Source: Bacteroidota bacterium (GTDB lineage: Bacteria > Bacteroidota > Bacteroidia > Cytophagales > Cyclobacteriaceae). Taken from it: 64,000 nt of DNA. The stretch lies in NCBI GenBank assembly GCA_027592755.1, contig JAQCLE010000002.1, positions 1 through 64,000 of the forward strand. Direction: 5' to 3'. Below are positions 1 through 64,000 of the stretch, piece after piece; the first letter of the stretch is position 1; each line of letters begins with the position of its first letter. The notes below the pieces were generated by a model that saw nothing but the letters and a program-made list of their open reading frames with translations, was not told the DNA's origin and ran no database searches. The position numbers and the translations under genes were made by a program.

Positions 1-71
1 CTAAAATGGTTGACCACAAGCCATGTCCTTACAAAGTGATCTGTATTTATTAAGTGCCTACTTCAATCTTT

Positions 72-1310
72 TTATTTAGCAATAACTGTTGTAGCTATCT
101 CAATTTTATTATTTCCGATTTGCTGTATCTTTTCAACAGCTGCCCTTATTCCATCCTTATCGGTATGAATCGTGTATTCAAGGGTGAATTTTCTTGAGGT
201 ACCCGATTTTAAAGTGGGCACCCGACCATATTTTCGTTCCACACTTCTATTATGGGGGAAACCGGTACCAGGTTCAAGGCCAGTTACGTAACCATTCGTA
301 TCCATATTTTTCCATTGGCTGAAATAGGGTAACTGTTCCCTAGGATACATAAAACTAACCGCCCTATCGCCATTAGAATTTTGGAAGAGAAAATGTGTGT
401 TACCCCCTTCATCTGCCAGAGGAAAGATGCAATTAACACGTTCAGGAATGCCAAGGCTTGGCTCGCCATAAGAGCTCCAATTATTTACGTCAGCAGAGGC
501 GAAGTCATCAAAAGGCACTACTTTTTCAATTGTACCATAAAGTTGACTTCCCTGCTCTAACAGTGGAGCGCCAAAATTAGCATGATATATCACCATGAAT
601 TCCTGATCTTTTAATGACTTATTGGTGAGTACATCATCTATCCTAAAACTGTTAGACCCTGGAATGGTCGAAACTTCAGACCATAATTCTAGATTTGTTC
701 CGTTAAATGAAACCTCATTGAGCTTGCCTCTGATACGAATGGTGTGAGGAGGGTCCTCATCTATTATGACCTCGACCTCAGACGCTGGGATGTTACCGAT
801 CTTTCCATGTAGGGTAAGAAGTCTGCCTTCGTCAAGACCCGGATGCCCGGCAAATGCCATTCCGCAGCGGACCATCCATTCATTAAAACCCTCTAACCAA
901 CCTAGCCCGTTATTTGCTTCAAGATCTATATATTTAGGATGAATAATTTCTTTTACCGGAGAATCCCAACCAAGGAAAACATCTTCATATCGGACTGAGA
1001 GTATGCTCATCCCTCTTGTTGGTATTACTGAGATATTCATCTTGCCATTATTTACCTCTATAATCTTCACTCCATCCTGCTTGCCGCCCTTTAGCTCCGT
1101 CAGGTTTACCGACCAACGTGACTCACTACCCAAGTCGAAATCATCACGAGAAAGTGACCATTCAGAAATTGAAACATTATTTTCTGCACTGATCAATATA
1201 TTTGTATGTGAAGGAATCATTGTATTTGATTGAGTGATGTTTTGTTGATTGCATGATATAAGAATGACACCGTAAGTCATCAGATGAAGCGGGAGTGTTT
1301 TGTTTTTCAT
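72..1310 (-). CDS. DUF4432 aldose-epimerase-like lipoprotein
   Basis: A 412-residue exported protein whose N-terminus is a lipoprotein signal (hydrophobic stretch, then LISC with Cys about residue 20). The body looks like the DUF4432 branch of the galactose-mutarotase superfold: a beta-sandwich protein with a conserved RGM (residues about 99-101, then LGWDSP), a His-containing LHG/ITGLEPGTGFPHN region and a GLEPGT segment near residue 345. Family knowledge suggests carbohydrate binding or sugar epimerisation at the periplasmic face, but the substrate is not readable. It follows the AroE-like gene by 22 bp on the same strand, so the two are probably co-transcribed. Confident in family, not in reaction. 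Confidence 0.75.
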   Translation of the reverse strand: MKNKTLPLHLMTYGVILISCNQQNITQSNTMIPSHTNILISAENNVSISEWSLSRDDFDLGSESRWSVNLTELKGGKQDGVKIIEVNNGKMNISVIPTRGMSILSVRYEDVFLGWDSPVKEIIHPKYIDLEANNGLGWLEGFNEWMVRCGMAFAGHPGLDEGRLLTLHGKIGNIPASEVEVIIDEDPPHTIRIRGKLNEVSFNGTNLELWSEVSTIPGSNSFRIDDVLTNKSLKDQEFMVIYHANFGAPLLEQGSQLYGTIEKVVPFDDFASADVNNWSSYGEPSLGIPERVNCIFPLADEGGNTHFLFQNSNGDRAVSFMYPREQLPYFSQWKNMDTNGYVTGLEPGTGFPHNRSVERKYGRVPTLKSGTSRKFTLEYTIHTDKDGIRAAVEKIQQIGNNKIEIATTVIAK

Positions 1311-1332
1311 GTTTTTACGAGGCTTGTGGCGA

Positions 1333-2184
1333 TCATTTATAGATTTCTTCTATCTTTTTCCTCATCACAGCCCCATCTACTTCTACACCTGACCAATATT
1401 TAATGCCGACCTTCCCCTGGTTGACTAACATACCAACTCCATCCAACGTAGTGCATCCTTTTGAATCGGCTTCTTTTAAGAATGGGGTGTAGGGAGGATT
1501 AACAATGAGATCGCAAACGACCATTCCCTCTTTAAGAGTTTCAACATCAACTGGAACTCTAACCACATTCGGTGATAAACCAATACTGGTGCAGTTGATC
1601 ACGATATCCGTACCGTTAGGGACTTCATAATCCCCGAGCCAGGGAACCAATTCACAACTAACTTTGGTTTTTTTTCGTAATAAGTTCAGCAGCGCTTTCC
1701 CTCTATCTTGACTTCTATTGACAATTATCATGTGTGCCACACCTGATAATGCGAGTTCAACTGAGACTGCCCTGGCCGCTCCTCCTGCACCGAAAATGAC
1801 CACATTTTTTCCCGTCGACTCTGTTACTTCTTTGAGCGATTCAAGAAAACCTTTGCCGTCAGTATTTTCTCCTATATATTTTCCATCACGCTCGACCACA
1901 CAATTGACCGCTTCCATGAGAGTGGCAGATTCGCCAAGACCGTCAAGATATTGAATAATGGCAACCTTATGAGGAATTGTACAATTGAAGCCTTTATAAC
2001 CCATCGCTTTTAAGCCCTCGAAAGCGGCTTTTAAGTTTTCGGACCTAACCTCAGTTGTAACGTAGTCAAAATCCATTTTGTGATGAGCAAAAGCAGCCTC
2101 GACCATTACTTCCGTGGGATTGTCCCAAACAGGGTAGCCAAAGTTGCCGACCAATTCTTTTTTGAAAGTTATTTCTTTAGGCAT
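1333..2184 (-). CDS. Shikimate dehydrogenase-like protein (AroE paralogue)
   Basis: 283 residues, the normal AroE length. The catalytic Lys region (NCTIPHK), the NTDGKGF segment with the conserved Asp and the dinucleotide-binding loop GAGGAARAV followed by NRS are all present, so it should be an NADP-linked dehydrogenase of the AroE fold. The N-terminal shikimate-binding signature (normally with two Ser and HN, SxSPxxHN) reads DNPTEVMVEAAF instead, so both Ser are lost. That argues for a different polyol or quinate-like substrate, or a paralogue rather than the housekeeping aroE. It precedes a DUF4432 gene in what seems a two-gene operon, which suggests sugar-acid or cyclitol metabolism (inference). 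Confidence 0.75.
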   Translation of the reverse strand: MPKEITFKKELVGNFGYPVWDNPTEVMVEAAFAHHKMDFDYVTTEVRSENLKAAFEGLKAMGYKGFNCTIPHKVAIIQYLDGLGESATLMEAVNCVVERDGKYIGENTDGKGFLESLKEVTESTGKNVVIFGAGGAARAVSVELALSGVAHMIIVNRSQDRGKALLNLLRKKTKVSCELVPWLGDYEVPNGTDIVINCTSIGLSPNVVRVPVDVETLKEGMVVCDLIVNPPYTPFLKEADSKGCTTLDGVGMLVNQGKVGIKYWSGVEVDGAVMRKKIEEIYK

Positions 2185-2644
2185 TTCTATTAATTTAAAT
2201 GAGTTTGGTTACTGACAAGGTAATTTTTTGGACAAACATGAGCTGATTATTCACCTGCCTTTAAACCGTGTATTGTTGGTGGCTCGAATCAACTTCTTTT
2301 TAAATATAAGGAGGAAAAAATTCAAATATTCTAATTCGGAAACACTTTTGTGAATTGAATTTCAAAGAATTATGCACCAAGCCAAATTCTCTGAACCAGA
2401 CCATTATTCAAAATGCATCATCAATAGAATTGATGATGCATTATTGAAAGCTTTAGCTATATGGATCTGGAGAAATAAGCTATAAACAGCTGACAATGAG
2501 AAATATGGTATCAAGATGAATTCATGTAACATCATGATAAGTATTCGACACGTCATTGAAAACCCTTAATACTTTGAGTTGTTATTTTTGAAAAAAATTA
2601 TTATTTGTGTCAAATCTTATTTAAATTGGAACAAATGCTGGATT
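2185..2644. other. Intergenic stretch with no recognisable gene
   Basis: About 460 bases of AT-rich DNA between the divergent AroE-like gene and the GH32 remnant. All frames are broken by frequent stops and I recognise no RNA gene or strong terminator. It must contain the promoter for the minus-strand AroE-like/DUF4432 pair, and may hold that of the fructan locus, but I could not fix a box with confidence. Confidence 0.4.
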
Positions 2645-2822
2645 ATGAAAACTAAATTACTAAATTTTTTTTACTTTTATTTTTGACTTACCCATGCCTG
2701 CAAGCCCAACAAGCAGAACGAAAGTTCAAAGTCTCTAAAAATATTTAAACTTATCTGTTCAGGAGTCACAGGACAGGCAGGAAATGGCGATTGGTGCCAA
2801 AGGTAAGGATTCAAAAAATTAA
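2645..2822 (+). pseudogene. Decayed N-terminus of a GH32 protein
   Basis: Three short frames, read in succession, give a signal peptide (MKTKLLNFF, then LLLFLTYPCLQAQ), then AERKFKVSK, then KYLNLSVQESQDRQEMA. The last two align by eye with residues 22-44 of the GH32 protein that starts at 2887 (EKTFKVEKKYINIPIESNQ). The first shift falls in a run of T, the second in a run of A. The rest of the gene is absent, so this is a fragment of a former GH32 paralogue, left immediately upstream of the surviving one. Inference rests on a short match. Confidence 0.5.
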
Positions 2823-2823
2823 A

Positions 2824-2871
2824 TTATTAGTTTGAGATAAATAGAAGTTATTAGTTTGAGATAAATAGAAG
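2824..2871 (+). repeat. Perfect 24-bp tandem duplication upstream of GH32
   Basis: The 24-bp unit beginning TTATTAGTTTGAGATA and ending GAAG occurs twice head to tail (2824-2847 and 2848-2871), ending 15 bases before the ATG at 2887. It sits in the leader of the first intact GH32 gene and therefore may affect its promoter or ribosome-binding region. Confidence 0.9.
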
Positions 2872-2886
2872 AAGGAACTCAAAATC

Positions 2887-4545
2887 ATGAAAAAATCAGT
2901 TATTGCATTTTTAATGTTAACCAGTATTGCCGGGTTCAGTCAATCTATTGAGAAGACTTTCAAAGTAGAGAAAAAATATATCAACATACCTATAGAAAGT
3001 AATCAGGAGCGACAGCGGGTAAAGTTCAAGGTAGACGGAGAAGTTTACACGTTCAATGATATTCGAATTGCGGAAGATGAGGTCGATTACTGGACATTCG
3101 TAGATATTTCGAAATTTAAAGGGAAGAAGTTTGGTTTAGAATTCTCGAAATCTGTACCTGGAATAGAAAAGATCTACCAGTCGGACAAATTTGTTGGGGA
3201 AGAGTCCCTTTACAAGGAGAAACTGCGACCACAGGTTCATTTTACCACTCGAAGAGGTTGGAATAATGATCCCAATGGCATGGTGTATTACGAAGGAGAG
3301 TACCATCTGTATTATCAGCACAATCCATATGAAATCAACTGGGGTAACATGACATGGGGACATGCTGTTTCAAAAGATTTAGTGAACTGGGAAGAGTTAC
3401 CTTTAGCTATAGAACCAGACGATTTAGGGACCATATTTTCGGGCTCTGCAGTTATCGATTATAACAATACTTCCGGTTTCAAAAAGGGTGGAATAAATCC
3501 TTTGGTTGCGATTTATACTGCCGATATGTGGGACGAAAAGCAACAACAGTGTATTGCTTACAGTTTGGACAATGGAAGAACTTTTACCAAATATGAAGGT
3601 AACCCTGTAATCCCAGCTCAACGAAGATTTGGTTCAGGACATGAAAGAGACCCAAAGATGTTTTGGTATGAGCCTGGCAAACACTGGGTTTTGGCTATGC
3701 ATGATGCATTGAACATAAGTATATATAATTCAAAGAATTTAAAGGAATGGGAGTATCAAAGCGCCGTTGATGTAGGGTTTTGGGAATGTCCTGAATTGTT
3801 TGAACTGCCTGTAGACGGCGACGAGAACAATAAAAAATGGGTGATGTATGGTGTTACTGGAATCTATCTTATAGGAGATTTTGACGGTAAGAAATTTACC
3901 CCGGAAACAGAAATACTCAGGTATAATGTAGGAGGGGGAATGACCGCGGCACAAACTTACAATGACGAACCCACTGGAAGAAGGCTGCAAATAGGCTGGG
4001 GGCACGCCACATTTCCTGGTATGCCATTTAAGCAGACCATGACTGTGGTTCAGGAATACAGCCTGAAAACTACTAGAAACGGAGTACGCCTCTTTATTAA
4101 ACCGATTAAAGAAATAGAGAAATTATACACAAAATCTCACAAGTTTGAAAATGAATACATTGGTTATGGAATCAATGAAAAACTAGCCGAAATAAAATCG
4201 CCTTTACTGCATATTAAAGTAAAATTTGAGATAGACAACGGTAGAGTGTTTGGAATTGATATTAATGGGTATAAAATTGATTACAAGGTCAATACCAATA
4301 CGTTGAACGATATATTCTTGCCTCTTCAAAACCGCCAACTCGAATTAGAAGTGATTGTTGATAAAACCTTAATGGAGGTATATGCTAACGGCGGCCTTAT
4401 CTATTGGTTTGCAAATTACAATGAAGGGGACGCGGACAATTTTAGTCTTTCATTGACTCAGGCTGAAAATGGATTGAACCAGGATCCGAAAACCCTGGTC
4501 AGGAGCCTTGAAGTACACGAATTGAAGTCTATTTGGAATAATTAA
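2887..4545 (+). CDS. GH32 beta-fructosidase (levanase/inulinase type), secreted
   Basis: 552 residues with a Sec signal peptide (cleavage after GFSQ, about residue 19) and no lipobox, so probably periplasmic or secreted. After an N-terminal beta-rich extension (20-110), the five-bladed propeller has all three GH32 signatures: WNNDPNG with nucleophile Asp128, RDP at 254-256 and ECP with acid/base Glu300. A C-terminal beta-sandwich follows (about 400-552), ending in the EVYANGG segment. It should release fructose from fructans or sucrose-like oligosaccharides; endo versus exo action cannot be read. First intact gene of the fructan cluster; the next GH32 starts 30 bp downstream. Confidence 0.9.
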   Translation: MKKSVIAFLMLTSIAGFSQSIEKTFKVEKKYINIPIESNQERQRVKFKVDGEVYTFNDIRIAEDEVDYWTFVDISKFKGKKFGLEFSKSVPGIEKIYQSDKFVGEESLYKEKLRPQVHFTTRRGWNNDPNGMVYYEGEYHLYYQHNPYEINWGNMTWGHAVSKDLVNWEELPLAIEPDDLGTIFSGSAVIDYNNTSGFKKGGINPLVAIYTADMWDEKQQQCIAYSLDNGRTFTKYEGNPVIPAQRRFGSGHERDPKMFWYEPGKHWVLAMHDALNISIYNSKNLKEWEYQSAVDVGFWECPELFELPVDGDENNKKWVMYGVTGIYLIGDFDGKKFTPETEILRYNVGGGMTAAQTYNDEPTGRRLQIGWGHATFPGMPFKQTMTVVQEYSLKTTRNGVRLFIKPIKEIEKLYTKSHKFENEYIGYGINEKLAEIKSPLLHIKVKFEIDNGRVFGIDINGYKIDYKVNTNTLNDIFLPLQNRQLELEVIVDKTLMEVYANGGLIYWFANYNEGDADNFSLSLTQAENGLNQDPKTLVRSLEVHELKSIWNN

Positions 4546-4575
4546 GATCCTATCACCAACCTAACTTTTTAAAAC

Positions 4576-6258
4576 ATGAAGGCAGAGAGTACGGTGTTTG
4601 TTTTGAGTATCATTTTGATATCATGTATCTCTGGTAACAATTCCGTCGATAAGGGACAGGAGGCAGTTTCTGAAACTTCAGAAACTGTAGACTACACTTC
4701 AAAGGTTCCCCAATTCACCTACCCTAATACCCTGGAGGAGCAATTAGAAGCACTCAAGACTAATCCGTTAGTACTACGTTATAAGGAGTCACGTGAAAAG
4801 CTGTCTGCCGACCCGCATTTGCCTCTTTATCACTTTGTAAGCCCTGAAAATCGCATGAACGATCCAAATGGTCTTTGCTATTGGCAAGGCAGATGGCATC
4901 TTTTTTATCAGGCCTATCCACCGGAAGATCCCCGGCAGCATTGGGGTCACGCGGTAAGTGAAGACCTGATACACTGGCGGGATTTGCCTTTGGCACTTTA
5001 TCCCAATCCTGAATATCAGTGTTATTCCGGTTCGGCGCTGGTAGAAGATGATCGAGTAATCGCAATGTACCATGGTACTAGGGTTGGTAATATGGTAGCT
5101 ACGTCGAGTGATCCGTTATTGCTGAATTGGGAGAAAGTAGCTAATAAGGCAGTTGTGCCAATGACAGCGAACAGCGCAGATTTGCCATATTACGTTTATG
5201 ATCCTAATATCTGGAGGAAAGACGGCAAATATTATTCGATGTCAGGTGGGATTACCAATGACGGTCCCGGAGGAAAGCAAGTGGTTTCAAACTACCTTTT
5301 CCGTTCGGAAGATTTGGAGAATTGGGAGTATGTCCATGAGTTCATCGAAGGTGACCATTTCACGGGAACCGGAGATGACGGAGCCTGTCCGTATTTCTGG
5401 CCTATCGGCGACCGTCATATATTGCCATTTTACAGCCACATTAGCGGCGGACAATACTATATAGGTGATTATGACAAGCAGAGGGATAAATTTGTAGTCA
5501 CCAACCATGGGAAATTCAATTTCGGTGCCTCCCGGCCCGGCGGAGTACATGCACCTTCTGCAACTCCTGACCGAGAAGGAGGGGTAATCATCGTCTTTAA
5601 CATGAACGATGCCAAGCCGACCGAGGGATGGAATCAGATTATGAGCCTACCCCGCCGATTAACACTGGTTGGTGGTGATACATTGGCCCAGGCGCCAGCT
5701 GGAGATCTCGAGTCGTTGCGATATAACAAGCAATCGGTGGAGCGGATGGATCTGCCAGCAAATAAGGAAATCGTTTTAAATAATATCAGCGGAAATGCGA
5801 TGGAGATACTTGCAGAGATAGACCCCAAAGATGCTCCCATGGTTGAACTGAATGTACTTCGTTCGCCTAACAAGGAGGAATTTACCCGTATTGCTTTTTT
5901 TAAGAATCGTGGATTATATCAGGGGAGAAACTACAATCGACCAAGACCCGAAAGCTGGAAGCCGCGATATAATAGTAAGCTTACTATTGAATCATCTTAT
6001 TCGTCAATTCTGCCAGATGTTATTTCCCGGGCCCCGGAGACAGGATCATTCTTCCTTGAGGAGGGAGAAACCCTCAAACTACGCATCTTTATTGATAAAA
6101 GTGTGGTTGAAGTATTTGCTAACGGAAAACTGTGTGTAGCAATGCGGGTCTATCCCGGACTGGAAGAAAGTATAGGAGTATCAATGCGTTCTCAGGGTCG
6201 CGAAAGTGAGCTTATTTCCCTTGATGCCTATCAGATGAAAAGCATTTATGAATTATGA
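4576..6258 (+). CDS. Divergent GH32-like lipoprotein
   Basis: 560 residues; lipobox LISC with Cys17. The GH32 nucleophile motif MNDPNG (Asp96) and the WGHAVSEDLIHW strand are present, and a C-terminal beta-sandwich ends with KLRIFIDKSVVEVFANG, a GH32 hallmark. Two other catalytic signatures are altered: RDP reads YDP (208-210), and the canonical ECP reads ACP (270-272), with two Asp just upstream (GDDGACP). It therefore belongs to an atypical GH32 group, probably with a shifted acid/base residue or different substrate. It is a tandem paralogue of the next gene (shared DYTSKVP and the ENRxNDPNG region), and probably in the same operon. Confidence 0.8.
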   Translation: MKAESTVFVLSIILISCISGNNSVDKGQEAVSETSETVDYTSKVPQFTYPNTLEEQLEALKTNPLVLRYKESREKLSADPHLPLYHFVSPENRMNDPNGLCYWQGRWHLFYQAYPPEDPRQHWGHAVSEDLIHWRDLPLALYPNPEYQCYSGSALVEDDRVIAMYHGTRVGNMVATSSDPLLLNWEKVANKAVVPMTANSADLPYYVYDPNIWRKDGKYYSMSGGITNDGPGGKQVVSNYLFRSEDLENWEYVHEFIEGDHFTGTGDDGACPYFWPIGDRHILPFYSHISGGQYYIGDYDKQRDKFVVTNHGKFNFGASRPGGVHAPSATPDREGGVIIVFNMNDAKPTEGWNQIMSLPRRLTLVGGDTLAQAPAGDLESLRYNKQSVERMDLPANKEIVLNNISGNAMEILAEIDPKDAPMVELNVLRSPNKEEFTRIAFFKNRGLYQGRNYNRPRPESWKPRYNSKLTIESSYSSILPDVISRAPETGSFFLEEGETLKLRIFIDKSVVEVFANGKLCVAMRVYPGLEESIGVSMRSQGRESELISLDAYQMKSIYEL

Positions 6259-6357
6259 TCACTTGATCACTTTAGGTGTGGCGGCTCCTGAAATCTAAGA
6301 TTATCATTCATTGAATTATCAAGACCTGTAACATAAAATAGACATTAATTAAATGAT

Positions 6358-8074
6358 ATGAAACTAACGAATTTGATTGTCATAATTATCACTGTGTTCA
6401 TGGCTTGCTCAAAACCTCAAGAAGCAACACAAGTCACCGATAGCAGTCAGGAAGTCACGGAGGACTACACTTCAAAGGTTCCGAAATTTACTTTTGCCAC
6501 GACTCTGGAAGAGCAGGAAGAGCAGTTAAAAACCAACCCCCTAATACTGAGATTCAAGGAGTCAAGGAAGAAGTTGGCCGAGGATCCGCATGTGCCGTTA
6601 TATCATTTCGTAAGCCCCGAAAACAGATTGAACGATCCTAATGGGCTTTCTTTCTGGCAGGACCGTTGGCACATGTTTTACCAGGGATACCCTCCCGAAG
6701 ACCCACGCCAACATTGGGGCCATGCCGTGAGTGACGATATGATCCACTGGAAGGACCTTCCATATGCGATTTATCCCAACCCGGAACAGGCCTGTTTTTC
6801 AGGCTCAGCTTTGGTTGAAGACGACCGTGTGATTGCCATGTACCATGGAACCCGGGTGGGTAATATGGTAGCGGTATCGAGCGATCCTCTTTTGCTCAAT
6901 TGGGAAAAGGTGACCGGTCAAGCTGTTACCCATGTCAGAACCAAACGACCCCTACAGTGTGTTTGATCCGTGCATCTGGAAAAAAGATGATATGTATTAC
7001 TCACTTTCGGTTGGTAGAAAGAGTGTAGGGCCGGACAACAAGCCGGTGCGGGCCAACTACCTGTTCCGGTCGAAGGACCTGGCAAACTGGGAGTTTATGC
7101 ATCCCTTTGTTGAAGAAGACCGTTTTACCCGTGTTGGTGATGACGGGGCCTGTCCTTACTTCTGGCCTATTAGGGACCGGTACATTATGCCATTTTTCAG
7201 CCACACCAGTGGTGGCCAGTATTTGTTGGGAGATTATGACAAGAGCCGTGACAAGTTTGTTGTTACCAACCATGGTAAGTTCAATTTTGGCGCCGTTGGC
7301 CCCGGAGGGGTACATGCTCCTTCTGCCGTACCGGATGGAAATGGAGGCTTGATTATTATTTTTAACATGAACCCTGGAAAACCGACCGTAGGTTGGAATC
7401 AAATTATGAGTTTACCCAGACGACTTACGATGATCGAAGAAAACGAAATTGGTATGGAACCCTACGGCGATATTGAATCCCTTCGCTATGGCTATCAGCA
7501 AGTCGATGCAATGACCCTCCCTGCAAACGAAGAAATTGTTTTCAAAAATATAAAAGGAAACGCGCTGGAGATCATTGCAGAAATTGATCCTAAGGATGCC
7601 CAAATGATCGAAATGAATGTTTTGCGCTCCCCCAAAAAGGAGGAGTACACCCGTATCGTTTTCCAGAAAGATCGTGGAAAAAGAAAAATTCGTCCATACG
7701 GTACGGATGTTCCGCGGCAACCTGATAGTGTGTTGTCCAAGGCACGGAATGTTTATGAGAGTTTGATTACCATCGAGTCATCTTATTCCTCAGTGCTCCC
7801 GGATGTCCGTTCCAGGGCTCCCGAAACCGGTCCAATCGTTCTTGAACAGGACGAAACTCTCAAACTTCGAATTTTCATTGATAAAAGTGTGGTAGAGGTT
7901 TTTGCCAATGGTCGGCAATGTGTTGCTCAGCGGGTTTATCCAGGTTTGGAAGAAAGTGTCGGAGTTTCGCTTCGCTCCCAGAGAAGTGAAAGCCAACCAC
8001 TGTCTTTGGAGGCATGGCAAATGAAGAGCATTTATGAACAGAATGAAGGTTTTGTTGCGAATCTTTTAGAGTGA
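6358..8074 (+). pseudogene. Divergent GH32-like lipoprotein, frameshifted
   Basis: Paralogue of the preceding gene split into two overlapping frames: 6358-6966 carries the lipoprotein signal (FMAC, Cys about 17) and NDPNG nucleophile region, while 6932-8074 carries FDP in place of RDP, GDDGACP in place of ECP, and the C-terminal sandwich with KLRIFIDKSVVEVFANG. Alignment with the neighbour places the shift at about 6929-6932 (GTTACCCATGTCA), where the neighbour reads AVVPM and this gene would read AVTPM if two bases were restored. Both halves are otherwise intact, so the break is recent or a sequence error. The second half has its own ATG at 6932 but no signal peptide. Confidence 0.85.
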
Positions 8075-9039
8075 ATATTGATGTGAAAGATGTAACAAGA
8101 CCAAGTGCCAAAGATTTAGCTAAATTTCATGGTCCGCTTACAGACCTGTTTCCGAAGCCATCTAATTCGGATGAATGGAAAGAGTATGCATTGTCTGAAT
8201 CTCAGATCAAATTTTATAAGGAAAATGGATTTTTGACGGGCATTAAAATTCTAACAGAATCCCAGGTTGTGGCCTTTCAGGAGGAATTAACAAATCTGTT
8301 AGATCCTACGCCGGAACAAAAAAAGCTTTTCTATCACTACAAGAGCAATGAATCCGAGGATCCCCACAAAATATTATTCCATGCTTTGGGAGCATGGCGT
8401 GTTTCTCCTCTTTTTCATGATGTCCTTTGGTCACCCGCATTCCGAATGGCAGCATACCAGCTATTGGGATTGTCTTATAGGCAATTCCATGACCAGTTGT
8501 TTTGTAAACCTGCCAGGCATGGTGGAGCGGTGGCCTGGCATCAAGACTTTTCCTATTGGACCTGGACCAAACCGAATACGCATTTGTCCTGTTGGATTAG
8601 CCTCGATGATGTCACTACAGAAAATGGATGTGTTTACTTCATTCCGGGGAGTCATAAGTGGGGATTGTTGCCTATTACTGGTCTGACCGGCGACATGGAG
8701 GCCGTCAATGAGGTATTGGATGAGAAGAAAAAGGACGCGATGAGGCTTAAATTTCCCAATGAACTAAAAAGAGGGTATGCCAGCTTCCATAGTTCTGTGA
8801 CAATGCATGGTTCGTACGCGAACTTTTCTGAGCAACAGCGGAGAGCCATGGTTATAAACGTCATGGGCGCTGACACTTTATCCAACATAAATTCAGTGGA
8901 TAGAGAAGAGGACCTAAAAGATTTCCCAACTTTTCCACAGGATAGCCCCATGACCGGGACTTATTATCCGATCTTATTTGATGAAGATCAGGAATTAGGA
9001 AGGTTGAAAACTGATATTCTGACTATCAAAGATTTCTAA
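8071..9039 (+). CDS. Phytanoyl-CoA dioxygenase (PhyH) family oxygenase
   Basis: 322 residues, cytoplasmic by lack of a signal. The Fe(II)/2-oxoglutarate facial triad is visible: His157 and Asp159 in AVAWHQDFSYW, and the distal His246 in TMHGSYANFSEQQRRA, with an Arg at 257-258 for 2-oxoglutarate. The substrate is not deducible. The GTG start overlaps the TGA of the GH32-like gene by four bases (GTGA), implying translational coupling, and the next GH32-like gene begins 15 bp after its stop. Its place inside a run of fructan-degrading genes is unusual and suggests it hydroxylates a sugar-linked substituent or product (inference). Confidence 0.8.
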   Translation: MNIDVKDVTRPSAKDLAKFHGPLTDLFPKPSNSDEWKEYALSESQIKFYKENGFLTGIKILTESQVVAFQEELTNLLDPTPEQKKLFYHYKSNESEDPHKILFHALGAWRVSPLFHDVLWSPAFRMAAYQLLGLSYRQFHDQLFCKPARHGGAVAWHQDFSYWTWTKPNTHLSCWISLDDVTTENGCVYFIPGSHKWGLLPITGLTGDMEAVNEVLDEKKKDAMRLKFPNELKRGYASFHSSVTMHGSYANFSEQQRRAMVINVMGADTLSNINSVDREEDLKDFPTFPQDSPMTGTYYPILFDEDQELGRLKTDILTIKDF

Positions 9040-9054
9040 TCTAAACTTCGAATT

Positions 9055-10725
9055 ATGAAACGAAAATTGGTCTATATATTAGGTTTTATAATAAATATTT
9101 GGGTTACTTCTTGTTCTTCGAAAATGGATAATGCAGGTGAAAGGACTATTGCCAACGAGCATAGCTCAAATATTAATAAATTGATTTACAACGCCCGGAA
9201 TCTTCGGGAGCTTCTTTGGAAGGATCAACACCGGCCTCGATACCATCTCTTGCCACCGGAAGGCTTTTTTAATGATGCCAATGGGGCACTTTTTTGGAAA
9301 GGGCGATATCATATGTTTTACCTCGCCCGTACTCCGATTCCGCATCCTGAAGAGCCAGGTAAAGAAAGATGGGTAGCAGTATGGGACCATGTTTCCAGCA
9401 GAGATCTGGTTCATTGGATATATCATCCGCCGGCGATCAGTCCGAGGCTCGATGGTTCTATGCCGCAAGGGATCTACAGCGGAGGAGCTATCAAGAATGC
9501 TCCTCAGCCGACTTTGATTTACCATGTGCCCGGGCAAGGCACCTGTATTTCGATTGCCCAGGATGAGGATTTGATCAATTGGAAGGAACTACCTCAAAAC
9601 CCAGTTATCAAGCCTCACACGGATGAAGATGAGTATGTAGTGTTTGATCCGGCTGGATGGTATGAGAACGGCAAATATTACGCATTGATTGGCAACAAAA
9701 ATAAACGTCCGGGCTATGAAGGTGATTGTACGAGCTTATTCATATCTACCGATTTAGTCAACTGGGATTACCAGGGGCCCTTTTACAAATCCAATAGGGA
9801 GTGGACTCTTGAAGCAGAAGATGCTGCATGTCCGGACTTTTATCCAATTGGAGATAAGCATATGCTACTTATGCATGGTCATAGGCCCTATAGAAACATA
9901 ACGCACTATTACCTCGGAACCTATAAGGACGAACATTTCTTTCCCGAGCAACATGGTCGTATGAGTTGGCTGGGAGGTCAATTGTCAGGGCCCGAATCGC
10001 TTATTGATGACCAGGGACGGAATATCTTTTTTGGTTGGATTGCCGAATCAAGGACAGGAGGAGAGTCTCTTTGGGGTTATGATAGTGAAGTAGATCCTGG
10101 AAAAAATGATCTCTATGCCTGGGCATCGGCGGTAAGTTTACCTCGTGTCATGTCCTTGACGGAAAATGGTGATTTAGGTATTGCCCCGGCACCGGAATTG
10201 GAGGCTCTTCGATTCAATCAACGTCAGAGAAATAATATCACAATCCCCGCCGACGGGCAAGTGACTCTGGAGCAAATGGCTGGAGATGTGATGGAATTAT
10301 CAGTTGAAATTGATCCCGGGGATTCTGAGGAAATCGGAGTAAAAGTGCGCTGTTCACCGGATGGCTCTGAAGAAACTTTAATTACGTATAACCAAAAGAA
10401 AAAAATACTAAAGATCGATTTCGAAAATTCAACAGTCGGAGATAACGTTGCGTATAGAGGGTTTTATTCCACTGAGCCCTCCGAAGGGAAGGATATAACT
10501 ACACAGGAAGCTCCTCTTCAACTTGTAGAAAATGAGACCTTAAAATTGCGTATCTTTATTGATCGCTCCATCATTGAAGTTTTTGCTAATGGACGTCAAA
10601 GTATTACCCAGCGGATTTACCCTTCAAAGCCAGAGAGCAATGAGGTAAGGCTGTATAATAAAGGAGGTTCCGGAACGGCTTTGGTCGTAAAGGCCTGGGA
10701 CATGGATCAGACAATGCCATGGTAA
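9055..10725 (+). CDS. Divergent GH32-like lipoprotein, second subtype
   Basis: 556 residues; lipobox VTSC with Cys20. GH32-like propeller with FFNDANG (Asp74; the usual Pro is Ala), FDP (197-199) instead of RDP, and AACPD (Cys259) instead of ECPD, preceded by EAED. The C-terminal beta-sandwich ends in KLRIFIDRSIIEVFANG, so the two-domain architecture is kept. It is only distantly similar to the 4576 and 6358 genes but shares their substitutions at the second and third catalytic signatures. Preceded closely by the PhyH gene. Possibly acts on a modified fructan or other fructoside; function inferred only from family and context. Confidence 0.78.
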   Translation: MKRKLVYILGFIINIWVTSCSSKMDNAGERTIANEHSSNINKLIYNARNLRELLWKDQHRPRYHLLPPEGFFNDANGALFWKGRYHMFYLARTPIPHPEEPGKERWVAVWDHVSSRDLVHWIYHPPAISPRLDGSMPQGIYSGGAIKNAPQPTLIYHVPGQGTCISIAQDEDLINWKELPQNPVIKPHTDEDEYVVFDPAGWYENGKYYALIGNKNKRPGYEGDCTSLFISTDLVNWDYQGPFYKSNREWTLEAEDAACPDFYPIGDKHMLLMHGHRPYRNITHYYLGTYKDEHFFPEQHGRMSWLGGQLSGPESLIDDQGRNIFFGWIAESRTGGESLWGYDSEVDPGKNDLYAWASAVSLPRVMSLTENGDLGIAPAPELEALRFNQRQRNNITIPADGQVTLEQMAGDVMELSVEIDPGDSEEIGVKVRCSPDGSEETLITYNQKKKILKIDFENSTVGDNVAYRGFYSTEPSEGKDITTQEAPLQLVENETLKLRIFIDRSIIEVFANGRQSITQRIYPSKPESNEVRLYNKGGSGTALVVKAWDMDQTMPW

Positions 10726-10797
10726 AATATTCAACGACGAAAGAAAATTCTAAAACTAATAAGATAATCGTACTAACAATATTCTAAATCAATAAAC

Positions 10798-12378
10798 ATG
10801 AAAAGGATTAATAAGTTATTCATTTCCCTTTTGCAGGGAACTCTGTTGGTGCTTTTGGTACAATGCCAGCAGGCGGACTCAAACAAAGAAATGCAAACAG
10901 AAACAGGTTACTATCAGGAGCAGTATCGTCCACAATTTCATTTTTCTCCAGAATCAGGTTGGATGAATGATCCAAATGGAATGTTCTATTATGATGGGGA
11001 ATACCATCTCTTCTATCAACACTATCCAGACAGTACCGTCTGGGGTCCCATGCATTGGGCACACGCTGTAAGTACAGACATGGTTAGTTGGGAGCACCTT
11101 CCAATTGGGTTATATCCTGACGATCTGGGGTATATATTTTCGGGAAGTGCCGTTGTCGACTGGAAGAATACGACTGGATTTGGTAGCGAAGACAACCCCC
11201 CAATGGTAGCCATATTTACCCATCATTCAGCCGAGGGCTCCAAGGCTGGAAGAACCGATTATCAGAACCAGAGTATTGCCTATAGCCTGGATAAGGGACG
11301 TACCTGGACCAAATATGAAGGAAATCCGGTGCTTCCAAACCAGGGCATAAAAGACTTCAGGGACCCTAAGGTTTCGTGGCATGAAGCTTCTCAAAAATGG
11401 GTGATGATCCTGGCAGTTTGGGATCATGTAGAGCTTTATGGATCACCTGATCTGAAATCATGGAACAAATTGAGCGATTTTGGTCTTGAACATGGAAATC
11501 ACGGTGGGGTCTGGGAATGCCCGGATCTGTTTGAACTACCCATTGAAGGAAGTGATGAATCGAGGTGGGTAATGTTCGTGAGTATTGGCAGGGGAGGGCC
11601 AAACAAAGGTTCTGCAACGCAATATTTCATCGGACAATTTGATGGGCAGCAATTCACAAATGAGAATTCAAAAGAAACCGAACTGTGGGTAGATGCCGGT
11701 CCTGATAATTATGCCGGTGTAACCTGGTCAGATATTCCCAAAGGGGACGGCCGCAGATTATTTATTGGTTGGATGAGCAACTGGGAATATGCCCAGGTAG
11801 TTCCCACGGAAAAATGGCGTAGTGCCATGACCGTAGCTAGAGCACTTAAATTACAGCAAACAGACGCCGGCCTGAGAATGACCAGTAGCCCGGTTCAGGA
11901 ATTTATAAAGGTCAGGGCGGAATCAAATGAGATCAGCACGCAAGCAGTATCAGGAGCAGTGCAATTGGAGAACATATCCTTCACTACATTATCAGACGTA
12001 CGACTTGAGTTTACTGATTTCGTCCAGAGCAGTGAGTTTGGCTTAAAGCTCTCCAATGAAGCCGGAGAAGAAGTGTTGATGGGATACTCTCCAAAAACCG
12101 GACAGTTCTTTATCGATAGATCAAAATCAGGTATAAGTGATTTTCATGAACTTTTTGCCCGGAGACAAACCGCTGAAAGGAGTTCAGCATCAGATGTTAT
12201 TAAGCTGCGAATTTTGTTGGATGCTTCGTCTATCGAGTTGTTTGGCGATGAAGGTTCTTCCGTAATGACAGCCCTGGTTTTTCCGACCTCAGCATATACT
12301 AAAGTTAGTCTTTTTAGTAAGGATGGATCGGCTCAACTGACTTCGGGACAAATGTCGACAGTGAATTCAATATGGTGA
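10798..12378 (+). CDS. GH32 beta-fructosidase lipoprotein (levanase/inulinase type)
   Basis: 526 residues; lipobox LVQC with Cys23, so anchored in a membrane. All three GH32 catalytic signatures are canonical: WMNDPNG with Asp58, FRDP (188-190) and WECPDLF with Glu240. The IFSGSAVVDWKNT strand and the SWNKLSDFG blade are also typical of exo-acting levanases and inulinases. The C-terminal sandwich runs from about 390 and ends with the LRILLDASSIELFGD segment. It lies 72 bp after the previous gene and 71 bp before the fructokinase, consistent with one transcription unit converting fructan to cytoplasmic fructose-6-phosphate. Confidence 0.9.
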   Translation: MKRINKLFISLLQGTLLVLLVQCQQADSNKEMQTETGYYQEQYRPQFHFSPESGWMNDPNGMFYYDGEYHLFYQHYPDSTVWGPMHWAHAVSTDMVSWEHLPIGLYPDDLGYIFSGSAVVDWKNTTGFGSEDNPPMVAIFTHHSAEGSKAGRTDYQNQSIAYSLDKGRTWTKYEGNPVLPNQGIKDFRDPKVSWHEASQKWVMILAVWDHVELYGSPDLKSWNKLSDFGLEHGNHGGVWECPDLFELPIEGSDESRWVMFVSIGRGGPNKGSATQYFIGQFDGQQFTNENSKETELWVDAGPDNYAGVTWSDIPKGDGRRLFIGWMSNWEYAQVVPTEKWRSAMTVARALKLQQTDAGLRMTSSPVQEFIKVRAESNEISTQAVSGAVQLENISFTTLSDVRLEFTDFVQSSEFGLKLSNEAGEEVLMGYSPKTGQFFIDRSKSGISDFHELFARRQTAERSSASDVIKLRILLDASSIELFGDEGSSVMTALVFPTSAYTKVSLFSKDGSAQLTSGQMSTVNSIW

Positions 12379-12449
12379 TAAATAATACGGCCAATTGCTT
12401 GGGATGGCAATAGGGAAAACCATAATTTACTTGCTTAAACATTACACAA

Positions 12450-13319
12450 ATGAAAGTATTGTCGTTTGGCGAGGTATTATGGGATATTATTGGTGAGGAT
12501 GCCCACCTGGGTGGAGCCCCTCTCAACTTTGCCGCTCATTCTGTCCAATGCGGAGGTCAGTCATCGATGCTTTCTCGATTGGGAAACGACGATTTTGGGA
12601 GAGATGCCGGCTTTCAAATTGGAAAATTAGGCGTGGACACCAACCTTCTTCAGATTGATCAGGACCATCCCACGGGAACGGTCCCGGTTACGTTGGTAGA
12701 TGGTCAGCCCGACTATTATATCACGCCAAACGCGGCTTATGATTTCATTGATTTAGGCGAGGCCAAAGCTGTTCGGGATGAAAGTAATTTTGAGGTATTG
12801 TACTACGGAACTTTGGTACAAAGAGGACAGTCTGGTGATGCGCTGAAAAAGATTCTTGACAATTATAAATTTCGTCTGAAATTCTGTGACATCAATATGC
12901 GAAAAGATTGCTATAGTGAGGAAATTATACGTTTCTCACTTGGGCATGCGACTGTCGCTAAATTGAACGAATATGAAGTGATAGAAGTTGGTCAGATGTT
13001 ATCACAGGCCGATTTTGTACCAAAGTTACTTGGTGTCTTCCCGCAACTTGAGCATGTTATTCTTACTGTAGGAGGAGAAGGATGTTATGTGTTTCAAGAT
13101 CACACCTTGCATCACATTAAAAGTGAGCCCGTCCATGTGGTGGATGCGATTGGGGCAGGTGATTCTTTCAGTGCAGCATTCATGTACTCCTTTTTTAAAT
13201 CTGGTGATGTCTTGAAATCTGCCGAAATTGGAAATAAAGTTGGAGGTTTTGTTGCGTCATCCGCCGGAGCAATTCCCAAATACCCGGAAGCGATAGTTAA
13301 GCTTCTTCAGTCCATTTAA
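12450..13319 (+). CDS. Fructokinase, PfkB (ribokinase) family
   Basis: 289 residues, cytoplasmic. The N-terminal GEVLWDI and GGAPLNFAAH segments are the substrate-binding signature typical of bacterial fructokinases, and the C-terminal PfkB signature DAIGAGDSFSAAF carries the catalytic Asp and anion hole. Expected reaction: ATP plus D-fructose to fructose-6-phosphate. It ends the fructan gene run and provides the cytoplasmic step for fructose released by the GH32 enzymes; the corresponding transporter is not in the window. Start at the ATG of MKVLSFGEVL fits the usual family N-terminus. Confidence 0.9.
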   Translation: MKVLSFGEVLWDIIGEDAHLGGAPLNFAAHSVQCGGQSSMLSRLGNDDFGRDAGFQIGKLGVDTNLLQIDQDHPTGTVPVTLVDGQPDYYITPNAAYDFIDLGEAKAVRDESNFEVLYYGTLVQRGQSGDALKKILDNYKFRLKFCDINMRKDCYSEEIIRFSLGHATVAKLNEYEVIEVGQMLSQADFVPKLLGVFPQLEHVILTVGGEGCYVFQDHTLHHIKSEPVHVVDAIGAGDSFSAAFMYSFFKSGDVLKSAEIGNKVGGFVASSAGAIPKYPEAIVKLLQSI

Positions 13320-13495
13320 TCAGAACAAAATTCCGGGAGATTAATCGAACATGTGTTTGGTACTGAGGACACCTCGGTCCAAAAACTTTTTAAAACGTAA
13401 CTGATAAATCACTGTACAATAAAAAGACATGGATTAGTAGGAAACGCGTGTCATTGCTGAAGGTCGTCTCTAAATTAATTGCGATCGCTGGACTT

Positions 13496-14218
13496 TCAGT
13501 CATGAGGGAAACTTAAAGGTTTTTGGGCTCGAACCCAGTCCATTCTTTTAGCCAGATCTTCGGATTGGAAACAAAGTGATCCCATCACGATCGTTCCTGC
13601 ACCCGCGGATCTTAACTTTGGCACTGTGTTCTCCCGAATGGCTCCATCAGCTGCTAACAAAACTCGATTACTCACGCTATTTTCTGCGATCATGGCGTGA
13701 GCTTCTGCCATTCTGACCGTGGCACTATCATCGAGCAGCTGTCCCTTGACACCTATCCTGGTTCCTAACAGACACACCATTCCTATTTGGTCCAGATAAG
13801 GAGCGACCGATTGCACCGGCGTATCAAGCTGCAATACCACGCCTGCAATAAGACCACGAGTACTGATATGATCAAGCGCCTTTTTGGGGTTGGTGTTTTC
13901 GGCGTGGATACTGATAAGATTTGCTCCCGCATCGGCAAACTGGTCAATCTGGTCGATCAGAATATCATCTGTAACCATCAGGTGAACATGCAAGGGCCTG
14001 GTGGTCTGTGCTCTGATTGCAGCAACCATATCCGGAAAGATCAGTAAGTAAGGTGAAAAATGCCCATCGGCCACATCAAGATGGTAAAGATCTGCGAATG
14101 GATCAACGCGGTCGATCTCCTCGCCTAGTCGTGTCAGATCGGCTGACCATAGTGATATTTCGACCAATAACCGGTCACTTGGAAGGTCGGCAAACCATTT
14201 GGATGAATTGTTATGCAT
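13496..14218 (-). CDS. Ribulose-phosphate/allulose-6-phosphate 3-epimerase-like
   Basis: 240 residues, TIM-barrel of the Rpe/AlsE family. Visible signatures: LYHLDVADGHFSPYLL (metal-binding HxDVxDG), HVHLMVTDD, and the C-terminal VLLAADGAIRENTVPKLRSAGAG with phosphate-binding VMGS. Expected to epimerise a ketose 5- or 6-phosphate at C3. This looks like an accessory sugar-pathway copy, since its neighbours on the same strand are a sugar isomerase and a Gfo/Idh/MocA oxidoreductase, both damaged. Base composition of this block is visibly richer in G+C than the flanks, suggesting acquisition from another lineage. The gene itself seems intact. Confidence 0.8.
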   Translation of the reverse strand: MHNNSSKWFADLPSDRLLVEISLWSADLTRLGEEIDRVDPFADLYHLDVADGHFSPYLLIFPDMVAAIRAQTTRPLHVHLMVTDDILIDQIDQFADAGANLISIHAENTNPKKALDHISTRGLIAGVVLQLDTPVQSVAPYLDQIGMVCLLGTRIGVKGQLLDDSATVRMAEAHAMIAENSVSNRVLLAADGAIRENTVPKLRSAGAGTIVMGSLCFQSEDLAKRMDWVRAQKPLSFPHD

Positions 14219-14287
14219 AGTAGAGGTGTTTCAAAAATGTAGCCAAAATGCCCTGAACAGTATCCCAATTTGTTGAAGTAAGATAGC

Positions 14288-15126
14288 TCATGAAAGTGCG
14301 ACCGAATTATCCAGCTGCGCTTTCAGAAAGGCAGCAACTCCCGGGGCGTCGTCCGAAGACAACCCATATGTTATGAGAGCACCCCGGAAATCGATTGAGT
14401 GAAGGAGCGAGAGATAATGATGATAGTCAATGACCCCTTTCCCTGTAGTAGTGAATTCGCCGTCTGCAAGCCGATCCTTGGCATGGGCGAGTACGATACG
14501 ATTGTGCAATAGGTCAACCCCAGTTTCGATGATCGCTTTTCTGGCCTCTTCATCTTCTGTTTCAAACAGATTTGCCGGATCAAAAACAATACGCAACCGC
14601 TCACTCTGCATAGTATCAATCAGTTCACGGGCCCGGTTTGCTGAGTTGACGATATTGGAGAGTTCCGGTTCGATTCCAATGAAGATGTCGTAGGCTTCTG
14701 CCACCTCTATGAGGTGGCCAAATTCATCGCACATCTCTTTCCATGCGGCTGGTGTGGCATTATCAGGATGGTGTTCCCACTGGTTTTCCACACAAAAGCT
14801 GCCACTGCATACCGTTAGAAGTTTAGTGCCTATAGCGTGGGACACCGAGGCTATTTGGGTAAAGCTGCGTCGACCTGCAAGACGCTTTGAGCGATCAGGA
14901 TGAGTCATATTGTAAGTTGCTGACACCGCAGCGATATCGACACCAGACTTGCCAGAGGCGATTGAATTTCGGTGACTATATCGGTATCAATTGCTTCCGG
15001 AAGCGATGCGATACCAGAGCAAGCAAAGTTGTACTGGACTGTTGAAAAACCAGCGTTTTTGGCCGCGGTCAATACTGTTAGTGGGTCATGACCCGTAAAT
15101 GTTTTCGCAAATATTCCGAGCCTCAT
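14288..15126 (-). pseudogene. Sugar phosphate isomerase/epimerase (TIM barrel), frameshifted
   Basis: The N-terminal part (14905-15126; MRLGIFAKTF, TVQYNFACSG) and the C-terminal part (14288-14926; VSATYNMTHPD, FVENQWEHHPDNA type loop, IGIEPE, VFDPANLF, VLAHAKD, GALITYGLS) belong to one xylose-isomerase-like TIM-barrel protein but lie in different frames. The shift is at about 14945-14960, where the first frame reads SPLASLVS and the other reads SGKSGVDIAAVSATYNM. The pieces together give a normal family length (about 275). The metal-binding His/Glu/Asp positions in the second half look intact. Either a genuine pseudogene or a single-base error; the neighbouring truncated gene supports decay. 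Confidence 0.8.
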
Positions 15127-16238
15127 TTGACGGCTCCTGTTACGTCAGAAAGCCTGGTTGGCTTTCCTGTCTTTACCGACTGTATGATCGCTACCATACA
15201 GCGCACCGAGGCGACACCATCGGAAATATCTGCCCCAGACACCGGTGTACCGTTCTGAATAGCTTCAGCAAACCCTTCCAACTGTCGCCGATAGAAATGA
15301 CCATCTGCACCCAGAACACGACTGGTTGTTCCAGTGTCTTCGTGGAAAATATCGACATCGCTTGATTTGTAGAGCCATGGATTATACGTTTTGGCAACGA
15401 TGCTGCCATTTTCACCGTAGATTTGCAGACCCTCATGCCAATCCATGCGGACCGCAACCGTAAGATCCAGATGACCGTTCGCACCATTGGCGAATGTAAC
15501 GTCAACGAACCAACTATAAGCTCCGAACTGCTTGTTGAGGCGTGCACGTACCTCGATAATGTCGCCTGCCAGGTATCGTGCGGTGTCAACAAGATGACTA
15601 CCGTGGGTCAGCATATAGTATCGTTCGAGATCAGCCTTTGGATCTCCTGGCGGTCGTTTGGCATTTTCACTCTTGATCATAAGGGGTTGTACTGCATCTG
15701 TGACTAAATAGCGGTGTGTAGAATCACAATACCAGGCTTTTAGAGCCAGCATCTCACCCATGTCTTGAGTAATGAAGTCTTTTGCACTTTGCAGCCCTGC
15801 GTCAAAGCGCTTCATATGTCCGACTTGCAAAAGCAGGTTGCTATCATTTACAATACGCTGCAACTCTTCTGTTTCCTCAACAGAAATTCCCACTGGCTTT
15901 TCAACCAACACATGTTTGCCAGCATTAAGTGCGGCAATCGATGCAGGTACATGAAATGAGTCTGACGTGGCGATCACCACAGCGTCTAGGTTGGGATCAG
16001 CGAGCATTTCATCATAGTCGGCGTAGGTGATGTCTGGGTTGTAGGTGCTTGCCATACGCTCCCGAAGATCCGCCGCGATATCACAGATCGCATAAAGCCG
16101 AGCGTTTTTTGCCTTGTTTGCGCTTTCGAAATGTGTGGCCTGGGCGATCGGGCTAAAACATTCGATTTGTTTTATACGCCTTGAAAAAACTTCCGGAATA
16201 AACAATAGTGTGAAATAGCATATGGTGAAAATGGACAA
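15123..16238 (-). pseudogene. Gfo/Idh/MocA oxidoreductase lacking its N-terminal Rossmann loop
   Basis: 371-residue ORF. From residue about 30 the sequence is a typical NAD(P)-dependent sugar oxidoreductase: IAQATHFESANKAKN, VVIATSDSFHVPASIAAL, the catalytic-region VLVEKPVG, and a C-terminal alpha/beta domain with LTHGSHLVDTARYL. The first ~29 residues (MSIFTICYFTLLF...) do not resemble a family N-terminus and the nucleotide-binding GxGxxG is missing, so the true 5' end is gone at about 16150. It overlaps the isomerase gene by four bases (ATGA-type junction), as in an intact ancestral operon. Probably inactive for lack of the dinucleotide loop. Confidence 0.75.
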
Positions 16239-16622
16239 AAAATTAATCTACTTATTAATTCCAATGGTTTTAATACATTAGCGCAAAGTGGGACAAGCAA
16301 TAGTGTCATACCTCAGCTATTAAGGGGCAATGGTTCAGACCTCCATGATACAAATGCCTTAAAAGGAAGGGGTAGGAGAAAATTCATTACACATGTGGCC
16401 AAGAAAAAGTGTGATGAGGAAATGGTCAAGGAGGATTTAGATTATAACAATCTTGTGGCCATAGTGAGCAATTACCTGTTCACACAGAAAGAACCATTAA
16501 GGGATGAGGTCATTTTCTTAATGAACAAAAGGCCAGGTCTCAAAGAAAGGGCAACTGCATCTCGACGGATCATCAGCAAGATTGTGGCGTTTGTAGAGAA
16601 GTTTATTGAGGGGATGGGTTAG
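16209..16622 (+). pseudogene. C-terminal remnant, resembling a type I restriction R subunit
   Basis: A frame open from 16209 to the stop at 16622 but with no plausible start at its left edge; only a GTG at 16395 lies inside it. The end reads LVAIVSNYLFTQKEPLRDEV, then LMNKRPGLKERATASRRII and VAFVEKFIEGMG, which resembles the C-terminal helical tail of some type I R proteins; this is recognition by eye and uncertain. Its 5' part is missing exactly where the minus-strand oxidoreductase also loses its 5' part, so a deletion or recombination joint lies at about 16150-16210. It is not a copy of the hsdR at 40139, whose C-terminus is different. Confidence 0.5.
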
Positions 16623-16744
16623 CTATCGATTATGGTTTCAAGAAAATCACTCAGAATGTACTCTTTCACCCAAGAAGAAATCAGAGGTATTCAAGGGATG
16701 CAAATCTGGCTTCAACAGGTATTTTTTATGCAAAATATGTGCAA

Positions 16745-16779
16745 ATAAAAAAGCAGTTACAAATTAATGTAACTGCTTG
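16745..16779 (-). terminator. Rho-independent terminator after tRNA-His
   Basis: A 10-bp perfect stem (AAGCAGTTAC / GTAACTGCTT at 16751-16760 and 16770-16779) with a 9-nt loop is followed, on the minus strand, by a run of T (16745-16752). It lies 9 bases beyond the tRNA-His 3' end and so terminates that transcript. Confidence 0.85.
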
Positions 16780-16788
16780 ATAATCAAG

Positions 16789-16863
16789 GGTGGAAGACCG
16801 GACTTGAACCGGCGACCTCCTGAACCACAATCAGGCGTTCTAACCAACTGAACTACAACCACC
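16789..16863 (-). tRNA. tRNA-His (anticodon GTG)
   Basis: On the minus strand a cloverleaf can be drawn with D-arm AGTTCAGTTGGTTAGAACG, anticodon loop centred on GTG within CTGATTGTGGTTCAG, and a T-arm GCCGG-TTCAAGT-CCGGT. Position 16863 supplies the G-1 and 16789 the C73 that mark His tRNAs, and no CCA is encoded. The acceptor stem GTGGTTG/CTTCCAC contains two adjacent U-U oppositions (positions 5:68 and 6:67), which may be normal for the phylum but look odd. Confidence 0.92.
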
Positions 16864-16935
16864 ATTTATTAAGAAGGCACAAAGTTAAACAGCTGGACAG
16901 AATTAAGCTAAGTAATATTTGATTGAATTTGGGGA

Positions 16936-17358
16936 TCATGATCTCTTTTGTCCCATGGCAAGGGCCATTTTCATGTATTTCCTTATTTCATCGGTCAAAT
17001 CCTCTTTTTCATAAAGCCTGAAATAGTGATTCCATAGGCTGCCTCCTGGAATTCCCGCGACTTTGTGAAAGCACAGGGTTTCCTCATATGGCTCACGAAG
17101 TGGTAGTACTACATCGATATAATCTTTGCCCAGCCGGTGGATGTAGGCAAACCGGATTTTAGCGGCAAACCTAATCATGGTTTTGGCAGGGTGAATTACG
17201 AAATCGCCAAGTTTCCGGTACTCCTCAACCAGAAAATAAAATAAGCTAATTGTCTTGTCAGATTTATTTCTCAGGAAGTCATCGACCGTATTATCATTGC
17301 AAGAGTGCCTGACATTTTGATTTAAAAATTTCTGATTGCAAAGGGGACATGTCCACAT
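16936..17358 (-). CDS. DUF5655-domain protein with N-terminal zinc motif
   Basis: 140 residues, soluble. The N-terminus MWTCPLCNQKF...RHSC has a Cys2-His-Cys arrangement likely to bind zinc; the rest (FLRNKSDKTI, FVIHPAKTMIRFAAKIRFAYI, DVVLPLREPYEETLCFHKV) matches what I recognise as DUF5655, a small alpha/beta domain of unknown role often found with YdhG/DUF1801-like proteins. No operon partner: it is flanked by tRNA-His and a divergent SMP-30 gene. Function unknown. Confidence 0.7.
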   Translation of the reverse strand: MWTCPLCNQKFLNQNVRHSCNDNTVDDFLRNKSDKTISLFYFLVEEYRKLGDFVIHPAKTMIRFAAKIRFAYIHRLGKDYIDVVLPLREPYEETLCFHKVAGIPGGSLWNHYFRLYEKEDLTDEIRKYMKMALAMGQKRS

Positions 17359-17424
17359 GACTTTAAAATAGACAAATTCTTGAGTACTTTAAGGGGCTAA
17401 TCAATCTAATTATCAATACACACG

Positions 17425-18441
17425 ATGAAAAACTATGCAATTGTATTGTTGGCCTTTGTTTCTGCCTGCGGTGGCCAAAAATCGCAAACCACAGAAACAA
17501 CAACAGAAGAAATATCGACTCCGGAATTTCCCTACCTGGAACGCACAGATGCCCTTGATGCAATCATTGCTCCAGATGCGGAAGTTGAGGTTTTAGCCGA
17601 AGGGTTCGAATGGTCTGAAGGGCCAGTATGGATAGAAGATGGCGGCTATCTATTATTTTCAGATATACCTAATAATCGTGTTAACAAGTGGAAAGAGGGT
17701 GAAGGCATCAGCGTTTACTTACAACCTTCCGGATACACAGGCACCAACGACCCCTGGAAAGAACCGGGTTCTAATGGCTTGTTGCTAACTCCCGATGGTA
17801 AACTTATGCTTTGTCAACATGGCGATCGCCGTATGGCAATCATGGATGCTCCATTGTCAGACCCGAAATCGGAATTTATAACCTATGTCGGTGAATACAA
17901 TGGTATGAAACTTAATAGCCCCAACGATGCCACGTTTCATAGTAGCGGTGATCTGTATTTTACGGATCCACCCTATGGCCTTCCCCAGCAGATGGATGAC
18001 CCAACGAAGGAAATTCCTTTTCAAGGGGTGTACCGCAGAAAAGCTGAAGGAACCATGGAATTGATAACTGACCTGATGACACGACCTAATGGCATTGCTT
18101 TTTCACCTGATGAAAAAACACTTTACTTAGCCAATTCGGATCCTGAGAAATCACATTGGATGGCATTTGACGTAGCCGATGATGGCTCTACATCCAACGG
18201 AAGGATTTTTTATGATGCGACTGGTAGTGAGGGTCTGGGGCTGTGTGATGGCATGACAGTTCACAGCTCTGGTATTATTTATGCCACAGGTCCTGGTGGA
18301 GTATTCATTATAACACCCAATGCCAAAGTGATTGGTAAAGTTTTGACGGGACAGGCAACAGCAAATTGCACACTTGACACCAACGAAAAATATCTCTATA
18401 TCACGGCTGACATGTTCCTCATGAGAGTAGCCCTTAAATAA
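17425..18441 (+). CDS. SMP-30/gluconolactonase family lipoprotein
   Basis: 338 residues; lipobox VSAC with Cys15. The six-bladed propeller of the SMP-30 family is indicated by EGFEWSEGPVW, LLFSDIPNNRV, GSNGLLLTPDGKLMLCQHG, KLNSPNDATFHSSGDLYFTD and RPNGIAFSPDEKTLYLANS, which include the metal-binding Glu, Asn and Asp residues. Expected to hydrolyse sugar-acid lactones in the periplasm. Followed after 7 bp by a Tat-exported Gfo/Idh/MocA oxidoreductase, so the pair may oxidise a sugar and open the lactone product (inference from context). Confidence 0.88.
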   Translation: MKNYAIVLLAFVSACGGQKSQTTETTTEEISTPEFPYLERTDALDAIIAPDAEVEVLAEGFEWSEGPVWIEDGGYLLFSDIPNNRVNKWKEGEGISVYLQPSGYTGTNDPWKEPGSNGLLLTPDGKLMLCQHGDRRMAIMDAPLSDPKSEFITYVGEYNGMKLNSPNDATFHSSGDLYFTDPPYGLPQQMDDPTKEIPFQGVYRRKAEGTMELITDLMTRPNGIAFSPDEKTLYLANSDPEKSHWMAFDVADDGSTSNGRIFYDATGSEGLGLCDGMTVHSSGIIYATGPGGVFIITPNAKVIGKVLTGQATANCTLDTNEKYLYITADMFLMRVALK

Positions 18442-18448
18442 TAAGACA

Positions 18449-19786
18449 ATGGAAAGAAGAAAATTTGTTAAAAAAGCAGCAGCGCTTTCGGCCGTAGCGC
18501 TTGCTCCGGCATGGCTTGGCGCCATCAATAGGCACCGGTTTCTACAGGACAAAATCCAGGTAGGTGTGATTGGCTGTAAAGGCATGGGATGGTCCGATAC
18601 ATCCTCATTGCTCAAAATGGCTGACGTTGATTTAGTTGGCATTTGTGATGTTGATCGAAACGTAATAGATCAGAGGCTTGCGGATTATTCAAAAGTAAGA
18701 GGCAACAAGCCTAAGACGTATGGTGATTACCGTGAGCTTTTAAATGATAAAAGTATTGATGCTGTCGTCATTGGAACTCCGGATCATTGGCATTGTAAAA
18801 TTATGGTTGACGCGGTGAAGGCCGGGAAGCATGTTTATGTTGAAAAACCAGTGGCCAACAGCATCGAGGAGGCAAACATCATGGTTAAAGCAGCTGCAAA
18901 GTATGGCAAGGCCGTGCAATGTGGACAATGGCAGCGAAGTGGCCCCCATTACAAACAAGCCATGGATATCTTATGGTCCGGTGTTTTGGGAGATATCAGG
19001 TTGGTTAAAGTTTGGGCTTACCAGGGTTGGATGAAACCCATTGCTGTGAAACCCGATGGCCCGGCACCAGATGGTGTTGACTACAAAATGTGGCTCGGAC
19101 CGGCCCCAACCAGGGCCTTTAACCCGAACAGATTCCATTTCAATTTTCGCTGGTTTTGGGATTACGCAGGTGGGCTCATGACCGATTGGGGTGTCCATGA
19201 AATTGATATTGCGCTCTGGGGTATGAAAGCCATTGCTCCGAAATCAGTGATTGCCTCAGGTGGCAAATTTGCGTACCCGGATGATGCATCAGAAACGCCG
19301 GATACACTACAGACTGTTTTTCAGTATGATGGTTTCAATATGCTTTGGGAACATGCAACGGGTATTGATAGTGGCCCATATGGCCGGACTGAAGGAATTG
19401 CCTTTATAGGCAATAATGGAACCCTTGTAGTTAATCGGGAAGGTTTTGAAGTTTTGGTCGAAAAAATCGGTTTGAATTATTCTTCAAGAGGTGACAATAA
19501 AATGGAGAAAATAGAAACGGTTTTGAAACCCAAGGAGGTCAATTACCTTGACCTTCATACGAAAAACTTTATTGAGGCGATAAAGAAAAATGATCCAAAG
19601 ATTTTAAACACTCCAATTGATAAAGGAAGCCTGGCGGCTATAAATGCCCAAATGGGAAACATAGCCTACAGAACCGGCACTAAGGTGGATTGGGACATGT
19701 CAAATCAGCAATTTAAAAACAATGAAGCTGCCAATAAGATGTTGAATGCGAGCTACAATAACGGTTGGGAGATTCCCACGATTTAA
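18449..19786 (+). CDS. Gfo/Idh/MocA family oxidoreductase, Tat-exported
   Basis: 445 residues beginning with a twin-arginine-type signal (ERRKFVKKAAALSA). The NAD(P)-binding start IQVGVIGCKGMG, the AVVIGTPDHWHCKIM strand, HVYVEKPVANS with the catalytic Lys, and GGLMTDWGVHEIDIALWG are typical of the large Bacteroidota secreted members of this family. It probably travels folded with its cofactor bound to the periplasm, oxidising a glycoside or sugar. Operon partner of the upstream SMP-30 lipoprotein (7 bp gap). Substrate not determinable. Confidence 0.88.
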   Translation: MERRKFVKKAAALSAVALAPAWLGAINRHRFLQDKIQVGVIGCKGMGWSDTSSLLKMADVDLVGICDVDRNVIDQRLADYSKVRGNKPKTYGDYRELLNDKSIDAVVIGTPDHWHCKIMVDAVKAGKHVYVEKPVANSIEEANIMVKAAAKYGKAVQCGQWQRSGPHYKQAMDILWSGVLGDIRLVKVWAYQGWMKPIAVKPDGPAPDGVDYKMWLGPAPTRAFNPNRFHFNFRWFWDYAGGLMTDWGVHEIDIALWGMKAIAPKSVIASGGKFAYPDDASETPDTLQTVFQYDGFNMLWEHATGIDSGPYGRTEGIAFIGNNGTLVVNREGFEVLVEKIGLNYSSRGDNKMEKIETVLKPKEVNYLDLHTKNFIEAIKKNDPKILNTPIDKGSLAAINAQMGNIAYRTGTKVDWDMSNQQFKNNEAANKMLNASYNNGWEIPTI

Positions 19787-19840
19787 CCAAATAAGTCAAT
19801 AAGACTTTTTTGGAGAATCATTTTAAGTAATTGATAGGAG

Positions 19841-20455
19841 TTACTTACTACCGCCAATTAGTTTGACAAGATCATTGGCTGACAGGGTATAGGTAGCGTT
19901 ATCCATATGGCCGTGTTTATCAAGACTGTCCAACAGGGTTTTTAATTCTCTGATGACGACCATTTCTGCATCTTTCTGGCCAGCATTGGTAGTTAAGTCA
20001 ATAGCATTTTGGAGATGTGCGATGCCGACCCCTTATTGCCTTAGTGGCCTGTTGTTGTCTGCCTGTTGAGGCAAGTTCTCTGAGTACTTTAAATGAACCA
20101 GCGCAAGTGAATTAAGGGCCTGAGCGGCAGCCACTTCAAAAGAGTTGACATTCATATCTTTCTCTTTGATTTCACTCTCAACTTTGTTAGTTTATCAACA
20201 GCTTCCTCTAATAACGCTGCAGCCTCAGTATCGATCTTTGTTTCAATCAATCAAATCGCCTGGATAGCTTTCTCAATTTCACGAGAACCGGAACTTGTAG
20301 ACTCTCTGTCCAGTGTCCGTAGAAAGCACCCACTGCGATAGAAGGAATGAATCCTGACTTTGATAATCGCCCTCCTCTTCAATGGATGTAGTAATAAGGA
20401 ATACTCCCAAACCCACCGCGATTATAATTACGGAAAAAAGGAGGATGTTTTTCAT
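19841..20455 (-). pseudogene. Multiply frameshifted gene for a small exported/membrane protein
   Basis: On the minus strand an ATG at 20455 opens a membrane-anchor-like N-terminus (MKNILLFSVIIIAVGLGVFL), but the frame then breaks. Later pieces in other frames look coding: ETKIDTEAAALLEEAVDKL, VNSFEVAAAQALNSLALVHL, IAHLQNAIDLTTNAGQKDAE and MVVIRELKTLLDSLDKHG, ending LSANDLVKLIGGSK then TAA at 19841. At least three shifts or stops separate them, so the gene is dead or the sequence poor here. The intact product would be a roughly 200-residue helical protein of unknown function. Confidence 0.65.
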
Positions 20456-20526
20456 AAATCTTTGGTTTTTGAAACTGGTTTCGGACTGAATTTAGCAAAT
20501 TATAATGTATTATTGAAATGTCCTGA

Positions 20527-21138
20527 TCAATCGGCTATGTTGTAAGGCGATCTCGTAACTATGCTCCTCCCGAGTGTAATTTCATCCGCGTATTCTAATT
20601 CACCACCGACAGGAACACCTCTGGCAATGACAGAAACACGAACATTATGCGGTTTAAGTCTTTTTGTCAAATAGAAAGATGTCGTGTCACCTTCCATCGT
20701 GGCACTGAGTGCCATAATTACTTCTTTTACAACATCATCTGAACCACGCTGAATGAGGCGATCAATGTTCAAATCTTCGGGTCCAATCCCATTCATTGGA
20801 GATATTATTCCTCCCAGCACATGATAAAGACCGTTGAATTGCCCAGTATTTTCAATAGCCAAAACATCAGGTATGTCTTCTACAACACAGATAATAGACT
20901 TATCTCTGCGATGGCTGGCACAAATATTACAGGTATCGGTATCTGAAATATTAAAACAAGTTGCACAATATCTGATTTCTTGCCGTAATTGTTGAAGCGA
21001 TTTCGATAATGCGCTGGTTACTATTTCTTCTTGCTTAAGCAGATGGAGTACCAACCGAAGAGCAGTTTTCTTGCCAATACCCGGGAGTTTTGATACTTCG
21101 CTGACAGCATCTTCGATTAATTTGGAAGGATATTGCAT
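20527..21138 (-). CDS. recR: Recombination protein RecR
   Basis: 203 residues, the family length. N-terminal helix-hairpin-helix ([17 protein letters not shown]), a four-Cys zinc finger (CATCFN...CNICA, residues about 58-74) and the Toprim domain beginning [15 protein letters not shown] with the conserved acidic residues; the C-terminus [19 protein letters not shown] is diagnostic. Works with RecF and RecO to load RecA at single-strand gaps. It lies 8 bp downstream of clpS on the same strand, so they may be co-transcribed. Confidence 0.95.
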
Positions 21139-21146
21139 TTGGGCAG

Positions 21147-21440
21147 TTATTTGATAGTTGCCTTTATTCCGGCATCCGCAATTCCTTCTCTCATAGGCTT
21201 CAATATTTCAAAACTACCTGTTTTTACCGCACATTTACCACTGTAATGAATGATATAGGTACATTGTTCTGCCTGATGGGGTTCATGACCGCACACTTTA
21301 ATAAGGGTCTTTATTACGTGTTCGAACGTATTGAAATCGTCATTGTGAACGATTAGCGATCGTCCATCATCGATGTCGTCAATAACTTCAGTGAATTCTT
21401 CTGTCTGAATAATTGTGGACATTTTTCTGCCTATTTTCAA
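21147..21440 (-). CDS. clpS: ATP-dependent Clp protease adaptor ClpS
   Basis: 97 residues. The core [18 protein letters not shown] is the ClpS signature with the ND pair that binds N-degron substrates, followed by the conserved His region ([19 protein letters not shown]) and [15 protein letters not shown]. It delivers N-degron proteins to ClpAP/ClpCP. Located directly before recR with an 8-bp gap. Confidence 0.92.
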
Positions 21441-21530
21441 TTATGTGCAAAAATAGTTAATCATCATCTATTTGCTGATTTATAGTGGGCAAAGAATGAG
21501 TTTGTTATTTTGCGATTTAAATCTGATCAA

Positions 21531-22967
21531 ATGAGTCCAGGATTAATATTCGGAGTGTTAGGCTCCTATTTTTTATTGCTCTACATGATTTCTTATTTTA
21601 CATCCCGCAACGCTGATTCGACCACATTTTTTACGGGCAACAGGCAATCACCATGGTACCTTGTAGCGTTTGGAATGATTGGCGCTTCCCTCTCCGGGGT
21701 AACATTTATTTCTGTTCCAGGGGAAGTTGGGAATTCAGACTTCAGCTACTTTCAAGTGGTACTGGGTTATTTGTTAGGCTATTTGGTCATAGCCACCGTT
21801 TTGATGCCTCTTTATTACAGACTCAGGCTGGTTTCTATCTATACCTACCTGGAAGGGCGCTTTGGTTTCTGGAGCTATAAAAGCGGGGCTATTTTCTTTC
21901 TTCTTTCTAGAATTGTTGGAGCTTCATTTCGGTTATTTCTTGTCGCCGGTGTTTTGCAGCTGGTTTTCTTCGATCCTTTGGGTATTCCATTTTGGGTTTC
22001 AGTGATGGCTACAATTAGCTTAATCTGGTTATATACTTATAAAGGTGGAATTAAAACCGTGGTTTGGACAGATACGTTACAAACGGCTTTTATGCTTATA
22101 GCTGTCGTTACAAGTATCTATTTGATCGGAGACGACTTACAACTCAGCTTTGGTGATCTGGTCTCAGTTGTTGGAGAGAGCTCATATTCCAAAATTTTCG
22201 TATGGGACTGGCAGCCGGGTACCAACTTCTTTAAGCAATTTTTATCAGGGGCATTTATTGCAATCGTTATGACCGGGCTTGACCAGGATATGATGCAAAA
22301 AAACCTTACATGCCGGACTATTGGCGATGCTCAGAAGAACATGTTTTGGTTTTGCATCATTTTGGTATTTGCAAATTTCCTTTTTCTATCATTAGGAGCT
22401 TTGCTCTACCATTATGTTGATGTTAATACAATCGTTTTACCGGAAAGATCAGATAACCTCTACCCGATGCTGGCAGTGTTTCATTTTAATACCCTGGCCG
22501 GAGTGACATTTCTGCTTGGTATTACTGCCGCTGCCTATTCCAGTGCTGATTCCGCTTTGACGGCGCTAACAACATCATTCTGTGTTGATATTCTTGGGCT
22601 TAATAAAGAAACCGGTGAGTTCAGCACCTCTAAAAGGATAAAAGTTCACCTTGCTTTTTCGGTGGTGCTGTTTGTTGTTATCCTAATATTTAATGCCATT
22701 AATGATAGTAGTGTGATTACTGCTGTGTTCATTGCTGCGGGCTATACCTATGGACCACTTCTGGGTCTATATAGTTTTGGTCTGTTAACGAAATGGAAGG
22801 TGAAAGATGAGTTTGTTTTGCCTGTGTGCATTTTTTCTCCGGCGCTTTCATTTCTTATCAATATATATTCAGAACAACTTCTGGGCGGGTATCGCTTTGG
22901 GTTCGAAATACTACTCCTCAACGGATTGATTACGTTTCTTGGGTTGTTCGTTATTAGAAAAAAATAG
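21531..22967 (+). CDS. Sodium:solute symporter (SSS family)
   Basis: The reading frame opens upstream with a TTG at 21510, but the ATG at 21531 (MSPGLIFGVLGSYF) gives the normal SSS N-terminus, so I chose it (478 residues). About 13 hydrophobic segments are visible. Family marks include GRQSPWYLVAFGMIGASLSG, WLYTYKGGIKTVVWTDTLQ and FLLGITAAAYSSADSALTALTT, the latter containing the sodium-site Ser residues. Substrate (sugar, amino acid or sialic-acid-like compound) cannot be told. Convergent with the adenosyltransferase gene, with one base between the stops, leaving no room for a terminator. Confidence 0.88.
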   Translation: MSPGLIFGVLGSYFLLLYMISYFTSRNADSTTFFTGNRQSPWYLVAFGMIGASLSGVTFISVPGEVGNSDFSYFQVVLGYLLGYLVIATVLMPLYYRLRLVSIYTYLEGRFGFWSYKSGAIFFLLSRIVGASFRLFLVAGVLQLVFFDPLGIPFWVSVMATISLIWLYTYKGGIKTVVWTDTLQTAFMLIAVVTSIYLIGDDLQLSFGDLVSVVGESSYSKIFVWDWQPGTNFFKQFLSGAFIAIVMTGLDQDMMQKNLTCRTIGDAQKNMFWFCIILVFANFLFLSLGALLYHYVDVNTIVLPERSDNLYPMLAVFHFNTLAGVTFLLGITAAAYSSADSALTALTTSFCVDILGLNKETGEFSTSKRIKVHLAFSVVLFVVILIFNAINDSSVITAVFIAAGYTYGPLLGLYSFGLLTKWKVKDEFVLPVCIFSPALSFLINIYSEQLLGGYRFGFEILLLNGLITFLGLFVIRKK

Positions 22968-22968
22968 G

Positions 22969-23520
22969 CTACCCTCTTGGTTTCCAGACAATTTCCTCTG
23001 AACCAGACGAATTAGAAATATCGCGGCTAAGTGTAAAAAGGTGGTCGGATAGCCTGTTCATATATTGGATGATTAGTGGATCGACGGCCTCCTGAGCATT
23101 AAGTTGAACAATAATACGCTCAGCCCGACGACAGACACACCTGGCAATGTGACAAATTGATGAGGCAGGATTTCCTCCAGGGAGTATGAAATTTTTTAAT
23201 TCAGGTAGCCGGGCATCCATTTGGTCGATTTGATTTTCTAGAACTTCAACATCTTTGATTGTTAAATCAGGTTTTACCAGATTGTCTTTGGTGGGGTCGG
23301 CTGCTAATGATGCTCCAATAGTAAAAAGCCTTTCCTGAATTGTAATCAGGAACTTCTTATGGCCGACATCAATCTGGTGATTCCTGAGCAGCCCCAGGTA
23401 TGAATTGAGTTCATCCACAGTGCCATAGGCGTCAATACGAACATTGGATTTCCAGACCCGCGAACCACCTAAAAGTGAGGTCATTCCATTATCCCCGGTT
23501 TTAGTATATATTTTCATCAA
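22969..23520 (-). CDS. Cob(I)yrinic acid a,c-diamide adenosyltransferase, PduO type
   Basis: 183 residues. The N-terminal ATP loop KIYTKTGDNGMTSLLGGSRV, the DAYGTVDELNSYLG helix and the C-terminal CRRAERIIV with INRLSDHLFTLSR-like ending (MNRLSDHLFTLSRDISN) are diagnostic of the PduO-type family. It transfers adenosyl from ATP to cob(I)alamin, supplying adenosylcobalamin. Two adjacent Met codons at the start leave a one-residue uncertainty. Confidence 0.93.
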   Translation of the reverse strand: MMKIYTKTGDNGMTSLLGGSRVWKSNVRIDAYGTVDELNSYLGLLRNHQIDVGHKKFLITIQERLFTIGASLAADPTKDNLVKPDLTIKDVEVLENQIDQMDARLPELKNFILPGGNPASSICHIARCVCRRAERIIVQLNAQEAVDPLIIQYMNRLSDHLFTLSRDISNSSGSEEIVWKPRG

Positions 23521-23598
23521 TCAATAAAACCATAAAAATTCTAATTAATTTGGTAACGCTCATCATTAAAGTGAAAGTTAAAGGATATTTGCAAATCT

Positions 23599-24288
23599 AT
23601 GACTTTTCAAACTGATGTACTTTTTGAGGACAATCATTTACTGGTAGTCAATAAGCCGGCCGGGGTTCTCGTTCAAGGCGATAAAACCGGTGATAAGCCA
23701 TTGGTTGAACTGTGTAAAGCCTATATAAAAAAGAAATACGACAAACCCGGAGCGGTTTTTTTGGGGGTAACCCACAGGCTTGACAGGCCCGTTAGTGGTG
23801 TTGTGGTTTTTGCCAAAACTTCAAAGGCTCTTACACGTATGAACAAGCTTTTTGAATCTGGAGATGTAAAAAAAACTTATTGGGCCATTGTGAGAAAAAG
23901 GCCGCCAGAGGATGCTGATAAGCTGGTGCACTGGTTAAGTAAGAATGAGAAAACTAATGTCACAAAAGCGCGGGTGAAGCAGTATTCTGGCGGCTTGAGA
24001 TCAGAGCTTCACTATAAATTAATAGGGCAAATAGGACAGCATTATTTGCTTGAAGTAAATCCATTGACAGGAAGGCCTCACCAGATTAGGGTACAACTAT
24101 CATCAATTGGCTGTCCTATTAAGGGGGATTTAAAATATGGCTATCCAAAGCCAAATCCTGATGGAAATATTGGTCTCCATTCAGTAAGAATAGAATTTAT
24201 TCATCCGATTAAAATGGAGAGGATCGAAATCAAGGCTCCTTTAACAAAAAATGATATATGGGCTCCCTTTGTTCAACTTGTGGGTTAA
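23599..24288 (+). CDS. RluA-family pseudouridine synthase
   Basis: 229 residues: catalytic domain only, without an S4 domain. The catalytic motif HRLDRPVSGVVVFAKT contains the active Asp, followed by KTYWAIVRKRP, HYKLIGQIGQHYLLEVNPLTG and RPHQIRVQLSSIGCPIKGDL. It isomerises uridines in rRNA or tRNA; the exact site cannot be assigned. Its nearest relatives are the short RluA/RluC/TruC-like proteins of Bacteroidota. Confidence 0.92.
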   Translation: MTFQTDVLFEDNHLLVVNKPAGVLVQGDKTGDKPLVELCKAYIKKKYDKPGAVFLGVTHRLDRPVSGVVVFAKTSKALTRMNKLFESGDVKKTYWAIVRKRPPEDADKLVHWLSKNEKTNVTKARVKQYSGGLRSELHYKLIGQIGQHYLLEVNPLTGRPHQIRVQLSSIGCPIKGDLKYGYPKPNPDGNIGLHSVRIEFIHPIKMERIEIKAPLTKNDIWAPFVQLVG

Positions 24289-24319
24289 CTCTTTCTGCCC
24301 CCTATTCTATCTTTGAAGC

Positions 24320-24613
24320 ATGAGCTATTTCGACAAGCTTCAGGAAAAATGGCATTTGAAAAGCATAGGTCATGTAATAGTTGTCTTAATTGTTTTTGCC
24401 AGTACAGGGTTCACCGTCTTGTTTCTTAAGCAGCCACTTTTGAACCTCTTTATTTCTCAAAGCCATAGTTTTTGGTATGATGTTTTTTACTATGTGCTTA
24501 TTCTCCCAGCTTACAACCTTGTGCTTCTTTTTTATGGTTTCATCTTTGGTCAATTCTCTTTTTTTTGGGAGTTTGAAAAACGACTATTCGATCGACTTTT
24601 TAAAAGGCAATGA
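24320..24613 (+). CDS. Small two-helix membrane protein (DUF6787-like)
   Basis: 97 residues with two clear membrane segments (about 17-38 and 54-78) and a basic, aromatic C-terminus (WEFEKRLFDRLFKRQ). I recognise it as the DUF6787 family, small Bacteroidota membrane proteins of unknown function. Its stop overlaps the ATG of the downstream pabB-like gene (ATGA), so translation is coupled. Confidence 0.7.
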   Translation: MSYFDKLQEKWHLKSIGHVIVVLIVFASTGFTVLFLKQPLLNLFISQSHSFWYDVFYYVLILPAYNLVLLFYGFIFGQFSFFWEFEKRLFDRLFKRQ

Positions 24614-25584
24614 TTTTTTTAAGGGAGAAAGCTATTGGAATACTGAATGCGTTAGGTACGCAAAAAGAGCCATTTCTTTTCTTTACAGATTTCGAAGGTT
24701 CTAAAGCATTTGTCTCTGCAGTGTCCGATCTCAAAACCACACCAGTTTTTTTCCAAATTGATGATAATCACCACCTACCCGAAATCGAAACAGCGAGGCT
24801 TACTACGTTCAATAAATCACCAATCAGCTTTGAGGATTTCCAAATGAAATATGATTCGGTTATTGATCATATAAGGAAAGGTGATTCATTTTTAACTAAT
24901 CTGGCTTGTAAGACTCCTATCGATACTAATCTTAGTTTAAAGGATATCTTTTCGTTAAGCAAAGCTCCTTATAAGCTATTATTTGATGATAGTTTTGTGG
25001 TCTTTTCCCCGGAGAAATTTATTGAAATCAAAGATGATTACATCTATTCCCACCCCATGAAGGGAACCATCGACGGCAGGTTGAATAACGCCCGGGATAT
25101 GATTTTGAATGATCCAAAGGAAACTGCAGAGCACGTCACGATTGTAGATCTAATTAGGAATGACTTAAGCCAGGTTGCAAATGAGGTTACCGTTGAAAAG
25201 TTCAGGTACATCACCGAAATTCAGACCAACGAAAAGCAACTATTACAGGTAAGTTCTGAAATAAGAGGAGTTCTCAATTCAAATTGGAACGAACAGATAG
25301 GAAATATACTATTCAAGTTACTACCTGCGGGCTCTATTTCCGGAGCGCCAAAACCGAAGACTGTCGATATTATTAAGAAAGTGGAAGGGTTTGACCGGGA
25401 GTATTTCACAGGAGTATTTGGAATATTTGATGGTTCAAATTTTATCAGCGCAGTAATGATAAGATTTATTGAAAAAAAGGATAATCAGCTCTACTTTAAA
25501 AGCGGTGTTGGGGTGACATCCAGAAGCGATGCCCACAAGGAATATCAGGAAATGATAGATAAAATCTATGTCCCAATTTATTGA
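24610..25584 (+). CDS. pabB: Aminodeoxychorismate synthase component I (PabB-like)
   Basis: 324 residues, shorter than TrpE and lacking much of its N-terminal domain, as is usual for the short PabB proteins of Bacteroidota. Chorismate-binding signatures present: SHPMKGTIDG, ETAEHVTIVDLIRNDLSQVA, LLPAGSISGAPKPKT and FDREYFTGVFGIFDG. Makes 4-amino-4-deoxychorismate from chorismate, for folate. The ATG overlaps the upstream stop (ATGA), and the 3' end overlaps the pabC-like gene by 17 bp, so all three genes form an operon. Confidence 0.88.
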   Translation: MIFLREKAIGILNALGTQKEPFLFFTDFEGSKAFVSAVSDLKTTPVFFQIDDNHHLPEIETARLTTFNKSPISFEDFQMKYDSVIDHIRKGDSFLTNLACKTPIDTNLSLKDIFSLSKAPYKLLFDDSFVVFSPEKFIEIKDDYIYSHPMKGTIDGRLNNARDMILNDPKETAEHVTIVDLIRNDLSQVANEVTVEKFRYITEIQTNEKQLLQVSSEIRGVLNSNWNEQIGNILFKLLPAGSISGAPKPKTVDIIKKVEGFDREYFTGVFGIFDGSNFISAVMIRFIEKKDNQLYFKSGVGVTSRSDAHKEYQEMIDKIYVPIY

Positions 25585-26158
25585 GTCCGTTTGTTTTTAT
25601 GGCACCTATCGAAATTTGTCGTATCATCAATCGAGAATAGACAAAACATTCGGTGAGTATTTTCCATGGGAAGACCCATTGCGAATAAGTAAAGTTTTGC
25701 CGCAACTTAGTGTTGCCGGAAAACACAAAGTGAGGATAGTTTATGATGACCTGGGCCATAAAATAGAGGTTGCTGCATATGAGTCCAAGCCCTTGAATAC
25801 CATGTGTATGGTAGTAGACAATTCGATTGAATACGCACTAAAATCAACGGATCGGAGGAGACTTTCCCAGCTCAGGGAACAGGCCGGGACTGATGATGTC
25901 ATCATTATAAAAAATGGATTTGTAACCGACGGATGGATTTCAAACCTCGCTTTTTGGGATGGCGAACAATGGGTGACTCCAACTACTTACCTGTTAAATG
26001 GAGTTAAGCGTCGTTCTTTATTAAAGAATGGGATCCTGAAAGAAATGGAAATAAGGGATACTGATGTAGGGTACTATGAAAAGGTTACCCTTGTTAATGC
26101 CATGTTGGATCCTGGTGAAGTCATTATAACCACAGATCAAATAGTAAACCGGGCTTAA
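25568..26158 (+). CDS. pabC: Class IV aminotransferase, probable aminodeoxychorismate lyase
   Basis: 196 residues, short for the fold-type IV PLP family but complete in outline: substrate-side N-terminus with RNLSYHQSRID, LKSTDRRRLSQL (region of the PLP Lys of the family), DDVIIIKNGFVTDGWISNLAFW, then TPTTYLLNGVKRRSLL and the LVNAML segment. Expected to release p-aminobenzoate from the product of the preceding PabB. The assignment rests on both fold and the operon with pabB. It is convergent with atpC; their stop codons overlap. Confidence 0.8.
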   Translation: MSQFIESVCFYGTYRNLSYHQSRIDKTFGEYFPWEDPLRISKVLPQLSVAGKHKVRIVYDDLGHKIEVAAYESKPLNTMCMVVDNSIEYALKSTDRRRLSQLREQAGTDDVIIIKNGFVTDGWISNLAFWDGEQWVTPTTYLLNGVKRRSLLKNGILKEMEIRDTDVGYYEKVTLVNAMLDPGEVIITTDQIVNRA

Positions 26159-26412
26159 CGCTCTATTGATTCAGCAAGAACGATGATTCGGTTGTTGAGC
26201 ACCTCAACCACCCCACCGTCGACGATCATCACATTTTCATGAGATTTTTTGTGCTTCTTTTTAACAAAACGCAGTTCACCTTTACCCAATGTGGAGATCA
26301 ACGGGGCGTGGTTATTCAAAACCTGGAATGAACCAGCACTTCCCGGAAAAGTTGCTTCATCAACTTCACCTTCAAAATGAATTCGCTCGGGTGTGATTAT
26401 CTCTAAATACAT
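26155..26412 (-). CDS. atpC: ATP synthase F1 subunit epsilon
   Basis: 85 residues, so only the N-terminal beta-sandwich domain; the C-terminal inhibitory helical hairpin of longer epsilons is absent, as in other Bacteroidota. Signatures LEIITPERIHFEGEVDEATFPGS-like start, NHAPLISTLGKGELRF and VVEVLNNRIIVLAE. Part of the central stalk. It follows atpD by 6 bp, and the pair stands apart from other ATP synthase genes, a usual arrangement in the phylum. Confidence 0.93.
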   Translation of the reverse strand: MYLEIITPERIHFEGEVDEATFPGSAGSFQVLNNHAPLISTLGKGELRFVKKKHKKSHENVMIVDGGVVEVLNNRIIVLAESIER

Positions 26413-26418
26413 GGTTGA

Positions 26419-27951
<1,533 letters not shown>

Positions 27952-28009
27952 TTAGTGTAACAGAATTGAGTGCGAAATTAGTAGCATTAATCGGTTAATT
28001 CAAAGATTT

Positions 28010-29248
28010 TCATCGGTAAACTTCCTTGCCATGAGGCTTCAGGACAATTCGAAAGGTAGTTCCTTTGTCAAGTTCGGATGCCTTCACAAAAATTCTACCT
28101 CCGTGATAATTTTCGATAATTCTCTTTACAAGCGTAAGACCCAATCCCCACCCTCTTTTCTTGGTAGTAAAGCCTGGTTGAAATACCCGCTGTATTCGTG
28201 ATTTTGGCATCCCTTTTCCAGTGTCGGAAATATCGATGGAAACTTTACCCTCATTAGCTTTGAGTATTTTGATCACAATACTTCCAGTCCCTCCCATTGC
28301 ATCTACGGCATTTTTACACAGATTCTCAATCACCCAATCGAAAAGTGGCTTATTGATACCGGCTGTTATTTGGTCATTAGGAAAAGAGGATATTTCGATT
28401 TTTACTTTTGAAGAAATGCGTCGTTGGAGATAGGCTATGGTATCGCTGATTGCTTCATAAATATTTTCGTCTTTTAGGTGAGGAACAGATCCGATACTCG
28501 AAAACCGTGATGTGATCATTTGCAATCGCTGTATATCTTTGTCCAGTTCCTGGACAATTTCCTCGTCCTTAAGCTTTTCATTGGTTTTGAAATACTCAAC
28601 CCAGGCCATTAATGATGACAAGGGAGTGCCTAATTGGTGAGCTGTTTCTTTTGCAAGACCTACCCACACACGGTTTTGTTCTGCTGTTTTGGAAAAATTG
28701 AATACGACATATGCAATAAGGCCGAAAATGGCAATTATCGAAAGTTGAACGTAAGGATAGAATTGCAACTGAGTAAGCAAATCTGAATTCTTGTAATAGA
28801 CATAGTTGAATCCCAATACCTGGTCGTTGTCATCGCGTAACGTTATGAGTATTGGTTCATAGATTTTCTCCATTACACGGATTTCTTCCGTGAGAATTCT
28901 TTGGCGGTCCCGATCATTTCGTGCGTTTTCAACGGACTTGACATTTTTTGAATCCTGGGGTATTCCCAGTTCATCTGTCACTACAACTGGTATGGAATTA
29001 TTTGGAATGATGATCTCCTGTACAATGAATGATACATTGGCAGTATTACTCTCTGAACCAGCGTATTCCAGACTTTTGGCATATAAATCTATCAGTCGCT
29101 GTTCACGTTGTTTCAATTGACCTACGAGGATATTGGTATAGAGTATGGAAGCGCCACCAATTACGATTGAAACAATCAATACAATCCATTGTAAAGTGAA
29201 CTTATTTTTGTAGATATCTAGTACAGGGTTTTCAATGGGTTTTCGCAT
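28010..29248 (-). CDS. Membrane-bound sensor histidine kinase
   Basis: 412 residues. Two membrane segments (about 20-40 and 165-190) flank a periplasmic sensor of roughly 120 residues. H-box KETAHQLGTPLSSLMAWVE contains the phospho-His, followed by N-box ENLCKNAVDAMGG, G1 ISDTGKGMP and a G2 region KKRGWGLGLTLVKRI. No response-regulator gene lies nearby, so it is an orphan kinase here, and signal and output are unknown. It follows atpD's upstream region on the same strand. Confidence 0.9.
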   Translation of the reverse strand: MRKPIENPVLDIYKNKFTLQWIVLIVSIVIGGASILYTNILVGQLKQREQRLIDLYAKSLEYAGSESNTANVSFIVQEIIIPNNSIPVVVTDELGIPQDSKNVKSVENARNDRDRQRILTEEIRVMEKIYEPILITLRDDNDQVLGFNYVYYKNSDLLTQLQFYPYVQLSIIAIFGLIAYVVFNFSKTAEQNRVWVGLAKETAHQLGTPLSSLMAWVEYFKTNEKLKDEEIVQELDKDIQRLQMITSRFSSIGSVPHLKDENIYEAISDTIAYLQRRISSKVKIEISSFPNDQITAGINKPLFDWVIENLCKNAVDAMGGTGSIVIKILKANEGKVSIDISDTGKGMPKSRIQRVFQPGFTTKKRGWGLGLTLVKRIIENYHGGRIFVKASELDKGTTFRIVLKPHGKEVYR

Positions 29249-29298
29249 CCGAAATGGACTTTGCTGCTTATTCCGATAACAAGAAGCTAAAGATAATG

Positions 29299-31563
29299 TT
29301 AGTTATGAATTTTGAGCTTTGCAAAAGCAAGTAACAGTGTTTTCTCCCCAACTTCATCGAAATCAACTTTTGCTTTGCGTTGCGATCCCTGGATGTCCAT
29401 TTGAGTCACTGTTCCAAAACCGAATTTTGGATGCTCCACCTTCATTCCTTCAATAAGATTGGTTGTATCACTTGGTTTAAAATCTGTTGAAGGCTGGTAG
29501 CTTGTCTTTTGAACAAAAGCTCTTTTCTTCTGGTGATTTATGCCATTCACCAGGTTGCGGGCATAATTGTTGTTTGTTTGTGAAGTCCTTGAACTCACAG
29601 AACTATTTTGTCTTATGAACTGCGGGTCGATTTCCTCTAAAAAGCGACTCGGTTCACACGTTTTTAGCCTGCCAAAACGGTACCTGTTGAGGGCATAACT
29701 AAGAAAAACTCTTTTTTCAGCCCTGGTTAGGGCCACATAAAATAACCGTCGCTCCTCCTCCAGGTCAGCCCTGCTGCTCAGCATCATTTGAGAAGGGAAT
29801 AAATCTTCCTCCATTCCAACTATGAAGACCATTTTAAATTCAAGACCCTTCGCAGAATGGATAGTCATGAGGGTTACAGCATCGTCGTTATTCTTCTTAT
29901 CATCGTCATTATCAGTAAGCAATGCAATCTCCTGCAGAAATGATCCAAGGTTTTTTTCTGTCACTTCGGGATTGTCAACATATTCTTTAATGGCGTTTAA
30001 CAGCTCCTGGACGTTCTCATAGCGGTTAAGGCCTTCAACAGTTTTATCCTCGTAAAGTTCCTTCAGCAGCCCGGAGTTTTTTGCAATGTGTGAAGCAGCT
30101 TCAAAAGCATCCTTATTCTGCGCTGAGATCATAAAGCTCCTGATCGTTGTTGCGAAATCCCTGATAGCATCTGCTACTCTTCCTCCCAGGAAACTATGAA
30201 TGTTGGTGATAACTTCCCAAAAGCTTATGTCATGGTCATAGGCTGCCACCACAATCTTATCTATTGATGAAGCCCCGATTCCACGCTTTGGGAGATTGAT
30301 TATCCTTCTTAAGGCCTGTTCATCATTTTGATTGATTGCGAATCTTAAGTAAGCTAAAATGTCTTTAATCTCTTTGCGCTGATAAAAGGAGAGCCCTCCG
30401 AAGACCTTGTATTTAATATTCATTCTTCTCAAGGCTTCTTCCATTGACCGGCTTTGGCTATTGGTTCTGTAGAGAATAGCGAAATCAGAGTTCTTAAGCA
30501 GATTATTGACTTTCTCTTCAAAAATTGCCGAAGCCACAAGCTTGCCTTCTTCATTATCAGATGTGGCTTTGATCAACTCCAGTTGATGACCGGCTTCATT
30601 TTCTGTCCAGATGCTTTTTCTGAGCTGTGCCTTATTGTTGTTGATGATTGAGTTGGCGGCATTTACAATGTTTTGAGTACTGCGATAATTCTGCTCTAGT
30701 TTAACAACCCTGAGGTCGGGATAATCTTTTTCGAAGTTCAGGATATTTTGAATATCAGCTCCCCGGAAGCCATAAATGCTTTGTGCATCATCGCCAACAA
30801 CACATATATTCTGACGGACTGATGCAAGTTTTCGGGTGATAACATATTGAGAAATATTAGTGTCCTGAAATTCGTCAACCATGATGTAATGAAAGCGATG
30901 TTGGTATTTGTTCAAGACATCGGGATGATCGCGGAAAAGGACGTTGGTATTGAACAGAAGATCATCGAAATCCATAGCGTCGGATTTCACACATCTGTTT
31001 ACGTAAGTTTTGTAGATATTTCCCATCTCGGGTTTACCATTTTCCTGATCGTCCGCCTTATAAACCGGGTTGCTCATGTATTCTTGCCAGGAAACCAACC
31101 TGTTTTTCGCTCCGGAAATCCTGTTATAAACCACGTTTGGTTTGTACATCTTATCATCGAGTCTCATTTCCTTAACTATGGACTTGATAAGGGATTTGGA
31201 GTCCTGTGTATCGTAGATGGTAAAGTTGCTGGGAAAACCAAGCTTTGAGGCTTCTGCACGTAGCATCCTCGCAAAAACAGAATGGAAGGTGCCCATCCAA
31301 ATATTCCGGGCGTCTGTACCAACCACTCGTTCAATTCTGGTGCGCATCTCCCTGGCGGCCTTATTGGTAAAAGTCAAAGCCATAATATTGAAAGAATCGA
31401 CATTGTGATGCCTGATCAGATGGGCGATGCGGTAGGTAAGCACCCGGGTTTTACCAGAACCGGCACCTGCGATGATCATTGACGGACCGTCGGTATTAAT
31501 CACACCTTCACGCTGGGCTTCGTTTAACTCATCCAGATAGGTTTGTGCCACATCATCGCTCAT
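29299..31563 (-). CDS. pcrA: UvrD/PcrA-type superfamily 1 DNA helicase
   Basis: 754 residues. Motif I AGAGSGKTRVLTYRIAHLI, motif II MVDEFQDTN, motif III GDDAQSIYGFRGAD, motif IV EQNYRST, motif V TIHSAKGLEFKMVFIVG and motif VI FYVALTRAEKRVFLSYA are all visible. The C-terminus has the PcrA-type Tudor-like segment (VEHPKFGFGTVTQMDIQGS). An ATP-driven 3'-5' helicase in repair and replication. The call to PcrA rather than UvrD is family convention. Confidence 0.95.
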   Translation of the reverse strand: MSDDVAQTYLDELNEAQREGVINTDGPSMIIAGAGSGKTRVLTYRIAHLIRHHNVDSFNIMALTFTNKAAREMRTRIERVVGTDARNIWMGTFHSVFARMLRAEASKLGFPSNFTIYDTQDSKSLIKSIVKEMRLDDKMYKPNVVYNRISGAKNRLVSWQEYMSNPVYKADDQENGKPEMGNIYKTYVNRCVKSDAMDFDDLLFNTNVLFRDHPDVLNKYQHRFHYIMVDEFQDTNISQYVITRKLASVRQNICVVGDDAQSIYGFRGADIQNILNFEKDYPDLRVVKLEQNYRSTQNIVNAANSIINNNKAQLRKSIWTENEAGHQLELIKATSDNEEGKLVASAIFEEKVNNLLKNSDFAILYRTNSQSRSMEEALRRMNIKYKVFGGLSFYQRKEIKDILAYLRFAINQNDEQALRRIINLPKRGIGASSIDKIVVAAYDHDISFWEVITNIHSFLGGRVADAIRDFATTIRSFMISAQNKDAFEAASHIAKNSGLLKELYEDKTVEGLNRYENVQELLNAIKEYVDNPEVTEKNLGSFLQEIALLTDNDDDKKNNDDAVTLMTIHSAKGLEFKMVFIVGMEEDLFPSQMMLSSRADLEEERRLFYVALTRAEKRVFLSYALNRYRFGRLKTCEPSRFLEEIDPQFIRQNSSVSSRTSQTNNNYARNLVNGINHQKKRAFVQKTSYQPSTDFKPSDTTNLIEGMKVEHPKFGFGTVTQMDIQGSQRKAKVDFDEVGEKTLLLAFAKLKIHN

Positions 31564-31798
31564 TGCTGCAAGTTACAATATGCCAGCTTAAATATGGCGG
31601 ATGCTTGCCTATCAAATTATACAAATTGAAGTGAAAATATTTTTTGGTTTTGCCTCATACTTTGTCGGCATAATTTAATGGGAAAAAGACTATTAAGACC
31701 AAACCTCTTTTTTATGAATTAGTCATTTCTTCTTTTGGTTTCCGATCCTAATAGTCAATTTTGGACTTAATATTTCTCACCAATTTGATTTTATAGCG

Positions 31799-33286
31799 AT
31801 GACAATCGGCCAATCCATCTCAAATATTTTTTCACTATTGATAATATCAGGTTTTTTTTTCTTATCGGGTTGTAATCCCCAAAAAACGAATCAAGATGAA
31901 GCGGTTTTGAGAGAGCCTAACATCTTGTGGATTGTAGCGGATGATCTGGGAACGGACCTGGGTTGTTATGGAGAATCAAATGCCTACACCCCCAATATCG
32001 ACAAATTCGCATCGGAAGGGACGATGTACACGAATTTTTTCACAGTTACAGCTGTATGTTCACCAAGTCGTTCGGCGCTGATAACCGGTATGTACCCAAG
32101 CAGTATTAACAGCCACCAGCATCGCACCCAATATAAGCTGCCATTACCCGAAGGGATGTTTCCAATTACGAAATACTTCAGGAACGCAGGTTATTTCACA
32201 AGTAATGGTTCTTTTGAGTCAAGGGAAAAGCAAGGAAAAGAAGACTATAATTTTACTGCGGACAGCCTTTTTGATGGAACAGATTGGAGTCAACGTAAAG
32301 AGGGGCAGCCATTTTTCTCTCAGGTCCAGATATTTTTTCCGCATCGTCCTTTTAAAAGAGATCCAGAAAATCCTGTCGATGAAAAGAAGATCAAATTGCC
32401 ACCCTACTATCCCGACCACAGGGTAGCTCGTCAGGACTGGGCGCTTTACCTGGAATACATTCAATTACTTGACAAGGAAGTTGGAAAGGTTTTAAAGCGA
32501 CTTGATGATGAAGGATTGACCGATAGTACAATCGTTTTCTTTTTTGGAGACCAGGGGAGGCCACACGTCAGGGCCAAGCAATTTCTTTATGATGGAGGAA
32601 TCAACACACCACTTATTGTCAAGGGAGAGGGCTTTGAAAAAGGCATAGTATCAGATATACTTATCAGTAATATAGACCTTGGGCCTACAGCACTGGCTAT
32701 AGCCGGCATTTATGTACCCGAATACATTCAGGGGAGGGATTTTTTGCCTGTTGGGGATGAAAGAGCCTACGTTTTCGCAATGAGGGATAGAAGAGATGAG
32801 ACGGTGGACAGGATACGGGCAGTAAGAAGCAAGGATTACAAATACATCAAGAATTTTTATCCCGAGAAGCCATATACCCAGTTCAACGCCTATAAAAAGC
32901 AAGCCTACCCAACTCTTACTTTAATGCAGGTGTTGCAAAAGCAGGGGAAGCTGACGTCGGAACAATTGCTTTTTATGGCTTCTGAACGACCATTGGAGGA
33001 ACTGTATGATTTGAACAATGATCCCTTTGAATTGAACAACTTGTCAGGAGACTCAGAGTACCGTGACAAAATGGAAGAAATGCGAAGTATTATGGAAGCC
33101 TGGTTGCAAGAAGTGGATAAGGGGACTTACCCGGAGGACCCGGCAGAGATTAAATTTGCAGAAGAACTGATGGAGAGTAGGTTCAGGGAACAAATGGAAG
33201 CAAAGGGCCTGACTCCGGATGTTTCGGATGAAGAATTTCTTCAGTATTGGGAGGAATACCTTACTCCCACTATAAAGAAAGAATAG
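31799..33286 (+). CDS. Sulfatase (S1 family, heparan-N-sulfatase-like) lipoprotein
   Basis: 495 residues; lipobox LSGC with Cys25. The sulfatase signature CSPSRSALITG at 87-97 has the Cys that is converted to formylglycine; metal-binding ADDLGTDLG near 47-55 and FFFGDQGRPH match the S1 alkaline-phosphatase fold, with ARAKQFLYDGGINTPLIV in the C-terminal region like sulphamidase/N-sulfoglucosamine types. Acts on sulfated carbohydrate outside the cytoplasm. It needs a maturase (anSME type, acting at Cys), not found in the window. It directly precedes tRNA-Asn and the island. Confidence 0.9.
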   Translation: MTIGQSISNIFSLLIISGFFFLSGCNPQKTNQDEAVLREPNILWIVADDLGTDLGCYGESNAYTPNIDKFASEGTMYTNFFTVTAVCSPSRSALITGMYPSSINSHQHRTQYKLPLPEGMFPITKYFRNAGYFTSNGSFESREKQGKEDYNFTADSLFDGTDWSQRKEGQPFFSQVQIFFPHRPFKRDPENPVDEKKIKLPPYYPDHRVARQDWALYLEYIQLLDKEVGKVLKRLDDEGLTDSTIVFFFGDQGRPHVRAKQFLYDGGINTPLIVKGEGFEKGIVSDILISNIDLGPTALAIAGIYVPEYIQGRDFLPVGDERAYVFAMRDRRDETVDRIRAVRSKDYKYIKNFYPEKPYTQFNAYKKQAYPTLTLMQVLQKQGKLTSEQLLFMASERPLEELYDLNNDPFELNNLSGDSEYRDKMEEMRSIMEAWLQEVDKGTYPEDPAEIKFAEELMESRFREQMEAKGLTPDVSDEEFLQYWEEYLTPTIKKE

Positions 33287-33421
33287 ATTAATAGGTAGTC
33301 AACAAATCCAAAATATTCTATTGTCATATTAGGATGACCTGTTAGTTTTGCAGTCCGTTTTTCGCCTGTTCGGGATCTGATGTATTGGGAAGAAGCAGGA
33401 TAAAACATATGGGAATAATAC

Positions 33422-33495
33422 TCCCCCTTAGCTCAGCTGGTTAGAGCGGCTGACTGTTAATCAGTAGGTCCTTGGTTCAAGTCCAAGAGGGGGAG
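33422..33495 (+). tRNA. tRNA-Asn (anticodon GTT), island insertion site
   Basis: Cloverleaf with acceptor stem TCCCCCT/AGGGGGA, D-arm TTAGCTCAGCTGGTTAGAGC, anticodon loop CTGTTAATC (GTT), variable loop AGGTC and T-arm CTTGG-TTCAAGT-CCAAG. Asn by anticodon. Position 33496-33498 reads CCA, but only because the island's own end follows; the reconstructed empty site would read GCATTG there, so no CCA would be encoded. The gene's natural terminator appears to be displaced to 46538-46565. Confidence 0.95.
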
Positions 33496-34993
33496 CCAAA
33501 CTGGACGAGCTGTCAGCAATGGCAGCTTTTCTTGTTTCCATACCTGCGTAACTATTTGATTTAGATGTAATTAGGGATACAAAACTGTTCATCTCAGCGG
33601 TTCGATACTTTTCATCTTCAAAAACCAGTTTTTCAGGAAATATCGAATCAAGCATCTTGTGCTTTACTTCAATTGAAGCATTATCGAAATAAGTTTTGAT
33701 ATGGGTCAGGAATGATAGCCCATAATTCAGATACTTATCATAATTAGTTTGAACAGCAGCCATCGAGTGCATCTCATCCTCTATCCTCTGAATTTCATCC
33801 TTGAGTATGGATGATATCCTGTTATAGTCCTCAGTTGGTATTGAGTCTGATATGAATTTATCATCAATACCCCTGAGTTTTTGTTTGGTATCATTGAGCT
33901 TTCTTGACTGCATTTGTACTTTTTGCTCCTTGCTCCCTTCTTCTTCCTCATAAACATCCCGAATGATCTCATTATACAGTTCAACAACTTCGGGACTGAT
34001 TTGGAGTGACTCCAGATAATCAATGAATTGGGTATTTGCCAAATCTGAATCGATCCTCTCCTTGCATCCGCTTTGGCAGTGGTAGTAATGATATTTCATT
34101 TTTCGACCTTTTGAGCTACTACCTGTAAGATTGTTGCCACATCGAGGGCATTCTAAATGGCCTCTCAGGGGGAATCTATCATTGAACTTCGATGGTTTAG
34201 CGAATCTCTTCCCTTTGTTATTAATTATCATTTGAACCCTCTCAAATGTTTCTTCATCTATTAAAGCATCATGCAACCCTCTAACCATTTCTTCAGGTTC
34301 ATCCTTCCATTCATTTATTCTGATTTTACCAATATAAAAAGGGTTCCTCAAGAGATTTAGAAATTGCTGCTTGCTGCATATAAAGCCCTCAGCAACCAAT
34401 TCCTTTCCTATTGCTTCAATTGATCCCAATCCTTTGGAAACTTCATTAAACCCTTTTAAAATGAAATGAGCATCTTTTCCTTTGACTACCCTTTTATTGA
34501 TAGTATCGTTGGTATATCCTTTAGGGGCTTTCCAAGGCCATCGGCCTTCTCTCATGGCTTGTCTCATACCCTGCTTTGTATTTAAACCCCTTCTTTCATT
34601 TTCGACCTGTGGTAAAACCATATTTAGCATATATGGGATTAGGTTTTCGGGAATTGTCAAATCATAATTCTGTTCCAGAAAATCAAGCTCAACACCAAAT
34701 GATTTCAAGGTTGAGGTCATTCTAAGAGACTCCTCAATGTTTCTTGAAAATCTATCAAATCGAATACATACAAGTAATTTGGGCTTGACGTTCTTTGATT
34801 TTAGGTCAGTTAGAAACCTTTGAAATGCGGGTCTATTGAAATTCTTGCCAGAATAATCATCTTGATAATGGCGTACAATATCAAGTCTCTTTTGCTCACA
34901 GTATTGCTTCAACCTCCTCTCCTGATCTTGAAGGCTGAAGCCATTCTCTTTTTGGTCTTCTGTTGAGACTCGAGTGTAGATTACGACTTCCAT
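33461..34993 (-). CDS. Large serine recombinase (island integrase)
   Basis: 510 residues. N-terminal resolvase domain with catalytic Ser in YTRVSTEDQ and the RFDRFSRN segment, recombinase domain (about 160-280: PWKAPKGYTND, FYIGKIRINEW), a zinc ribbon with CPRCG and CxSGC (about 284-315), coiled coil (370-440) and a C-terminal FPEKLVFEDEKYRT segment. The last ~12 residues (APPLGLEPRTY) are read out of the tRNA-Asn 3' half, so the integrated gene's tail is of host origin. In a circular island the frame would continue instead into 46317-46511. Probably co-transcribed with the small gene just upstream. Confidence 0.92.
   Translation of the reverse strand: MEVVIYTRVSTEDQKENGFSLQDQERRLKQYCEQKRLDIVRHYQDDYSGKNFNRPAFQRFLTDLKSKNVKPKLLVCIRFDRFSRNIEESLRMTSTLKSFGVELDFLEQNYDLTIPENLIPYMLNMVLPQVENERRGLNTKQGMRQAMREGRWPWKAPKGYTNDTINKRVVKGKDAHFILKGFNEVSKGLGSIEAIGKELVAEGFICSKQQFLNLLRNPFYIGKIRINEWKDEPEEMVRGLHDALIDEETFERVQMIINNKGKRFAKPSKFNDRFPLRGHLECPRCGNNLTGSSSKGRKMKYHYYHCQSGCKERIDSDLANTQFIDYLESLQISPEVVELYNEIIRDVYEEEEGSKEQKVQMQSRKLNDTKQKLRGIDDKFISDSIPTEDYNRISSILKDEIQRIEDEMHSMAAVQTNYDKYLNYGLSFLTHIKTYFDNASIEVKHKMLDSIFPEKLVFEDEKYRTAEMNSFVSLITSKSNSYAGMETRKAAIADSSSSLAPPLGLEPRTY
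33489..33496. repeat. Left attachment core (attL) in tRNA-Asn
   Basis: GGGGGAGC within the 3' acceptor strand of tRNA-Asn is repeated at 46519-46526. It is the shared core of the two island ends. Short homology is expected for a serine recombinase. The actual crossover dinucleotide lies somewhere within or beside this core. Confidence 0.75.
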
Positions 34994-34995
34994 AA

Positions 34996-35145
34996 TTAAT
35001 TCAATTGAAATGGGACACTTTTGTTTATTAAATACTCAATTCTTGCCAGCCTGTAAAGCGAATCCCGTATCAGACTGATTTGTGCTTCCGTGAATTTGAT
35101 GTCTCCTTTTTCTAAGATTTCACTACATTTTTTAATTGATAACAT
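34996..35145 (-). CDS. 49-residue protein directly upstream of the recombinase
   Basis: A short minus-strand ORF starts with ATG at 35145 and ends two bases before the recombinase ATG. It is mostly helical (SEILEKGDIKFTEAQISLIR, then DSLYRLARIEYLINK) and resembles small proteins seen beside Bacteroidota serine recombinases. The tight spacing implies co-expression. It could be a regulator or a recombination directionality factor, but that is inference from size and position. Confidence 0.65.
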   Translation of the reverse strand: MLSIKKCSEILEKGDIKFTEAQISLIRDSLYRLARIEYLINKSVPFQLN

Positions 35146-35228
35146 TGTTTAATACAAAACATATCATTTCCCCACTTTCTGGTGATAGAAACAACGATGT
35201 GTAATAGCCCGATTTTGATAATCATAGC

Positions 35229-36023
35229 TTATAATTTCTCTTTTAATGTTCTGTTCATGCCAACCACAACTCCATCTTCTCGGTTAATTTCGATGAAATC
35301 ATAGTCCTTGGTTTTAAGCAAATCACTTACCATTGATGGTAAATTATATTCTGTCTTTTCTATCAGATTAAGCTCTCCATTCACTTTTTTAATCTTTATA
35401 GAACCATATTTTCCATCTCTGACAGCATCCAATACTTTCATTTCCTTTTCAGTAAGAAATACCTTACTTTCCTTAATCCCGCTTAGGTCTTTCTCTTGGG
35501 TTACTTTGTAAATGATGTCATCAAGGCTGATTGAAACGTAGTTAGCCAAAGGTGCATTGGCTTTAGCCATATCAATTTCCAATCCCGTGCCTATGTCTGG
35601 GACGAAATCATCAAAAACAAGCAGATAACATGGCTCTTTTTCTATTAGAAACTGAGCCGTATAAAACTCAATAAGAGGAAATCTTGATGGTTTATCCTTA
35701 GGTGTTCCTTGCAACTGCATTTTAACTGTTCCAATTACATCGAGCGGTAACCCAAACTTTCTCAATTCACCAATGGTCTGAATCCAGATCATATCAGCCA
35801 ATGAGTATGTCCTCCATCCCTTACCGTCTTCGCCCCTTTCCGAATCTATCAACTGGTTCTTCTCCCAATGGTTCAGGATGCGGTATGACAGGTCACTCAA
35901 CTTTTCCCTGAATATTCTGTCATTGAAAATGGTTCTTGTTTCGAGGTTAGCCTGATCAGTCAGGTAGGACTCATACCTTGCATGGAAACTATCTGGTTTT
36001 CTTATTACGCTTCTTTTCTCCAT
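35229..36023 (-). CDS. MerR-like transcriptional regulator
   Basis: 264 residues. Residues about 45-100 have the MerR winged-helix pattern: LSYRILNHWEKNQLIDSE, a turn GWRTYSLADMIWIQTI, and ELRKFGLPLDVIGTVK. The remaining 160 residues contain no recognisable effector domain, so the protein differs from small MerRs. It is divergent from hsdM and is 10 bp from the nearer of two palindromes with half-site CTTACC, so it likely regulates itself and the restriction-modification operon. Sequence-based call with moderate confidence. Confidence 0.7.
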   Translation of the reverse strand: MEKRSVIRKPDSFHARYESYLTDQANLETRTIFNDRIFREKLSDLSYRILNHWEKNQLIDSERGEDGKGWRTYSLADMIWIQTIGELRKFGLPLDVIGTVKMQLQGTPKDKPSRFPLIEFYTAQFLIEKEPCYLLVFDDFVPDIGTGLEIDMAKANAPLANYVSISLDDIIYKVTQEKDLSGIKESKVFLTEKEMKVLDAVRDGKYGSIKIKKVNGELNLIEKTEYNLPSMVSDLLKTKDYDFIEINREDGVVVGMNRTLKEKL

Positions 36024-36033
36024 TTTAGCAAAA

Positions 36034-36049
36034 CTTACCTATTGGTAAG
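36034..36049. promoter_or_regulatory. Operator 1, inverted repeat CTTACC-N4-GGTAAG
   Basis: Perfect 6-bp inverted repeat with 4-bp spacer, 10 bp upstream of the MerR-like start codon. It shares its half-site and spacer length with the second palindrome 39 bp away (centre to centre), which suggests two binding sites for one dimeric regulator. Confidence 0.7.
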
Positions 36050-36061
36050 CAAATGTATGAA

Positions 36062-36099
36062 ATATTAATAAACTTACCAAGTGGTAAGTTTATTAATAT
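36062..36099. promoter_or_regulatory. Operator 2, 17-bp inverted repeat with 4-bp spacer
   Basis: A perfect 17-bp palindrome arm around AAGT, with the same inner CTTACC/GGTAAG half-sites as operator 1. The 38-bp dyad lies in the divergent promoter region between the regulator and hsdM (106 bp before the hsdM ATG). AT-rich outer arms could also form a hairpin in RNA. Confidence 0.75.
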
Positions 36100-36204
36100 A
36101 TGGTATTTCTCAAGGTTTCGATCTTAATTCTATAAGCCACCTCAACGAAATTCAATAAAAAACAGCATCAATAAATACTATATTTATGCAACACCAATCA
36201 TACC

Positions 36205-38106
36205 ATGACAGGCGAACAACTCAAGCAGTTAGAAGATAACCTCTGGAAAGCCGCTGATGATCTCAGGGCGAACTCTAAACTAACCGCAACCGAATACAGC
36301 TTCCCCGTACTGGGGCTTATCTTTTTACGCCATGCTCACAACCGCTTCCTGAAGGCCAAAGAGGAGATTGAGAAGACCCTCCCTGTACATCCTCAACGGG
36401 GAATTAGACCAGTAACCAAAGATGACTTCCAGACAGCCAAGGCAATCTTCCTGCCTGAGAACGCCCGATGGGAAAGGCTCTCTGACCTGCCCGAAGGAAA
36501 AGACATTGGAGACGAATTAGACGAGGCTATGCGAGGCATAGAGAGGGAATACGAGGTGCTGAAAGGTGTCCTGCCCAAGAACTACTCCCTGTTTGAAAAA
36601 GACCTGCTACAGCGGCTTATTCGCATCTTCAATACCGAGCAGTTGAATGAGGTGACGGGCGATGTCTTCGGGCGTATCTACGAATACTTCCTGAATAAAT
36701 TCGCTATGTCAGGCGCATCAGAGGGTGGAGAGTTCTTTACGCCTCCATCATTGGTAAATACCATCGTCAATACCATTGAACCTACACATGGCATTGTGCT
36801 TGACCCTGCGGTAGGCTCGGCAGGTATGTTTGTGCAGACAGGGCATTTCTTGGAAGAAAAAGGATTTGACCCCGCCAAGAAGGTTACATTTTTTGGTCAG
36901 GAAAAGACAGACACCAACACCAAGCTGGCGAAGATGAATATGACCGTTCATGGATTGGATGTCAACATCCTGCAAGGCAATACCTTCTACGAAGACCACC
37001 ACGACAAGGTGGGCAAGTGCGACTTTGTGATGGCGAATCCGCCCTTTAATGTGGATGGGGTAGATAAGAGTAAGGATGGTGTGAAGAACGACCCACGACT
37101 GCCCTTTGGCCTGCCCAAGAGTGACAACGCCAACTACCTGTGGATACAATACTTCTACGGCTACCTGAACCCCACAGGACGGGCTGGATTCGTTATGGCA
37201 AGCTCAGCTTCCGATGCAGGGCATTCTGAGAAAGACATAAGGGAGAAGCTGGTTAAAACTGGGGCAGTGGATGTTATGATTTCCATCGGTACGAAGTTTT
37301 TCTATACAAGAGGACTGCCCTGTACGTTATGGTTTTTTGACCGAGCTAAAGAGCAGGATGAAACCCGAAAAGATAAAACCCTGATGCTCGACCTGCGGGA
37401 TGTTTACCGAAAGGTGTCCTCCAATTTGCATGACTTCACCCCCGAACAGCATAAAAACATCGCAGCCATTGTTGGCCTGTACAGGGGTAATACAGCGTAC
37501 TTTAATGATGCCATCACCCTTTATAAAGAAGAAGCAGATAAGGCTCTCAGTCAAGCTAAAACCGCCTTGCAAGCTATCTTGGATAAGCAACTCAGGGAGG
37601 AGCAGCTTTCGTTTATCATCGAAAAGCAGGATGTTCAGGTAAGTGAATTAAAGAAAGTGAAACGTGACCTCAACCATGTTCAGAAAGAGCTGGCTGCGAA
37701 GGTGAAAACCCTGTTGCAGCAGGACGATATAAGGAAAGACAAAACCCGCAGGGATCGTTTGCAGAACTACCTGAAAGATACCGAACAGCTACTCCATGAC
37801 TTCAATGCTGCGGCTGACCACTGTGTATATTTTGATAAGGAAATGCACTGGCTTACTTCCCGCTTTCCAGAGGGTGAGTACAATGATGTTGCGGGGCTTT
37901 GTAAGGTGGTGGGGCAAAAGGAAATAGCCACCAATGATTATAGCCTTACGGCAGGGCGGTACGTTGGCGTTGCCCCGCAGGTAGATGATGGTTTTGATTA
38001 TGAAGAACGCATGGGGGAAATCAAAGTGGAATTGCGAAGCCTGAATGAGGAAGCGGTGGAATTAGCCAATACAATTCAGGAGAACTTAAATGAGCTGGGG
38101 TTATGA
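36205..38106 (+). CDS. hsdM: Type I restriction-modification DNA methyltransferase HsdM
   Basis: 633 residues. N-terminal HsdM helical domain (1-140), then the N6-adenine methyltransferase core: LDPAVGSAGMFVQTGHF (motif I, about 199-215), VMANPPFN (motif IV, about 275-282) and a target-recognition region, then a C-terminal coiled coil (450-540) that is longer than in many relatives. Methylates adenine with HsdS giving specificity. Stop overlaps the hsdS ATG by four bases. Confidence 0.93.
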   Translation: MTGEQLKQLEDNLWKAADDLRANSKLTATEYSFPVLGLIFLRHAHNRFLKAKEEIEKTLPVHPQRGIRPVTKDDFQTAKAIFLPENARWERLSDLPEGKDIGDELDEAMRGIEREYEVLKGVLPKNYSLFEKDLLQRLIRIFNTEQLNEVTGDVFGRIYEYFLNKFAMSGASEGGEFFTPPSLVNTIVNTIEPTHGIVLDPAVGSAGMFVQTGHFLEEKGFDPAKKVTFFGQEKTDTNTKLAKMNMTVHGLDVNILQGNTFYEDHHDKVGKCDFVMANPPFNVDGVDKSKDGVKNDPRLPFGLPKSDNANYLWIQYFYGYLNPTGRAGFVMASSASDAGHSEKDIREKLVKTGAVDVMISIGTKFFYTRGLPCTLWFFDRAKEQDETRKDKTLMLDLRDVYRKVSSNLHDFTPEQHKNIAAIVGLYRGNTAYFNDAITLYKEEADKALSQAKTALQAILDKQLREEQLSFIIEKQDVQVSELKKVKRDLNHVQKELAAKVKTLLQQDDIRKDKTRRDRLQNYLKDTEQLLHDFNAAADHCVYFDKEMHWLTSRFPEGEYNDVAGLCKVVGQKEIATNDYSLTAGRYVGVAPQVDDGFDYEERMGEIKVELRSLNEEAVELANTIQENLNELGL

Positions 38107-39344
38107 GTTGGGATTATGCATCGTTAGAAAAATTACCAATAGATATTATTGATGGCGATAGGGGCGTGAACTACCCCAAGTCTGACGAATTTTATGATAA
38201 TGAATATTGCCTTTTCCTTAATACGGGCAACGTAACTAAGTATGGCTTTGAATTTTCAAAAAATCAATTTATCACAAAGGATAAGGATGAAATATTGAGA
38301 AAGGGAAAATTAACCCCAAATGATTCGGTACTCACTACAAGGGGTACTTTGGGAAATGTAGGATTTTATTCAGATAAAATCTCTTACGAGAATATAAGAA
38401 TCAACTCAGGAATGGTCATCCTTAGAGTCTCTGACCGTTCTAAATTTGAACCAAATTATGTTTATTATACCATTAGGGATTATAATTTCCAGCAACAAAT
38501 TTCTAATTCAAAGTCAGGTTCTGCACAACCTCAAATACCGATAGGTACTTTAAAAACTCTAAAAATTCATTCTCCCCCTCTCCCCACACAACGCAAAATA
38601 GCTTCCATCCTGTCTGCTTATGACGACCTGATAGAGAACAACCTGAAGCGCATCAAGCTATTGGAAGAAGCCGCCCAAAACATCTACAAAGAGTGGTTTG
38701 TGCATTTCCGCTTCCCCAACCACGAAAACACTAAGTTTGGCGAGGATGGCCTGCCGAAGGGGTGGGAGAAGGTTACCATTGAAGATTTCTGTGAAGTCAG
38801 TGGTGGCGGAACACCATCAACGAAAGAACCGAAATATTGGGACGATGGAAATATTATTTGGTTCTCGCCAACTGACCTATCAAAGAACATATCCCTTGTT
38901 CTTCTTGGTAGTGAAAAGAAAATTACGGAAGATGGTCTTAATAATAGTTCCGCTAAATTATTACCGCCAAGAACCATCTTAATGTCAAGTAGAGCAACCA
39001 TAGGATTATTTGGTATAATCAGTGAACCATGTTCAACTAATCAAGGCTTTATCAATATAATACCTAATAAAGAATGGCAACGGTATTATCTGTTATTCAA
39101 TCTTATGAATCGCAAACATGAAATTGAAAGAAATGCAACTGGTACTACTTTCAAAGAGATTTCTAAGAAAACCTTCAAAACTATGGAGATACTATCTCCA
39201 TCACAAACTGTTTGTGAGAAGTTCAATGACTTCACCGAAAAATTACTCAATCAAGTTGAAGTGTTTGAATTTCAAAACAGAAGACTCAAAGAAGCAAGGG
39301 ATATACTCTTGCCGCGATTAATGAATCAAACAATAGAAGTGTAA
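38103..39344 (+). CDS. hsdS: Type I specificity subunit HsdS
   Basis: 413 residues with two target-recognition domains (about 20-150 and 220-370), each ending in a coiled segment. Central spacer LPTQRKIASILSAYDDLIEN then LEEAAQNIYKEWFVHFRFP, and the second half carries KGWEKVTIEDFCEVSGGGTP, typical of type I S subunits. The two TRDs read different DNA half-sites; the sequence recognised cannot be predicted. ATG overlaps the hsdM stop (ATGA); stop shares one base with the next ATG. Confidence 0.93.
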   Translation: MSWDYASLEKLPIDIIDGDRGVNYPKSDEFYDNEYCLFLNTGNVTKYGFEFSKNQFITKDKDEILRKGKLTPNDSVLTTRGTLGNVGFYSDKISYENIRINSGMVILRVSDRSKFEPNYVYYTIRDYNFQQQISNSKSGSAQPQIPIGTLKTLKIHSPPLPTQRKIASILSAYDDLIENNLKRIKLLEEAAQNIYKEWFVHFRFPNHENTKFGEDGLPKGWEKVTIEDFCEVSGGGTPSTKEPKYWDDGNIIWFSPTDLSKNISLVLLGSEKKITEDGLNNSSAKLLPPRTILMSSRATIGLFGIISEPCSTNQGFINIIPNKEWQRYYLLFNLMNRKHEIERNATGTTFKEISKKTFKTMEILSPSQTVCEKFNDFTEKLLNQVEVFEFQNRRLKEARDILLPRLMNQTIEV

Positions 39345-40102
39345 TGGCACTATCAGCAAATAACATTCATAAAGCAATGCAGGTGAAGCAGGCATTGACG
39401 GAATACTTCGATAACAATCCTTCTGTTTCCAATGTTCCCGCCATGGACATGATGCCTTTGTTTGTGAAGAAGGGAATTTTCAACATGGATTATGACCGTT
39501 CTGGTCTACCAATAAGAAATTTTTTAAGAGCATTGGATAAGGCCAATTCGTTACATCTAATCCCACACATCAGAGCTGAACGAAAAGTCACAAACACCAA
39601 TTGGTTTTCCCAGCGAGTCACTACCAATTTGGATGAAACGGAACAGGAGGTTTCAGTACCAAAAGCAACAATATCTAAACCTCAAAAACCCTCACCTTCT
39701 TCAAGAACCAATAGCGATGAAGCCTACGTTATTGATCTGTGTGATGAAGTGTTAGAACTGAAAGCATCTCAGCAGCACAAATTCGATTTCCTTGTAGGCG
39801 ATGCAGGAACAAAGCTTCCTGTGGATGCTTACTACGAGTCGTTAAATTTAGTAGTGGAGTATCGGGAAAAACAACATACTGAACCAGTCAAGCTATTCGA
39901 CCAAAGACAGACTGTGAGTGGAGTATCCAGAGGTGAGCAACGCCAACTCTACGACCAACGTAGACGTGATGTGTTACCTGAAAATGATATTGAGCTAATC
40001 GAAATCTCCTATGAGGACTTCAATTATGACAACAGTAAAAAAATTATCAGGGATAACGAGAAGGACTTAGAAGTGGTCAAAAAGTTATTGGGTAAAGAAT
40101 GA
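39344..40102 (+). CDS. Vsr/PD-(D/E)XK-like nuclease-fold protein inside the R-M operon
   Basis: 252 residues. An N-terminal helical domain (1-92, possible winged helix) is joined by a Lys/Pro/Ser-rich linker (108-122) to a C-terminal domain with the pattern of a nuclease-fold: VDAYYESLNLVVEYREKQH (Asp161, Glu172, His178) then YDQRRRDVLPENDIELIEI with Arg206-208 and Asp209 and a terminal hydrophobic strand. This looks like the Vsr/DUF559-like branch of restriction-endonuclease folds. It sits between hsdS (one-base overlap) and hsdR (36-bp gap), so it is expressed with the system. Function inferred; it could cleave DNA or be an inactive accessory. Confidence 0.6.
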   Translation: MALSANNIHKAMQVKQALTEYFDNNPSVSNVPAMDMMPLFVKKGIFNMDYDRSGLPIRNFLRALDKANSLHLIPHIRAERKVTNTNWFSQRVTTNLDETEQEVSVPKATISKPQKPSPSSRTNSDEAYVIDLCDEVLELKASQQHKFDFLVGDAGTKLPVDAYYESLNLVVEYREKQHTEPVKLFDQRQTVSGVSRGEQRQLYDQRRRDVLPENDIELIEISYEDFNYDNSKKIIRDNEKDLEVVKKLLGKE

Positions 40103-40138
40103 CAATATGATTGACGTTACATCAATATCACCATTGCA

Positions 40139-43100
40139 ATGAGTGAATACTCCGAAGATCGGCTCATCGAGCAAACCTGCATTGACCTGTTCCAGAATCA
40201 ACTGGGCTGGGAAACAGCCAATGTTTACCAAGGTGAGTCATTCGGATCAGATAGTACATTAGGCAGGGACTCAGAAGCAGATGTCATCCTGAAGACCCGT
40301 TTTTTTGCAGCGATCCAGTCACTCAATCCCGACCTTCCGCAACAGGCTTACAACAGTGCCTTTGAAACCATCAATGCAGATTATGCTGCCAAGCCCATAG
40401 CAGAAATCAACTTTGAGAAATACCAATTCATTAAAGACGGAATACCTGTCACTTTCAAAAATGATAAGGGAGAAATCATCCGCAACAAGAAGATCAAAGT
40501 ATTTGATTTTGACACCCCTGAAAACAACCACTTCCTTGCCGTGCAGCAGTTATGGGTGGAAGGTAAATCCAAGCGCAAAAAGCGTCCTGACATCGTTGGT
40601 TTTGTTAACGGGCTGCCTCTACTGTTCATTGAGCTAAAAGCACACCACCGCAAGCTAAAGGTGGCCTATGAGGACAACCTGAAAGACTATAAAGCCACTA
40701 TCCCCAAGCTATTCCATTGCAATGCCTTCATCATTCTGAGCAATGGCTTGGAAAGCAAAATTGGTGCAGTTACCTCCCGTTACGAGCATTTCAACGACTG
40801 GAAACGGATTGAGGAAAACGAGGAAGGAAGGGTGAGCTTGGAAACCATCCTTCTCGGTGTATGTGAAAGGAACCGATTCATTGACCTGCTGGAGAATTTC
40901 ATCATGTTCGATGATTCCGTTGGCTCGGTAATCAAGCTGATCGCCCGCAACCACCAGTTCTTGGGTGTTAACAAAGCCATCAACCACATAAAACTTCAAA
41001 ACGATAAATATGAAAAGGGAGAAATAACCCTTGCAGAAAAGCAAAAGCTGGGAGTCTTTTGGCACACCCAAGGAAGCGGGAAGTCCTATTCAATGGTGTT
41101 CCTATGCCAGAAGATACTCCGCAAAGTTGGCGGCTATACCTTCCTGTTGGTTACCGACCGTCTGGAGCTGGACAAACAGATATACGGAACCTTCTCAGGG
41201 GTCGGGGCGGTAAAGGATAAGTCCGCCAGAGCTGATAGCGGGGAAGACCTGCAAAAGTTACTAAAGACCGATACCCGATACATCTTCACCCTCATTCACA
41301 AATTCAACTTTGAATACGTTGTTACTGGGCGGGATAATATTATTGTCATTTCAGACGAAGCCCACCGCACACAGGGGGGCAGCTTGGCAGTTAATATGCG
41401 GAAGGTGTTACCCAAGGCTTCCTTTATGGGATTCACAGGAACACCCCTTTTCAAAGATGATGAACTAACCAGACGAATCTTTGGTGATTATGTCTCCACT
41501 TATGACTTCAAACGATCCATTGAAGATGGGGCAACCGTTCCCCTCTATTATGAGAACAGGGGTGAGAAGTTAAGGTTAGACAATCCCAAAATCAATCAGG
41601 AAATAAGGGATGCCATCGAAGCCGCAGAAACAGATAGCGATCAGGAGGAAAAACTAAAGAGATTATTTGCAAGGGATTATCCCATTCTCACTGCTCAAAA
41701 GAGGCTGAGAGCCATCGCCAAAGATGTGGTTAAACATTTCAATGGTAGGGGCTATAAAGGCAAAGCAATGTATGTCGCCATTGATAAGGTTACGGCAGTA
41801 AAGATGTATGATCTCATCACCGAAGAATGGAAGAAATTCATTGAAGAACAAGGGAAGGAGGTCGAGAAGATTACCGATTTGCAGGAGCAACTCATCAGGC
41901 GTAAAGAATGGCAATGGGCGAAAGAAACCGAGGTGGCCGTTGTGGTAAGCCATGAGCAGAACGAAATCGACAAGTTTGAGGCTTGGGGTTTGGACATTGA
42001 GCATCACCGCAAGATGATGAACACAAGGGATTTGGAGAAAGAGTTCAAGGACGAAAACAACCCCTTCCGCTTTGTCATTGTCTGCGCCATGTGGATCACA
42101 GGATTTGATGTGCCGAGCCTATCCACTATGTACATCGACAAACCGCTCAAGTCACATACCCTGATGCAAACCATAGCCAGAGCCAACAGGATACATGAAG
42201 GGAAAAACAACGGTTTAATTGTTGACTATATCGAGACCTACAAGAGCCTTCTGGAAGCTTTGGCAATTTATGCCATCGGAGGCGATAAAGTCGCAGGAGC
42301 GGGCGCAGGCGGGGCTACAGAGCCTCCTGTGAAGCCATTAGATGAACTGGTTGCTGATTTAAGAGAAGCTATTAATGCTACCATCGCTTTTTTAAACGAT
42401 GAGGTCAGTTTTGACATATCTACCATCATTGTTAGCGAGGGCTTTGATAAGCTGGCAGCCATTGCAGCAGGTGTTGAAGCAGTTAAAACAAATGATGAGA
42501 CAAGGAACAAGTTTGGCGTATTGGCAAGGGAAGTATTCCAGAAGTATAAGGCTCTTATGCCCGACCAAGCCATCCATGATTTTAAAGATGAGCGGGATGC
42601 CATCAATGCCATTTATGCTACTATAACAGACGATAGAGACGAGGCTGATGTGACATCCATCGTGAAGCAGGTACAGGATGTAGTTGATAGATCTATCGAG
42701 AACCTCAACATGGCATTAGAACCTGTTGAAGGTTACGGTAGCACAGTAGACATTAGTGGCCTTGACTTTAAAAAGATCGAAGAGGAGTTTCTAAAAATCC
42801 CGAATAAGAACACAGCGGTTCAGTCACTTAAAGACAGGGTAGAAAAGAAGCTCAATAGAATGCTTGACCAAAACCCCTTGAGGGTGGATTATTATGAGAG
42901 GTATCAGAAGATCATTGATGAGTATAATATAGGCAAGGAATACAAGACCATTAAGGAAATCTTTGATCAACTACTTGGCCTGTTCCAAGACCTGTCAGAG
43001 GAAGATAAACGGGCAGTCAGGGAAGATGTAACTGAAGATGAGCTAACCGTATTAGATATGCTTGAAAAAGGCAAGAAAATATCTAATCAGGAAAAGGCAA

Positions 43101-43339
43101 CGCTAAAAGAAACAGCCAAGCAACTTCTCGGCAGGTTACTTAGCCAAGAGTTCAAAGTTGAGCATTGGCCTGACAAGGTATCCACCGCTTCAGCCGTCAA
43201 GTCTACAATAGACGATGTGCTATTTGAGAAATTGCCTTATCCCACCTATGCCGAGCAAGACATTAGTGAAAAAACAGACCTACTCTTCAACTACTTCAAA
43301 ATCCGATATGCTGATTATGGTAGTCAATCTGCAGCTTGA
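40139..43339 (+). CDS. hsdR: Type I restriction endonuclease subunit HsdR
   Basis: 1066 residues. N-terminal nuclease domain with PD-(D/E)XK: RPDIVGFVNGLPLLFIELKA (Asp151, Glu165, Lys167), then a helicase: Walker A HTQGSGKS (312-316), DEAHRTQGG (406-409), VCAMWITGFDVPSLSTMYID and the QTIARANRI box VI. C-terminal helical region (740-1066) of unknown detail. Translocates DNA and cleaves unmodified sites. Last gene of the hsdM-hsdS-nuclease-like-hsdR operon; all motifs are intact, so the system is expected to be active. Confidence 0.93.
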   Translation: MSEYSEDRLIEQTCIDLFQNQLGWETANVYQGESFGSDSTLGRDSEADVILKTRFFAAIQSLNPDLPQQAYNSAFETINADYAAKPIAEINFEKYQFIKDGIPVTFKNDKGEIIRNKKIKVFDFDTPENNHFLAVQQLWVEGKSKRKKRPDIVGFVNGLPLLFIELKAHHRKLKVAYEDNLKDYKATIPKLFHCNAFIILSNGLESKIGAVTSRYEHFNDWKRIEENEEGRVSLETILLGVCERNRFIDLLENFIMFDDSVGSVIKLIARNHQFLGVNKAINHIKLQNDKYEKGEITLAEKQKLGVFWHTQGSGKSYSMVFLCQKILRKVGGYTFLLVTDRLELDKQIYGTFSGVGAVKDKSARADSGEDLQKLLKTDTRYIFTLIHKFNFEYVVTGRDNIIVISDEAHRTQGGSLAVNMRKVLPKASFMGFTGTPLFKDDELTRRIFGDYVSTYDFKRSIEDGATVPLYYENRGEKLRLDNPKINQEIRDAIEAAETDSDQEEKLKRLFARDYPILTAQKRLRAIAKDVVKHFNGRGYKGKAMYVAIDKVTAVKMYDLITEEWKKFIEEQGKEVEKITDLQEQLIRRKEWQWAKETEVAVVVSHEQNEIDKFEAWGLDIEHHRKMMNTRDLEKEFKDENNPFRFVIVCAMWITGFDVPSLSTMYIDKPLKSHTLMQTIARANRIHEGKNNGLIVDYIETYKSLLEALAIYAIGGDKVAGAGAGGATEPPVKPLDELVADLREAINATIAFLNDEVSFDISTIIVSEGFDKLAAIAAGVEAVKTNDETRNKFGVLAREVFQKYKALMPDQAIHDFKDERDAINAIYATITDDRDEADVTSIVKQVQDVVDRSIENLNMALEPVEGYGSTVDISGLDFKKIEEEFLKIPNKNTAVQSLKDRVEKKLNRMLDQNPLRVDYYERYQKIIDEYNIGKEYKTIKEIFDQLLGLFQDLSEEDKRAVREDVTEDELTVLDMLEKGKKISNQEKATLKETAKQLLGRLLSQEFKVEHWPDKVSTASAVKSTIDDVLFEKLPYPTYAEQDISEKTDLLFNYFKIRYADYGSQSAA

Positions 43340-43396
43340 ATAAGATGAAAGATTTTATAGGGATTGAAACCTACTACGACAATGGTGAAACTGGAG

Positions 43397-43579
43397 TCAC
43401 TTAATCTTACGACCAGTGCTGGGAGTATTCCCTTTTATCACGAATGCTTTTGGTAAGTTAAGCTTCTCTACTACCCGCATTGAGTTGGAGTAGAAGTCGT
43501 TGCCTATTTCATCGTTGAATGCTCTGGAGTAATGAGGTTTTAGAACCCCCGCTTGCCCTCCTCTAACCTCTTCAGCCAT
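43397..43579 (-). CDS. Small hypothetical protein (3' part of a frameshifted pair?)
   Basis: 60 residues. From the joint onward it looks coding (LKPHYSRAFNDEIGNDF, MRVVEKLNLPKAFVIKGN) whereas its own N-terminus MAEEVRGGQAGV is merely the other frame's sequence. I therefore think it is the C-terminal part of the preceding gene rather than an independent gene. No domain recognised. Confidence 0.4.
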   Translation of the reverse strand: MAEEVRGGQAGVLKPHYSRAFNDEIGNDFYSNSMRVVEKLNLPKAFVIKGNTPSTGRKIK

Positions 43580-43842
43580 ACCGACAGGTTGTGAGAGATT
43601 TGTTCGCTCTCCTGATCCATCTGTTCCTGACTTACTTCTTGTGAATTGATCATCAATGGTTCGCTTTCATCTTCATCAGGTACATCATTTATTGAAGTCG
43701 ATTTAGGGTTAATGTTTCCTTTAGGCTTAATATTCTTACTATCGATCTTAACAGTGAATGCTTCCCCTGACTCTGAGGCTGATTCATTTTGATCTTTCAA
43801 CCACTCCTCTTGACTCAAGTACTTTTTGTGCTGCTTTTTCAT
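43540..43842 (-). CDS. Small acidic hypothetical protein (5' part of a frameshifted pair?)
   Basis: 100 residues, starting MKKQHKKYLSQEEWLKDQNE, then a strongly acidic, low-complexity middle (DEDESEPLMINSQEVSQEQM) and ending in a short Leu-rich helix (NLSVWLKRLEEGKRGF). No recognisable domain. It overlaps the next ORF by 40 bp in another frame; inserting one G into the G5 run at 43546-43550 would join both into a ~159-residue protein (…LKRLEEGKRG|VLKPHYSRAF). Function unknown. Confidence 0.45.
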   Translation of the reverse strand: MKKQHKKYLSQEEWLKDQNESASESGEAFTVKIDSKNIKPKGNINPKSTSINDVPDEDESEPLMINSQEVSQEQMDQESEQISHNLSVWLKRLEEGKRGF

Positions 43843-43974
43843 AATCTGTTTTTTTGTGCGGCCTTGTTTCTAATCCATTCAGATCAAATCCCTTCCAAGA
43901 ATACTCCTTTCCTCACCCGTGAATAGGTATATAAAGCTACTGAGTAGTTCTTTCATTCTTAGAGTCTCTGTTTT

Positions 43975-44973
43975 TTAATTACATAATTCCCTTATTGAAT
44001 CATAAGCATCATCATAGCCTAATTCTCCAGCTTTTGATAGATCAAGGCAACCACCGTTTTTATCTCCTAAATGATATTTAGCCTCACCTCTATTGTTATA
44101 AGCAGACGCATACTTAGGATCTAACTCTATTGCTTTGGTGTAGTCTTGTATTGCTCCTCGGTAGTCTCCTAAATTATATTTAGCAATACCTCTATTGAAA
44201 TAAGCCAATGCATATTCAGGATTTAACTCAATTGCTTTACTGTAGTCTTGTATTGCTCCTCTGTAGTCTTCTAATTCACCTTTAGCATAGCCTCTGCTGC
44301 CATAATAATATGCTTCCTTAGGATCTAACTCTATTGCTTTGGTGTAGTCCTGTATTGCTCCATAGTAGTCTTCCAATTTCTCTTTAGTATTACCTCTACT
44401 CCAATAAGCAAACGCATCCTTAGGATCTATTGCTTTACTATTTTTTGCAGGTATTCCTTCTTTATTGTCTTTAGGTATATCTCCTTCCGAAGTCACCATA
44501 CAGAAATCGATCATATTTTCGTGAAACTCACCATCCGTGAACCCCAAATCGTTAAGATCATCGAAACCTACCCCGTATTTCACATATTGTGAATGGAGAC
44601 ATTTGCAATAATCGGCTCCTTTTATTTGATCCGAATAAGCCTCAATCTGCTTGTTGCAGGTTAGAACAAAAACGTCTTCAAATGAGGCCATCAACTTAGC
44701 CCCCTTATCGGAAAACTTCATCTGTGAAAAGAAGGCAGGTAGGCATTGACGAGCCATTTGATATCCAGTCTCAAAGTTATCTCCACCATCTTTTAAATAA
44801 CGCTCGTAGCTACAATCATAAAAGCCAGAAGGAAGATATTCAATATTGTATTTTTCAAGAAACAAAGCTGTTAGACCGTTTCTAAAATCTGCTTTTGGGT
44901 CTTTCTGACAATAAGCCTGTGAGATTGACGTAAGCAAGAGCATCCAGAATAATAAAGAACGGTAGGTATGCAT
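43975..44973 (-). CDS. Secreted TPR-repeat protein
   Basis: I start at the ATG 44973 (MHTYRSLLFWMLLLTSISQA), which gives a proper signal peptide, rather than at 45006 upstream. After a ~150-residue Cys-containing region with no recognised domain, there are three full TPR-like 34-residue repeats and one divergent one (GAIQDYTKAIELDPK type), followed by a short Cys-containing end. TPRs mediate protein contacts; the protein is probably periplasmic. Its role in the island is unknown; the following small ORF ends 5 bp before its ATG. Confidence 0.75.
   Translation of the reverse strand: MHTYRSLLFWMLLLTSISQAYCQKDPKADFRNGLTALFLEKYNIEYLPSGFYDCSYERYLKDGGDNFETGYQMARQCLPAFFSQMKFSDKGAKLMASFEDVFVLTCNKQIEAYSDQIKGADYCKCLHSQYVKYGVGFDDLNDLGFTDGEFHENMIDFCMVTSEGDIPKDNKEGIPAKNSKAIDPKDAFAYWSRGNTKEKLEDYYGAIQDYTKAIELDPKEAYYYGSRGYAKGELEDYRGAIQDYSKAIELNPEYALAYFNRGIAKYNLGDYRGAIQDYTKAIELDPKYASAYNNRGEAKYHLGDKNGGCLDLSKAGELGYDDAYDSIRELCN
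44020..44427 (-). repeat. Four 102-bp tandem TPR-coding repeats
   Basis: Four in-frame units of 102 bp (34 codons) with near-identical cores (GAIQDYTKAIEL in the first, and close copies in the next two; the fourth is divergent). DNA-level similarity makes the copy number prone to change by slippage or recombination. This is protein-coding repetition, not a CRISPR array: units are of 102 bp without distinct spacers. Confidence 0.85.
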
Positions 44974-44978
44974 GGTAA

Positions 44979-45113
44979 TTATTTCAGTACGCTTAATCCT
45001 ATACAATATACGAAAAGTCCTCCAACCGTATCGAGTGGAATCAGGTAATTTCTTTCTTCAAAATGCCCTTGAACGGCCTCCAGTAATTGATCCGCAAAGG
45101 ACAGTTTCTCTAC
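44979..45113 (-). pseudogene. Coding-like fragment without a start codon
   Basis: A minus-strand frame (FADQLLEAVQGHFEERNYLI then PLDTVGGLFVYCIGLSVLK) runs from a TGA at 45114-45116 to a TAA at 44979, 5 bp upstream of the TPR gene's ATG. It has amphipathic helix and ends in a hydrophobic stretch, but there is no ATG, GTG or TTG in the frame; the 5' end may be lost to a frameshift. Low confidence. Confidence 0.3.
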
Positions 45114-45316
45114 TCAACGTAGGAGATTTGATGGTGAGACTCGGTAAGCAAAAGCCTTTTTAGTGTGTGAAAAACAATTACCTGATATGCCTTTTTTTAT
45201 AGTGTGCCTAAACTCCCTTTTTATAGCCGTTCAATACGGTGGAATCTCTTCCTCATTAGAGGATGGGCTGTTAGTAGGCTCATTTGTTCCCGTATTTAGT
45301 ACGGTTTTATCCAAGT

Positions 45317-45550
45317 TTAGCCAATAATGAATAGTACAATGATTAAAGTGCTTGCCCACACAGGCAGGTTTAGCAAAGGAAATGTAACAGCTACAATCTG
45401 AATGACCAGCCACGCTACTATCGCATAGGTGATGGCTACCTTATAGACATTACGTCTTTTGAGCTCGTGGAAGAAGGTTGGTTTGCGCATTGGTTTAAAG
45501 ATAGGATTTTCTTCAGTAATCTGAGAATCAATTACAGGAGGGGATTCCAC
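45317..45550 (-). pseudogene. Truncated N-terminus of a membrane-anchored TPR/cyclase-type protein
   Basis: 77 residues. FFHELKRRNVYKVAITYAIV then AWLVIQIVAVTFPLLNLPVW is the conserved membrane-anchor N-terminus found in many larger Bacteroidota and gammaproteobacterial proteins (TPR, TolB or adenylate-cyclase types), but a stop follows after LFIIG, where a second membrane segment and cytoplasmic domain would continue. It may be a remnant, or a small membrane protein. Confidence 0.5.
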
Positions 45551-45818
45551 TACACTAATCCATTATCAGGGTCTCCCCTAAAACGATCAGGGTGTCGGCT
45601 AACTAATATTAAAGGTATCTAAGGTCATTTGAGCTACTAAGGCATCACCCTGAACCATTTACCACCCACTAAGATTGTTCTATAATACGGGGTACTGTTC
45701 TTAGTCAATGACAGGCTCAATGACGCCTTATTAGGGTTTGTGTTGCATTATCTTTTGTTAGATGACTCTTTACTCATTTAGAAATAATAATGCCTCCCTA
45801 AACAACTGTTCCAACCCC

Positions 45819-46271
45819 TTAAGTCTCCTCATCAACCCTTTTCACAGGGGTAGCGGTGTACTGGTGAAAGCTGTCCATCATTTGGTTGAATGCAGGATTG
45901 TAGGTGTTGTTTTCACCAAATTGAGTGATAGAATCATCGATAACCTTCAGGGCATATCCAATATCTCTTACGTTATTTGACTCACCAGCTTTAGTAATCA
46001 ATTGTGTTACAAGCACGACCCTTGCCGAATGCGCCTGATACAGATAATCCTTGTCGAGTTCCGCTTGTGTTCTTTCATTTTTCTGGCGAAGTATCGCCAC
46101 TCCTGCTTGATGGCCGTTGTCTATCGTCTGATAGGTATCCCTCCAATGCTCCAAGGTCTTCCTTGGAATTTTAGTTTCCTCCGCTGTCTTCTTAACATTA
46201 TTAGCATTTCTGTTCAATGCAGTAAGGGCTATTGCCACTTCCCTCTCTGAATATGTTCTTGTATTAGGCAT
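45819..46271 (-). CDS. HTH protein, terminase-small-subunit-like
   Basis: 150 residues. N-terminal region EREVAIALTALNRNANNVKK then AEETKIPRKTLEHWRDTY is a helix-turn-helix of the transposase/terminase-small-subunit kind. The C-terminal half (HSARVVLVTQLITKAGESNN, DIGYALKVIDDSI) is helical. Phage-derived by appearance, but no other phage genes are present. It might regulate island genes or bind the attachment site (inference). Between it and 45550 lie 268 bp with nothing recognisable. Confidence 0.55.
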   Translation of the reverse strand: MPNTRTYSEREVAIALTALNRNANNVKKTAEETKIPRKTLEHWRDTYQTIDNGHQAGVAILRQKNERTQAELDKDYLYQAHSARVVLVTQLITKAGESNNVRDIGYALKVIDDSITQFGENNTYNPAFNQMMDSFHQYTATPVKRVDEET

Positions 46272-46316
46272 TTATCCTATCTATCTATATTTCTATCTAA
46301 TCTTATCTATTGGATA

Positions 46317-46511
46317 CTAATAGGGGATATAGAAGCTTCTCCCAAAATCCCTTTGTTTGATCAATTGATTCGTGTTTTCAAGCCATTTATAGCCTTGCAG
46401 TGCCTCTTTCTCTGCGTTAAGTGCTATCTGCTCATTAATAGTCAAAAGATTGACATACGGCTTTAATTCATAGATTTTGACTAAATCTTCTTTGAATTGG
46501 TTCGATAACAA
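46317..46511 (-). other. ORF in frame with the recombinase after circularisation
   Basis: 64 codons (LSNQFKEDLVKIYELKPYVN then LLTINEQIALNAEKEALQG and a basic, aromatic end RDFGRSFYIPY) with no ATG; only a TTG at 46511. Its frame is open to the right across the attachment core. When the island ends are joined, the recombinase codons GCT-CCC-CCC-GCA-GTT-TTG run straight into this frame, adding about 66 residues to the recombinase. I read it as the recombinase's alternative 3' exon-like tail rather than a separate gene. Frame checked position by position. Confidence 0.6.
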
Positions 46512-46518
46512 AACTGCG

Positions 46519-46526
46519 GGGGGAGC
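46519..46526. repeat. Right attachment core (attR)
   Basis: GGGGGAGC (within a run of six G) repeats the core in tRNA-Asn at 33489-33496. Left of it the island continues; right of it (ATTGAAATAGG...) lies what should be the original DNA downstream of tRNA-Asn, beginning a few bases before a strong terminator. Confidence 0.75.
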
Positions 46527-46537
46527 ATTGAAATAGG

Positions 46538-46565
46538 AAGGCAGGCATTGAGTCTGCCTTTTTTT
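46538..46565 (+). terminator. Rho-independent terminator, probably of tRNA-Asn, displaced by the island
   Basis: Perfect 7-bp stem AAGGCAG (46538-46544) / CTGCCTT (46554-46560) with a 9-nt loop, followed by seven T (46559-46565). It lies 12 bases beyond the right attachment core; on the empty site it would be just past the tRNA-Asn 3' end, which is the natural place for its terminator. Confidence 0.85.
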
Positions 46566-46645
46566 ATTACTTCAACTAAACAAGGTAGTTTCGCAAAAAA
46601 TATCCTGTTTCATTCAAATTCGGATGAAATTGTTTTATTAGCTCA

Positions 46646-47689
46646 ATGAAAATCTTTCAATGCGGTCATTGTGATCATCCATTGTTTTTTGAAAATAACA
46701 AATGTGAAAATTGCGGGCATTTGTCTGGTTACCGGGACCGTGATCGTCAGATGCTCACCTTTGATTCGTCGGGTTCTTCTCTAATTTCTGATCGGGAGAA
46801 AATCCACTACAAGTATTGCAAAAACAAAGCACACAGAGTTTGCAATTGGCTTCTTGAAAAGGAAGATCCACATGATTATTGCAGGGCATGTCAACTCAAT
46901 CGTACCGTGCCTAATCTTGCTGAGGCAGAAAATTTTGAAAAGTGGCAAAATTTGGAAGTTGCAAAACATCGATTGATCTACCAGCTTCAAAAAATTGGGT
47001 TGGCGCTACCAAGTAAGATGATTAGCGAAGAAGGGTTATGTTTCGACTTTATCGCCAAACAAAATAATCCCAATATCATGACAGGTCATGACAGTGGAGT
47101 GATTACGATTCTCCTGCAGGAGGCAGATTCTGTTCTACGAGAGCAAATGCGAAAGCAACTCATTGAGCCTTATCGTACACTCATAGGACACTTGAGACAT
47201 GAAGTAGGCCATTATTTCTGGGAACGATTAGTTGCAACCAATCCTAATACGACAGGGGAGTTCAGGGCCATTTTTGGAGATGAACAGGAGAATTATGCTG
47301 ATGCTTTGCAAAGGTATTATAAGGAAGGTGCACCTGTGAATTGGCATGACTCATTTATTAGTAAGTACGCCTCTGCACATCCCTGGGAGGATTGGGCTGA
47401 GACCTGGGCGCATTACCTCCATATCATGGATATGCTTGAAACCGCTCATTTTTTTGGTTTGAAAGTCGACCCCGTAGAGGTCTTGAAAGGTATGAAGACC
47501 GAGGTCACTTTCGATCCGTATGGCATTGAAGATTTCGATAAAATCATCCGTACCTGCGTACCACTGTCATTTGCGGTGAATAGCATCAATCGGGCGATGG
47601 GTGTTCCTGATGTTTATCCCTTCGTGATTACTTCGGCCGTAGTGGTCAAAATGAAGTTTATTCATCGATTACTGGTATCAAGTCACTAA
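46646..47689 (+). CDS. Putative zinc metallopeptidase with zinc-ribbon (Peptidase_Mx-like)
   Basis: 347 residues, soluble. N-terminal zinc ribbon (CGHCDHPLFFENNKCENCGH, then a second Cys pair YCRAC at 80) followed by a metallopeptidase domain with HEVGH at 185-189 and a downstream Glu-rich region (DEQENYADAL) that could supply the third ligand. Family as I recognise it is the putative zinc-binding metallopeptidase group PF15887. First gene past the island's right boundary, on the plus strand. Confidence 0.85.
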   Translation: MKIFQCGHCDHPLFFENNKCENCGHLSGYRDRDRQMLTFDSSGSSLISDREKIHYKYCKNKAHRVCNWLLEKEDPHDYCRACQLNRTVPNLAEAENFEKWQNLEVAKHRLIYQLQKIGLALPSKMISEEGLCFDFIAKQNNPNIMTGHDSGVITILLQEADSVLREQMRKQLIEPYRTLIGHLRHEVGHYFWERLVATNPNTTGEFRAIFGDEQENYADALQRYYKEGAPVNWHDSFISKYASAHPWEDWAETWAHYLHIMDMLETAHFFGLKVDPVEVLKGMKTEVTFDPYGIEDFDKIIRTCVPLSFAVNSINRAMGVPDVYPFVITSAVVVKMKFIHRLLVSSH

Positions 47690-47795
47690 TGTCGGGAGTA
47701 TGGTTATTGGACTAAAAGCCCTGCCGTTTGAGTAACTTGTGGTTGTCTTACAAGCTTGATTACCATTTTGGTTACGCTACTCATCACTAAATTAG

Positions 47796-48485
47796 ATGAA
47801 CTCAAGAAGAAAATTTTTAAAGACAAGTTTGTTGGGTGTTGCAGCAACTACCCTTCCTGGTCCCTTGGTTGTTCAATCTTCTGAAAAACCACCCAGAGTA
47901 CTGATCCTTGGCGATTCGATTTCCATAGGATATTTTCCTTTTGTCAGGGAGATGATGAATGAAATAGCCCTGGTTAGCAGACCTTTCAGTCCGGATGGGA
48001 GCCCCGAAAACTGCCAGGGAACAACAAATGGAGTTGTAACTATCGATCGTTGGATCGGCCAGACAAAATGGGACATCATTCATTTTAATTTCGGTTTACA
48101 TGATATCAAACATGTAAATCCCGAAACCGGTGAAGACAGCCGTGATTCTAATGACCCTCATCAGGCTGATTTAAAACAATATAAAATGAACCTGACGGAG
48201 ATCGTTAAAAAGCTTAAGAATACAGGTGCTCAATTGATTTTCGCAACAACTACCCCTTACCCCGACACCGTGATTTCACCTATGCGTTTGCCGGGTATGT
48301 CGGCGAAATACAACAAGGTGGCTAAAAAAATCATGAAAAGAAATGGTGTAGTAATCAATGATTTATATGGTCTTGTATTACCTCAAATGAGGGAATTACA
48401 ACTTGAAAACAATGTACATTTTACAGAAGGTGGTTACATTGTACTTGGAAAACGGGTAACTGATGAAATCCTGAAATTATTATGA
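47796..48485 (+). CDS. SGNH/GDSL hydrolase, Tat-exported
   Basis: 229 residues with a twin-arginine start (SRRKFLKTSLLGVAATT). GDSL-type blocks: ILGDSISIGYF (nucleophile Ser), HFNFGLHDIK (oxyanion Asn/His region) and NVHFTEGGYIVLG (catalytic Asp/His). Family members are carbohydrate esterases or lipases. Its TGA overlaps the ATG of the next gene (ATGA), so it is coupled with a glycoside-hydrolase-like lipoprotein; together they would act on an acylated glycan (inference). Confidence 0.88.
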   Translation: MNSRRKFLKTSLLGVAATTLPGPLVVQSSEKPPRVLILGDSISIGYFPFVREMMNEIALVSRPFSPDGSPENCQGTTNGVVTIDRWIGQTKWDIIHFNFGLHDIKHVNPETGEDSRDSNDPHQADLKQYKMNLTEIVKKLKNTGAQLIFATTTPYPDTVISPMRLPGMSAKYNKVAKKIMKRNGVVINDLYGLVLPQMRELQLENNVHFTEGGYIVLGKRVTDEILKLL

Positions 48486-49441
48486 TGATGAAAGTTTACC
48501 ACCTGATCCTTGCGTTTACCCTGGCATTTGTATCCTGTCAACGGTCTTCCAGTTCTTCAGAAAAGATCTCCAGTTCAGATAGTACTTCCGTACCATTTCC
48601 TTCTGAACTCGTTGATTTTTCTCCCATTTCAGAAAACCCTGTTTTTACCGGAACCGGTGAAGCCACCTGGGATCAACGAATTCGAGAAAGGGGCTATATC
48701 CTAAAGGAGGGTAACATTTATCATATGTGGTATACCGGCTATCCCCAAACTGAGGATCGAACATTATTTCTTGGTTATGCTACGTCGAATGATGGCATTG
48801 CATGGACACGTTACATTGATAATCCTATTTTTGATAAGAGCTGGACCGAAGATATGATGGTGCTAAAATTGGACGGTATCTACAACATGTTCGCCGAAGG
48901 CCGAAACGACATAGCTCATAGGCTCACGTCTACTGATCGTATTAACTGGACCGATCATGGCCCATTGGATATCAGGTATACCGATGGTTCGCCTTTGAGT
49001 GAAGGACCCTATGGTACCCCAACGGCATGATATGAGAATAATACCTGGTATTTATTTTATGAACGTAGTGATCTTGGTATTTGGATGGCTACCTCCAAAA
49101 ATCTTGAGGAATGGATAAATGTCCAGGATGACCCCATTATTGAAATGGGCCCTGAGGTATACGATCAGTATGGTTTGGCGGTAAATCAGATAATCAAATA
49201 CAAAGGATGGTATTATGCCTACTATCATGGCACTGCTTTAGAAGACTGGAGCGAATGGTCTACTAATGTCGCGGCCTCCAAAGACCTCGTTAGATGGATA
49301 AAGTATGAAGGAAATCCAATTATGGGCGATAACAAATCCAGCGGCATTTTGGTACATGATGGTAAGCAATTTCGTTTGTATACGATGCATGATAAGGTGG
49401 CATTACATTTTCCTAAATCAAATCAAAACACCGAGAAGTAG
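48482..49441 (+). pseudogene. GH43/117-like propeller lipoprotein with an in-frame TGA
   Basis: One reading frame is interrupted at 49028-49030 by TGA; both sides are in the same frame and together make ~320 residues. First part: lipobox FVSC, then FTGTGEATWDQRIRERGYIL, YHMWYTGYPQ, IAWTRYIDNPIF (blades); second part: NNTWYLFYERSDLGIWMATS, GNPIMGDNKSSGILVHDG. Family members read W at the stop position in my recollection (AWYEN), so TGG to TGA is the simplest explanation. Either a nonsense mutation, sequence error, or readthrough. Five-bladed propeller glycosidases related to GH43/117 are my best guess. Confidence 0.75.
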
Positions 49442-49493
49442 AATTTTCAGGATCAAATTGGTCTGGACATATTGATTTTTTGTATTTTCATTT

Positions 49494-49516
49494 TATATTT
49501 ATGATATATAAATATA
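49494..49516. promoter_or_regulatory. Palindrome upstream of the toxin-antitoxin pair
   Basis: Perfect 9-bp inverted repeat TATATTTAT / ATAAATATA around GATAT, 6 bp upstream of the antitoxin ATG. Position and symmetry suit an operator for the ribbon-helix-helix antitoxin (autoregulation); the AT-rich sequence also could be part of the promoter. Confidence 0.6.
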
Positions 49517-49522
49517 TTTGAG

Positions 49523-49771
49523 ATGACAACATTTACTTCATCACTTCCTAAAAACCTTTTGACTCGCCTTGATCAAGCTTCAAAAAAACTAAATCTTCCT
49601 AAAAACCGGCTGATTGAGAAGGCATTAAGTATTTATCTTGATCAGCTGAACAGGGCTGAGTATGTAGCTTCCTATAAGCTTGCAGGCCATGATAATGCAA
49701 TAATGTCAATCGCTGAGGAAGGTATGACGGACTATATGACCCAACTTTCCGAAGAGAATGAAGCAAGGTGA
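49523..49771 (+). CDS. Ribbon-helix-helix antitoxin of a MazF-type pair
   Basis: 82 residues. N-terminal RHH fold: FTSSLPKNLLTRLDQASKKL (beta strand then helix) and NLPKNRLIEKALSIYLD (second helix). C-terminal acidic segment (AEEGMTDYMTQLSEENEAR) would bind the toxin. The toxin ATG overlaps its end by 14 bp, a usual antitoxin-first arrangement. Confidence 0.82.
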   Translation: MTTFTSSLPKNLLTRLDQASKKLNLPKNRLIEKALSIYLDQLNRAEYVASYKLAGHDNAIMSIAEEGMTDYMTQLSEENEAR

Positions 49772-50090
49772 GATTTGGGAGTTATACCTCGATCCCGATC
49801 AGGGAAGCGAACAATCCGGAAGACAACCGGTTCTGATTATAAGTGGAGACTTGTTGAATAAATTTCTTCAAGTAGTTATAGTTTGTCCTCTGACTACCAA
49901 AGTTAAAAATTACAAAGGTAACCTTGTACTGGTACCTGATGACAAGAATAACCTGAAGCGAAAATCAGAAGTGATGACTTTTCACATCAGATCAGTTGCT
50001 AAAACCCGACTCAAAAATAAAATAGGTGACATAACCAAAGAGCAGCTTAATCTTCTCAAGCAAGGTTTAGATGACATTCTGAGATATTGA
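49758..50090 (+). CDS. PemK/MazF-family toxin
   Basis: 110 residues; MKQGEIWELYLDPDQGSEQSG start, the PVLIISGDLLN strand and the VVIVCPLTTKVKNYKGN segment are MazF hallmarks, with the C-terminal helix IGDITKEQLNLLKQGLDDI. Expected to be an mRNA interferase inhibited by the upstream RHH protein. Overlaps it by 14 bp, so both come from one transcript. Confidence 0.88.
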   Translation: MKQGEIWELYLDPDQGSEQSGRQPVLIISGDLLNKFLQVVIVCPLTTKVKNYKGNLVLVPDDKNNLKRKSEVMTFHIRSVAKTRLKNKIGDITKEQLNLLKQGLDDILRY

Positions 50091-50201
50091 ATGCAGATTA
50101 TTCAATTCATGATCTAATTTTCTGAAAAAGAGTAAAACTTCCTCGGCATTGGTTTTAACCTTTGTCGAGGTGCTATTAGCTATTAATATTGCATCTTCCC
50201 T

Positions 50202-51176
50202 ATGGCACTCAATCTAAAGGATATTCAAGCCCCCATTGCTTTTGAGATGAAGGAATTTGAAAAAAAATTCCGGGAGTCTATGAAAAGCAATGTCCTCTTA
50301 CTCGATAAGATCATGACCTATATCGTGAAGAGAAAGGGGAAACAAATGCGCCCAATGTTTGTTTTTTTGAGCGCAGGGGTGACAGGCAACATTTCCGAAG
50401 CTACCTATCGTGGAGCTTCTTTAATTGAACTCCTGCATACTGCAACCCTGGTACATGATGATGTGGTGGACGATGCCAGCTACCGAAGAGGTTTCTTTTC
50501 AATTAATGCGCTCTGGAAAAATAAAATTGCAGTTTTGGTAGGAGACTATCTCTTATCAAAAGGTCTCCTGCTATCTGTCCACAACAAGGATTTTAATTTG
50601 CTAAGTATCGTATCTGATGCTGTAAGGGAAATGAGTGAGGGGGAACTCCTTCAAATAGAAAAGGCCAAGAAGCTAGATATTACTGAAGACATTTATTTTG
50701 AAATCATAAGACAAAAAACAGCAAGTCTCATCGCGTCATGTTGCAAAGTAGGGGCATCTTCTGCTGGAGCGGATGATGAAGGAATTCAAAAAATGGGGCA
50801 GTTTGGTGAAAAAGTAGGCATTGCATTTCAAATCAAAGATGATCTTTTTGACTACGGTGCTGACGAAATTGGGAAACCACTGGGCATCGATATAAAGGAA
50901 AAGAAGATGACCCTTCCTTTGATTTATGCACTTAAGAATTCATCGTGGATTGATAAAAAGAGAATTATTAGAATTATTAAAAAGGATAATCACAAACCGA
51001 AAAAAGTCCAGGAAGTCATTGAATTTGTAAAAGATTCCGGGGGCATTGAATATGCCACAACGATGATGGAAGAATATCATGCCGATGCAATTAGTATTCT
51101 GAAACAATTTAAGGAATCTCCTTTTCGCACTTCTCTAGAAGATATGGTCCGCTTTACCGTGGATCGTTCTAAATAA
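50202..51176 (+). CDS. Polyprenyl diphosphate synthase (IspB-like)
   Basis: 324 residues. First Asp-rich motif LVHDDVVDDASYRRG and second QIKDDLFDYGAD, with KRKGKQMRPMFVFLSAG at the N-terminus, are those of trans-isoprenyl synthases. In Bacteroidota such a protein usually makes the side chain of menaquinone (about C35-C40), but chain length is not readable. Standing alone in a plus-strand run of metabolic genes. Confidence 0.9.
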   Translation: MALNLKDIQAPIAFEMKEFEKKFRESMKSNVLLLDKIMTYIVKRKGKQMRPMFVFLSAGVTGNISEATYRGASLIELLHTATLVHDDVVDDASYRRGFFSINALWKNKIAVLVGDYLLSKGLLLSVHNKDFNLLSIVSDAVREMSEGELLQIEKAKKLDITEDIYFEIIRQKTASLIASCCKVGASSAGADDEGIQKMGQFGEKVGIAFQIKDDLFDYGADEIGKPLGIDIKEKKMTLPLIYALKNSSWIDKKRIIRIIKKDNHKPKKVQEVIEFVKDSGGIEYATTMMEEYHADAISILKQFKESPFRTSLEDMVRFTVDRSK

Positions 51177-51306
51177 TCTAAAACTTTTTAGGGGGATTGT
51201 CTTTTCTACTGGCCTTCATAGAACGAAAAATAGAGTTTTACGATAATCTAATTACTTGATGTTCAAGTAATTCAAGTTTTCTAACTTTGCGACTCAAATC
51301 ATTGAT

Positions 51307-52017
51307 ATGTGGAAGGAAAAAGGCCAACAACTGGTTTATAATCTGCTAAATCCTGTAATTAATCGGCTTGTAAAAAATAAGGTGAGCCCGAATACCATTA
51401 CGACTATTGGTCTTGTGATAAATATCATCGGAGCGATTGTTTTTATAATTGGCGCTGAATATGCCCAAAGAACAGAATTGGTTTATGTAGGTTGGGGAGG
51501 CGCTCTCATTTTATTTGGCGGACTTTTTGATATGATTGATGGTCGCCTTGCCAGGGTGGGAGGATTATCTTCGAAATTTGGCGCTTTTTATGATTCCGTT
51601 TTGGATAGGTACAGTGAGCTTATTATGTTTTTTGGAATAAATTATTATCTCATTTCACACGATTATTTTTTCAGTTCAATGTTTGCTTTTCTCGCATTGG
51701 TTGGCTCTCTGATGGTGAGTTATACCCGAGCGAGAGCTGAAGCTTTGGGAGTAAGTTGCAGTGTTGGTTTCATGCAGCGGCCTGAGCGGGTAATAATTAT
51801 AGGACTTTCTGCAATACTCACTGGTATTGTGGCGTCTTTCACCGGAGGTGATTACAGGGTGTATTCTGAAATAGTCGATTATCCCGTCTTTGAACCTATT
51901 TTTGTCTTTATTCTGCCCCTGGCTTTTGTAGCAATCATGGCAAATATTACAGCTGTGAAACGACTTATTCATTCATGGCAGGAATTTAAGAAATTAGATA
52001 AAAAAGAATTTGCTTAA
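51307..52017 (+). CDS. CDP-alcohol phosphatidyltransferase family protein
   Basis: 236 residues with about six membrane segments. The CDP-alcohol signature FDMIDGRLARVGGLSSKFGA and FYDSVLDRYSE holds the metal-binding Asp residues. Likely makes a phospholipid head-group link (phosphatidylinositol, or a related lipid); substrate not determinable. The motif TAACTTTG at 51282-51289 fits the -7 consensus of Bacteroidota promoters (TAnnTTTG) 18 bp before the ATG, but its -33 partner is not at the usual spacing. Confidence 0.85.
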   Translation: MWKEKGQQLVYNLLNPVINRLVKNKVSPNTITTIGLVINIIGAIVFIIGAEYAQRTELVYVGWGGALILFGGLFDMIDGRLARVGGLSSKFGAFYDSVLDRYSELIMFFGINYYLISHDYFFSSMFAFLALVGSLMVSYTRARAEALGVSCSVGFMQRPERVIIIGLSAILTGIVASFTGGDYRVYSEIVDYPVFEPIFVFILPLAFVAIMANITAVKRLIHSWQEFKKLDKKEFA

Positions 52018-52025
52018 AATCAACT

Positions 52026-52586
52026 ATGAAAAATAAGGGTCAATTCCTTCTATTGATTGTAATCCTATTGCCCCTGGATTTTTTAGCCAGTCAATCCGAT
52101 GACCCGGGCACAATCCGGGCACGATACGGATTCCCCACTCCTCCTGATACAGAAACGAGCCTTTTTTATTTACAGCGTTCTCAGAATGCCAACACCATTC
52201 AATACGACATTAAACTTCAGGCAGATGGCACAATTAATTCTCATGATCCGATTGATGTTTATTGGTTACGATACAATGGAAAGGGTGAAAAACGCTCCTT
52301 GAAATGGGCAGAACGAAACATGGCCTACGGAGTTCGACATAAGAAATTGAGTAAAGGTGTTTTTGAAATTGAAATGATAGCTTATGATGACCGCCCGATT
52401 ATGGTTTATCAAAAGGCCAATGGTGAAATTGACGCGAAGATGAAAATCAATGGTAAAACAGTTCGTTTCAAGAGTATTTTCATTGATATGGTAGAAAATG
52501 GCTGGTTTCCTACCATTAAATCAATTGAGCTATTTGGGCAAGACATGCAAACTGGTGAAGAAGTATATGAGCGATTTAACCCATAA
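52026..52586 (+). CDS. DUF4833 family exported protein
   Basis: 186 residues with signal peptide (KGQFLLLIVILLPLDFLASQ). The remainder (FPTPPDTETSLFYLQRSQN, IQYDIKLQADGTINSHDPID, VYWLRYNGKGEKRSLKWAE) matches DUF4833, small secreted Bacteroidota proteins of unknown function. Eight bases after the upstream CDP-alcohol transferase and 11 bases before the sterol-desaturase-like gene, so in the same run. Confidence 0.78.
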   Translation: MKNKGQFLLLIVILLPLDFLASQSDDPGTIRARYGFPTPPDTETSLFYLQRSQNANTIQYDIKLQADGTINSHDPIDVYWLRYNGKGEKRSLKWAERNMAYGVRHKKLSKGVFEIEMIAYDDRPIMVYQKANGEIDAKMKINGKTVRFKSIFIDMVENGWFPTIKSIELFGQDMQTGEEVYERFNP

Positions 52587-52597
52587 AAGAATTAACG

Positions 52598-53239
52598 ATG
52601 GCTAAACATTTTGTGTCGGACAAAGATGAATCTGTTAGGATGTTTAAAAGCGGGTTCATGGAGGCTTTTTCCAAGGTACATTTTTCAGTTCCACTGTTTT
52701 TATATCTTCCAGTGATAAGCTATCTCCTCTACTTGTCACTTGCCGAGTATGGTCTGACCATTCTAACAACAGCTGGTTATTTTGTCTTAGGTATTTTTAT
52801 TTGGTCGATTACAGAGTATCTACTCCATCGCTTCGTATTTCATTATCACCCAACAACCAAATGGGGTCAACGCATCCATTTCATCATGCACGGTGTTCAT
52901 CATGACTACCCAAACGACTCATTTAGGTTAGTATTACCACCAAGTGTTAGTGTTCCTTTGGCATTTCTTTTCTTTTTTCTATTCAAGGCAGTCGCTGGAA
53001 ATTTTCTTGTAGCTCCCTTATTTGCAGGTTTCGGTTTAGGCTATTTGTTTTATGATATCAGTCACTACGCTATTCATCACTTTAAAATCGATAATAAACT
53101 TTGGACGATTTTGAAAGAGCACCATATGCGACATCATTATGTTGATCCTGATCATGGTTATGGCGTGAGTTCTACAATTTGGGACCATGTAATGGGTACC
53201 ATGTTTAAATCTGAAAAAAAGGAAAAAGTCAGTAGCTAG
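52598..53239 (+). CDS. Fatty acid hydroxylase/sterol desaturase family protein
   Basis: 213 residues with about four membrane segments and three His clusters of the family: EYLLHRFVFHYH, HFIMHGVHHDYPND and KEHHMRHHYVDPDHG. These bind a di-iron site; closest to fatty-acid 2-hydroxylases by the spacing of the His-boxes. Likely hydroxylates a membrane lipid fatty acyl chain. Co-transcribed with the DUF4833 gene on the basis of 11-bp spacing. Confidence 0.88.
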   Translation: MAKHFVSDKDESVRMFKSGFMEAFSKVHFSVPLFLYLPVISYLLYLSLAEYGLTILTTAGYFVLGIFIWSITEYLLHRFVFHYHPTTKWGQRIHFIMHGVHHDYPNDSFRLVLPPSVSVPLAFLFFFLFKAVAGNFLVAPLFAGFGLGYLFYDISHYAIHHFKIDNKLWTILKEHHMRHHYVDPDHGYGVSSTIWDHVMGTMFKSEKKEKVSS

Positions 53240-53393
53240 CTGATCAAATTGAAATTGTTTCAACACCATTGGAAATCCATAACGTTACCACTCAAAAAAT
53301 TCGATATTTACCGGGATTGTAGGAAGTTTAATTGAATTACTTACTTGTCTACTAATGCTGGAATGAGATATTTGCCATATCATAATCCAAGTC

Positions 53394-55193
53394 ATGAGTA
53401 ACAAATTTTTAAGCCTCACCAATCTAAATTTCCTGCTCTTCGAAGTTCATCAGTTAGAGCGCTTTCTCAAGCATCATTATTATAGTCACCAAGACAAAGA
53501 AGCAGTTGACATGATGATTTTGAGCGCCATGAAGATTGCTGAAAAGCACTTACACCCCTATTTAAAGGAAATGGACAGGCAACAACCTGAACTCAAAAAT
53601 GGAGAGGTAATTAGCCATAAGCAAATCAAAAAGATTACCAGCGTATTTGGAGAAAGCGGATGGTACAGTGCAACAATCTCTTTGGATGAGGGCGGATTGC
53701 AAATACCACACCTGGTAGATAGTGCTGCCAATCTGATCTTTATGGCTGCAAATAACGGCACTTATGGCTTTACGGGGTTGAATGCAGGAGTTTCTAACCT
53801 GATCTTGAAATTTGCTTCTAATGAATTGAAGGAGAAATTCGTTCCTAATCTGCACATAGGGAAATGGCAGGGTACCATGGCACTCACTGAACCACAAGCT
53901 GGAAGTTCCCTGGGCGATATCAGTTCAAGTGCCAGCAGAACATCAGAGGAGGGTGAATTCAAAATCAAGGGACAGAAGGTCTTTATATCGGCCGGAGATT
54001 TGCAGCATCCTGAAAATATTGTACATATGGTGCTGGCTCGCATTGAAGGCGAACCAGAGGGAACAAAAGGAATATCAATGTTTATTGTTCCAAAGTTTAG
54101 ATTCGAAAAAACAAAATTAGTTTCCAATGATGTAAAAACGGTAGGGATCTTTCATAAAATGGGGCAAAAGGCCACTCCTACTGTCCATCTCGCTTTCGGG
54201 GAAAAGAAAAATTGCATCGGATATTTAGTTGGCGAGCCAAATGAGGGTCTTAGCTATATGTTCGAACTTATGAACGAAGCCAGGATTTCTGTAGGAATTG
54301 GGGCCGCCGGAATGGCTTCTGCGGCATATTATATGGCGCTTGAATATGCAAACGAACGCTCACAGGGAAGAGTCGCAGAAGCAAAAGATAGTGTTGATCA
54401 GGTTAGCATAATTGATCATGCTGATGTGAAGCGAATGCTACTGAAGCAAAAAAGCATTTTTGAAGGTTGCATGAGTCTTATCTTGCAAGCTGCCGCTTAT
54501 GCGGACCAGGTTAAAACAAAAGAAGGCGACCTGCGAGATCATTATCAACTGTTGCTCGATTTGCTCACGCCGGTTGTCAAAACATATCCGTCAGAGAAAG
54601 GAATTGAATCTGTTAGCGAGGCGTTGCAATGTTTTGGTGGCTACGGGTATTGTGAAGACTTTTCAGTCGAACAATTATATAGAGATATTCGAATAACCCC
54701 AATTTATGAAGGAACAACCGGAATTCAATCTTTGGATTTACTTGGCCGCAAAGTGCTGTTGAAAAATGGAAAAGGGATGCAGCTCTTATCCAAAGAATTT
54801 GAATTTACCCTTAGAGATGCAAGCCAGTTTGAAGAACTTAATGAAATCACTGCCATTTTTGACGCGGGAGCGGATGAATTGAAGAAAGTTACTCAGCATC
54901 TATTGGCCTTCGCCATGAGGAATAAGATAGACAGATATTTGGCTGATGCTTCCGTTTATATGGAGTTATTCGGTTTGGTTTGTGTAGGATGGCAATGGTT
55001 GAAACAGGGGGTTGTTATTACGGATGCCTGTCGTACAAATGTCGAAAACCTGGAAAATCCTTTCTACCTCGGCAAAATTCAAACAATGAAGTATTTCTTC
55101 AACTATGAATTTCCCAAAACCCACAGTTTGTCGTCAACACTGAAATCAGATCACGACATCACATTGCTAACCGATAAAAGCTGGTTGGAGTAA
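53394..55193 (+). CDS. Acyl-CoA dehydrogenase
   Basis: 599 residues, longer than the standard 380-residue family, with an extra C-terminal domain as in other long Bacteroidota members. FAD/substrate regions: MALTEPQAGSSLGDISSSAS, IKGQKVFISAGD, FGGYGYCEDFSVEQLYRDIR and the catalytic Glu in PIYEGTTGIQSLDLLGRKV. Oxidises an acyl-CoA, probably long chain, in beta-oxidation. It precedes leucyl aminopeptidase by 31 bp. Confidence 0.92.
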   Translation: MSNKFLSLTNLNFLLFEVHQLERFLKHHYYSHQDKEAVDMMILSAMKIAEKHLHPYLKEMDRQQPELKNGEVISHKQIKKITSVFGESGWYSATISLDEGGLQIPHLVDSAANLIFMAANNGTYGFTGLNAGVSNLILKFASNELKEKFVPNLHIGKWQGTMALTEPQAGSSLGDISSSASRTSEEGEFKIKGQKVFISAGDLQHPENIVHMVLARIEGEPEGTKGISMFIVPKFRFEKTKLVSNDVKTVGIFHKMGQKATPTVHLAFGEKKNCIGYLVGEPNEGLSYMFELMNEARISVGIGAAGMASAAYYMALEYANERSQGRVAEAKDSVDQVSIIDHADVKRMLLKQKSIFEGCMSLILQAAAYADQVKTKEGDLRDHYQLLLDLLTPVVKTYPSEKGIESVSEALQCFGGYGYCEDFSVEQLYRDIRITPIYEGTTGIQSLDLLGRKVLLKNGKGMQLLSKEFEFTLRDASQFEELNEITAIFDAGADELKKVTQHLLAFAMRNKIDRYLADASVYMELFGLVCVGWQWLKQGVVITDACRTNVENLENPFYLGKIQTMKYFFNYEFPKTHSLSSTLKSDHDITLLTDKSWLE

Positions 55194-55224
55194 ATCTTTA
55201 TCCACGGATAAAATATTATCTCAA

Positions 55225-56697
55225 TTGAATATGAGAATAGAAGTAACCTCGGACCAAAATGCTTTGACGAACACCATCATCATTCCATTGGTGAAGAACG
55301 ATGAGTTGAGCAATAATCTGAAATATATTAGCCAAAGTCTTGGATTAAATCCCGATATGGTGCATCGGGATTTCACAGGAGAAAAGCATGAGGTTTTTAA
55401 CTCTCATTTCAATAATGGGAGTGCAGGACGTGTTATTATATTGGGCCTGGGAAGTGACAATATTGCCAAGAACTGCTTTAGGGCTGTTGAGTTGTTTATA
55501 TTGAATAACAGAGAGAAAATAGAGAAAAGCATCAGTTTTAATCTATCATATCTGCACCCAAACGATTTAATAAGGTTGCTTGAAGAATCGGTAAAAGGTG
55601 TCATTCTCGGCAGTTATAATCTTGGTCTATATAAGACAAAGAGAGAGCAACACGTATTTGACCTCACTATTTGTGCAAATGGAGATAATCTTGAAGAAAT
55701 AGCCAGGAATTCACAAGTTGTCGCGGAGACACAGGTGAGGGTGAGAGATCTGGTAAATGCTTCATCAAGCAATCTTACACCAGCCAGATTGGGTGTTTGG
55801 GCTGCTGCTTCGGGAAAGGAATTCGGTTTTGACGTGACCGTATTGAGTAAGGATCAAATAATCAAGGAAAATCTCAATGCTTTACTTGCTGTCAATCAGG
55901 GAAGCGCTTTACCTCCGAGTTTTATCATTAGTGAGTATAAAGGAAAGGGTGCTCAAGTCACAGTCGGCCTTGTAGGAAAAGGCGTCACTTTTGATACGGG
56001 AGGAATATCAATCAAGGGTTCCAAGGATATGCATGATATGAAAAGTGATATGGCAGGGGCAGCTGCCGTACTCGGGATAATAGAGGTTGCAGCAAAACTT
56101 GAATTGGCTGTTCATATTGTTGCCGTGGTGCCTTCAACCGAAAACGCCGTTGATGCCAACTCAGTGAAACCCGGGGATATTATTCATTCTCATTCCGGAA
56201 AAACAATTGAGGTGATAGATACTGATGCAGAAGGTAGATTGATCTTAGCTGATGCACTCTCCTATATTACGACAAAGTATAAACCAGACGTGCTGATAGA
56301 TTTTGCGACTTTAACCGGGAGTATTATTGGGACTTTGGGCTATCATGCTGCGGGGCTTTTTGCAAACAATAAATTGCTTGAAACCCAATTGATTGATTCA
56401 TCATTGTCATCCGGAGAAAAGGTTTGGCCTATGCCGCTGTGGAGCGACTATGAAGAGGATTTGGAGTCAGATGTAGCTGATATCAAAAACTACAGTGGCA
56501 AGCCTCTGGCCGGGGCAATTACTGCAGCTAAATTTCTTGAAGTGTTTATCAATGGCCATCTGAATTGGGCACATATTGATATAGCTGGAACGGCCTTTAA
56601 GGAATCTCCCATGTGTAAGCATAAAAATGCTACAGCTTATGGTGTGGAACTCATACTTGATTTCATTGAAAGTAACCTCTCAAGAGATCGGAGATAA
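55225..56697 (+). CDS. pepA: Leucyl aminopeptidase (peptidase family M17)
   Basis: 490 residues. Zinc-binding and catalytic C-terminal region: GLVGKGVTFDTGGISIKGS, MHDMKSDMAGAAAVLG and the signature DTDAEGRLILADALSY. Aminopeptidase of the hexameric M17 family; could also have DNA-binding roles elsewhere in the family, which cannot be judged here. 55225 start fits family N-terminal helix length. Ends a plus-strand run; faces frr convergently with a 62-bp gap. Confidence 0.93.
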   Translation: MNMRIEVTSDQNALTNTIIIPLVKNDELSNNLKYISQSLGLNPDMVHRDFTGEKHEVFNSHFNNGSAGRVIILGLGSDNIAKNCFRAVELFILNNREKIEKSISFNLSYLHPNDLIRLLEESVKGVILGSYNLGLYKTKREQHVFDLTICANGDNLEEIARNSQVVAETQVRVRDLVNASSSNLTPARLGVWAAASGKEFGFDVTVLSKDQIIKENLNALLAVNQGSALPPSFIISEYKGKGAQVTVGLVGKGVTFDTGGISIKGSKDMHDMKSDMAGAAAVLGIIEVAAKLELAVHIVAVVPSTENAVDANSVKPGDIIHSHSGKTIEVIDTDAEGRLILADALSYITTKYKPDVLIDFATLTGSIIGTLGYHAAGLFANNKLLETQLIDSSLSSGEKVWPMPLWSDYEEDLESDVADIKNYSGKPLAGAITAAKFLEVFINGHLNWAHIDIAGTAFKESPMCKHKNATAYGVELILDFIESNLSRDRR

Positions 56698-56758
56698 TCT
56701 TTGGTAAACAAGCGTCCTGGCGAAGGCATTTTCAAAAGAGGGCAAAGGAGTTGCCAAA

Positions 56759-57319
56759 TTAAACAGTCATGATCTCTTTTTCCTTTGATTCAAGTAGATC
56801 ATCAATCTTCTTAATGTATTGACTGGTTAATTCCTGGACTTGATCTTCTGCTCTTTTCACATCATCTTCTGAGACATTTTCCTTGAGGAGTTTTTTCAAT
56901 TGGTCCATGGTATGCTTGCGATCATTCCTAACACTGATACGGCCGTTCTCTGCTTCATTTTTGGCATGTTTAACCAATTGTAACCTTCTTTCTTCAGTTA
57001 ATGGCGGAATATTAATACGGATCATTTCTCCATCGTTTTGAGGATTAAGACCAAGATCACTATTGATGATGGCTCTCTCGATATCCTGCATCAGTGTTTT
57101 TTCCCAAGGTTTAATAGCCAATGTTCTGGCATCCGGCGTGTTGACTGTAGCGACCTGATCAATTGGCGTTGAATTTCCATAATAGCTTACCATGATTCCG
57201 TCAAGCATGTTTGGCATGGCCTTACCCGCCCGGATTTTGCTAAATTCGGAAATCGTATGATTAACTGCCTTGAGCATCATTTCTTTTGCCTCTTCCAAAT
57301 AAAATTCAATTTCTTCCAT
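56759..57319 (-). CDS. frr: Ribosome recycling factor
   Basis: 186 residues, family length. NHTISEFSKIRAGKAMPNML, ATVNTPDARTLAIKPWEKT, INIPPLTEERRLQLVKHAKN and VSVRNDRKH-type ISVRNDRKHTMDQLKKL are diagnostic. Works with EF-G to split ribosomes after termination. It lies 11 bp after pyrH, a conserved gene order. Confidence 0.97.
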   Translation of the reverse strand: MEEIEFYLEEAKEMMLKAVNHTISEFSKIRAGKAMPNMLDGIMVSYYGNSTPIDQVATVNTPDARTLAIKPWEKTLMQDIERAIINSDLGLNPQNDGEMIRINIPPLTEERRLQLVKHAKNEAENGRISVRNDRKHTMDQLKKLLKENVSEDDVKRAEDQVQELTSQYIKKIDDLLESKEKEIMTV

Positions 57320-57330
57320 CTGTTTACTAC

Positions 57331-58056
57331 TTAGGTAATTAGGGTGCCTACATTGTTGCCAGTAACAATTTGATGAAGGTTACCCGGTTTGTTCATGTCA
57401 AAAACGATAATTGGAAGTTTATTTTCCTGGCAAAGGGTAAATGCGGTCATGTCCATAACATTCAACCCTTTCTCATATACTTCCTGAAATGTGATCCTTG
57501 AAAATCTTTCTGCATCAGGGTTCTTTTCCGGATCGGAGGAATAGACACCATCGACACGCGTTCCCTTCAACACCACTTGGGCCTCAATCTCGATGGCTCT
57601 CAAGCTAGCTGTAGAATCCGTCGTGAAATATGGATTACCTATGCCTGCACCAAAGATTACAATACGGCCTTTTTCCAGGTGACGAATGGCTCGCCTTCGT
57701 ATGAAAGGCTCACAAACTTGTTCCATAGCTATACCAGACATAAGTCTCGTGTATTGGCCAACCTGTTCCAAAGCACTTTGTAGTGCCATTCCGTTGATTA
57801 CCGTAGCAAGCATCCCCATATAATCACCCTGGACCCTATCGATACCTGAACTTTCAGCCTGTACGCCTCTGAAAATATTTCCACCCCCAATGACAATAGC
57901 TATTTCGATCCCCAACTCTCGGACTTTCATGATCTCAATGGCATACTGCTCCAACCTCACGGCATCTATTCCATAATTTTTAGATCCCATAAGGGCTTCC
58001 CCGCTTAGCTTAAGAAGAATTCTTTTGTATTTCATAGGGAAGTCGTCTTCGGTCAT
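57331..58056 (-). CDS. pyrH: UMP kinase
   Basis: 241 residues. [16 protein letters not shown] start, [50 protein letters not shown], and [19 protein letters not shown] are classic for bacterial UMP kinase. The family N-terminus suggests the Met at 58035 could be the true start; the reported start adds seven residues. Phosphorylates UMP to UDP. Forms a pyrH-frr operon. Confidence 0.96.
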
Positions 58057-58259
58057 TCTGACAAATATAGGGATGAATTGTTATTGTGTGAATTTCATAT
58101 AGCCAGATTAAAGGTAAAGAGACAAGATTAGTTGCAACTACATAGGCCCAATGCTTTTCAGAAGAATAGAGATGATTTAAATCTTGCTTAATAGTTGGTC
58201 GGTACTTAGTTCAAATCTTAAAAGATTTTATACACTCACATGGCCAGTTACTCGGGAGA

Positions 58260-58775
58260 TTATTTCATGGATAATGAAAACTGCATGAAGGGATACCAGG
58301 CTTCATTGTCAGGAGAATATTCTCCTTTCTCAGTCCAGATACCATCTTTAATATTGGAAGTGTACCTGATTGTTGATCCATTTCCTGTTTCAAACCACCA
58401 TTTCAACTTCCCATCTCCAATAATTTCCAAACTAGCTTCTGTTTTCATTCCGTTCGCAAGAAAAGCATTCATTTTATACTCATTAGTCTGAAGTTGGTAA
58501 GAGATAATCCCAAGGGCATCGTGAATGACTTTTCCGTCCGTATTTTTTCCTGTTCCTCTGGCAACCAAAACAGAACCATTCAAATCGTAGTAGATCTCTT
58601 CATTTTGGTTGAATTCCGACTTCACACCTCCCTGATTGATGATCCAACCAGTGCCTTTCCAGCTGCCCACCATAAAAGATAGGTCTTGCATTTGCTGATT
58701 GAAATTTTCGTTCTCGTTCTGGGCATGTCCGTAGTATGCCTGAAAAATTATTGTGATAATAATGACTGTTCTCAT
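58260..58775 (-). CDS. DUF1579 family exported protein
   Basis: 171 residues with a probable signal peptide (MRTVIIITIIFQAYYGHAQ). The body (MQDLSFMVGSWKGTGWIINQ, SVLVARGTGKNTDGKVIHD, GIISYQLQTNEYKMNAFLAN) matches DUF1579, a lipocalin-like beta-barrel group of unknown role. It follows the HTH/membrane pair 54 bp after them on the same strand and may be part of that operon. Confidence 0.75.
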   Translation of the reverse strand: MRTVIIITIIFQAYYGHAQNENENFNQQMQDLSFMVGSWKGTGWIINQGGVKSEFNQNEEIYYDLNGSVLVARGTGKNTDGKVIHDALGIISYQLQTNEYKMNAFLANGMKTEASLEIIGDGKLKWWFETGNGSTIRYTSNIKDGIWTEKGEYSPDNEAWYPFMQFSLSMK

Positions 58776-58829
58776 AATTAAGTTGTTAACTTAAACCACT
58801 CTATTATATAAACTATAAATTCAAAAAAA

Positions 58830-59117
58830 TTATTGGATGTATTGTTTCAGTGCATCTACATACATCTCAAATGCTTTTATTCCCTGCTTGGTAATACTGC
58901 ATGTTGTCACTGGTTTCTTGCCCCTGAAAGATTTGCTCACACTGATATAACCTGCCGATGAAAGTTTGTCCAGTTGGACACTTAAGTTACCCGCGGTTGC
59001 CCCGGTTTTCTCTTTAATGAAAACAAACTCCGCCGAATCAACACCTATCAATAGAGACATTACTGCCAGGCGATGCTGAGAGTGTAGTAAAGGATCAAGC
59101 CTCTTAAAATCACTCAT
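58830..59117 (-). CDS. Small winged-helix transcriptional regulator
   Basis: 95 residues. Winged-helix pattern RLAVMSLLIGVDSAEFVFI, EKTGATAGNLSVQLDKLSSA (recognition helix) and GYISVSKSFRGKKPVTTCSI (wing), like the DUF2087/HTH_34 MarR-type group. It overlaps the upstream membrane protein gene by 8 bp, a common Bacteroidota pair; probably regulates it and itself. Confidence 0.85.
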   Translation of the reverse strand: MSDFKRLDPLLHSQHRLAVMSLLIGVDSAEFVFIKEKTGATAGNLSVQLDKLSSAGYISVSKSFRGKKPVTTCSITKQGIKAFEMYVDALKQYIQ

Positions 59118-59685
59118 TTTCTATCCTCTTAAGTAAATATCCTGGGATCAAATACCCAATGAACAGACCGATACCGGCTATCAGGTACTGATCTTGCACC
59201 GAAACACTGAAAGCTACAACCGCAACAGCCCAAAGCCAGATGCCACCAAAAATTAAGGGCTTGAATCGCAGCATAGTGCCACTTATATAAGTTCCGAGAC
59301 CTGATAGAAGCAATATCACCGCATTGTGGTTGAAACTGAGTTTTGACATAAATGCGAGGACCGTTATGATGAGGACGAAAATTCCAGTCCACAAATGACC
59401 ATAAATCCTATCGTAGTGACTAACAACCCGGGCATTTCTATCTTGCCTAATGCCATAGATTATTGTTGCTATCAAGGCCGGAATTGTTAAAAACCAAACG
59501 ACAAACGGGTAAGGATAAAGGTCCAGTTTGTCTATGAGGTAATGTCCCAAATTTGCAAGCATAATCACCCATCCCCATAACAGAAAATAGAAGCTGCCAC
59601 CTTTAGCAACGTTTTGTTTTGCCTGGACAATCATTTCTGAAATCAACGCCAGGTGTTCTTCTTTTGTTAGCTCTACATTTTTCAT
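59110..59685 (-). CDS. Integral membrane protein paired with the winged-helix regulator
   Basis: 191 residues with about five to six hydrophobic segments, starting with a soluble ~25-residue lead (ELTKEEHLALISEMIVQAKQ). No catalytic motif. In this arrangement, a membrane protein next to a small HTH regulator is seen often in Bacteroidota; function unknown. Promoter would be in the 129 bp before the His-rich gene. Confidence 0.7.
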   Translation of the reverse strand: MKNVELTKEEHLALISEMIVQAKQNVAKGGSFYFLLWGWVIMLANLGHYLIDKLDLYPYPFVVWFLTIPALIATIIYGIRQDRNARVVSHYDRIYGHLWTGIFVLIITVLAFMSKLSFNHNAVILLLSGLGTYISGTMLRFKPLIFGGIWLWAVAVVAFSVSVQDQYLIAGIGLFIGYLIPGYLLKRIENE

Positions 59686-59814
59686 AATTTTTATTATTTC
59701 ATGCTATAATTGATGCAATTATAAAGTAGTTTATAAAATAAACCAAATATTGAATGCAACTATTCCTTATGGATTTTTGTATTGAAGGAAATCATAGTTT
59801 AAATAACTTGAAAA

Positions 59815-60189
59815 ATGGATAGAAAAGAATTCATAAAGAATGTTTCAAATGCAATGTTTATTGGTATACCTGTCTACTCAGTTTTGAGTTGTTCCGGTTC
59901 AGATGATGATGACGATGATATGGCTCCTGATGTAGTATCGACAGATTGTATAGCTAATGGTACATCCAGTAATATTGGTTCAAATCACGGGCACGCCTTA
60001 ATTGTCTCCAAAGCCGATGTTGAAGCTGGGATTGATAAAGAATACAGTATTCAGGGAACTTCATCTCATAACCATGCGGTTATGGTATTGGCAACTCATT
60101 TTACAACTTTGAAAAGCAATAAGGCTGTAACAATAGATTCAACATCCGGTGGTGGACATGCACATTCTGTTACGATTTCATGCGCTTGA
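59815..60189 (+). CDS. His-rich exported protein with HxH repeats
   Basis: 124 residues. Start RKEFIKNVSNAMFIGIPVYS resembles a Tat/lipoprotein-type signal, with LSCSGS giving a possible lipobox Cys, followed by an acidic run (DDDDDD). The mature part has three similar pairs: NHGHALIVSKAD, SHNHAVMVLATH and GGHAHSVTIS, each with H-x-H. I read this as a metal-binding exported protein; family not identified for certain. Confidence 0.7.
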   Translation: MDRKEFIKNVSNAMFIGIPVYSVLSCSGSDDDDDDMAPDVVSTDCIANGTSSNIGSNHGHALIVSKADVEAGIDKEYSIQGTSSHNHAVMVLATHFTTLKSNKAVTIDSTSGGGHAHSVTISCA

Positions 60190-60220
60190 GTAAGAAATAC
60201 CTGTGCATTGCCAATATTTA

Positions 60221-60610
60221 TTATAGGAGACTGTTATTGTCAGTTTGCTTTATTTTATACTTGATTAGTTCTCCTATCAATTTTGCTCTCTGAAGTGCTT
60301 CGGTAGCTTTTGTCCCTAAAAAATTTGCTTTAAGGGTGCTCTCCCAATGAATAAGCCATCTTTGAAAATGCTCAGGTTTAAGTGATACCTTCTTATTTAA
60401 TTCAATGTGTATTAACATTGGGTTGCCTTTATATTTCATTTGACCCAATAAAGTAGTTTCCCAAAAATCACACATAACAGGTATATGCTTTTCGAAATCT
60501 AATTGTATCCGTTCAGTAAAAACATAACCTATTTCCGGATCGTCAATCACCTTGCTATAAAACTCATTGACAAGCAATTCAATGTCTTCTCTACTTCGTA
60601 GGTCATTCAT
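60221..60610 (-). CDS. Group III truncated haemoglobin
   Basis: 129 residues. LVNEFYSKVIDDPEIGYVF start, DFWETTLLGQMKYKGNPM (E-helix/distal region), and LKPEHFQRWLIHWESTL with proximal His81. Such proteins bind oxygen or nitric oxide; role in this organism not known. Monocistronic between a divergent GntP permease and the His-rich gene. Confidence 0.88.
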   Translation of the reverse strand: MNDLRSREDIELLVNEFYSKVIDDPEIGYVFTERIQLDFEKHIPVMCDFWETTLLGQMKYKGNPMLIHIELNKKVSLKPEHFQRWLIHWESTLKANFLGTKATEALQRAKLIGELIKYKIKQTDNNSLL

Positions 60611-60724
60611 AAGTGGTATTTAGAATATAAGATCTGTTAATCATCACTAAAAATTGCCATATTACATTTTTTGAATGAACAATCGAGGTTGAATTTAATT
60701 TATTGATAGCTTAAGATTCAAACC

Positions 60725-62152
60725 ATGGATCCGATTTTTATCATATTAATTGGAATAGCAGTTGTTCTGTTTTGCATTATTGTTTTAAAGCTACACGCTG
60801 TCATTTCACTTCTATTGGCCGGGTTAATCACAGGTTTAATTACCTCGCCAGAACTGATCTATAATTTCGCTATTCATCAGGGTTTGGCTGAGAGTCAGGC
60901 GCAATCAATGTCCAATCAGTTAATCGGAAAGCGGCTGGCCTTAGCTTTCGGAAATACCACTGGTAAAATTGGGATTTTAATAGCAATGGCATCTATTATT
61001 GGTGCCTGCCTGATGAGGAGTGGAGGAGCAGAACGAATTATTAGGAGCCTTCTAAAGTTATTCGGAGAGAAAAATGCATCCCTGGCGTTTCTTACCGGGA
61101 GCTTTACACTTGCCATACCGGTATTTTTCGATACTGTTTTTTATTTAATGGTTCCACTGATAAAGTCGATTAGCGTACGCAATCCTAAAAAATTCAGTCT
61201 TTATATAATGGCAGTTGCTGGTGCAGCTGTTATGGCACATTCATTAGTTCCACCCACACCCGGACCATTATTCGTAGCTGAAGAAATGGGAATCGACCTT
61301 GGGGTAATGATTTTGGCGGGGTTGGTGATTGGGAGCATAACAGTGGCTTGTGGCTATTTATATGCACTTTGGGCAAGTCCCAGGTGGGATTTACCAATGC
61401 GAGACACTCCGGATATCAGTGTGGAGGAATTAAAAGAATTTTCAGAAAAGAAAATTGAGGAACTGCCTGGTTTAGGATTTTCAGTCCTTCCGATCTTGTT
61501 ACCCTTGTCCCTGATTACTGGTAATACGTTTCTGAATATGGTTATTGACAAAGGAAATGCCAGTATTCTGGAGGATAAGCTGTTAACAGTGTTCTCCGTT
61601 TTAGGTGATGCGAATATCGCCCTGGCGATATCGGCCGTAATCGGAATAATCTTGCTTTGGACCAGGTTGAAAAATGTTAAAAAGCTTCAGAAATTCATCT
61701 CCGAAGCCTTGATGAGTGGTGGTATGATTATACTAATTACAGCTTCTGGTGGAGCATTTGGACAGATGCTTCAACAGACTGGTATTGGAATTAGAGTTGA
61801 ACAGATTGCTCTTAATTATCAAATGGCTATTCTTCCGCTGGCCTTTCTGGTTACAGCTGTTGTAAGAACGGCCCAAGGATCGGCTACCGTGGCGATGATT
61901 ACTTCTATCGGAGTTATGAGTGGGTTAAGCTCAAATGGCCTGGCGTTTCATCCTGTTTATCTTGCCATGGTGATCGGATGTGGTTCAAAAGTATTTGCCT
62001 GGATGAACGACAGTGGTTTTTGGATAGTTACGAAGATGTGTGGCATGGAGGAGAAGGAGACCATCAGGTACTTTTCATACCTTGAAACAGTTATGGCTTT
62101 TACAGGCCTTATTGCCGTGATGATCTTATCCAGGATTTTTCCTTTTGTTTAA
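60725..62152 (+). CDS. GntP-family permease
   Basis: 475 residues with about 12-13 membrane segments. Family segments: LAFGNTTGKIGILIAMASII, VFFDTVFYLMVPLIKSISVR, AHSLVPPTPGPLFVAEEMG and RTAQGSATVAMITSIGVMSG. Imports gluconate or related sugar acids by proton symport. A dehydratase gene begins 12 bp downstream, supporting a sugar-acid uptake and catabolism role. Confidence 0.92.
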   Translation: MDPIFIILIGIAVVLFCIIVLKLHAVISLLLAGLITGLITSPELIYNFAIHQGLAESQAQSMSNQLIGKRLALAFGNTTGKIGILIAMASIIGACLMRSGGAERIIRSLLKLFGEKNASLAFLTGSFTLAIPVFFDTVFYLMVPLIKSISVRNPKKFSLYIMAVAGAAVMAHSLVPPTPGPLFVAEEMGIDLGVMILAGLVIGSITVACGYLYALWASPRWDLPMRDTPDISVEELKEFSEKKIEELPGLGFSVLPILLPLSLITGNTFLNMVIDKGNASILEDKLLTVFSVLGDANIALAISAVIGIILLWTRLKNVKKLQKFISEALMSGGMIILITASGGAFGQMLQQTGIGIRVEQIALNYQMAILPLAFLVTAVVRTAQGSATVAMITSIGVMSGLSSNGLAFHPVYLAMVIGCGSKVFAWMNDSGFWIVTKMCGMEEKETIRYFSYLETVMAFTGLIAVMILSRIFPFV

Positions 62153-62164
62153 AGATTAGCTTCT

Positions 62165-63688
62165 GTGTCAACAAACCCTACTATAATAAGGACGAAGGCA
62201 AGTGATAACGTTGGAATAGTCACAAGCGAATTGGGTTTATCAACAGGAACCGTGATAGTTGACGGTGCGGTTTTGTTGCAAGATATACCCATGGGGCATA
62301 AGGTGGCCCTGTCAGAAATTAAAGAGAATGCGGCGGTTATTAGGTATGGAGAAACAATTGGATATGCCACATCTTCAATAAGGGCAGGGGAGTGGGTTCA
62401 AGAATCTAAAATTTCATTGCCTTTACCTCCCGATATTGATTCGATTGCTCTGCCTGATGGGAAAAGACAGAAACCTCAACCCCTGGAGGGATATGATTTT
62501 CAGGGATATCGAAATCCTGATGGCAGTGTTGGGACGAAGAATGTATTGGGTATCACCACCAGTGTTCAATGTGTGGCAGGTTTGACACAATATGCTGCAA
62601 AAAGAATCAAACGAGATTTACTTCCAAAGTATCGAAATGTAGATGATGTTGTAGCACTCAATCATACCTATGGTTGTGGTGTAGCCATCAATGCACCCAC
62701 TGCAATTATCCCAATTAGAACTATTCAGAACATCACTTTGAACCCAAATTTCGGTGGAGAATTAATGGTAATTGGACTGGGTTGCGAAAAACTCAGGCCT
62801 GATTGGTTAACACCAGATAATGATACTTCAAACATTCTATACATGCAGGATGAAGCCTTTCATGGTTTTTCGGAAATGATTGATGGTGTTTTGCTAATGG
62901 CGGAATTACACTTGAAGAAGCTAAACCAAAGGAAGCGGGAGACTTGCGCTGCTTCGGAATTGGTAGTTGGTATGCAATGTGGGGGCAGTGATTCTTTCGT
63001 TGGTTTAACTGCCAATCCCGCGGCTGGTTTTGCAGCCGATCTCATCGTTCGGGCAGGAGGAAGTGTTATGTTTTCCGAAGTAACAGAAGTAAGAGACGCC
63101 GTTCATCTATTAGTTCCCAGGACCATCAATGCTGAGGTTGGAAGGGCGTTATTGGATCAAATGAAATGGTACGATGATTACCTGCGGCAGGGACAAGCCG
63201 ATAGAAGTGCCAACCCTTCACCGGGCAATAAGAGAGGGGGGCTAAGCAACGTAGTTGAAAAAGCCCTGGGTTCGATAGTCAAATCAGGAACCAGTCCCAT
63301 TGTTGATGTACTCGGCCCAGGTGAAAAAATTCGTCGAAAGGGGTTGACATTTTTAGCAACACCAGCCAGCGATTTTGTTTGCGGTACGCTACAGTTGTCC
63401 GCTGGCATGAATCTCCATGTATTTATGACTGGAAGAGGAACGCCATATGGGTTGCCGATGGTGCCCGTTATTAAAGTAGGTTCAAACTCGAAGCTAAGCA
63501 ATCGGTGGTTTGACTTAATCGATCTCGATGCTGGTCCGATAGCCACGGGAGAAAAGACTACTGAGGAAGTAGGTTGGGAGTTATTTCATTTGATCCTTGA
63601 CGTCGCAAGCGGCAAGAAGCAAGTTGCCTGTGATAAGCTGGGATTGCATAATGATCTGGTCCTGTTTAATCCCGGACCATTGACGTAA
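62165..63688 (+). CDS. UxaA-family altronate/galactarate dehydratase
   Basis: 507 residues from a GTG start. N-terminal SAF domain (about 15-85), followed by the D-galactarate/altronate dehydratase core: [76 protein letters not shown] and [12 protein letters not shown]. Iron-dependent dehydratase making a 2-keto-3-deoxy sugar acid. Altronate versus galactarate cannot be separated by eye. Co-transcribed with the GntP permease. Confidence 0.88.
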
Positions 63689-63696
63689 TGATTGTA

Positions 63697-63999
63697 CTAA
63701 TCAAAATCAATCAACTTTGCGACAAAGACAAAATTATCGTGATACCTCCCGACGTATTGACCAGGATAAAGATTCTCTAATCTCTTCTTCATTCGTTCAT
63801 TGGAAATACCTCTTTGAAAAGGTCGGAACAATATTCTTAGGATGCTTTTTCGGCTATAAATACGAAAGAAAAATTCGTTTACCTGGCCAAGCAAAATCCT
63901 GGCGGTGAGATGTATTATATTTTTCTTTTTTGAATCATCCATTTCTATTCCCACCAGTTTGAATGAATTTTTTTCAAGCATCTTTTTCATCGTAGCATG
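63697..63999 (-). CDS. C-terminal part of a gene running off the window
   Basis: The minus-strand frame is open to the window's edge (codons before the ATG at 63990 are HAT, no stop), so the 97-residue reading from that Met is only a lower limit. The sequence (MLEKNSFKLVGIEMDDSKKK, YHDNFVFVAKLIDFD) resembles the tail of a SAM-dependent methyltransferase, but no catalytic motif is visible in this part. Convergent with the dehydratase gene, with 8 bp between the stops. Confidence 0.45.
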   Translation of the reverse strand, partial: HATMKKMLEKNSFKLVGIEMDDSKKKNIIHLTARILLGQVNEFFFRIYSRKSILRILFRPFQRGISNERMKKRLENLYPGQYVGRYHDNFVFVAKLIDFD

Positions 64000-64000
64000 A

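Follow-up and report, generated by a model that had tools for sequence, protein, structure and literature searches.

A conserved GH32-like variant that lacks the RDP arginine and the ECP glutamate, from a Cyclobacteriaceae operon and several other phyla

Glycoside hydrolases of family GH32 in clan GH-J, such as the Thermotoga maritima (Tm) invertase 1uyp and Frischella perrara 7vco, share a propeller plus beta-sandwich fold, a nucleophile Asp in the NDPNG motif, a second Asp in RDP, an acid/base Glu in ECP and an SGS-type serine. The Arg of RDP is completely conserved in the clan and raises the pKa of the acid/base Glu; fructose is bound at O3 and O4 by the RDP Asp and, in AtcwINV1, at O6 by W47 (PMC3360783). 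Departures from these motifs have been described. The "cluster 4" proteins of butyrate producers, likewise classified as GH32 with altered motifs, have Gly for the Asn of NDPNG, keep R, D and E, and are inactive on sucrose, kestose, nystose, inulin, levan and arabinan (PMC7833758). Plant defective invertases such as Nin88 likewise have the GH32 fold and do not act as invertases; in these the catalytic triad is reported never to be affected, and it is the Asp/Lys couple that is changed (PMC3713406).

The proteins described here differ from both groups. They are encoded in a Bacteroidota bacterium of the family Cyclobacteriaceae (GenBank assembly GCA_027592755.1), in a window that is the whole stretch of DNA analysed (64,000 nucleotides, positions 1 to 64,000 of contig JAQCLE010000002.1). 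Seven co-directional genes at 2887-13319 form an apparent operon with intergenic gaps of 30, 99, -4, 15, 72 and 71 nt, in the order canonical GH32, GH32-like, broken GH32-like, PhyH, GH32-like, canonical GH32 and PfkB kinase. The features are as follows.

72-2184, minus strand: divergent genes for a DUF4432 (aldose-epimerase-like) protein and an AroE-like dehydrogenase
2887-4545, plus strand: canonical GH32 (DUF4980 and GH32N; NDPNG, RDP, WECP) that opens the run; from translation, domain match and alignment
4576-6258, plus strand: non-canonical GH32-fold lipoprotein, 560 aa, intact, with GH32N and GH32C and lipobox LISC
4858-4872, plus strand: NDPNG of the 4576 protein, with nucleophile Asp96 (Tm D17); from alignment columns
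5197-5205, plus strand: YDP (Y208-D209-P210) of the 4576 protein at the RDP site; from alignment
5371-5391, plus strand: GDDGACP (266-272) of the 4576 protein, with the acidic pair D267-D268 and Ala270 at the acid/base Glu site
5437-5439, plus strand: His288 of the 4576 protein, clade-specific (column of Tm T208)
6358-8074, plus strand: second non-canonical GH32-like gene, frameshifted (ORFs 6358-6966 and 6932-8074), 69-74% identical to the 4576 protein
6926-6934, plus strand: approximate frameshift site of the 6358 gene, from comparison with the 4576 protein
7136-7156, plus strand: GDDGACP of the split 6358 gene
8071-9039, plus strand: PhyH-type Fe(II)/2-oxoglutarate dioxygenase, overlapping the preceding gene by 4 nt
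9055-10725, plus strand: third non-canonical GH32-fold lipoprotein, 556 aa, intact
9643-9651, plus strand: FDP (F197-D198-P199) of the 9055 protein at the RDP site; from alignment
9811-9834, plus strand: EAEDAACP of the 9055 protein, with the acidic pair E255-D256 and Ala258 at the Glu site; from alignment
10798-12378, plus strand: canonical GH32 (NDPNG, RDP, WECP); from translation, domain match and alignment
12450-13319, plus strand: PfkB-family sugar kinase (fructokinase-like) that closes the run

A preliminary description of this DNA had noted three GH32-like proteins with Tyr or Phe at the RDP Arg and Ala at the ECP Glu, lying between two canonical GH32 genes. Read again in translations and alignments, both substitutions are present in all three, and the flanking genes at 2887-4545 and 10798-12378 do carry NDPNG, RDP and WECP. 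The motifs are NRMNDPNG, VYDPNIW and GTGDDGACPYFW in the 4576-6258 protein, NRLNDPNG, VFDPCIW and VGDDGACPYFW in the split 6358 gene, and GFFNDANG, VFDPAGW and EAEDAACPDFY in the 9055-10725 protein. Three details of the earlier reading needed amendment. The nucleophile Asp of NDxNG is indeed kept throughout, with NDANG rather than NDPNG in the 9055 protein; the transition-state motif, which had been called missing, has lost its Arg and retains the transition-state Asp in all three; and of the "three proteins", those at 4576 and 9055 are intact, whereas the gene at 6358 is broken into two ORFs, the first of which (6358-6966) ends out of frame. Because both halves of this gene show nonsynonymous divergence as low as that of intact homologs, the frameshift would be either a recent break or an assembly error. 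The 9055 protein belongs to a different subfamily, with 33% identity to the 4576 protein and 58% to a Poribacteria protein. The lipobox suggests that these lipoproteins are exported.

That these proteins have the GH32 fold is clear from their predicted structures, which contain the GH32N and GH32C domains as a five-bladed propeller and sandwich. AlphaFold models reached a mean pLDDT of 86.5 for the 4576 protein and 73.9 for the 9055 protein, and against solved structures the top matches of both were all GH32: for 4576, 7vco with Z 39.1 and rmsd 2.7 over 450 aligned residues; for 9055, Z 36.5 and rmsd 2.6 over 445. The closest PDB sequences to the two proteins are also canonical GH32, and identity to 1uyp and 7vco is 25-28% over the structural alignment. 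The acidic loop is modelled at low confidence in both (pLDDT 63 for block 261-270 of 4576, below 50 for residues 246-254 of 9055).

Within this fold, the active site is changed in a consistent way. We compared residue columns, in 1uyp numbering via alignment, between 29 members of the non-canonical clade and 19 canonical rows. The nucleophile Asp in ND(P/A)NG (D96, Tm D17) and S151 (Tm S75) are present in 29/29 clade members, and the RDP Asp (D209, Tm D138) in 28/29. The Arg at Tm R137, found in 19/19 canonical rows, occurs in none of the 29, where F, Y, W, G, A or H stands instead; likewise the acid/base Glu at Tm E190, present in 18/19 canonical rows, is lost in 29/29 (A, S, M or G). Two or three residues upstream of the lost Glu lies the acidic pair [DE]267-D268, which as a pair is absent from canonical GH32. 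Position 267 (Tm K187 column) is Asp or Glu in every clade member, about half each, and position 268 (Tm E188 column) is Asp in 28/29 and Asn once, in L163. Position 288 (Tm T208 column) is His in 29/29 and is new relative to canonical GH32. Moreover, W41 is lost in 24/29 members and W260 in at least 26/29. Since the missing Arg would normally modulate the pKa of the missing Glu, their disappearance amounts to one coupled change; on the alignment, both residues have changed along with some of the pocket that binds the sugar, and the nucleophile and the O3/O4-binding Asp have stayed. Given that other canonical sugar-binding positions are changed as well, a substrate different from that of canonical GH32 is plausible. 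The clade also departs from the two described groups of altered GH32 proteins: the 4576 and 9055 proteins keep the Asn and lose R and E, unlike cluster 4, and the intact triad with a lost Asp/Lys couple that marks plant-type defective invertases is not the clade's pattern, in which the acid/base Glu is lost. One further clade member, L159 (1456-2952), also lacks the RDP Asp, reading SGAPCAW with Ala at the D209 position.

The altered motifs could have reflected chance or decay. To survey homologs, bacterial and archaeal species genomes were scanned with the two intact proteins as queries and with seed patterns that exclude the altered motifs. This yielded 269 relatives. The best 80 loci share 57-69% identity and are spread over Poribacteria, Latescibacterota, Planctomycetota, Chloroflexota, Gemmatimonadota, Verrucomicrobia and others. 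The variant extends the GH32 repertoire, as the preliminary description had proposed, and does so far beyond this window. Nearly all of these 80 are metagenome-assembled genomes (MAGs), whose bin labels may err (e.g., "Williamsia" for L020, a contig with SusC/SusD genes). When 77 homologs chosen on similarity alone were aligned with the 4576 protein, [FY]DP and DDG[AS]CPYF were found in every row and the ECP Glu in 0/78. Nonsynonymous divergence (pN) is about 0.2-0.3, with synonymous sites at saturation. Because similarity-picked homologs keep both altered motifs and pN is low where synonymous sites are saturated, comparison of the sequences excludes chance or decay and indicates purifying selection.

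The loss of Arg and Glu together had a single origin. A tree of 52 sequences, built after masking the motif columns, splits 29 non-canonical from 23 canonical GH32 sequences by a single change with support 100/98; part of the 29 clade rows were selected with the motifs already known, and the 77-homolog set is independent of motifs. Further paralogs of the clade lie on contigs C39, C63 and C133 of the source genome, and a second Poribacteria paralog within the clade has the motif GEDGAVP. Outside the clade, a DUF4980-type GH32 relative on contig C151 (L004, 928-2775) keeps RDP and reads GDPNG and HSCP; here a member of the canonical branch has lost the acid/base Glu independently.

The preliminary description had suggested that an acid just upstream took over from the Glu. 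This gains strong, if indirect, support: the pair site is acidic in 29/29 members, canonical GH32 has no such pair, and the Arg and Glu losses share one origin. We therefore weigh as the main reading, at a probability of about 0.5, that these proteins are active exported glycoside hydrolases whose proton donor has moved to the [DE]D loop and whose substrate is furanosidic, fructose-like and non-canonical. The NDPNG Asp would stay the nucleophile; the [DE]D loop, possibly assisted by the new H288, would take over from the ECP Glu as proton donor and acceptor; and the -1 pocket would take a fructofuranose-like unit other than beta-D-fructofuranosyl, whether another ketose, a modified fructose or a related furanose. 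Two observations count against relocation. The Asn at the second acid in L163 and the Ala at D209 in L159 imply that neither residue is absolutely required unless both proteins are inactive, and the roughly even division between Asp and Glu at 267 is unusual for a catalytic acid.

The invariant His invites a different account, an inverting, lytic or substrate-assisted mechanism in which the NDPNG Asp serves as base and either H288 or the acidic pair as acid. In its favor, every clade member has H288, which is new compared with canonical GH32, and His acids occur in other five-bladed propeller glycosidases (GH117). The environment of the nucleophile (D96, S151), however, shows no change, and we consider this account unlikely. 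Less likely still is an ordinary fructan hydrolase, in which the substitutions merely tune a normal beta-fructosidase, with inulin, levan or sucrose still cleaved. Such an enzyme would fit the GH32 Pfam scores, which lie far above the cut-off, and an operon that also encodes canonical GH32 and a fructokinase-like protein. However, the acid/base is missing, as is an Arg for which complete conservation has been reported (PMC3360783), and even less altered proteins classified as GH32 showed no activity on common fructans (PMC7833758). On balance, the relocated acid/base is favored, at even odds, over these two accounts and over the pseudoenzyme considered below.

Genomic context points to a fructose-type or furanosidic sugar as substrate, with support from the canonical GH32 neighbors and the PfkB gene of the run and from several other loci. 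The L020 locus combines SusC and SusD with a GH32-like gene, a canonical GH32 gene and a hybrid sensor whose periplasmic domain is of a sugar-binding type. L058 (76-3780, from a Verrucomicrobiia MAG) encodes a natural fusion protein of 1234 aa that joins a GH32-like domain (NDPNG/FDP/GDDGACP) to a canonical domain (NDPNG/RDP/ECP). The C39 cluster of the source genome contains a gene of family GH172 (DUF2961; PMC8605356), a family that acts on fructofuranosyl-type sugars; its fold is unrelated, so it serves as a clue from context. Contig C133 carries a ribose-type ABC transporter, a PfkB kinase and a ketose-bisphosphate aldolase. A tie to canonical fructan breakdown would nevertheless not be general, since in 8/37 genomes the GH32-like protein is the sole GH32N match.

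These same data bear on whether the proteins are enzymes at all. They might have lost catalysis and act as exported sugar-binding or regulatory helpers of the flanking GH32 enzymes, in a way that recalls plant defective invertases. Both the acid/base Glu and the Arg that partners it are gone, the genes adjoin or are fused to canonical GH32, and defective Nin88 plays a helper role (PMC3713406). We regard such helpers as improbable: the nucleophile Asp (29/29), the RDP Asp (28/29) and a newly conserved acidic pair and His occupy the former catalytic loops, the 8/37 genomes hold no other GH32 to be helped, and the plant proteins, with their triad intact, are no parallel (PMC3713406).

Other recurrent neighbors were considered as partners and rejected. 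A sulfatase lies within 10 kb at 31/79 loci, yet only 4 copies are within 2 kb, which is not specific for an obligate partner; a UxuA-like neighbor at 23 loci, about 90% mutually identical, reflects shared synteny of one lineage; and PhyH is near few loci only. In the 80 outside loci there were no relatives of AroE, DUF4432, DUF2961 or DUF1080.

Within its own class the gene is rare. Carriers number 2/395 same-class genomes, the source genome included, and 58 near relatives gave no match of comparable score; this patchy spread points to horizontal transfer. In the other same-class carrier, G550, the gene lies amid FG-GAP/ASPIC and SusC/SusD-like genes (L178, 2857-19900), with no second GH32 or other recognized glycosidase nearby. 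Plasmid records gave canonical-type or other GH32 matches where checked, none with [DE]Dxx[CV]P, and no named cultured carrier was found.

A search of the open literature found no GH32 protein in which the RDP Arg and the ECP Glu are both missing, and the clade is a conserved GH32 variant undescribed within the literature searched. The beta-galactosidase Lac161_ORF10 (PMC5342196) was set aside as a precedent; it is a PF04041 protein outside the clade. As two defining GH32 motifs fail, the best annotation is "GH32-like, clan GH-J fold", not fructanase. This matters for annotation, where the GH32 label implies that Poribacteria, Latescibacterota, Planctomycetota and Chloroflexota use fructans; with a rewired active site, if that is what these proteins have, such predictions are wrong and an undescribed activity is to be found. 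With Arg and Glu lost jointly, an acidic pair and His gained, and hundreds of close homologs, the clade is a clean natural case for studying how a glycosidase might relocate its acid/base. More tentatively, with somewhat less confidence than in the relocation itself, the clade may be in effect a separate glycoside hydrolase family in clan GH-J, with its own constellation (Asp96, Asp209, [DE]267-D268, His288), an undescribed substrate and horizontal spread among sponge-associated and other environmental phyla.

Two neighboring features deserve mention. In 18 loci, the gene immediately after the GH32-like one encodes a 240-aa protein without a Pfam match (L044, 11574-12296, and relatives). In the source genome, the pair of AroE-like dehydrogenase and DUF4432 genes adjoins GH32-type genes twice, at 72-2184 of the window and at L102 3551-5668, where the GH32-type gene beside it is another non-canonical GH32 of this genome; the pair is possibly a sugar catabolic module.
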